Positions 1 to 36,970 of a DNA stretch of 36,970 bases are shown one piece after another; position 1 is the first letter of the stretch, and each line of letters opens with the position of its first letter. The notes under the pieces are model-generated. The model made no database searches. It was not told where the DNA came from and saw only the letters and a program-made list of their open reading frames with translations. The stretch comes from Deltaproteobacteria bacterium (GTDB lineage Bacteria > Desulfobacterota > Desulfobulbia > Desulfobulbales > Desulfocapsaceae), in contig PDQP01000016.1 in the NCBI GenBank assembly GCA_002747805.1, forward strand, positions 1 through 36,970, read 5' to 3'. Position numbers and translations under genes: made by a program.

Positions 1-587
1 CCGGGGGCAACCACCTCATCGCCGGTCGCCATCAGGCCCACCCTTGGCCGTCTGATCACCGGCAGACTGCTGCACCCTGCTGCCGCCGCCAGCCCGATAC
101 AGCCCGGACTGACCTTTTCTCCTTGGCGGGCCACCGGTTCACCCTGCCGAATATCACTGCCGCACGGAATGACATTTCTGCCCGGTTCGGCATGAGCTGT
201 AACCAAAATTCTCCCTTCTTCAATGCGGGTAAACTCCTCGGCTACCACAGCATTTGCCCCTTGCGGCAGCTCGGCTCCGGTCAAGATTCTTGCCGCAGTG
301 CCGGAAACAACCGTTAAATCAGCCGTATCTCCGGCATAAATAGTTCCCGATAATTCCAGGCTGACTGGATTATCAAAGGCAGCATGTGCTATATCGCTGG
401 AAATAACAGCAAAGCCGTCCTTGGCAGAGCCGTCAATAGATGGAGAATCAACCAAGGCAAAAACATCACTTGCCAAAATGCGGCCTGTCGCATCAGCCAG
501 GGCAATCTCTTCGGCGGGCAGGGTTTTGATCACGGATTCACAAAGCCGCCTGGCTTCAGCAAACCCCAATTTTATCCCATGATTCAT
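1..587 (-). CDS. moeA: Molybdopterin molybdenumtransferase MoeA, N-terminal part (gene runs off the window start)
   Basis: Reverse-strand reading from ATG at 587 gives MNHGIKLGFAEARRLCESVIKTLPAEEIALADATGRILASDVFALVDSPSIDGSAKDGFAV...GDTADLTVVSGTAARILTGAELPQGANAVVAEEF...RPRVGLMATGDEVVAPG, MoeA-like throughout. Open to coordinate 1; not in the supplied ORF list. Confidence 0.85.
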   Translation of the reverse strand, partial: MNHGIKLGFAEARRLCESVIKTLPAEEIALADATGRILASDVFALVDSPSIDGSAKDGFAVISSDIAHAAFDNPVSLELSGTIYAGDTADLTVVSGTAARILTGAELPQGANAVVAEEFTRIEEGRILVTAHAEPGRNVIPCGSDIRQGEPVARQGEKVSPGCIGLAAAAGCSSLPVIRRPRVGLMATGDEVVAP

Positions 588-633
588 AGCGGTAAAGGAA
601 GCGGGGAAACAATCAATCTCCCCGCTAAGATTA

Positions 634-1611
634 TTAAACCATATCCTTGATAGCCTCTTTTTCAACCAGCAGTTCCTGCTCGGTTTTTCTGATCATTTCA
701 CGCTGGAAATCTCCTATCTCAAGGCCGGACACCTCTTTCCACCTGCCGTTTTCGCAAGTTACCGGAAAAGAAAACATAATATCCTCGTCCACGCCATAGG
801 AATTTCCCTTGCTGTAAACGCTCATGCTCACCCATTCACCATCACTGCCAAGCACCCAGCTTCTCATATGGTCAATGGCAGCCGAGGCGGCAGAAGCAGC
901 ACTGGAAGCCCCGCGTGCCTTGATAATGGCGGCACCCCGCTGCTGTACAGTCGGGATAAAGGTGTTTACATACCAGTCATGATCAACCTGCTCTGCCACC
1001 GGCTTACCGTCAACGGCTGCATAGCTGATATCGGGAAACTGGGTGGCCGAGTGATTGCCCCACACCACCACCTTCTTTACCAGAGAAGAATGGCTGCCGA
1101 TTTTTTCGGCAATTTGCGACTTGGAACGGTTATGATCAAGACGCATCATGGAAGTAATATTTTCCGGCTTCAGCTTGGGAGCATTTTTTAATAAAATCAA
1201 GGCATTGGTATTGGCAGGATTACCAACTACCAAAACCTTTACTTCCGGGTCGGCATGATCATTTAGGGCCTTGCCCTGGGCGGTAAAAATGGCCCCATTG
1301 GCCTGTAGAAGATCGGAACGTTCCATACCCGGCCCGCGTGGTCTGGAGCCGACCAGAATGGCATAATTGGTGTCCTTAAATGCCGCATTGGGATCATCTG
1401 TGGTTTCAATGCCTGCAACCAGAGGAAAGGCACAGTCGTTAAGCTCCATCACCACGCCTTTCAAGGCTTCCATGGCCTGGGGAATTTCCAGAAGCTGGAG
1501 AATAACCGGCTGATCCTTGCCCAGCATATCTCCAGCGGCAACACGAAAAATAAGGGAATAGCTAATCTGACCAGCAGCACCGGTAATAGCTACACGAACG
1601 GGCGGTTTCAT
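634..1611 (-). CDS. mdh: Malate dehydrogenase (NAD-dependent)
   Basis: [25 protein letters not shown] nucleotide-binding start; [37 protein letters not shown]. Confidence 0.95.
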
Positions 1612-1708
1612 AAAGTCTCCTTGTGATTTTAATTTACGATAAACCCAAATTTTCTGTATGATAAATCATTTTAACCTGCGGGCAAACCCATTTTTCCGCA
1701 AAATCGGC

Positions 1709-1726
1709 AAAAAGGCAATCCTTGCC
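1709..1726 (-). terminator. Putative intrinsic terminator downstream of ligA
   Basis: On the minus strand: GGCAA-GGA-TTGCC followed by TTTTT, about 35 bp after the ligA stop. Short 5-bp stem. Confidence 0.45.
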
Positions 1727-1760
1727 CGAAAGCTACTGTACTAATACCTGCAGATTCATT

Positions 1761-3797
<2,037 letters not shown>

Positions 3798-3850
3798 TTA
3801 TAACGAAAACTTGCCAACAGGCAAATTGATTTCATACCTTAGGAGGAGAT

Positions 3851-4360
3851 ATGCAGATTGCAGGCTATATGTTTACCGGCCAGGAAGAGGAGCAAAGCAG
3901 ACAGAAACTAAACAAGTATGCCAAGGAGCATCTGGGGCTGAAGGTGCAGAATTTTTTCATCGAGGAGCAGGCAGAAAAAAGCACTTGTTTTATCAAGCGG
4001 CCAGCGGGCCAAAGGATGCTGGCGGATTTAAGGGCAGGAGATCATCTGCTGGTTTTAGATTCCGCCTCAGTGCTTGGCAGCCGAGAGCAGGCCTTAGATC
4101 TGCTGAAAAACCTGGCCGACCGAGCCGTCTCCCTGCACTGCCTTGACCTTGGCGGCAATATCTCCACTGCCGATAAGCGGAAACTGGTGGTTTCGGAAGG
4201 GGCGGCTGATTTGGTTTTCAAACTTTTACAGGCCCTGGATTCAGGCAAGGTACAACATGATGAAGCAAGCCCCCGCCCAAAAACTCCTGCCAAAATCAGC
4301 ATTCCGCCCGGCTGGGAGGCATATCAGGACGGAATACTGATAAAAATAATGAACTCGTAA
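3851..4360 (+). CDS. Stand-alone resolvase/invertase N-terminal-like protein, probably catalytically inactive
   Basis: Strong RBS (aggaggag). GYMFTGQEEEQSRQKL...KRPAGQRMLADLRAGDHLLVLDSASVLGSREQALDLLKNLADRAVSLHCLDLGGNIST follows the serine-recombinase N-domain pattern GYARVST..Q / RPGL..LL..L..GD.LVV.KLDRLGR / GV.IRFID.GIST, but lacks the Ser and DRLGR arginines. Confidence 0.6.
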   Translation: MQIAGYMFTGQEEEQSRQKLNKYAKEHLGLKVQNFFIEEQAEKSTCFIKRPAGQRMLADLRAGDHLLVLDSASVLGSREQALDLLKNLADRAVSLHCLDLGGNISTADKRKLVVSEGAADLVFKLLQALDSGKVQHDEASPRPKTPAKISIPPGWEAYQDGILIKIMNS

Positions 4361-4662
4361 AAAATCAAACATTATTTGGTCCTTTTGAAATTCAGGTGGG
4401 TAAAAACTGGTTTATGCTTGCCAAATTCAGTTTACCCTTGAGCAAGCAAACGGAAAGCAGATTATTGCTAAGCGAAGCGTAGTACCCAAAGTGCATGGCC
4501 TTTACAACAGTCGGCTTGCTGTGTATGTCGTCAATCCTGAGAAACTTTAACTTTGAACACTCCCTTTGTTTCTAAAATTATCTGAAAAAAATAAATGAAA
4601 ATTTGTTTTCTCTGTATTATAATCCTTCTTCTCAAAAATTTATCAAGACCCGAGGAGAAAAA

Positions 4663-4983
4663 ATGGTTACCTTGAACATGACCTTGATGGCTTTACTGAA
4701 ATTGGTGATGAAGTTTTGCCATATTTTTGCCCTGGCTGCCGGCTGGTTTGCGGTTGCTGCAATTTTGCTGTTGTTGATATTGCTGGCCTGGGATAAACGT
4801 AATAATAGTCAAGCTATTAAAAAGATATACCTTTTTTGCCGCTCAATCCTGCAGAAAGAAAATGATGATAAGCCTTCTTGTCCGGTCTGCAATCCTGAAA
4901 ACAGGTCTACTCTCCCGTCTGAGCATGTTTTTTGCTATGCCTGCGGAAAGCATTTGGAAGTTATAGCGGCTGCTGCGGAATAA
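4663..4983 (+). CDS. Small membrane protein with C-terminal CxxC...CxxC zinc-ribbon-like motif
   Basis: ATG at 4663 follows cgaggag; one hydrophobic helix (FALAAGWFAVAAILLLLILLAW), then CPVCNPENRSTLPSEHVFCYACG. The ORF track's earlier start (4603) has no comparable RBS. Confidence 0.55.
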   Translation: MVTLNMTLMALLKLVMKFCHIFALAAGWFAVAAILLLLILLAWDKRNNSQAIKKIYLFCRSILQKENDDKPSCPVCNPENRSTLPSEHVFCYACGKHLEVIAAAAE

Positions 4984-4996
4984 TCCCTGCTTAAAG

Positions 4997-5018
4997 ACGG
5001 CGGGTCTTGCCTCGCCGT
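4997..5018 (+). terminator. Weak terminator-like hairpin after the small membrane protein gene
   Basis: ACGGCG-ggtcttgcct-CGCCGT, with only a loose T-rich stretch afterwards. Confidence 0.3.
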
Positions 5019-5049
5019 TCCTTGCTATTTTACATATTTTCATCCAGAC

Positions 5050-5343
5050 ATGCAGTGTGAAAGACTAGTAAATCTAACAAAGACCTGGTATCTGAAAGTC
5101 TGCGACGAGACCATGGCTCCGGCCAGGATGATTTCGTTTATGGAAAGACACGCCGTGGCGTGTTCAACCTGTTTGCAGGATGCCGAATTAAAAGGTGAAA
5201 TAGCCAAAATCAAGGAGTTGATCCTGCCGGAATCCAAGATCCCCAAAGCGGTCCTGGCACAGCAGCAAAAAGAAGCCTATGAAGCCTCTCTGGAAGATGA
5301 CGAGGAGTATGAGGACGATATTGACGGTGAAGATCTAACGTAA
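5050..5343 (+). CDS. Small acidic protein with HxxxCxxC motif (anti-sigma zinc-finger-like), function unknown
   Basis: MERHAVACSTC gives H-x3-C-x2-C; very acidic C-terminus DDEEYEDDIDGED; no transmembrane segment. Confidence 0.5.
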   Translation: MQCERLVNLTKTWYLKVCDETMAPARMISFMERHAVACSTCLQDAELKGEIAKIKELILPESKIPKAVLAQQQKEAYEASLEDDEEYEDDIDGEDLT

Positions 5344-5345
5344 AC

Positions 5346-6257
5346 CTAGCGTTTTTTACCATTTGGTTCATAGGTTGCCTGCTGACCAAACCAGACCCCG
5401 AAAAGAACCAGCAGGGCGGCCATAAACTGGCAGCCGGTAAGGGTTTCGTCTAAAACCGCCCAGCCCAGAATAAAGGTAAATACCGGAATCAGGTTGGTAA
5501 AGGATGCCGCCCGACTGGCCGCAACATATTTTAAGCCGTAATTATAAAAGCCATATGCCCCGATGGTGATAACCGCGCCCAGATAAATCACGGCAAGACA
5601 GGCCGCCGGATCCTGGGTCGGCGGCAGTTTGGCTCCGGCAGGAAAAAGCATCACAAAAAAGAAGATACACCCCAGAAAGGCTTGGGTTGCAGTCAGAAAA
5701 AGCGGGGAGTAGCGGTGAGCAAGAAAGCGCATGGCGATGGTGTAGCCGGTGGCACAAATCATGGCAACCAGTTCATAAAAATTTCCCAGCACCGGATTTG
5801 GTGCATTTTCCGCCGGTTGGCCGGTAAAGGTCAGCAGGCAAACGCCAAATACCGCCAAAAAACTGCCCGCCCAGCCTTTGATGCCGATTTTTTCCCTTAA
5901 CAAAAAAACTGCCGCAGTCATCACCAGAACAGGCAAGATGGCGGTAATCATTCCAGCCTGGGAAGCAGTGGTATTTTCAAGGGCCTTTGCCTCAAAGAGG
6001 AAATAAAGGCATGGCTCACAAAAAGCCATAAATAATAATATCTTATAATCGCCTTTCCGGTATGAAAAATTTCTGAAAATGGGTTTGCAAAGCAGTAAAA
6101 AGCACAAGGTAGCCACCAGCATCCGGCCAAAAATCACCAGCATTGGATCATAATGGCGGAAGGCTATTTTCAGGGCAATAAAGGAGCTTGACCATAAAAT
6201 CATGGCTATAGTCAAGCAGATAAACGGAAAATATTTTTTGGTTATTAAAATCATCAC
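5346..6257 (-). CDS. EamA/DMT-family transporter
   Basis: About ten hydrophobic helices in two repeats; AMILWSSSFIALKIAF; VLDETLTGCQFMAALLVLFGVW. Confidence 0.9.
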   Translation of the reverse strand: MMILITKKYFPFICLTIAMILWSSSFIALKIAFRHYDPMLVIFGRMLVATLCFLLLCKPIFRNFSYRKGDYKILLFMAFCEPCLYFLFEAKALENTTASQAGMITAILPVLVMTAAVFLLREKIGIKGWAGSFLAVFGVCLLTFTGQPAENAPNPVLGNFYELVAMICATGYTIAMRFLAHRYSPLFLTATQAFLGCIFFFVMLFPAGAKLPPTQDPAACLAVIYLGAVITIGAYGFYNYGLKYVAASRAASFTNLIPVFTFILGWAVLDETLTGCQFMAALLVLFGVWFGQQATYEPNGKKR

Positions 6258-6285
6258 TTCCTGCCTATGGTTATTCTCAAAACCT

Positions 6286-6328
6286 TATAATCGGCGGCGA
6301 TTATAGCGGCAGAGCGGATTTTCTGCAA
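6286..6328 (-). promoter_or_regulatory. Sigma70-type promoter with a palindrome over and downstream of the -10, upstream of the EamA gene
   Basis: Minus strand: TTGCAG (6328-6323) - 17 nt - TATAAT (6305-6300); 20-bp perfect hairpin/palindrome TATAATCG-GCGG-CGATTATA at 6286-6305. Confidence 0.55.
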
Positions 6329-6396
6329 TTTTTTCAGGCTGTAGCTGGTAAATTGTCAGCCTATTTTGAATAAACTAAATGAAAACATTCAAAAAA

Positions 6397-7722
6397 TTAC
6401 CGCTCGGTCAGGGCGTTTTGCCTGGCCTTCAACAGCGGTTTCAGAATATAGGAAAGGATAGTTTTTTTGCCGGTGATAATATCCACCGAAACGGTCATGC
6501 CGGGAATAATCTTTAACGGCTTGTCCTTGGTGCCTAGGTCGGTTCTGGGAGTTACAATTTCCACCAGAAAATAGGTCTGGTTTCTTTCATCCTTTAAGGT
6601 ATCGGCACTGATTCGTTCCACCCGCCCGGCCAGGCCGCCGTAAATAGAAAAATCATAGGCCGTTACCTTGACGGTCGCCTTTTGTCCGGGATGAAGAAAG
6701 GCAATATCAGACGGCCTGATTCTTGCTTCAATCAGCAGGTTATCCTTGAGAGGTACAATCTCCACCAGATCCATCCCCGGCTTGACCACCTGCCCCAGGG
6801 TATTGACATGAATCTGTTTAACAATACCAGCAGACGGGGCTCTGACCAGGGTGCGGCTGACCTGATCCTTGAAGGTGGCCTGTTTTTCAGCAAGCGAATC
6901 CCTTTTTCTAAGCGCCTCGCCCAGTTCCTTCTGCACTCTGGCCTTAAAGGTAATGGTCAGCTCTTCCTTTTTCTTCTCCATCTCGCTTTTCTGGCTTTCG
7001 AGATCGGGAATGGACGACACCGCCATATCTTTTTGCTCAAGAATATCCGCCTGCTTCCGCCGCAATTCCAGAAAATCGCTCTGGGATTCAATCTTTTGTT
7101 CAACCAGCGGCCTGGTAATATCGATCTGCTGCTTAAGCAAACCGGCCTTTTTATTAAGATGTTTGACCTTCAAACGAATTTTATCAATTTGCGCCTGTTT
7201 TTGCTTGATTTTTTCCTCGATGATATGCCGCTGACTATCCAGAAAACGCATATTGGAGCTATAAAGTTCCGCCTGAACACGGGCGATTTCAGGATGCTTT
7301 TTCTGCAGCTCCGGCTCAAGATGCAAGGCAGTTTCATTAAGTTCTGCCTTAAGTCTTGAAATCTCAAGCGACAGGCTGTCCAGGGTGGTCTTTGACTCAT
7401 TAAAAACGCTCTCAAAACCCTGATTTTTGATCTTGAGCAATACCTGCCCGGCCGCCACCTGATCGCCGTCTCTGACCAAAAGCTCTTCGATGATTCCGCC
7501 TTCCAGATTCTGCACGGTCTGAATCTTGCCCGAAGGAACCACCACCCCCATTCCCCTAGTTACTTCATCTATGGCGGCAAACCTTGCCCAGACAATCAGC
7601 ATCACCATAATCAGCACCAGGCTGACCACAATAACTCTGGAGCGGGCATAATGCTGCTCATAGACCGCCCTTTCATAGATGGAAATATAATCAAGCTGTT
7701 CCTTAGGAATTTTATCTTTCAA
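6397..7722 (-). CDS. Type I secretion membrane-fusion protein, HlyD family (LapC-like)
   Basis: Single N-terminal helix, VVPSGKIQTVQNLEGGIIEELLVRDGDQVAAGQVLLKI lipoyl-like hairpin, coiled coil, RAPSAGIVKQI and IIPGMTVSVDIITGKKTILSYILKPLLKARQNALTER C-terminus. Confidence 0.93.
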   Translation of the reverse strand: MKDKIPKEQLDYISIYERAVYEQHYARSRVIVVSLVLIMVMLIVWARFAAIDEVTRGMGVVVPSGKIQTVQNLEGGIIEELLVRDGDQVAAGQVLLKIKNQGFESVFNESKTTLDSLSLEISRLKAELNETALHLEPELQKKHPEIARVQAELYSSNMRFLDSQRHIIEEKIKQKQAQIDKIRLKVKHLNKKAGLLKQQIDITRPLVEQKIESQSDFLELRRKQADILEQKDMAVSSIPDLESQKSEMEKKKEELTITFKARVQKELGEALRKRDSLAEKQATFKDQVSRTLVRAPSAGIVKQIHVNTLGQVVKPGMDLVEIVPLKDNLLIEARIRPSDIAFLHPGQKATVKVTAYDFSIYGGLAGRVERISADTLKDERNQTYFLVEIVTPRTDLGTKDKPLKIIPGMTVSVDIITGKKTILSYILKPLLKARQNALTER

Positions 7723-9836
7723 GAGTCTTGCCCTATTGTCTTTTTCCCTGCCGAGCCGTAAAACTTCTGGATGAAAACTTCCTTGCCGTCATCAAAGATA
7801 ACCTGGCCCTTATCCATGACAATTACCCGATCCACCAGAGCCAGCAGGGCATTTTTATGGCTGGAGATAATAAGGGTTATATCTTCTACCATCGGCCTGA
7901 TTTTTGCCACAAAACCCTGTTCGCTCCGGCCGTCCATAAAGTTGGTCGGTTCATCCAGAAGAGCAATTGACGGTTTACCAATAAAGGCTCTGGCGATGGC
8001 AACCGCCTGTCTCTGACCGCCTGAAAGATTGGCTCCGCCCTCGCTAATCGGCATGGCAATTCCTTGGGGACAGCCCTGAATCAGCTCTTCAAGTCCGGCA
8101 AGACGAATGGCCGCCAGCAGCTCGTCATCGGCAATATGCACATTTTTCAGGGTGAGATTGTCCCGCAAAGTGCCGGCAAACAAAAGCACATCCTGCGGCA
8201 CACAGGCAATCTGCTGACGCAAAAATATCGGCGAAATTGCACTCATATCCAGCCCATCCACCAGAATACTGCCCTGCTGGGGCCGATAAAAGCCCACCAT
8301 AAGCTGGTGCAGGGTGGTCTTGCCCGAACCGTTGGCCCCCAAAAGAGCCACCTTTTCCCCCGGCTTGATACGGAAAGAAATATTTTTTACGCTGGGCTGT
8401 TCCATATTGGGGTAGGCAAAGGAGACATCCTTAAACTCAATGCCGCCGTCCAGACTTTTCGGGCAAAGAAAATTATGCCCCCCTTCCAGCTCGGCCGGCA
8501 TTTCCATAATATTTTTCAGGGAAGAATAGGCCACCTTGGTCTGGTCATAGGAAGAAAGCAGCCCGGCCACCTGCCCCACCGGAGAAATGGCCCTGGAAGA
8601 AAGAATCATCACCGCAATCAATCCGCCCATGGTCAGCTTACCGCTATTGATCAGGTAAACCCCGTAAATAACAATAAAAACGCTGTCAAGCTGAATCAGC
8701 ATTCCCATCACCGTGTTGATGGAGCTTGATAAAAAGCGGCTCTTGATGCCCTGCCCGGCCAGCGTGCTGACCAAATGTTCCCATCTGGCCCGAAACCGGC
8801 CGGCAGCATTAAAAATCTTGATATTTTTAAGACCGGCAATGCTTTCAATCAGCAGGGCATTTTTCTGTACGCCCCCTTCAAAGGAAGCAGCAATACTGGC
8901 AAAAAGCGGTTTTCTGATTACCAGCACATAGGCCAGCAACAGCAGCATACAAATTATGGGAATCACAACCAGACTGCCGCCCACATAAAAGATGGCGGCC
9001 AGAAAGACCAGGGCAAAAGGCAGGTCGATGACAAAGAGGATCACCGAGGAACTCATAAAGTTCTTGATGGCATCAAACTCCTTGATATTAGAGGCAAAGC
9101 CGCCCACATTGGTCGGCCCGGCCTCCATCCGCAGATCCATCACCTTTTCAAAAAGCAGGGAAGATATTAAAATATCGCTTTTTTTGGTGGCAAGTTCAAT
9201 GAAATTGACCCGCAGAAATTTCAGCAGGGCATCGCAAATAATAATGATAATAACCGCACTGGCCAGCACCCATAAGGTTTCAACGGCAAAATTGGGTACC
9301 ACCCGGTCATAGACATTCATGGAAAACATCGGTACCGCCAGCACAAAGAGATTGACGGCCAGAGATGCCAGCAGAATATCGCGGTAAATGGGCAGCGAGA
9401 CCTTGACCGCCCGCAGCAGCCAGCCCTGCTTGCTCCGCACCTCTTCATGCTCAAGGCCGGATTTACCGGATAACTTGCCCAGGAAAAAACAATAGCCTGA
9501 ATAATTATCAGTTAGTTCCTGCAGGGGGATACTGCGGGTAATTCCGCCCGTGAGCAGGCATTTTGCCCGGGTATTGCCAACCTTCATACATAAACAGCCG
9601 CTGCCGTCCTTAAGAACAAGCATAACCGGCAGGGTCAGCGGATGGATCCGGTGAATATCCTCCTTGGTGAATTTTGCTAAAATCCCCGATTTTTGGGCAA
9701 AATCCACCACCAGCTCAGGAGTAACGCTTTCGGCATCGGCAGCAATGCCGAGACGGTGGCAAATGGTCTCGGTATGAACCTCCATGCCCTGCCGGGTCAA
9801 ATGCTCCGCCAACAGCTTGATAACACTAAGCTTCAT
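7719..9836 (-). CDS. Type I secretion ABC transporter/permease with N-terminal C39-like domain (LapB-like)
   Basis: ATPase motifs ALLGANGSGKTT (Walker A), LSGGQRQAVAIARA (signature), IALLDEPTNFMD (Walker B); six-TM domain; N-terminal C39-like domain without the catalytic Cys motif. ATGA overlap with the HlyD gene. Confidence 0.94.
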   Translation of the reverse strand: MKLSVIKLLAEHLTRQGMEVHTETICHRLGIAADAESVTPELVVDFAQKSGILAKFTKEDIHRIHPLTLPVMLVLKDGSGCLCMKVGNTRAKCLLTGGITRSIPLQELTDNYSGYCFFLGKLSGKSGLEHEEVRSKQGWLLRAVKVSLPIYRDILLASLAVNLFVLAVPMFSMNVYDRVVPNFAVETLWVLASAVIIIIICDALLKFLRVNFIELATKKSDILISSLLFEKVMDLRMEAGPTNVGGFASNIKEFDAIKNFMSSSVILFVIDLPFALVFLAAIFYVGGSLVVIPIICMLLLLAYVLVIRKPLFASIAASFEGGVQKNALLIESIAGLKNIKIFNAAGRFRARWEHLVSTLAGQGIKSRFLSSSINTVMGMLIQLDSVFIVIYGVYLINSGKLTMGGLIAVMILSSRAISPVGQVAGLLSSYDQTKVAYSSLKNIMEMPAELEGGHNFLCPKSLDGGIEFKDVSFAYPNMEQPSVKNISFRIKPGEKVALLGANGSGKTTLHQLMVGFYRPQQGSILVDGLDMSAISPIFLRQQIACVPQDVLLFAGTLRDNLTLKNVHIADDELLAAIRLAGLEELIQGCPQGIAMPISEGGANLSGGQRQAVAIARAFIGKPSIALLDEPTNFMDGRSEQGFVAKIRPMVEDITLIISSHKNALLALVDRVIVMDKGQVIFDDGKEVFIQKFYGSAGKKTIGQDS

Positions 9837-9847
9837 CTCCTAGGTAA

Positions 9848-12118
9848 CTATAGTCCCTCGCCTCTCAGCACATATTGCATAAACTGGTTTACCCGCTTTG
9901 ATTCCGGCAGAACCGGGTCTTCTTCAAAACTTCCCCAGTAAAAAACGCTTACCTTATCCGGCCCAAGACCTTTTTCGCTCAGATAATCAGTCATTAAAGC
10001 CGCCCGCTCAAGACCAAGCTGCTGATTTTTATCCGGCAGCTCATTGGAATAAAGGATGATTTCCGCCCTTCCCTGATGCTGCCGGATGGCGGTGATCACT
10101 CCGGCAAGTTTTTTGCTGTCCTTAATCCTGGCCTTGCCGTGAGCAAAGACCTTGCCCGCCACCGCATGGCTTAGATATTGAGACTTATAATCAGAGGTTT
10201 TATCGGTGAATTTCAGCCGCAGGACATTGTGGCCGCGGGCGGCATTAGTATCGGCAAAAACGAATATCCCATTGCCGATTCTATTTTGCTGCAGAATCCG
10301 TTTTAAGGTATATGCCCGCTTAATGGCTAAGGCATAATTATCATCTTCTTTATCATATTCATTAGTACTTACCGTAAGATAAAGAGGGAACTCGGTGCTG
10401 TAATCTCTGGCCTGATGCACAAGCTCCTTCATAAACCGGCTGGTCATATCGCTTGAAAGCCCGGCGCTTTTCGGTAAAAACACATCAAAATCAAAGCGGG
10501 TGTCAACATTTACCTGTAAAGGCTTTTTCTTCAGCGAATCACCAGCACTAATTACAACCTCGCTGGCACCGCTTTCCGGCCCTGCCTGCCTATAGATATA
10601 GCTGCTGTCATATTTGCTGCTAATCCCAAGTTCATTCACCTGTTCCCCGGCCAGACTGTTCATGCTGACATCAATATCATCCATAACCTGATCTTGATCA
10701 AAATCAGGTTCAAGCGGCAGTTCATCATTGCTAAACGGCACATAACCGCTATCCTTTTCAATCATGGTCTGGGCCAGCGGATTAAGCAGCCCCAGTTCCG
10801 AGAGCAAAATTCCTTCGGAGAGCAAGATCCGGTATTTTTCTATTTCCCTGGAATAAACGGTATCAATAAGCTGTTCGCTAATATGGCGGTACTCATTTTG
10901 AATATCAAGAATGTTGATCAGACTCCGCCGTCCCAAAACAAATTCCTTTTTGTAGGATTCAAGCGATTTACCGGTAAAATAAAGATTTTTCTTGAGTATG
11001 CCGATCTGGTCGGCCAAAATCTTGTGGGCAGACCAGGAAAGCTGAATATCCCTGAGCAGGGTTCTGCGGATTTGATAACTTTTTTGCTGCTCTCTGTGAA
11101 CCTGGCTGACCGCAGCCTGAACCCGGTGCGGCCTGCCCGCATCAAACAGGGTATGCTGATAATGCACGCTGACGCTCGCATCTGCCCGGTAATCATCCTC
11201 GGAATCAAACTCGTTTTCCACTCCGGCAGAGCCTTCCAGGGATAAACGGCCCCAAATGTCCGCCCTTTTATTACGGTGTTCCGACCTTTTTTGAGCGGTA
11301 TTATAGTAGGCTTCACGCAGCAGCGGATTAAACTTAACCTGCAGATCAAGGGCCTCTTTCAGCGATTGCGGCAGCCCGTCGGTTCCCATTTCCGGCATGG
11401 TCATATCATCAGCCACAACAAAGCGGCCCAGCATTTTATGCAGGGTGTAAACCGCCTTTTTATAATCGTTACGCCTAAGCAGCAATCTTGACCTGGCTGA
11501 AGCCAGACGGCCATTAACCCGTTCAAGATCAGAGCGTCCCTTTCTGCCCCTTTCCACCTGCAACTTCACGCTTTCAAGCAAATTTTCATGGGTCAGCACA
11601 TTTTCCATGGCCAGTTCCCGCAATTCATTATACTTGAGGACATGCAAATAGGCGGCAATGGTCTCATAAGCCACCTGATTTGCCTCTCCCAGATAAGAAT
11701 AAAGAGCGGCAAGCATATAGTTTTTTCTGGCTGATTTCAGGGAAGAAGTCCTGCCCCAATCGTAGAGCAACTGGCTGATGGTCAGCCTTGCATCATAGAA
11801 GCCGTCATCGGTTTCATTATCATAGTCGATTTCTTCCAGATGCTCTTTTTCTTCTTCGTCCCAGTCCTTATCCTCCCGATGATATTTATAACCGACATCA
11901 CCAGAAAAAATAACCTTGGGAAAATAAAGACTTCGGGCATCTTTTTGCTCCGCAAGAGCTGCATTATAGGCCTTTTGTTTCTCCAGAATGCGGGGATTGG
12001 TGGCAACCACATCCTGCAAGACCTCATCCAGGCTAACGGCCTGCAGCCCGGCAGGTGCAGACAGAATCAGGCATACCGCACCTTTTTGACATAGACTGAT
12101 AAAACTCTTCCGGTTCAT
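9848..12118 (-). CDS. TolC-family outer-membrane channel with C-terminal OmpA-like extension (LapE-like)
   Basis: ATG at 12118 after ggagga RBS, signal peptide MNRKSFISLCQKGAVCLILSAPAGLQAVS; TolC repeat motifs (RLTISQLLYDWGRTSSLKSARKNY, VHYQHTLFDAGRPHRVQAAVSQV); C-terminal about 230 aa resembles OmpA-type modules (LERAALMTDYLSEKGLGPDKVSVFYWGS). The ORF track's start at 12199 is too long. Confidence 0.88.
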   Translation of the reverse strand: MNRKSFISLCQKGAVCLILSAPAGLQAVSLDEVLQDVVATNPRILEKQKAYNAALAEQKDARSLYFPKVIFSGDVGYKYHREDKDWDEEEKEHLEEIDYDNETDDGFYDARLTISQLLYDWGRTSSLKSARKNYMLAALYSYLGEANQVAYETIAAYLHVLKYNELRELAMENVLTHENLLESVKLQVERGRKGRSDLERVNGRLASARSRLLLRRNDYKKAVYTLHKMLGRFVVADDMTMPEMGTDGLPQSLKEALDLQVKFNPLLREAYYNTAQKRSEHRNKRADIWGRLSLEGSAGVENEFDSEDDYRADASVSVHYQHTLFDAGRPHRVQAAVSQVHREQQKSYQIRRTLLRDIQLSWSAHKILADQIGILKKNLYFTGKSLESYKKEFVLGRRSLINILDIQNEYRHISEQLIDTVYSREIEKYRILLSEGILLSELGLLNPLAQTMIEKDSGYVPFSNDELPLEPDFDQDQVMDDIDVSMNSLAGEQVNELGISSKYDSSYIYRQAGPESGASEVVISAGDSLKKKPLQVNVDTRFDFDVFLPKSAGLSSDMTSRFMKELVHQARDYSTEFPLYLTVSTNEYDKEDDNYALAIKRAYTLKRILQQNRIGNGIFVFADTNAARGHNVLRLKFTDKTSDYKSQYLSHAVAGKVFAHGKARIKDSKKLAGVITAIRQHQGRAEIILYSNELPDKNQQLGLERAALMTDYLSEKGLGPDKVSVFYWGSFEEDPVLPESKRVNQFMQYVLRGEGL

Positions 12119-12146
12119 TTTCTCCTCCAGTTTTTCTGTGAGATAT

Positions 12147-12432
12147 GGGGCAAAGTGCCTTGAGTTCGTCGATGTTTTCATCAACAAAATCCCAAACAAT
12201 ATCTATTTTTACTCCAAAATAATTATGAATCAACTTGTCTCTCATCCCTGCAACACCATTCCACGGAATTCCGACATGTAATCCTTTGAACTCTTTTGAA
12301 ATATTTTTTGCTGCTTCTCCAATAATTTCAAGGTTTCTGACTACTGCATCTTGTATTCGCTTTGATGCTTCAAGATAACATTGGATAATTTTCACGTAAT
12401 TTAGCTAAAATGATATTTTTTGAGAGTTTCAT
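12147..12432 (-). pseudogene. Remnant of a MntA/HepT-type toxin-antitoxin module (deletion fusion)
   Basis: From ATG at 12432: MKLSKNIILAKLRENYPMLS* (MntA/nucleotidyltransferase-like start), then in another frame ASKRIQDAVVRNLEIIGEAAKNISKEF...IPWNGVAGMRDKLIHNYFGVKIDIVWDFVDENIDELKALCP (HepT/DUF86-like C-terminal part with Rx4HxY). Confidence 0.75.
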
Positions 12433-12435
12433 GTT

Positions 12436-13107
12436 TTATTTCGACCAGTCATTATCTTCAAATTCGCTATGGTCCGGCTTGGGCGGTTTTTCCTCGAAAA
12501 GTCTTTGTTCCAGCCATTTTATAACCTTTGGCAGCTCGGATTTGAACTCGGCCAGGGCTTTGCCGCGGTGGCTGACCTGATTTTTTTCTTCCATACTTAG
12601 TTCGGCAAAGGTTTTGCCATATTCCTCGAAGTAAAAAAGAGGATCATAGCCAAATCCGGAGCTGCCTCTTTTTTCCCGTAAGATAATGCCTTCACATTCT
12701 GCCTCGTAGGTAAGAGCCGGGCCGGAAGGTACGGCAATGGAGAGGTTGCAGACAAACTTTGCCTTTCGGTTGCGATGATTTTCCATTTCTTTAAGGAGCT
12801 TTTGGCAATTATCATCATCAGTTGCATCTTCTCCGGCATAACGGGCAGAATAAACGCCGGGGGCTCCGTCTAAAGCCTCGACCACCAGACCGGAATCATC
12901 AGCTATGGCCGGAAGACCAAGTATTTTAGCGGCATGGGATGCTTTTATATAGGCATTATCATCAAATGTTTCCCCATCTTCCACCGGCTGGGGAAGGTTT
13001 GGAAAATCACCGATTGATTTTATTTCTATATCAAAATCACCCAGCATTTTTTGAAATTCTTTTACCTTGTTTTGGTTAGAAGTTGCCAATATTATTAGTT
13101 TTATCAT
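12436..13107 (-). CDS. rdgB: XTP/dITP diphosphatase, RdgB/HAM1 family
   Basis: LATSNQNKVKEFQKML; FDDNAYIKASHAAK; AIADDSGLVVEALDGAPGVYSARYAGE; GSSGFGYDPLFY; SHRGKAL. Confidence 0.95.
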   Translation of the reverse strand: MIKLIILATSNQNKVKEFQKMLGDFDIEIKSIGDFPNLPQPVEDGETFDDNAYIKASHAAKILGLPAIADDSGLVVEALDGAPGVYSARYAGEDATDDDNCQKLLKEMENHRNRKAKFVCNLSIAVPSGPALTYEAECEGIILREKRGSSGFGYDPLFYFEEYGKTFAELSMEEKNQVSHRGKALAEFKSELPKVIKWLEQRLFEEKPPKPDHSEFEDNDWSK

Positions 13108-13122
13108 CTTATTCCCCTTTTA

Positions 13123-13264
13123 GGGAACTTTGAATAATTAGAAATTTCAATCAAATTCGAGGCACAGGAGAAAATTTACCGCAGGCATATAGTTTAATAT
13201 TCCGAGGATAAATTTTCGACTGTAACGAAGAATTTGGAAGAAAGCTCAATTATTCAAGGATCCC
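13123..13264. mobile_element. MITE-like palindromic element (142 bp)
   Basis: Outer arms GGGAACTTTGAATAATT (13123-13139) and AATTATTCAAGGATCCC (13248-13264), 15/17 complementary; inner complementary blocks continue (AAATTC, ACAG, GAAAATTTA/TAAATTTTC); flanked by TTTA at 13119-13122 and 13265-13268. Confidence 0.65.
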
Positions 13265-13818
13265 TTTAATTTTCTTTGTCTTTTCTTCCATCTATTATCA
13301 AACCGTTCCTGTTCACTATAAAGACAGCCGCAGTATTTTTGTCTATACATCTCCAGCCTGATAGATTCATCTATGCCATCCTGCCATCCCTTGCGGAAAT
13401 CTGCATAGGCAAAATCCAGTTCATCCTTTCTGCACTCCATTTCGGCATATTTTTTGATAAAATCATGGTTTTGGTATTTTGAATAGAGCAGGGTGGTTGA
13501 AAATGCGTCAAAGCCATGATTTTTCATGTAATTTATTGAAAAGTCTATTCTTATTTGATAGCAGGAAAGGCATCTCTTGCTTTCATTATTAACAACTTTG
13601 CGGAAAAAAGTCTTTAGCTCATATTCTTCTGGAATATGCAGTCTTATATCTTTATCTTTCAGAAAATCCTTTAATGAATTTAGCCTATTACGGTATTCAG
13701 TAAAGGGGTGGATATTTGGGTTATAAAAAAGAACTTCTATCTTGTAGCCTTCCTCACCAAGTTTAATCAGAGGATAGATGGTGCATGGTGCACAACAGCT
13801 ATGCAGTAAAAGTTTCAT
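13246..13818 (-). CDS. queH: Epoxyqueuosine reductase QueH (DUF208)
   Basis: LLLHSCCAPCTIYPL; VLFYNPNIHPFTEYRNR; RCLSCYQIR; KYCGCLYSEQER. Confidence 0.92.
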   Translation of the reverse strand: MKLLLHSCCAPCTIYPLIKLGEEGYKIEVLFYNPNIHPFTEYRNRLNSLKDFLKDKDIRLHIPEEYELKTFFRKVVNNESKRCLSCYQIRIDFSINYMKNHGFDAFSTTLLYSKYQNHDFIKKYAEMECRKDELDFAYADFRKGWQDGIDESIRLEMYRQKYCGCLYSEQERFDNRWKKRQRKLKGSLNN

Positions 13819-13844
13819 GGATTTATAAGCAGTTTTTATCCCTT

Positions 13845-15842
13845 TTATTTTTTCAGTGTTATTTCATGCTGGGCTGGTTTATAGCCGGAATCAGCAATAA
13901 CTATAATTTCGGCAGCGTATTTTTTTTCCAGCTCATGGAGTTCCCGGCGTTTATTATTGAGCAGGTAGGCCGCTACATCAAGGGGAAAACGGCATTCAAC
14001 CTGTTTGATGTTTTTTCTGCTGGCTCCGGTCTGAATGCGGCGCAAATAAAAAAGGGCCAGTGATTCCACTGATTTTATCATCCCCCGTCCCTTACAGTTT
14101 TCGCAGACACGGTAGTTGCCGTCAGCAAGGGGAGAACCCAACTTTTGCCTGGAAATCTGCATCAGCCCAAATTTTGAAATGCGGCTGAAATCCACCTTGG
14201 CCTTATCCCTCTTCATGGCTTCTTTAAGCCTTTTTTCCACCTCCCGTATATTTTTACTGCTGCGCATATCAATAAAATCAACCACAATCAGGCCGCCAAG
14301 ATCGCGCAGGCGAAGCTGGCGGGCAAGTTCGGCTGCCGCCTCCATATTGGCCTGGAAGATGGAAGCCTCAAAGTTTTTCCCCTTTGAAGTGGAACCGGAA
14401 TTAACATCAATTGCTACCAGGGCCTCGGTGGGATCAATGACGATGGAGCCGCCGGAAGGCAGATTTACCCTGGGCTGATAGATTGATTCTATCTGATCCT
14501 CAACACTAAACTGATTGAAAATCGGACGGCTGCCCCGATGGAGCCTGACCCGAACCTTTCGCTGGGCCTTGGGAAGCAATTCGATAAAACCCTTGACCTG
14601 GGCCAGAGCAGTTTCATCATCCACCAGAATTTCTTCTACCGCCGGATCAAAGTATTCCCGCAAAAATCTTAGTACCGCATGGTGATCCTCGTAAACCATG
14701 CCCACACCCTCTATCTGCTGCACCTTTTTTCTGGTTTCCTCCCAAAGGCGGAGCAGATATTCTACATCGCGCAGCAGGGCATTTTCGGTAATATCAATAC
14801 TGGCAGTACGCACAATCCAGCCGATTCCGTCCGGAATATTCATGGCGTTCATATAATCACGCAGCCGGCGTCTTTTTTCCTCACCGGAAATTTTTCGGGA
14901 AACGCCGGTGGAATCAGAGCCGGGCATCAAGACCACGCATCGGCCCGGCAGGGATAAATAGGTAGTCATATTGGCGCCCTTTTGTCCTATTTCCTCCTTG
15001 ACCACCTGAACAATCACCTCCTGGCCCTTTTGCACCACATCGGAAATGGACAATTTCCGCCACTGCCTGGTTTCGACCAGCTTTTTAATTTCATCAGGGA
15101 GATTAGGCTTAAAATATTCAGGGTGAATTTCGCTAAAGGGTAAAAAACCATTTCTGTCATTGCCGTAATCAACAAAGGCGGCCTGCAAATTCGGCTCCAC
15201 AGCAACGATGCGGGCCTTGTAGATATTGTTTTTGGTCTGGGTACTGTTGACGGTGGTAACATGAAGTGATTCCAGCCGTCCGTCTTCAAGCAGTGCCAGC
15301 CTGCACTCCTCCGGCTCCTCGGCATTGATCAACAATTTACAGACCGGTTTCGGCCCCTCATCCTGCTGAACCTGTTTTTCCTGATTATCAGCAATTTTTT
15401 TTGATTTGGCGGGAGTTTTTGCGGGCGGCTTTGTATATTCAGGACAGGCTGCCGGAATTGACTTGGGCCACGGTTTTTGCAGCATCAGATAACGGTCAAA
15501 GGAAATACCGCCGGTAAGGGAAGCCTTTATCCTGGCTGTCCTTAATTGTTCCATACTGGGCGAATTACCCGTTATTATTTCGTAAATTGCCGGATTTCTA
15601 AGCCTACGGGCAATAAAGTTCGGCCTAAACCCCGATTTGGTATTTTTAGTTTTATGTTTTTCCGCATCCTCAGACTGCATATTATCTTTTTTACTGCTTG
15701 TTTTTTTGTTTGAAGCCGAAGCATCTTTTGCTTCCATATCCTCATTATTTAGTGCATCAGTACTCTTCCACCAGGCACCTTTTTGTGCCTTTCTGGCGGT
15801 TTTTTTAGCGGCAGATGAGGCATTATTTTTTTCTGAATCCAT
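13845..15842 (-). CDS. Rne/Rng family ribonuclease (RNase E/G) with long N-terminal extension
   Basis: S1 domain (NNIYKARIVAVEPNLQAAFVDYGNDRNGFLP); LPSGGSIVIDPTEALVAIDVNSG; DLGGLIVVDFIDM; CENCKGRG zinc-link. Confidence 0.93.
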   Translation of the reverse strand: MDSEKNNASSAAKKTARKAQKGAWWKSTDALNNEDMEAKDASASNKKTSSKKDNMQSEDAEKHKTKNTKSGFRPNFIARRLRNPAIYEIITGNSPSMEQLRTARIKASLTGGISFDRYLMLQKPWPKSIPAACPEYTKPPAKTPAKSKKIADNQEKQVQQDEGPKPVCKLLINAEEPEECRLALLEDGRLESLHVTTVNSTQTKNNIYKARIVAVEPNLQAAFVDYGNDRNGFLPFSEIHPEYFKPNLPDEIKKLVETRQWRKLSISDVVQKGQEVIVQVVKEEIGQKGANMTTYLSLPGRCVVLMPGSDSTGVSRKISGEEKRRRLRDYMNAMNIPDGIGWIVRTASIDITENALLRDVEYLLRLWEETRKKVQQIEGVGMVYEDHHAVLRFLREYFDPAVEEILVDDETALAQVKGFIELLPKAQRKVRVRLHRGSRPIFNQFSVEDQIESIYQPRVNLPSGGSIVIDPTEALVAIDVNSGSTSKGKNFEASIFQANMEAAAELARQLRLRDLGGLIVVDFIDMRSSKNIREVEKRLKEAMKRDKAKVDFSRISKFGLMQISRQKLGSPLADGNYRVCENCKGRGMIKSVESLALFYLRRIQTGASRKNIKQVECRFPLDVAAYLLNNKRRELHELEKKYAAEIIVIADSGYKPAQHEITLKK

Positions 15843-15916
15843 TTAATCTTCCTTATTTTCCGATCCATGCAAAATGGAGAAAAACCCTGCCGGGGCAAAG
15901 CTCCTTAATATCGTTT

Positions 15917-15995
15917 TGGTTAAAAACCATATCAACAGGGCGGTCAAACGCTTAGGGCCGTTTACAGCAGCAATGCCTGCCTTTGCCCAGCGTTT
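15917..15995. promoter_or_regulatory. Two adjacent stem-loops in the rne-lptD divergent intergenic region
   Basis: TGGTT-aaa-AACCA (15917-15929); AAACGCT-ta-GGGC ... GCCC-AGCGTTT (15946-15958 with 15985-15995), an 11-bp stem with a 2-nt bulge. Confidence 0.4.
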
Positions 15996-16237
15996 CAGGC
16001 TAACTCATAACTACTTTCAAGGCAAGAAAAAACCATGAAAAACAGTATTATTGCGGTCTTTTCCAGGATGGAAGCAAATAGAAAAAAACTGACTTTTATT
16101 TCATTTCCAAAGCTGGCCGCAAAGATTTTTCTTCAATCTTTCCCGATTTATTGTTCACAAATCAATTATTTCAAGTTATGCTTAGCTGCTTGGAAATGCA
16201 GCATATAACGAATTCAAATTTTTATAAGGAGTTTAAG

Positions 16238-18673
16238 GTGCCGTACTTTTTGCCGCAGCAAACCAGAATCAGCAGAGGACTTTTATTTTCATTAGGTTTC
16301 GGTATGATGATCTCGGCCCAGCCGGGTTTTGCCGAGGAAGTATCCACCGAGGAATGGAAAATTTCCGCCGATAAGGTTACCAGATACGATAATCCGCAGA
16401 GTATTGTTGCGGAAGGTAATATTATACTGAAAAAAATTCGTCGGCTCCCCCCGCAGCCTCCGGCAAAAAATAAAGTAACCGAATGGTCGGAACTTTTGGG
16501 AGAAAATTACGCCGAAAAAGAAAGCTCTGCCGAAGAAATTGTAAATAATAAAAAGCCGGTTGAAAAGACCGAAGTTACCATTCGTGCGGACTGGATAGCC
16601 TATGATCTGACCATGAAAAGCATCAAGGCCAGAGGCAATATCCAGATAGAAAGTGCAGAGGATACCCTTCATGCGGACAAGGCCGATATTAACTTGAGCG
16701 GAGAGACTGGCTCCTTTTCAAATGCCACCATTATCAGGCGGGAAAAGGATCTGCATTTTGAGGGGAAAAAAATCAAAAAAACCGGAGTCAACACCTATTT
16801 TATAGAAGACGGCTGGGCAATTACCTGTAAGGTGAAGGACGGGGAAGTGCCGCCCTGGAGTATTGCCAGCAGTGAAACGACCATCGAGCCGGGCGGTTAT
16901 GCAGTGATGAAACATGCCCGTTTTAGAATCAGAAACATTCCGGTTTTATACAGTCCTTACCTTATTGTCCCGATCAAAAACACCCGTCAGACCGGCTTTT
17001 TGTTTCCTGAATTTTCACATTCCAGCGATAACGGCACGGGTTTTAATTTCCCGTTTTTTATCAACCTTTCCGAATCTGCTGATATTACCCTTTATCCCGA
17101 ATACTACACCGGCCGCGGAGCAATGCCGGGGGCAGAATTTAGATATGTATATAGCGAGGACAGCAAGGGAACCTTTATGGGAAGTTATCTTGATGACAAG
17201 CTAAGCGATCCCAGCGAGGAAGAGTATTATGATGATACTGGTTTTACCCATACCAATAGTGATAGATATTGGTTTAGGGGCAAGGTGGATCACTCCTTTT
17301 CGCCAAGCCTGATTGCCAAGGCCGATTTAGATCTAGTCTCGGATCGGGATTATTTAACCGAATTTAACAATGGCGTAACTGGTTTTAGCAAAACCAACAA
17401 GAGATTTATAGAGGTCTTTGGCCGGGGATTTGATAACAAGACCGAAGATGAGCGGGAAAACAGCCTGAAGCTGTTAAAATCCTGGTCCGGCATGTCTCTT
17501 GAGGCCGGTTTGCTGGTAATTGATGATACCAGACCAGATGAAGGGGAATATATCATCACCACCGAAACCACCTCTGCTGATGGCGTAACTGCCACTGACA
17601 GCTATACCGCATCATCGCTTGATGATATAGTGCTTGGTACTCATATTGATCCGGTTACCGGTGAAGAGGTAACGGTTAAGGCCGCCAAGCGTACTTCATC
17701 GCCCTGGAAACTGCCTAGTCTTGAATTTACAGGCTCAAGGGATATTGGCGATACTATTTTTACCCTCGGCTGGAATACAGATTATGTGAATTTTTACCGT
17801 GAAGAGGGAGTAAGCGGGCAAAGGGTTGATCTTCATCCGGTCGTAAGTTCGGCTATTCCGGCTGGTCAATATCTTGAATCCAGGGCTGAGGTCGGTCTGC
17901 GTGAAACTTATTATTATGCCATTGATGCGAATGGTGAATCCACCTGGGATGAGAGCGGCAGTCAGAATCGGCTGCTGTTTGATCTGTTCACCGAGGTAGG
18001 AACCACCCTGGTTAAGGATTTTGGCAGCGGCAGCAACGGTTTTACCCATGAGGCAAGGCCATATATTGAATATGCCTTTATTCCTGATGTGGATCAGGAC
18101 GATCTGCCTTATTTTGACCGTGTTGACCGGATAGAACAGGAAAACGGTATTACCTACGGTGTTGACAACTTTTTTAATCTGCTGGATAAATCGGAGCGTG
18201 AACTGGGTTATTTCAAAATTTATCAATCCCTTAGTTTTCTATCCGAATACTCTGATGAGCCGTTTTCAGATATCAATGCCGAGCTGGGCTGGACACCGAT
18301 TGATAAAATCAATATTTCCTACAAGACCAGAATGGATATTTATGACGGCGGTTTCCCCTATCATTATTTCGGCGGCTCACTTTATAATAGCTGGGGCGAT
18401 CAGTTTGCCGTTGACTACAGCTATAATGAGGATGCGGATATTGAGCAGTTAAACGGTTATGTTAAGGCCAGGCTGATGTCCAGATGGATATTTGAGGCCG
18501 GGGTTGAACATTCCATTTCAGAAGGTGAGACCAATGAGGGAAATGTTGGCTTGACCTATCAGGCCCTATGCTGGTCGCTTGAATTCAAAACCAGATACAC
18601 ACCCTTTGATACTACCTATATGATGACCTTTAATCTGGCTAATATCGGTGTTCCCCTTGGCATAAGTTTGTAG
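16238..18673 (+). CDS. lptD: LPS-assembly protein LptD (OstA)
   Basis: GTG start at 16238 preceded by aaggag; signal peptide ending AQPGFA; OstA region; RIRNIPVLYSPYLIVPIKNTRQTGFLFPEFSHSSDNGTGFNFPFFINLSESADITLYPEYYTGRG; C-terminal beta-barrel. Confidence 0.93.
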   Translation: MPYFLPQQTRISRGLLFSLGFGMMISAQPGFAEEVSTEEWKISADKVTRYDNPQSIVAEGNIILKKIRRLPPQPPAKNKVTEWSELLGENYAEKESSAEEIVNNKKPVEKTEVTIRADWIAYDLTMKSIKARGNIQIESAEDTLHADKADINLSGETGSFSNATIIRREKDLHFEGKKIKKTGVNTYFIEDGWAITCKVKDGEVPPWSIASSETTIEPGGYAVMKHARFRIRNIPVLYSPYLIVPIKNTRQTGFLFPEFSHSSDNGTGFNFPFFINLSESADITLYPEYYTGRGAMPGAEFRYVYSEDSKGTFMGSYLDDKLSDPSEEEYYDDTGFTHTNSDRYWFRGKVDHSFSPSLIAKADLDLVSDRDYLTEFNNGVTGFSKTNKRFIEVFGRGFDNKTEDERENSLKLLKSWSGMSLEAGLLVIDDTRPDEGEYIITTETTSADGVTATDSYTASSLDDIVLGTHIDPVTGEEVTVKAAKRTSSPWKLPSLEFTGSRDIGDTIFTLGWNTDYVNFYREEGVSGQRVDLHPVVSSAIPAGQYLESRAEVGLRETYYYAIDANGESTWDESGSQNRLLFDLFTEVGTTLVKDFGSGSNGFTHEARPYIEYAFIPDVDQDDLPYFDRVDRIEQENGITYGVDNFFNLLDKSERELGYFKIYQSLSFLSEYSDEPFSDINAELGWTPIDKINISYKTRMDIYDGGFPYHYFGGSLYNSWGDQFAVDYSYNEDADIEQLNGYVKARLMSRWIFEAGVEHSISEGETNEGNVGLTYQALCWSLEFKTRYTPFDTTYMMTFNLANIGVPLGISL

Positions 18674-18678
18674 GTTTT

Positions 18679-19641
18679 ATGGCTGAACACTACGATGTCT
18701 TTAACGGAGATGCAGACGGGATATGTGCCTTGCATCAGTTACGCATGGCACATTCTCCTGATTCATCAGTACTGATTACCGGAGTTAAAAGAGATATTCG
18801 GCTGCTTGAAAAAATTAAAAATCTTCGGGACTGCCGGGTTACGGTTCTGGATATTTCAATGGCGGCCAACCATGATGCCTTAACCCTTATCCTGCAAAAC
18901 CGTAATCAGACGGTTTATTTTGATCACCATTTTGCCGGTGAGATACCGGATTCTCCATTTCTGCGGGCTTATATTGATCCATCCCCTGATATATGTACCT
19001 CATTGCTGGTCAATGATTATCTGGGCGGCCGTTATTTGCTTTGGGCAATATGCGGTGCCTTTGGCGACAATCTTCATGAACAGGCCTTAAAGCTGGCTGC
19101 AAATAATGATTTAAGTCAGGAAAAAATTGATATATTACAGGAGATTGGCGAGCTTATTAACTATAATGGTTATGGCAGTACCATAGAAGACCTGCATTTT
19201 GCCCCGGATGAACTTTATCGCCAGGTTCACCTTTTTCAGGATCCATTTGCTTTTTATCGGGAAAACAAGGCATTAGCTATACTTCGGGCCGGATATGATT
19301 CGGATTTGGCTAAATGTCTTGACCTTAACCCCCTTTTTCCCAGGGAGAAAAACCGGATTTTTCAACTTCCTGATGAAAGCTGGGCAAGAAGGATTTCCGG
19401 TATATTCGCCAATCTAAAGGCCAGAGAAAAGAGGGAGGCTGCCCATGCCTTAATGACCAAAAATAACGATAAAACCTGGCGGATAAGCGTTAGGGCACCG
19501 TTAAACAATAAAAAAAATGCTGATAACCTGTGCAAATCCTTTCCCACCGGCGGCGGACGAGCGGCCGCAGCGGGAATCAATTACTTGCCGGAAGAAAAAC
19601 TGGAGGATTTTTTTAAGGCATTTAATAAAACATATCCATAG
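18679..19641 (+). CDS. DHH-family phosphoesterase
   Basis: DVFNGDADGICALHQL; VTVLDISM; VYFDHHFAG; GAFGDN; C-terminal GGGRAAAAGINYLPEEKLEDFF (DHHA1-like). Confidence 0.88.
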   Translation: MAEHYDVFNGDADGICALHQLRMAHSPDSSVLITGVKRDIRLLEKIKNLRDCRVTVLDISMAANHDALTLILQNRNQTVYFDHHFAGEIPDSPFLRAYIDPSPDICTSLLVNDYLGGRYLLWAICGAFGDNLHEQALKLAANNDLSQEKIDILQEIGELINYNGYGSTIEDLHFAPDELYRQVHLFQDPFAFYRENKALAILRAGYDSDLAKCLDLNPLFPREKNRIFQLPDESWARRISGIFANLKAREKREAAHALMTKNNDKTWRISVRAPLNNKKNADNLCKSFPTGGGRAAAAGINYLPEEKLEDFFKAFNKTYP

Positions 19642-19658
19642 CTTAGCAGTCTTCAATT

Positions 19659-20801
19659 ATGAAAAAAATCATAATATTATCAGTATTTTTTATATTTGTT
19701 ATCGGGTTAAGCGGCTGTCCGCACCCCGCAAAGACTGTCCCACCGCCTCATATTCCGAAATTTACTGACAAGGGCAGTAAGGAAGGTTTGATTACCGCCC
19801 TTGAGCAGCATATCAGCTTTTTAGCCAAACTTTCCCCGCATAAAAAAATCAGGGTTGGAAACAATCTTTATCCGGCCTCATGGATGCTGGAAAGCTGCCG
19901 ATTTTTTCTGCAGTTGGTACGAACCGCTCCTGCCGGGCAGCTTGCGGCCATGGTGCAGAAAAATTTTGATATTTATCCGGTTTCAGGAGGAAAAAATGGG
20001 CTGCTGGTTACTGGTTATTATGAACCGCTGCTTACGGGAAGCCTAACCCCCAAGTCCCCGTTTATCTATCCGCTTTATGCGGTGCCGGATAATCTGATTA
20101 TCAACCGGAAGGGAGAGGTGGTCCGTAAAACGGCATCCGGCCTGCTTCGGCCATATTGGTCAAGAAGGGAAATTGAAGAGAAAAATCTGCTTAGGGGATA
20201 TGAACTGGTTTATTTGAAAGATCCGGTGGATGCCTTTAGCCTGCATATTCAGGGATCTGGTAAAATCCGGCTTGAAGACGGCAGTATCCGTTCAATAAGA
20301 TATGCAGGTTCAAACGGGCTTGAATACCGCAGCATCGGCAAACTGCTGGTTGATCGGGGCATTATGTCCCTTAAAGAGGTCAGTATGCCTAAAATCAGAA
20401 AATATTTGGCAGCTAACCCGAAGCAGCTAAAAAATATTCTCTACCATAATCAAAGATATATCTTTTTTGCATGGGCAAAAAATAATCGGCCGCCGCTTGG
20501 CAGTACCGGAGTAATGCTGACACCGGAGCGTTCCATCGCCATTGACCGTAAAGTCTTGCCAACCGGAGCGGTTGCCTATCTCAGCACCCGGCGGCCGGTG
20601 ATAGACAGGGACGGAAAAATCACTTCCTGGCAGCCATTTGAGCGTTTTATGCTGCCGCAGGATTCCGGTTCGGCGATCAAAGGGGAAGGCAGGATAGATA
20701 TTTTCTGGGGAAGCGGCGAAAAGGCCAAGCTAACCGCCGGGACTATGCACGAACAAGGCCGCATCTTTTTTCTGGTCAAAAAAGGTTATAAATCCAAATA
20801 A
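19659..20801 (+). CDS. mltA: Membrane-bound lytic murein transglycosylase A (MltA), lipoprotein
   Basis: Lipobox LSGC; LLVTGYYEPLLTGS; VDAFSLHIQGSGKIRLEDG; 3D domain ending QDSGSAIKGEGRIDIFWGSGEKAK. Confidence 0.94.
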   Translation: MKKIIILSVFFIFVIGLSGCPHPAKTVPPPHIPKFTDKGSKEGLITALEQHISFLAKLSPHKKIRVGNNLYPASWMLESCRFFLQLVRTAPAGQLAAMVQKNFDIYPVSGGKNGLLVTGYYEPLLTGSLTPKSPFIYPLYAVPDNLIINRKGEVVRKTASGLLRPYWSRREIEEKNLLRGYELVYLKDPVDAFSLHIQGSGKIRLEDGSIRSIRYAGSNGLEYRSIGKLLVDRGIMSLKEVSMPKIRKYLAANPKQLKNILYHNQRYIFFAWAKNNRPPLGSTGVMLTPERSIAIDRKVLPTGAVAYLSTRRPVIDRDGKITSWQPFERFMLPQDSGSAIKGEGRIDIFWGSGEKAKLTAGTMHEQGRIFFLVKKGYKSK

Positions 20802-21613
20802 ATTGCGGTTGTTTTTTCCAGCAAGGCCTCTCTCATCACCTCAATCGGTGCCGGTTTTTCCGTCCATAATTCAAATTGGGCGGCTCCCTGATATAAAAGC
20901 ATTTCCAGGCCGTTAATGGTTTTGCAGCCAGCCTTTTCCGCCTCTTGCAGCAATCTGGTTTGCAGGGGGGAATAGACAATATCCATCACAGCAGCATAAT
21001 TTTTTAGGCTACTGCTGTTTATCGGCATAAGGCTATCCTCGGGTGCCATGCCGACCGGTGTTGCATTGACCAGAATATCCGCCTTGGCGGAGTTTGCCGC
21101 AGTGAGAGGCTCCCACCGGCAGGCAAGCAAATCGGCCAGCTTCCGGCCGGAGCTTTCTGTTCTTGAACAAATTTTTACCGAGGCTCCTTGTTTGAGCAGG
21201 CCAAAACCAATGGCCCGGGCGGAGCCGCCTGCTCCAAGAATTACCACAGTTTTTCCATGTAAGTTTATTTGAGCAGACAGGGCTAGACTTGCCCCAAGCC
21301 AGTCGGTATTGCTGCCGTGCAGCCTGCCATTTTTAAGCTGTATGGTGTTTACCGCCCCGATCTTCTCGGCATTAGGCTCAATATCATCCAGCCATGCCAT
21401 CACCTGCTGTTTATAAGGAATGGTAACGCTTAATCCTTCTATGCCAAGAGCCTTCATGCCCTTTACCGCATGTTCTGCATCCGCCGTGCAAAATGGCAGA
21501 TAGACGCAGTTAAGACCTAAAGCGGCAAAGGCTCTATTATGCATGGCCGGACTCATGGAATGTTTGACCGGATTGCCGATAATTCCGAATAATCTGGTAT
21601 CGCTGTTAATCAT
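20786..21613 (-). CDS. aroE: Shikimate dehydrogenase
   Basis: LFGIIGNPVKHSMSPAMHNRAF; SVTIPYKQ; GAVNTI; GSNTDWLG; VILGAGGSARAI; VNATPVGM; EMLLYQGAAQFELWT. Confidence 0.96.
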   Translation of the reverse strand: MINSDTRLFGIIGNPVKHSMSPAMHNRAFAALGLNCVYLPFCTADAEHAVKGMKALGIEGLSVTIPYKQQVMAWLDDIEPNAEKIGAVNTIQLKNGRLHGSNTDWLGASLALSAQINLHGKTVVILGAGGSARAIGFGLLKQGASVKICSRTESSGRKLADLLACRWEPLTAANSAKADILVNATPVGMAPEDSLMPINSSSLKNYAAVMDIVYSPLQTRLLQEAEKAGCKTINGLEMLLYQGAAQFELWTEKPAPIEVMREALLEKTTAIYLDL

Positions 21614-21675
21614 ATTGTTTAGTGTTTTTAATAAGATAGTGTGCTTGGTAGGGCATAAAACTTGTCTGAAACAAC

Positions 21676-21975
21676 CTAAATCCGGTTTTTGGCAGTAATC
21701 TTGAAGCCGCCCTCAACCAAGCAGCCCGTCAGCTCGGTTTTAACCCAGTCGATGACTATTTTTTCGCAATAGGCCATCAGGTTTTTATCTATAATCACCT
21801 TAAAGCCGTTAAAATCATATATTTCATCGTTTTCCTTTGCCTCTTCCGGTATAATGCCCAAATTCGGGCTGGCGGAGGCACCGGACATCAAGGCAATCCG
21901 TATGGGAAGGCTGGTGTTTTCCTCTTGTTGAAAGGCCATCAGTTTTTGTAAGCCCAGCTCGGTAATTTCAATCAT
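21676..21975 (-). CDS. HesB/IscA-like (A-type iron-sulfur) domain protein lacking the canonical cysteines
   Basis: HesB/IscA-like layout (ITELGLQKLMAFQ...IRIALMSGASASPNLGIIPEEAKENDEIYDFNGFKVIIDKNLM), but GCSG is replaced by GASAS and the C-terminal CxC is absent. Confidence 0.65.
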   Translation of the reverse strand: MIEITELGLQKLMAFQQEENTSLPIRIALMSGASASPNLGIIPEEAKENDEIYDFNGFKVIIDKNLMAYCEKIVIDWVKTELTGCLVEGGFKITAKNRI

Positions 21976-22013
21976 AACAGGCTCCCTTAAAAAATTGTGA
22001 ATGGATAAATAGC

Positions 22014-23558
22014 ATGAATGTCAGATGGACGCCACTAGATATTATTGATTTTGAATACCTGCTTGCCCTTGACAGCAAGCAGTATCAAGAGGCCCGGCAG
22101 CACCGTCAGGCCGACCGGGATTTTTTCACGGGCCGCCTGAAGCCGTTGCTGAAAGGTGATACGGATGACCAGGCCGTGCTTGCTGCCTGGCTGCTCGAAA
22201 AACGAAAGTTATCCCAAGGGCCGCTGCCCGGCAGTATATTTAATAATTTTCAAACCCTTACCAAGGCAGTTACCATTATTACTGCCCTGCTTGCCGGGGC
22301 CGGTATAACTTCCCTGCTCCTTCGCTATGACGGCACCAGTCCGGTTAATATCTTTGGTTTTTTCTGGGTGCTGCTTATCCCCCAAATCTTGCTGCTGGCT
22401 CTTATGCCGCTGTTCTTTATTTTTAGAAAAAGAGCTGGTTATACCGCCGGTTTATACCGCCTTTTTTCAGGCTTACTGGTAAGGGGATTTACCTTTTTTG
22501 CCAGAAAATCCGGCTTGATACCGAAAGGAATGAAGCGGCTGGCCGTTGAAGGGGCGGCCGGTAAATCAAGGGTCCTGCTGAAAAGATATAATAAACTGAT
22601 TTTCTGGCAAATTTTCACCCTGTTTCAACTTTTTGGAGCAGGGTTTAATCTGGCCGCCGCCCTTACCTTGCTGCTCCGGGTGCTTGGTACTGACATGGCC
22701 TTTGGCTGGCAGTCAACCATCCAGTGGGGGGAAGAGCTTATTTTCAAGGTATGTTCAGTTATTTCAATGCCATGGAGCTGGTTTATGACCAATGCCCATC
22801 CCGGCCATGAGGCAATTGCCGGCAGCCGCATTATTCTGAAAGATGGACTTTACGGCCTGACCACGCCGGATCTTGCTTCTTGGTGGCCTTTTTTGCTGAT
22901 GAGCCTGCTGGTTTACGGCCTGCTGCCGCGTCTTATTCTTTTATTTATCGCTGCGGCCGGGCAAAAAAAGATGCTGGCCAAAATGACACTTGACCAGCCT
23001 CGGCATCTGGAACTGATTTACCGGCTTACCACGCCCATCGTCTCGACCCGGGCAAGGCAACCGGCTGCCAGCAGGAACAGCCTGCCGCCCAGGATGGAAA
23101 AGCCGATTGATACCGATGGTTTCCTTACCGCCACCGCCTTTATCCCGGATGAAATAATGCCGGACTGCAGGCAGGAAAAACTTGCCGCCTGCCTTGGCCA
23201 AATCCGGCTGAGACTGCTGGAAATGGTGCCGATACAGATGGATTTTGAGCATGACTGGCCATTATTTATGAATCATCTTGGCGACCATGAAAAAATCTGT
23301 TTTATTCTGCTGGAAGGCTGGATGCCGCCGATAAACGACACCTTAAGCTATCTGAGAAAATTTGCACAAACCATGCCCGAAAACAAAATCTATATAGGGC
23401 TGATTGGCAAGCCTGAAAAGGATAATATTTTCACCTCCCCCACCAGCGTGGAGCTATCAATATGGCAGACCAAAACCGGCATGCTGGATAAAGCTGCGGT
23501 GATACCGTTAATAGATGCAAATGTGTTCAATGAAAAAGAAATAAAGGAAAATAAATGA
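22014..23558 (+). CDS. DUF2868 family membrane protein
   Basis: Multi-helix membrane protein matching DUF2868 layout; located upstream of a DUF3482 GTPase, its usual partner, although here separated from it by an R-M pair. Confidence 0.75.
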   Translation: MNVRWTPLDIIDFEYLLALDSKQYQEARQHRQADRDFFTGRLKPLLKGDTDDQAVLAAWLLEKRKLSQGPLPGSIFNNFQTLTKAVTIITALLAGAGITSLLLRYDGTSPVNIFGFFWVLLIPQILLLALMPLFFIFRKRAGYTAGLYRLFSGLLVRGFTFFARKSGLIPKGMKRLAVEGAAGKSRVLLKRYNKLIFWQIFTLFQLFGAGFNLAAALTLLLRVLGTDMAFGWQSTIQWGEELIFKVCSVISMPWSWFMTNAHPGHEAIAGSRIILKDGLYGLTTPDLASWWPFLLMSLLVYGLLPRLILLFIAAAGQKKMLAKMTLDQPRHLELIYRLTTPIVSTRARQPAASRNSLPPRMEKPIDTDGFLTATAFIPDEIMPDCRQEKLAACLGQIRLRLLEMVPIQMDFEHDWPLFMNHLGDHEKICFILLEGWMPPINDTLSYLRKFAQTMPENKIYIGLIGKPEKDNIFTSPTSVELSIWQTKTGMLDKAAVIPLIDANVFNEKEIKENK

Positions 23559-24565
23559 ATAAGATAAGGGCACCAAGAAACCGAACCACTATTTTGACAG
23601 AAAATGATCGAGACTATTATTCAAAATTTCTGCTCACACTTGAAAGAAAAGTAACCCTGAATGAAATAATTGATAAAACCATAAATCAGGACATATATGA
23701 TATAGCCGATTTTTTGCCGGATAAAAGCGTTGACTTACTGATAGCCGACCCCCCATACAATATAAACAAGAAATTTAATGGCCGTCAATTTACAAAAAAA
23801 ACTTTGGATGAATACGAAGAATGGCTGGATAATTGGGTCAAGGGAATTTTGCATATATTAAAAAAAACTGCATCCATATATATATGCGGTGATTGGCAAT
23901 CATCTACAGCCATACACAGGGTAATGCAAAATTATTTCAAGGTAAGAAATAGAATTACATGGGAAAGAGAAAAAGGCCGTGGAGCAAAAACAAACTGGAA
24001 AAACTGTTCTGAAGACATCTGGTTTTGTACAATGTCAGATGAATATACCTTTAATGTAGATTCTATAAAGATGAAAAGAAAGGTAATTGCACCATACAGG
24101 GATAGTAAGGGACAGCCAAAGGATTGGGCTAATACCGATACTGGAAAATTCAGAATCACCCATCCTTCTAATTTATGGACAGATATATCCATTCCTTTCT
24201 GGTCAATGCCGGAAAATACTGATCATCCGACCCAGAAACCTGAAAAACTAATCGCAAAACTTATCCTTGCTTCATCTAATGAGGGAGATGTTGTTTTTGA
24301 TCCTTTTCTTGGCAGCGGGACGACTTCTGTGGCGGCAAAAAAATTAAACAGACTTTACTCTGGAGTAGAAATTGATAAGGATTATTGTTGCCTGGCAGAA
24401 AAGCGTTTATCAATGGCTGACAATGAAAAAAATATTCAGGGTTATTCAGGCGGTTATTTTTGGGAACGCAACACTCTGGCTGAACAAATAAAATCAAAAG
24501 ATAACAAACCTAAAAAACAAACAAAATCATATCAAAAAACACTTTTTGATGAGGCTGCACAATGA
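23555..24565 (+). CDS. Site-specific DNA methyltransferase, beta-class amino-MTase
   Basis: Motif IV DPPYN precedes motif I DPFLGSGTTSVAAKKLNRLYSGVEID; HPTQKPEKL. Confidence 0.92.
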   Translation: MNKIRAPRNRTTILTENDRDYYSKFLLTLERKVTLNEIIDKTINQDIYDIADFLPDKSVDLLIADPPYNINKKFNGRQFTKKTLDEYEEWLDNWVKGILHILKKTASIYICGDWQSSTAIHRVMQNYFKVRNRITWEREKGRGAKTNWKNCSEDIWFCTMSDEYTFNVDSIKMKRKVIAPYRDSKGQPKDWANTDTGKFRITHPSNLWTDISIPFWSMPENTDHPTQKPEKLIAKLILASSNEGDVVFDPFLGSGTTSVAAKKLNRLYSGVEIDKDYCCLAEKRLSMADNEKNIQGYSGGYFWERNTLAEQIKSKDNKPKKQTKSYQKTLFDEAAQ

Positions 24566-25224
24566 AAAGTAGTATATTTTATTCTGAACATCATAAAATT
24601 ATTGAAAATAAAGTGAAAGACCTTTTAAATAACCATGATGATTTTCTTTCACCGCAAACGGTGCAAAGTCCCAGGGCTGCAGGTGATGCCATTGAGGAAA
24701 TAATCGCTGATAGTTTTGACACTATACTTAATGAAAAGTGTGCGGATTATCAAGCAGATTTTGCTCGCAGAGCTATGGCGGATCTGGCTTTTAAGGATTA
24801 TGATGACTTTTATTATGTGGTTGATGTTAAAACTCATAGATTAGAAACCAAGTTTAATATGCCAAATTTAACATCTGTACAACGTTTGGCAAGATTATAT
24901 GAAGATGATAGAAACTATTTTTCCCTGCTGATAATCAAATATTCCTTACAGAAAACATCTGTAAAAATATCAAGAGTTCATTTTGTTCCCATAGAATTTA
25001 TTGGGTGGGATTGTTTAACCGTTGGTGCTTTGGGGTGGGGACAAATACAAATATCAAACTCAAACAACATTACCATTAACGATGGCTATTCAAGAAAAAA
25101 GTGGATGCTTGAGTTGTGTGATGTTTTGGCAGAATTTTATCCAAAAGAAATATCAAAAATATCTGAACGGGTTGATTATTTTGAGAAGGTCAGACAATTT
25201 TGGCAAAAAAAGGAGGAGAACTGA
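24562..25224 (+). CDS. Predicted type II restriction endonuclease (PD-(D/E)xK type)
   Basis: ATGA overlap with the MTase gene; MADLAFKDYDDFYYVVDVKTH fits a PD-D/ExK core; low GC like the MTase. Confidence 0.75.
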   Translation: MKSSIFYSEHHKIIENKVKDLLNNHDDFLSPQTVQSPRAAGDAIEEIIADSFDTILNEKCADYQADFARRAMADLAFKDYDDFYYVVDVKTHRLETKFNMPNLTSVQRLARLYEDDRNYFSLLIIKYSLQKTSVKISRVHFVPIEFIGWDCLTVGALGWGQIQISNSNNITINDGYSRKKWMLELCDVLAEFYPKEISKISERVDYFEKVRQFWQKKEEN

Positions 25225-25368
25225 AAATTGACGGATATATAACATTTTTTTTGTTCATCTATTGCAAAATAGCAATAATTATCAAATTCACTGTTTATTT
25301 ATGAAATCCAAAACAATTTATTACGGGTTTATTTTATTTGTCAGAGGATTTTGTCTTAAAGGAAAAGT

Positions 25369-26769
25369 ATGATCCCGCAATTTGCCATAATCGGCCACCC
25401 AAATGAAGGAAAATCATCGGTATTATCAACCCTTGCCGAAGATGATTCGGTGGTTATCAGCCCCATCCCTGGTGAGACCAGGGTCTGTCGAACCTTTCCG
25501 GTGGTTATTGACGGCGAGGAAATGCTTGAATTTATTGATACTCCCGGCTTTCAAAACCCGCGTCGGCTCTTTGCCGGTCTGCGTAAAATAAAGGCATCCG
25601 GCCTTGAGGCAATCCGTCAGCTCAGGCAAGATGAAAAAGACAATCCAGAGCTTGCCGATGATTGCGAGCTTTTAGGCCCGATTATAGACGGAGCCGCCAT
25701 CATCTATGTGGTTGACGGCTCCAGACCGCTAAGGCAGGTGGACAGGATAGAGATGGAGATTCTGCGGCTCTCCGGCCAACCCAGAATGGCCATCCTTAAC
25801 AACAAGGAAAAAGGGGCTGATTATATTGAAGAATGGAAGGAGGAATTTAGAAAAAATTTTAATGTTTTCAGGTTATTTAATGCTCATAAGGCAACCTGTG
25901 CCGAACGTATCTCCCTGCTCGAAGCCCTGAAAGCCATCAATCAGGATTTGGAATCGGTGCTAAACAAGGTGATTGATTCCTTCAAAACTGACTGGCAAAG
26001 GCGAAATCAGCAAAGCATGGAACTAATCTGTAAGCTGCTTCAACAATGTCTGCAGCACCAGGTTGAAATGCCGGTTTCGACCGCCCCTGACCGTAAACAG
26101 GTTGAGGAAAAGCTGCATATCCAATACTGCCGGGATATAAACCGTATGGAAAAGGAAATTCATCGAAAAATCAAGGCATTATTCAAACATAATATTTTTG
26201 ACTTTGAGTTTTCCAAAAACCGTATCCTGCATGAAGATCTGTTTAGCGAACAAACCTGGCAGCTTTTGGGACTGAACCGCAGCCAGATGATGGTTGTTGG
26301 CGGCATCAGCGGTGCAGGTCTTGGCGCCGCTGCCGATCTTATCGCCCACGGTGCATCCCTTGGCCTGTTTATGACGGTTGGCGGCGTGCTGGGTTCGGCC
26401 GGGGCCTTGTTTGGCGGCAAAAAAGTTTCAACCAGTGCCAAATTTATGGGCCTGCCGCTAGGCGGCAAAATCTACCGTATCGGTCCCAATAAAAATCATA
26501 ACTTCCCCTTTATCATCATGGATCGGGCCTTGTTATTTTATTCATACACCATCAACTGGGCACATGGTCGGCGTGATTATCAAAGACTGAAAGAAACCGG
26601 AAAAAACCGTCAAAAACAAGGAATAACTGCCGCCATGTCCAAAAAGGAATTAAAAATTTGCAATGATTTTTTTAAGGAATTAAGAAAAAACGGTGTGCCG
26701 CCATCCGGCAGGAAGGATGATTTCACCGCCCTGCTGGAAAAATATATGAGTAACACTTCAGATGATTGA
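25369..26769 (+). CDS. GTPase with DUF3482 domain
   Basis: FAIIGHPNEGKSSVLSTL (G1), FIDTPGFQNP (G3), ILNNKEKG (G4-like), glycine-rich C-terminal segment VGGISGAGLGAAADLIAHGASLGLFMTVGGVLGSAGALFGGKK. Confidence 0.87.
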   Translation: MIPQFAIIGHPNEGKSSVLSTLAEDDSVVISPIPGETRVCRTFPVVIDGEEMLEFIDTPGFQNPRRLFAGLRKIKASGLEAIRQLRQDEKDNPELADDCELLGPIIDGAAIIYVVDGSRPLRQVDRIEMEILRLSGQPRMAILNNKEKGADYIEEWKEEFRKNFNVFRLFNAHKATCAERISLLEALKAINQDLESVLNKVIDSFKTDWQRRNQQSMELICKLLQQCLQHQVEMPVSTAPDRKQVEEKLHIQYCRDINRMEKEIHRKIKALFKHNIFDFEFSKNRILHEDLFSEQTWQLLGLNRSQMMVVGGISGAGLGAAADLIAHGASLGLFMTVGGVLGSAGALFGGKKVSTSAKFMGLPLGGKIYRIGPNKNHNFPFIIMDRALLFYSYTINWAHGRRDYQRLKETGKNRQKQGITAAMSKKELKICNDFFKELRKNGVPPSGRKDDFTALLEKYMSNTSDD

Positions 26770-26894
26770 AGCATGATGACATGCAGGCGGCTTCATGTGA
26801 AGATTATTGCAGGAAAATCAAGTAGTTATAATAGTTGCTCAAAGAGGCTGGTAAAAGTTTTATATTACAAAACCGTCAATAATAAAGGAGCCAT

Positions 26895-28892
26895 ATGACT
26901 AATAACATGAAAAAAAACACTGACTATTTCTATCCTTCCGAGGAGTTTAAGGCCCAGGCAAATCTTAACGACAGCACCATTTTTGAGCGTTTTACTCTCG
27001 ATAAATTTCCTGATTACTACGCCGAATTTGCCGAGCTTATCGAGTGGAAAAAGCCGTGGCAGCAGGTGTTTGATGCAGGCAATGCCCCCCACTGGCAATG
27101 GTATCTCGGCGGGACCTTAAATGCCAGCCATAACTGCATTGATCGGCATCTGCCGCATTTTGCCGACAAGACGGCGATCTCCTTTGTTCCTGAGCCGGAA
27201 TCAGAAGAGATGGTGCATCTTAGTTATGGAGAACTCCATGAAAAGGTTAATGCGGCCGCCGCCATGCTGCGGGAAAATGGCGGCATCAGGCGCGGCGATC
27301 GGGTAGCTATTCACCTGCCGATGTGTGCCGAACTTCCCATCACCATGCTGGCCTGTGCAAGGCTGGGGGCGGTTCATACCGTTATCTTTGGCGGATTTTC
27401 TGCCAGTGCCTGTGCCGACCGCATTATCAACTCCCAAGCGAAAATATTTATTACCATTGACGGCTACTATAGAAGCGGCCGATTTTTAGACCATAAAGCC
27501 GTTGGTGATGAAGCTTGCACCCTCGCCGGAGAGGCCGGTCATAAGGTAGAAAAGATCTTTTTCTGGCAGCGCTTTCCCGGCAAGACCGCAGAAAACGCCG
27601 CTGTTAACGCAGGCGATGTTATCATCAATGAAGAGCTGAAAAACTATATCGGCACCCTGGTTGAACCGGAAGAGATGGATGCCAATGATCCGCTTTTTCT
27701 GATGTACACCAGCGGCACCACCGGCAAACCCAAGGGGGCGCAGCACGGCACCGGAGGGTATCTTAGCTATGTTACCGCAATGTCAAAATATATTCTTGAT
27801 ATTCACCCCGAAGATGTCTATTGGTGCATGGCGGATATCGGCTGGATTACCGGACATTCCTTTATTGTCTATGGGCCGCTTTCCCTTGGTGCATCGGTGG
27901 TAATCTACGAGGGGGTTCCCACCTTTCCCGATGCCGGGCGTTCATGGCGGATTGCCGAGGAATTAAATATTACCATCTTTCATACTGCACCAACGGTGAT
28001 CAGGGTGCTGCGCAAACTTGGGCCGGAGGAGCCTGCGAGATATAATTTCAATTTCCGGCATATGACCACCGTTGGCGAGCCGATTGAGCCGGATGTCTGG
28101 CTTTGGTATAAGGAGGAAATCGGCAAGAACAAGGCGGTTGTCTGCGATACCTACTGGCAGACGGAAACCGGCGGGTTTCTCTGTGCAACCGTGCCGGCGT
28201 TGTTGCCGATGAAGCCGGGGAGTGCCGGCCCCGGCGTTCCCGGCATACATCCGGCCGTTATTGATGAAGAGGGGCAGATTATTTCCCCCGGCAGCGGGCA
28301 GCGGGGCAGCCTCTGTATCCGCAATCCATGGCCTGGCTGTATGCAGACCATTTGGGGCGATGATGAGCGTTTTGTCAAGGAATATTACGGCATGTATAGC
28401 GACACGGCCAGTAAAAACTGGCAGGACTGGCTCTATCTCACCGGTGATGCGGCGGTGATGGGCGAGGACGGCTATATACGGATTCTTGGCCGCATAGATG
28501 ATGTGATCAATGTCTCAGGCCATCGAATCGGCTCCAAAGAGATTGAATCGGCGGCAATGACGGTACCCGAGGTGGCCGAGGCGGCAGTTGTTTCGGTAAG
28601 CAACGAAATCAAGGGGGCGGAGCCGGAGATCTATATTTCTCTGCGTCCGGGCTGCGGCGGTGATGAAAATAAAGAGAAGATTGCGGGGGCGGTGGAACAG
28701 GCAATTATCCGCGATATTGGCAAGATTGCCAAATGCCGCCGGATCTGGGTTGTTGCCGATATGCCCAAGACCCGTTCCGGCAAGATTATGCGGCGGGTTC
28801 TGGCTTCCATTTCCAATGGGGATGAGGTGGGCAATGTGATGACCCTGGCAAATCCGGAAATTGTGGATGAAATCAAGAAAATAGTGCAGTAA
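26895..28892 (+). CDS. acsA: Acetate--CoA ligase (acetyl-CoA synthetase)
   Basis: WYLGGTLNASHNCIDRHL; LFLMYTSGTTGKPKGAQHGTGGYL; YWCMADIGWITGHSFIVYGPL; DTYWQTETGG; C-terminal PKTRSGKIMRR acetylation-type motif. Confidence 0.96.
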   Translation: MTNNMKKNTDYFYPSEEFKAQANLNDSTIFERFTLDKFPDYYAEFAELIEWKKPWQQVFDAGNAPHWQWYLGGTLNASHNCIDRHLPHFADKTAISFVPEPESEEMVHLSYGELHEKVNAAAAMLRENGGIRRGDRVAIHLPMCAELPITMLACARLGAVHTVIFGGFSASACADRIINSQAKIFITIDGYYRSGRFLDHKAVGDEACTLAGEAGHKVEKIFFWQRFPGKTAENAAVNAGDVIINEELKNYIGTLVEPEEMDANDPLFLMYTSGTTGKPKGAQHGTGGYLSYVTAMSKYILDIHPEDVYWCMADIGWITGHSFIVYGPLSLGASVVIYEGVPTFPDAGRSWRIAEELNITIFHTAPTVIRVLRKLGPEEPARYNFNFRHMTTVGEPIEPDVWLWYKEEIGKNKAVVCDTYWQTETGGFLCATVPALLPMKPGSAGPGVPGIHPAVIDEEGQIISPGSGQRGSLCIRNPWPGCMQTIWGDDERFVKEYYGMYSDTASKNWQDWLYLTGDAAVMGEDGYIRILGRIDDVINVSGHRIGSKEIESAAMTVPEVAEAAVVSVSNEIKGAEPEIYISLRPGCGGDENKEKIAGAVEQAIIRDIGKIAKCRRIWVVADMPKTRSGKIMRRVLASISNGDEVGNVMTLANPEIVDEIKKIVQ

Positions 28893-28945
28893 ACCAAGGG
28901 CGTCTTGGCGGGCTGCTAGTCCGTCCGGCACCTAAAGGAGAGGGT

Positions 28946-30865
28946 ATGCCATATTCAGCTACGGCCAAAACAACCCGCAAGGATATTTACTGGGCAGATG
29001 CCTACCTGAAAAAAAAGGTCAGGGCAAAAGAGGCTGTAGGCAAGATTCGCTCAGGTCAAAGGGTTTTTCTCGGCTCCGGCTGCGGTGAGCCTCAAAAACT
29101 TATCCAGACCCTGGTTGATGCGTCCGGCGGGTTCAGCGGCCTTGAGGTTGTCCGGCTTTTCGGGCGGGAAACCGCTTCGCTGACTGCGGTTGCCGACCGC
29201 ACTCACGATACCAGCCTTAATGTCCGCTCCATCTACCTTGGAGCTACCGCCGACAGCAATATCGCCCGCCAGAAACGCTTTATTACGCCGATGAATATGT
29301 CGGATATTCCGATGCTTTTTACCAGCCGCCGGATGCCGCTTGATGCGGCGGTTGTGCAGGTTTCTCCCCCCGATGATTTCGGCTGGATGAGCCTCGGCAT
29401 TGCCGTTGACGTAAGCATGGCGGCGGTGCGTTCGGCGGATATGGTGATTGTGCAGGTCAACAGCAGGATGCCGCGGATTATGGGGCAGAGTTTTATCCAT
29501 GTTAATGATGTGGACTGGATTGTTGAGTGTGATGAAGAGCTGATTACCGTAACTCCCCCCGCAAACCGCAGCAGGCAGGCGCAGCAGATGGGCAAACATG
29601 CCGTTGGTCTGATTGAAGACGGTGCAACCCTGCAGATTGGGCTGGCTGCCGTGTCCCAGGCGACCATGGAAGCCCTGTCCTGTAAAAATGATTTGGGCGT
29701 CCACTCCCAGTTTATGATTGATGATATTATGCACCTCTACTCCACGGGCAATATTACCAACAAGAAAAAGGGGTTAAATGAGGGCAAGATGGTTGCCTCG
29801 ATGGCAATTGGCTCCAGCAGCCTCTATGAATTTCTCCATGATAATCCGGCGGTTGATTTTCACCCCTCTGATTATGTCAACAATCCCTTTATTATTGCCC
29901 GGCATAACCGGATGGTCTCTATCAATATGGCACGGGCGATGGATATTACCGGCCAGGTATCTGCCGAGGCAACCGCTGCCACCCACTTTGGCGGGGTTTC
30001 CGGTATTCCTGATTTTGTGCGGGGGGCAAGGCAGTCGCCCGGGGGCAAATCCATCCTGCTGCTTTTTGCCGTCAATGAGACCGGGGCCGGGCTGACCAGC
30101 AATATCGTTGCCAAACTAGGCGAGCTGGAGACGGTGGTGCCGCGGGGCGATGTTCATTATGTGGTTACTGAATTCGGTGCGGTCAACCTCTTTGGTAAAT
30201 CAATTCAGGAGCGGGTGATTGCGATGATTTCCATTGCCCATCCCCAGTTCAGGGAAGAACTCTTTGCCCAGGCCAAGGAGCTTGGCTATATCGGCAGTGA
30301 ACGCAGCCTTGGCGAGGCGGCGCAGGCGGTCTATCCGGTTCAGCTCGAGGAGACCATCGAGCGGGACGGCGAGCAGATCCTGATCCGCCCGGCAAAGCCT
30401 GTCGATGACAGGCGTATTCAGGAGCATTATTATAACCTGCCGCAAAAGGATGTAGAATCCCGTTTTTTCTGCAAGAAAAAGATCTTTTCGCTGGATGAAA
30501 TCGAAAGCCACAGCTTTGTTGATTATGTTAATGACCTGACCCTGATTGCCGTAACCGGCGAGATGGGGTTTGGCCGGGTGGTTGGTGTGGCCGAGTGTAT
30601 GAAAATTGAGGCCCAGAATATGGCAGAGGTGGCCTTTTCGGTTACCGAGGAGTATCAGGGCAAGGGAATTGGGCGGTTTTTTATCCATAAACTTGCAGCC
30701 ATTGCCCGGGAAAACGGGATTGCCGGACTGGTTGCCGTAACTAATCCGGGCAACAAGGCGATGATTCATCTCTTTAAGAGCCTGCCCTACAGGGTGGAGA
30801 GCGTTATTGAAGACGGTGATATGGTGCTGACCTGCCGTTTTAGTGAAATGGTTGAGAAATTTTGA
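28946..30865 (+). CDS. Acetyl-CoA hydrolase/CoA-transferase family protein fused to C-terminal GNAT acetyltransferase domain
   Basis: N-terminal CoA-transferase pattern (GQRVFLGSGCGEPQKLI; DLGVHSQFMIDDIMHLYSTGNI; ITGQVSAEATAATHFGGVSGIPDFVRGARQSPGGKSI); C-terminal GNAT motif AFSVTEEYQGKGIGRFFIHKLAAIARENGI. Confidence 0.9.
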   Translation: MPYSATAKTTRKDIYWADAYLKKKVRAKEAVGKIRSGQRVFLGSGCGEPQKLIQTLVDASGGFSGLEVVRLFGRETASLTAVADRTHDTSLNVRSIYLGATADSNIARQKRFITPMNMSDIPMLFTSRRMPLDAAVVQVSPPDDFGWMSLGIAVDVSMAAVRSADMVIVQVNSRMPRIMGQSFIHVNDVDWIVECDEELITVTPPANRSRQAQQMGKHAVGLIEDGATLQIGLAAVSQATMEALSCKNDLGVHSQFMIDDIMHLYSTGNITNKKKGLNEGKMVASMAIGSSSLYEFLHDNPAVDFHPSDYVNNPFIIARHNRMVSINMARAMDITGQVSAEATAATHFGGVSGIPDFVRGARQSPGGKSILLLFAVNETGAGLTSNIVAKLGELETVVPRGDVHYVVTEFGAVNLFGKSIQERVIAMISIAHPQFREELFAQAKELGYIGSERSLGEAAQAVYPVQLEETIERDGEQILIRPAKPVDDRRIQEHYYNLPQKDVESRFFCKKKIFSLDEIESHSFVDYVNDLTLIAVTGEMGFGRVVGVAECMKIEAQNMAEVAFSVTEEYQGKGIGRFFIHKLAAIARENGIAGLVAVTNPGNKAMIHLFKSLPYRVESVIEDGDMVLTCRFSEMVEKF

Positions 30866-30879
30866 GGTTTTTGCAGATT

Positions 30880-31917
30880 ATGAATCTTGAAAATCCACAC
30901 CGGAGATATAATCCGCTGCTCGATGAATGGGTGCTGGTTTCGCCGCATCGGAGCAAACGCCCCTGGCATGGGCAGCAGGAACAAACTGGTTTCACCAAAA
31001 GGATGCAATTTGCCGCAGACTGCCACCTATGCCCCGGAGCCAGGCGGGCAAGCGGGGAAATCAATCCCGATTATCAGGACACTTTTGTCTTTACCAATGA
31101 TTTTTCGGCACTTCTGCCTGAGAACAATGAAACTTATAGAGAAGATTCGCCGCTGTTTAAGGCCAGGCCGGAAGTAGGAATTTGCCGGGTGGTGTGTTTT
31201 TCTCCCCGGCACGATCTTTCCATTGCTGAACTGCCGGTATCCCGCATAGAAAAAGTGGTCGAAACCTGGCAGGATGAATACCAGACCCTTGGCCGGATGA
31301 AGCAGATTGGTTATGTGCAGACCTTTGAAAATAAAGGAAAATCAATGGGATGCTCCAACCCGCATCCCCACGGGCAAATCTGGGCGACTAGCTGGATACC
31401 TAATCTTCCGGCCCAAGAGCTTGCCAGTCAGGAGCGGTATTTTCGGCTTTACAAACAATGCATGTTGTGTGATTATGTTAATATGGAGCTTCAAAAAAAA
31501 GAGCGGATAATTTTTGAGAACCGGTCATTTGCCGCCCTGGTGCCGTATTGGGCGGTATGGCCGTTTGAGGTCATGCTGCTGCCCAAGGAACATCTTGGTT
31601 CCCTGCTGGATTTTACAGGGGAACAAAAAGAGGATCTGGCCGAGGCCCTAAAGCGGATGGGTACCCGTTTTGACAACCTGTTCCAGACCTCTTTCCCCTA
31701 CTCCATGGGGCTGCACCAAAGCCCGACCGATGGCGGTGAGTATTCCGGGCAGCATTTTCATATTCATTATTGCCCGCCGCTGCTCCGCTCGGCCACGGTT
31801 AAAAAATTCATGGTCGGCTTTGAAATGATGGCTATGCCGCAAAGGGACATTACCGCCGAAGCGGCGGCGGAAAGGCTTAGGAAGCAGTCAGAAATTCACT
31901 ATATGATGGATTCGTAA
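30880..31917 (+). CDS. galT: Galactose-1-phosphate uridylyltransferase
   Basis: RRYNPLLDEWVLVSPHRSKRPW; CSNPHPHGQIWA (HPH); GLHQSPTDGGEYSGQHFHIHYCPPLLRS. ATG at 30880 preferred over TTG at 30862. Confidence 0.95.
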   Translation: MNLENPHRRYNPLLDEWVLVSPHRSKRPWHGQQEQTGFTKRMQFAADCHLCPGARRASGEINPDYQDTFVFTNDFSALLPENNETYREDSPLFKARPEVGICRVVCFSPRHDLSIAELPVSRIEKVVETWQDEYQTLGRMKQIGYVQTFENKGKSMGCSNPHPHGQIWATSWIPNLPAQELASQERYFRLYKQCMLCDYVNMELQKKERIIFENRSFAALVPYWAVWPFEVMLLPKEHLGSLLDFTGEQKEDLAEALKRMGTRFDNLFQTSFPYSMGLHQSPTDGGEYSGQHFHIHYCPPLLRSATVKKFMVGFEMMAMPQRDITAEAAAERLRKQSEIHYMMDS

Positions 31918-31992
31918 AAACCCGGCTATGCTTCTTTTTTCCATAATCCATCTTGGTGAACTTGATTACTCTTTACGGGACTATCACTAATC

Positions 31993-33255
31993 ATGCCAAG
32001 CCCTAAAAATTATCTTTCGCTGCTCAAAAATGGCGAATTTGATCATCAACTGGCAAAGATGTACGGCCCTAGTTCCCAGAAAGACAGATATGAGCAACTG
32101 CTGACCCTAGCTGGCACCAGCTTTCAGGGAAATGATACCATTTTGGTCAGTGCCGGCGGCAGAACAGAGTTGGGCGGCAACCACACTGACCATAGCCGCG
32201 GGCAGGTGCTGGCGGCTGGTATTCATCTTGATCATCTGGCCGCAGCGGAAAAACGGCAAGAGCTTGTTGCGGATATTTTTTCCAAAGGCTTTGACCATAT
32301 TCAGGTAAATCTTGAAAATCTGGAGCCGGACAGCAAGGAATACGGCTCACCAGAGGCAATGGTTCGGGGAGTTGCGGCAGGATTTGCCAAAAGGGGCTGG
32401 CCGATCTGCGGCTTTAGGGCCTGTATCGATTCGGCCATTCCCATAGGGGCCGGGCTTAGCTCATCGGCGGCCTTGGGGGTTTTAATCTGCCTGATTATAA
32501 AAAAACTCACCGGCAACCATAAAATTTCCACCCTTGATATTGCCCGGATAGCCAAAGAGGCGGAAAACCTGCACTTTGGTAAACCATGCGGATTTATGGA
32601 TCAGATTGCCTGTGCTTTTAACGGCGTGCTGCATATTGATTTTGCCGATATGGAAAATCCGGTCATTCAGCCGCTGGAGTTTGATTTTAACCAGCACGGC
32701 TACCAGCTAACCATAGTTCAAACCGGCGGCAGCCACGCCGGTCTGACCGATAAATACGCCGCCGTTCCGGTAGATATGGCTGCTGCGGCAGGCAGTCTGG
32801 GACATAAGCTGCCTACGGCGGTTTCCATGCCGGAAATAATTGAAAATGCAGCAAAAATACGGGGAGATGCTGGAGACATGGCCTTTTTGAGGCTTTATCA
32901 TTTTATTGATGAAAACAAGCGGGTCAGGGAGCAGGTAAAAGCCTTGAAAAATGGCAATATAAAAGATTTTATCAAATATATGCGGGCTTCCGGCAATTCT
33001 TCCTTCAAATACCTGCAAAATTGCAGCGAAACGCTGAGTACTGACCAGCCCATCCCGGCAGCTTTGGCCATCAGCGAGTATTTGCTGCAAGGCAGGGGGG
33101 CCTGCCGGGTTCATGGCGGCGGCTTTGCCGGAACCATTCAGGCCCTGGTGCCGTTAAATGAGTTTGCAATTTACCAGAAAATTATGAATAATTGCTTTGG
33201 CGACGGGGCGGTAGTCCCCATTCATATACGTCCGGGCGGTCTTGAATATTTTTAA
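31993..33255 (+). CDS. galK: Galactokinase
   Basis: [72 protein letters not shown]. Confidence 0.95.
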
Positions 33256-33268
33256 CACTACAAAATTT

Positions 33269-34363
33269 ATGGCACAGGTTAAACTGGAAAAAATCGTCAA
33301 AAACTACGGCAGTGTGGAGGTTGTCCACGGGGTGGATATTGCCATAGAGGACAGTGAGTTTATTGTCCTGGTTGGGCCTTCCGGCTGCGGCAAATCCACC
33401 ATTCTCAGAATGATTGCAGGCCTTGAAAGCATCTCTGGCGGCAAGATTATCATCGGCGATAAGGTGGTAAACCAGGTCTCGCCAAGGGACAGAAATGTGG
33501 CTATGGTTTTCCAGAATTATGCCCTCTATCCCCATATGACCGTTCGGGAAAACATGGCCTTTTCCCTTAAAATGGCAAAGGTTCCCAAAAAACAGATTGA
33601 TGAAAAGGTCGCTCTTGCCGCCGCCACCCTTGAACTGGGCGATTACCTGCAAAGAAAACCGGCAGCCCTTTCCGGCGGCCAGCGGCAGCGGGTGGCCATG
33701 GGTAGGGCCATTGTCCGCCAGCCGGATGTCTTCTTATTTGATGAGCCGCTATCAAATCTTGATGCCCAGCTTCGTACCCAGATGCGCATGGAGCTGAAAA
33801 AACTGCATTTAAAATTCAAGACCACCACCATTTATGTAACCCATGATCAGATCGAGGCCATGACCCTGGCCGACCGGATTGTAATTCTAAAAGATGGCCG
33901 TATCCAGCAGATTGGTACGCCGGTCGAGGTATTTGAACATCCGGCCAATGTATTTGTTGCCCGGTTCATCGGCAATCCGCCCATGAATATCCTGCCGGCA
34001 AAATTCCGGCTGGATGGAGGCAATCCGTCTCTGGTCATGGGAGGGCTGGTTTTGCCGCTCCCCGGAGAAAAAGGCAAAAATTTGGCAGACGGGGATGAGG
34101 TACTGATGGGGATAAGACCGGATGCCATAAAAATTCGTGATGTGGAGCATCGCTTTGCCCCCGAATGGTGCCGGGAAGCAGAGGTGATTGTGGCCGAAAT
34201 ACTGGGCGGCCAGTCCCTGCTGGAGCTTGATGCAGGACAAAATAAGTTGCTCGCCGAGGTAGAAGGCCGATTGCAGGCCAGACCGGGCGAGAAAATAACC
34301 GTCGGGTTTGAACTGGACCGGGTAGTTCTGTTTGATCCGGCAACGACAGAGGCAATCTGTTAA
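33269..34363 (+). CDS. Sugar ABC transporter ATP-binding protein (MalK/UgpC/MsmK type)
   Basis: [57 protein letters not shown]-terminal TOBE-type domain. ATG at 33269 preferred over TTG at 33242. Confidence 0.94.
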
Positions 34364-34390
34364 ATTAACTTAAAAGAAGGAGAAGAACGG

Positions 34391-35650
34391 ATGAAAAAAA
34401 TGTTCAAAATGGCGGCCGCAGCCGCCGCAATTTGCTCCCTTGGACTTTTTCAGGGCGTGCAGGCAAAGGAGTTAAACGGAGAACTGGAGATTTTTTCCTG
34501 GTGGGCAGGAGATGAAGGCCCGGCCCTGGAGGCATTAATTGATGTTTACAAGGCCAAATATCCCAAGGTTGAGGTGGTCAACGCCACTGTAACCGGCGGC
34601 TCCGGCGTAAATGCCAAGGCGGTTCTGAAAACCCGGATGCTGGGCGGCAACCCGCCGGACAGCTTTCAGGTTCACGCTGGGCAAGAATTGATCGGCACTT
34701 GGGTTATGGCCGACCGCATGGAAGATTTAACCCCCATGTTCAAGGAGCAGGGCTGGATGGAAGTTTTCCCGGCCGGGCTTATCAAGCTGATTGGTACTGA
34801 GAAAGGAATCTGGTCAGTGCCGGTTACCATTCACCGGTCAAATGTAATGTGGTTCATCCCGGAAAACCTGAAAAAATGGGGCGTCAATCCGCCCGAAACC
34901 TGGGATGAATTTTTCAAGATTGCCCCGGAACTAAAGAAAAAGGGCATCGTGCCGCTGGCCCTTGCCCAGAACTGGACGCATAACCACCTGTGGGAATCTG
35001 TTACCCTTGCTGCCCTTGGTGCGGAAAAATGGAATCAGCTTTGGTCAGGCAAACTTGCCTTTGACAGCCCGGAGGCAATCAAGGCCTGGGAATTATTTGG
35101 CAAAGTGCTTGAGTTTACCAATGCCGATGCCTCTTCACTTAGCTGGCAGCAGGCGACTGATATGGTGGTTGATGGCCGTGCCGCCTTCAATATTATGGGA
35201 GACTGGGCAGCCGGTTATCTTGCCACCACCAAGAAACTTGCCCCCAAAACAGGCTTTGGCTGGGTGCCAAGCCCTGACACCAGCGGCGAATTTATGTTTC
35301 TTGCCGATTCCTTCGGGCTGCCCAAGGGGGTAAAAAACCTCGACAATGCCAAGGCATGGCTGGCTGTGCTTGGTTCCAAAGAAGGTTCAGACACCTTTAA
35401 CCCGCTAAAGGGTTCCATTTCACCCAGAACCGACAGCGATCTCTCCAAATACAATGATTATGCCAAATCTGCCTCAGCTGATTTCGGCAAGGATGTCATA
35501 GTTGGCTCGCTGGCTCACGGCGTTACCGCCAATGAGGGCTTTATGAACGATTTTGCCTCGGTTATGGAAATGTTTCTAAAGACCAAAGACGCCAAAATGA
35601 CTGCCAAGGCAGCCCAGCAAATTGCCGTTAAGAACGGCATCGGTAAATAA
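34391..35650 (+). CDS. Carbohydrate ABC transporter substrate-binding protein (CUT1)
   Basis: Signal peptide ending [48 protein letters not shown]; resembles glucose/mannose-type binding proteins. Confidence 0.9.
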
Positions 35651-35670
35651 GCTGGAGAAGTAAAAAATCT

Positions 35671-35695
35671 CACCTGCTCCGCCGCGGGGCAGGTG
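35671..35695. promoter_or_regulatory. Stem-loop between binding-protein and permease genes
   Basis: CACCTGC-t-CC gccgc GG-g-GCAGGTG; no T-run follows, so more like an mRNA stabiliser or attenuator than a full terminator. Confidence 0.55.
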
Positions 35696-35733
35696 AACAT
35701 CCCTGGCAACTTATAAAACCCTGGAACGAAAAA

Positions 35734-36849
35734 ATGCGGGAAGCATCACGCGATAAAATAATGGCATTTATCACCCTTTTGCCTTCCATGATCCTGATCG
35801 GCATTTTTGTTTACGGCTTTATCGGCAACACCCTCTGGATCTCCCTGACCAATTGGGGCGGCATGGCGGCTCTTGCTGAAAATCCGGTCAGGAATTTTAT
35901 CGGCCTGGACAACTATTCTTCCCTGTTCACCGGTTTTCTGGAAGGAAGGTTCCGCCAGGATATGGTTAATGCGGTCTTTTATTCGCTGTCGCTGCTGATC
36001 GGTGCAGTTGGGCTTGGCATATTTATCGCCATCCTGCTGGATCGAAAACCAAAGGGGGAGGGTATCTGGCGGACAATTTTCCTCTATCCCATGTCCCTGT
36101 CCTTTATCGTATCGGGCACCATCTGGCGGTGGCTGCTGGCTCCGCAGGGCGGTGTAAATATTCTGCCAACCTATGCCGGAATGGAGCCGCTTGAATTCAG
36201 GTGGCTGTCGTCAAAAAGCTCTGCTCTGGTTTTTAACTGGCAGAATCTATTACAGATTTCTCTGTATGCAGCGGCCTTTATACTTATTGTCATCGGTTTT
36301 TTCATTCTTGGCAGCAACCGGAAAAAGGGCTTGAAATGGCTGCTGCCCGGGATAGTTATCGGCCTGGCCGCCTGGCTTGGCGGCGGTCTGCTGCCCAAGG
36401 CCCTGATCATTGAAGAATTACACGGCTTTAATTTTGCCACCCTTGGCATTATGGTCGCCGCTATCTGGCAGTATACCGGTTATACTATGGCCCTGTACCT
36501 TGCCGGGTTTAACGGCATCTCTCAGGACATCCACGATGCCGCCATGCTGGACGGGGCCGGCGAGGCGTCCTATTACCGGCATATTGCCATCCCGATGATG
36601 AAACCAATTACCATCAGTGCCGTTATTATTCTATCCCATATCTCCCTGAAAATGTTTGATCTTATTTTCTCGATGACCGGCCCCGACAACGCTGAAACCG
36701 GACACCCGGCCCTGAATATGTACCTGACCACTTTCCGGGCAAACGAGTTTGCCAAGGGTGCGGCTATTGCCATTGTACTGTTTATTCTGGCGGCAACCTT
36801 TATTATTCCCTACCTGATCACCTCCTATAAGCAGAGAACGGCCAGATGA
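35734..36849 (+). CDS. Sugar ABC transporter permease (MalF-type, CUT1)
   Basis: Multi-helix; binding-protein-dependent permease EAA loop DAAMLDGAGEASYYRHIAIPMMKP. Confidence 0.9.
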   Translation: MREASRDKIMAFITLLPSMILIGIFVYGFIGNTLWISLTNWGGMAALAENPVRNFIGLDNYSSLFTGFLEGRFRQDMVNAVFYSLSLLIGAVGLGIFIAILLDRKPKGEGIWRTIFLYPMSLSFIVSGTIWRWLLAPQGGVNILPTYAGMEPLEFRWLSSKSSALVFNWQNLLQISLYAAAFILIVIGFFILGSNRKKGLKWLLPGIVIGLAAWLGGGLLPKALIIEELHGFNFATLGIMVAAIWQYTGYTMALYLAGFNGISQDIHDAAMLDGAGEASYYRHIAIPMMKPITISAVIILSHISLKMFDLIFSMTGPDNAETGHPALNMYLTTFRANEFAKGAAIAIVLFILAATFIIPYLITSYKQRTAR

Positions 36850-36878
36850 AACGAGTTACTCTGAAAAATTGTATATAG
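36846..36878 (+). pseudogene. Start of an expected second sugar permease (MalG-type) that stops after 10 codons
   Basis: ATGA overlap with the upstream permease; reads MKRVTLKNCI* and then AT-rich sequence with no long ORF to the window end. Confidence 0.4.
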
Positions 36879-36970
36879 TCAACCCTGAGAAACCCTATTT
36901 TTGAGTTTTCAGAGCTAATTTCTGCAAAGCCAACATGTACATTGTGCCAATAAAAAATAGGCGTAAAAAA

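Follow-up and report, generated by a model that had tools for sequence, protein, structure and literature searches.

A Pat-like GNAT acetyltransferase fused to a probably non-catalytic CoA-transferase domain, a candidate regulator of acyl-CoA synthetases in Desulfobacterota

INTRODUCTION

That bacteria switch acyl-CoA synthetases by reversible acetylation is textbook knowledge. The lysine of PKTRSGK-type motifs is the conserved regulatory acetylation site (PMC11532494, PMC11255334). Bacterial GNAT acetyltransferases are listed as types I to V, none of them a CoA-transferase type, and the regulatory domains described in reviews are acyl-CoA synthetase-like, cAMP-, NADP- or amino-acid-binding, or a tandem GNAT (PMC8556138, PMC6456759). 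In Bacillus, AcuA acetylates AcsA, AcuC deacetylates it, and AcuB inhibits AcuC in an AMP-dependent manner; the acuABC operon was described in Firmicutes (PMC13121692). Family I CoA-transferases normally move coenzyme A from one acid to another.

Here we describe a gene that joins a GNAT domain to a family I CoA-transferase domain and lies beside acs. It was found in a window of 36,970 nucleotides (the whole stretch of DNA that we analyzed) from a draft genome, 71% complete, of a member of the Desulfocapsaceae. We found no description of a CoA-transferase/GNAT fusion or of a pseudo-CoA-transferase in the open-access literature.

RESULTS

The fusion gene lies directly downstream of acs. The two genes are on the same strand with a gap of 53 bp, and AAGGAG at 28935 precedes the ATG of the fusion gene. 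The relevant features are as follows.

26895..28892, + strand: acs, AMP-forming acetate--CoA ligase, 665 aa (TIGR02188, 735 bits, above the cut-off of 725)
28782..28784, + strand: Acs Lys630 within PKTRSGK, a conserved type of regulatory acetylation site and a candidate acetylation target
28946..30865, + strand: CoA-transferase/GNAT fusion gene, open reading frame with ATG start, 639 aa (Pfam and PDB matches)

A preliminary description had noted a neighboring Acs with PKTRSGK, and this was borne out. On the 3' side, the fusion gene is followed by galT and then a galactokinase-like open reading frame. Elsewhere in the window, positions 6397-12199 (- strand) hold a type I secretion-like set made up of an HlyD-family protein, an outer membrane efflux protein whose C terminus weakly matches OmpA, and an ABC transporter with a long N-terminal part. 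Positions 22014-26769 (+ strand) hold genes for a DUF2868 protein and a GTPase/DUF3482 protein; between these two lie an N6/N4 DNA methyltransferase gene and an unassigned open reading frame.

Pfam matches to the fusion protein were AcetylCoA_hydro (residues 28-203), AcetylCoA_hyd_C (289-443), and GNAT (528-611), and its AlphaFold2 model had a mean pLDDT of 87.8 and a pTM of 0.84. The N-terminal part is predicted to have the overall family I CoA-transferase fold: Foldseek aligned the model to 3eh7 with a target-normalized TM of 0.92. The closest solved relatives of this part are the 4-hydroxybutyrate CoA-transferases 9vag (E = 5e-97), 3eh7, 3d3u, 3gk7, and 2oas. The score against TIGR03948 (butyryl-CoA:acetate CoA-transferase) was 238.6 bits, below the NCBIfam cut-off of 674.8. 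The domain and its active-site positions are as follows.

28985..30289, + strand: family I CoA-transferase domain of the 4-hydroxybutyrate/butyryl-CoA:acetate type, residues about 14-448 (Pfam, TIGR03948, phmmer against PDB, AlphaFold2 model)
29639..29662, + strand: GLAAVSQA (residues 232-239), an altered counterpart of the mobile 270s loop, which reads GxGAIPDA in active relatives
29708..29710, + strand: Gln255 (CAG) at the position of the thioester-forming Glu (AarC E294, 3GK7 E238; alignments)
29879..29881, + strand: Asn312, equivalent to AarC N347 of the internal oxyanion hole, kept
29993..30004, + strand: GVSG (residues 350-353) in place of the GxGG oxyanion loop; S352 corresponds to AarC G387, and G353, the oxyanion-hole G388, is kept

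The preliminary description had proposed that Gln replaces the thioester-forming Glu, and alignment to AarC and to the 4-hydroxybutyrate CoA-transferases confirmed the Glu column at Gln255. The fusion protein reads H253-S-Q255-F without the expected Glu of H(S/T)E; in each of the five PDB sequences aligned (9vag, 3eh7, 3d3u, 3gk7, and 2oas), Gln255 pairs with the Glu of H(T/S)E(M/L). AarC numbering was transferred through a relative's AarC-like protein aligned to AarC, followed by motif matching to the family alignment; the AarC landmarks were E294 within YSEV, N347 within VSNSP, and G387-G388 within NGIGG. The resulting equivalences (Q255 = E294, N312 = N347, S352 = G387, and G353 = G388) are alignment-based, at ~17% identity, and are backed by common E, N, and GxGG..DF patterns.

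We surveyed about 219 nonredundant homologues from fetched Desulfobacterota loci. A homologue at E <= 1e-60 was present in 49 of 58 genomes of relatives, mostly as a full-length fusion, and a Glu-type fusion was matched at 1e-100 in 135 of 297 Desulfobacterota genomes. Outside the Desulfobacterota we made one contig scan, in which the best 80 matches were apparently all Desulfobacterota, several of them named only Deltaproteobacteria or Proteobacteria. We grouped the full-length proteins by the residue at position 255 together with loop 350-353. In clade A/B, to which the window protein belongs, residue 255 was Gln in 96 of 98 proteins, Leu in one, and Arg in one, and the loop was GxSG or GxTG. 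The Leu and Arg members indicate that an acid was not restored in this clade. Since Gln occurs in so many full-length proteins from many species, we rejected chance, sequencing error, or assembly error as its source. Clade D had Gln in 14/14, with a GxGD loop in which Asp is the counterpart of G388. A Glu group (n = 93) had the GxGG loop, except for two proteins with GIDG, and an Asp group (n = 9) had Asp at the thioester Glu position and an intact GxGG. Thus, the loop was altered in every Gln protein and was intact in the Glu and Asp homologues apart from those two. Glu and Gln paralogues co-occur within single genomes.

Several members stand apart from this main pattern. The clade D proteins are L059, L063, L064, L066, L247, L248, L251-L254, L257, and L265-L267, and the Asp-type fusions are L217, L224, L229, L232, L233, L246, L249, L261, and L268. 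A Glu-to-Asp change turns glutaconate CoA-transferase into a hydrolase; by analogy, the Asp-type fusions may be acyl-CoA hydrolases. A tandem gene pair (L068:5995-8697) begins with a divergent fusion in which HSPI puts Pro where the Glu would be and an insertion lies close to the GxGG loop, and its second gene is a fragment with HTQ at the contig end. Stand-alone homologues on unrelated plasmids had Glu and an intact GxGG in six of seven cases and Gly in the seventh. This last one (L282, Rhodococcus ruber plasmid NZ_CP145320.1), a match (H1) considered as a possible fusion, proved to be a stand-alone CoA-transferase with HSGM at the Glu position, next to thiolase and HMG-CoA lyase genes.

From 53 representatives, we built a tree that excluded the active-site columns. 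Gln clades A/B and D were recovered separately, with support of 100/100 and 99/93, respectively, and an AU test against one Gln clade rejected a single origin of Gln (p = 0.007). Therefore, the Glu was lost at least twice, and the GxGG loop changed differently each time. Glu-type proteins show 95% or higher conservation at 79 CoA-transferase positions, of which 62 have the same majority residue in clade A/B and 73 in clade D. The switched positions in A/B include 234 and 237 in the 270s loop, 255, and 349 and 352 in the GxGG loop; those elsewhere include 65, 82, 91, 94, 97, 287, 342, and 427. In sequence terms, this pattern is that of a domain re-used without catalysis and not of decay.

Fixed Gln, its two or more origins, and the linked GxGG change argue for a non-catalytic domain, as the preliminary description had supposed in calling the CoA-transferase fold dead. 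We conclude that the CoA-transferase domain of the fusion is very probably non-catalytic. It could instead still be an enzyme, either because cellular deamidation converts Gln to Glu or as a slow, non-covalent acyl-CoA hydrolase, with the GNAT as a separate activity. In glutaconate CoA-transferase, Gln variants can regain activity through deamidation, and clade A/B retains the fold and the majority of conserved positions, among them the counterparts of G388 and N347, whose retention counts against loss of function. However, Leu and Arg occur naturally at residue 255 in this clade, the GxGG loop was altered along with the Glu in two separate lineages, and those family members that need an acid retain Glu or Asp. 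We consider a remaining enzymatic role quite improbable.

The changed catalytic loops would also fit an N-terminal domain that does not bind acyl-CoA and serves solely as a scaffold for structure or oligomerization. Such a role gives no reason for Gln to have stayed fixed at the nucleophile position for so long, and H253, Q230, N312, D356, F357, and E409 are nearly invariant in this domain. We regard a scaffold as improbable.

Many Desulfobacterota fusions keep the Glu, so a dead domain is no precondition for the fusion architecture. In these Glu-type fusions, the GNAT is coupled to an apparently active CoA-transferase domain.

The C-terminal part of the protein had been described as a GNAT domain with YQGKGIG, which agrees with the Pfam match and with Pat-type structural matches. 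Its best PDB matches were 9it0/9isq (Escherichia coli PatZ) and 4nxy/4u5y (the GNAT of Streptomyces lividans Pat). Its features are as follows.

30368..30853, + strand: GNAT domain of the Pat type, residues about 475-636 (Pfam, PDB matches; target-normalized TM of 0.90 between the AlphaFold2 model and 4u5y, which was solved with the C-terminal domain of acetyl-CoA synthetase)
30626..30628, + strand: Glu561, the counterpart of E. coli PatZ E809 in the alignment; all 98 clade A/B proteins have Glu here
30656..30673, + strand: QGKGIG, the acetyl-CoA pyrophosphate loop (R/Q-x-x-G-x-G/A; alignment)

The pyrophosphate loop is mostly intact across clade A/B. Mutation of PatZ E809 lowers activity without abolishing it, and the role of this residue is disputed in Salmonella Pat (PMC8556138); the conservation of E561 is therefore supportive and is not proof. 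Together, these features suggest that the GNAT domain is likely a protein lysine acetyltransferase. We found no candidate for a canonical Pat in the source genome, at its 71% completeness, or in its nearest relative (G011), where the sole match to PF13607 was a succinyl-CoA ligase-like protein.

The preliminary description had further taken the fusion for an independent analogue of Pat. The sensor domain is indeed unrelated to that of Pat. The GNAT is homologous to those of PatZ and S. lividans PatA, so the fusion is better described as a Pat with a swapped sensor domain than as a fully independent analogue.

We read gene neighborhoods to about 6 kb at most and counted neighbors within 4.5 kb. 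We found acs or prpE at 18 of 84 clade A/B loci versus 3 of 80 other loci; these and the following counts are phylogenetically non-independent, and Fisher tests on them ignore relatedness and are indicative only. An ADP-forming acyl-CoA synthetase gene lay beside 13/84 clade A/B loci, and genes for a CBS protein (AcuB-like) and a deacetylase of the histone-deacetylase family (AcuC-like) lay beside 3/84, all in clade B. Altogether, 31 of the 84 loci had a synthetase, 35 had a synthetase or an Acu gene, and 49 had neither. Among the Glu-type fusions, 33 of 58 had a synthetase and 34 had a synthetase or an Acu gene; an ADP-forming synthetase adjoined 31/58, and AcuB-like and AcuC-like genes occurred together at 11/58. 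Such neighbors occurred at 0 of the 21 loci of the Asp group and clade D in the stretches read. Proximity to acs was thus rejected as a family-wide rule, since it is absent at most clade A/B loci.

Where synthetase genes are present, their arrangement varies. In related Desulfocapsaceae, the fusion gene often lies between a prpE-like gene (divergent, upstream) and acs (convergent, downstream), and among the genomes read, the codirectional order of acs followed by the fusion gene occurred only in the source genome. The best match of the prpE-like gene was NF007815, with a score under its cut-off. PKTRSGK was present in every flanking prpE-like or acs copy read to its end. In relatives from Desulfosarcina and Desulfatitalea, an ADP-forming acyl-CoA synthetase gene lies 5' of the fusion gene on the same strand. 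Near a Glu-type fusion, the copy of the ADP-forming synthetase that was read has the catalytic His motif SHTG. Two further arrangements are recorded here. Glu-type fusions L042, L046, L048, L049, L097, and others lie within acu-like loci (AcuB-like, AcuC-like, and ADP-forming synthetase) outside the Firmicutes, and a 219-aa protein that matches no Pfam or NCBIfam model (L072:5268-5927) recurs between the fusion gene and acs in Desulfocapsaceae, at 10 clade A/B loci.

Overall, the neighboring genes suggest a role in controlling acyl-CoA synthetases, and we think it fairly likely that these enzymes are among the GNAT targets. The targets could also lie elsewhere (beta-oxidation enzymes, other proteins, or a small molecule), with the proximity to acs reflecting only a common acetate/propionate metabolism. 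Many clade A/B loci, in Desulfofustis and its kin, adjoin genes for thiolase, 3-hydroxyacyl-CoA dehydrogenase, enoyl-CoA hydratase, and acyl-CoA dehydrogenase, and clade D lacks synthetase neighbors. Set against this are the closeness of the GNAT to Pat-type protein acetyltransferases and its recurrent association with two unrelated families of acetyl-CoA-forming enzymes and with AcuB/AcuC-like genes. We judge targets lying elsewhere altogether to be unlikely. The beta-oxidation neighbors and the 49 loci with neither synthetase nor Acu gene do suggest that Acs may be neither the sole nor the main target.

DISCUSSION

We propose, as the reading that we moderately favor, that the fusion acts as a Pat-like lysine acetyltransferase: its regulatory domain, a former CoA-transferase, would have ceased to catalyze and would instead sense acyl-CoA, and its GNAT would shut off synthetases. 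The inactive AarC-E294A variant takes up CoA and dethiaacetyl-CoA and adopts the closed state, and the 270s loop of AarC is mobile (Murphy et al., PMC4876117). The AarC-E294A structures therefore suggest that a domain without the Glu would be able to bind acyl-CoA without turnover. With Gln replacing Glu and with changes in both the GxGG and the 270s loops, glutamyl-anhydride and glutamyl-CoA intermediates would not form. According to this model, the N-terminal domain would bind acetyl-CoA or a short-chain acyl-CoA (e.g., butyryl- or propionyl-CoA) without turning it over and would close, and closure would change the activity or oligomeric state of the GNAT. The GNAT would then acetylate the regulatory lysine of neighboring AMP-forming synthetases, putatively Lys630 of Acs and, in relatives, that of PrpE, switching them off once acyl-CoA is abundant. 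That the dead domain senses acyl-CoA is somewhat more probable than not, judging from its fold and from the analogy with AarC.

A broader proposal is more tentative and falls a little short of an even chance: that a CoA-transferase became a non-catalytic sensor at least twice and forms a sixth lysine acetyltransferase architecture, which replaces Pat or AcuA in sulfate-reducing and related Desulfobacterota and governs AMP-forming, and perhaps ADP-forming, synthetases. If true, nature would have turned an enzyme into a sensor in a clean-cut way, with the same Glu-to-Gln replacement giving rise to a CoA-transferase-derived regulator on two or more occasions. The presence of Glu and Gln paralogues in the same genomes makes this step directly testable. 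It would also provide a handle on the control of carbon activation in acetate- and propionate-oxidizing sulfate reducers.

The putative metabolic switch that sulfate-reducing bacteria would have in a dead CoA-transferase joined to a GNAT seems to be of a kind not described before. The NCBI pipeline uses a name that combines acetyl-CoA hydrolase/transferase and GNAT; existing annotation may therefore already show the architecture itself. The fusion falls outside GNAT types I and II because the defining acyl-CoA synthetase-like domain is absent.

Among known systems, the fusion resembles E. coli PatZ, Salmonella enterica Pat, and S. lividans PatA in having a homologous GNAT with the same Glu (E561 = PatZ E809), joined to a large domain that derives from an acyl-CoA-handling enzyme and lacks the catalytic residue, with acyl-CoA synthetase genes nearby. 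Unlike in the Pat enzymes, the regulatory domain is a family I CoA-transferase and not an NDP-forming acyl-CoA synthetase, and the protein is about 640 rather than about 880 aa long. It shares its predicted fold with AarC and the 4-hydroxybutyrate/butyryl-CoA:acetate CoA-transferases (3GK7, 3EH7, 9VAG; TIGR03948), and is 32-37% identical to the closer of these across about 430 residues. It differs from family I CoA-transferases in having Gln for the thioester Glu, GVSG for GxGG, a changed 270s loop, and a C-terminal GNAT. The Glu-type fusions and three clade B loci recall Bacillus AcuA/AcuB/AcuC in that genes for a GNAT, a CBS protein, and a deacetylase adjoin one another close to an acetyl-CoA synthetase gene; in contrast to AcuA, which is a single GNAT domain, the GNAT here comes joined to a CoA-transferase domain, and no acuB or acuC lies beside the window gene. 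Finally, the window protein and the Glu-type Desulfobacterota fusions have the two-domain architecture in common, at 33-40% identity, whereas the latter retain the Glu and GxGG, and hence probably have active CoA-transferase domains.
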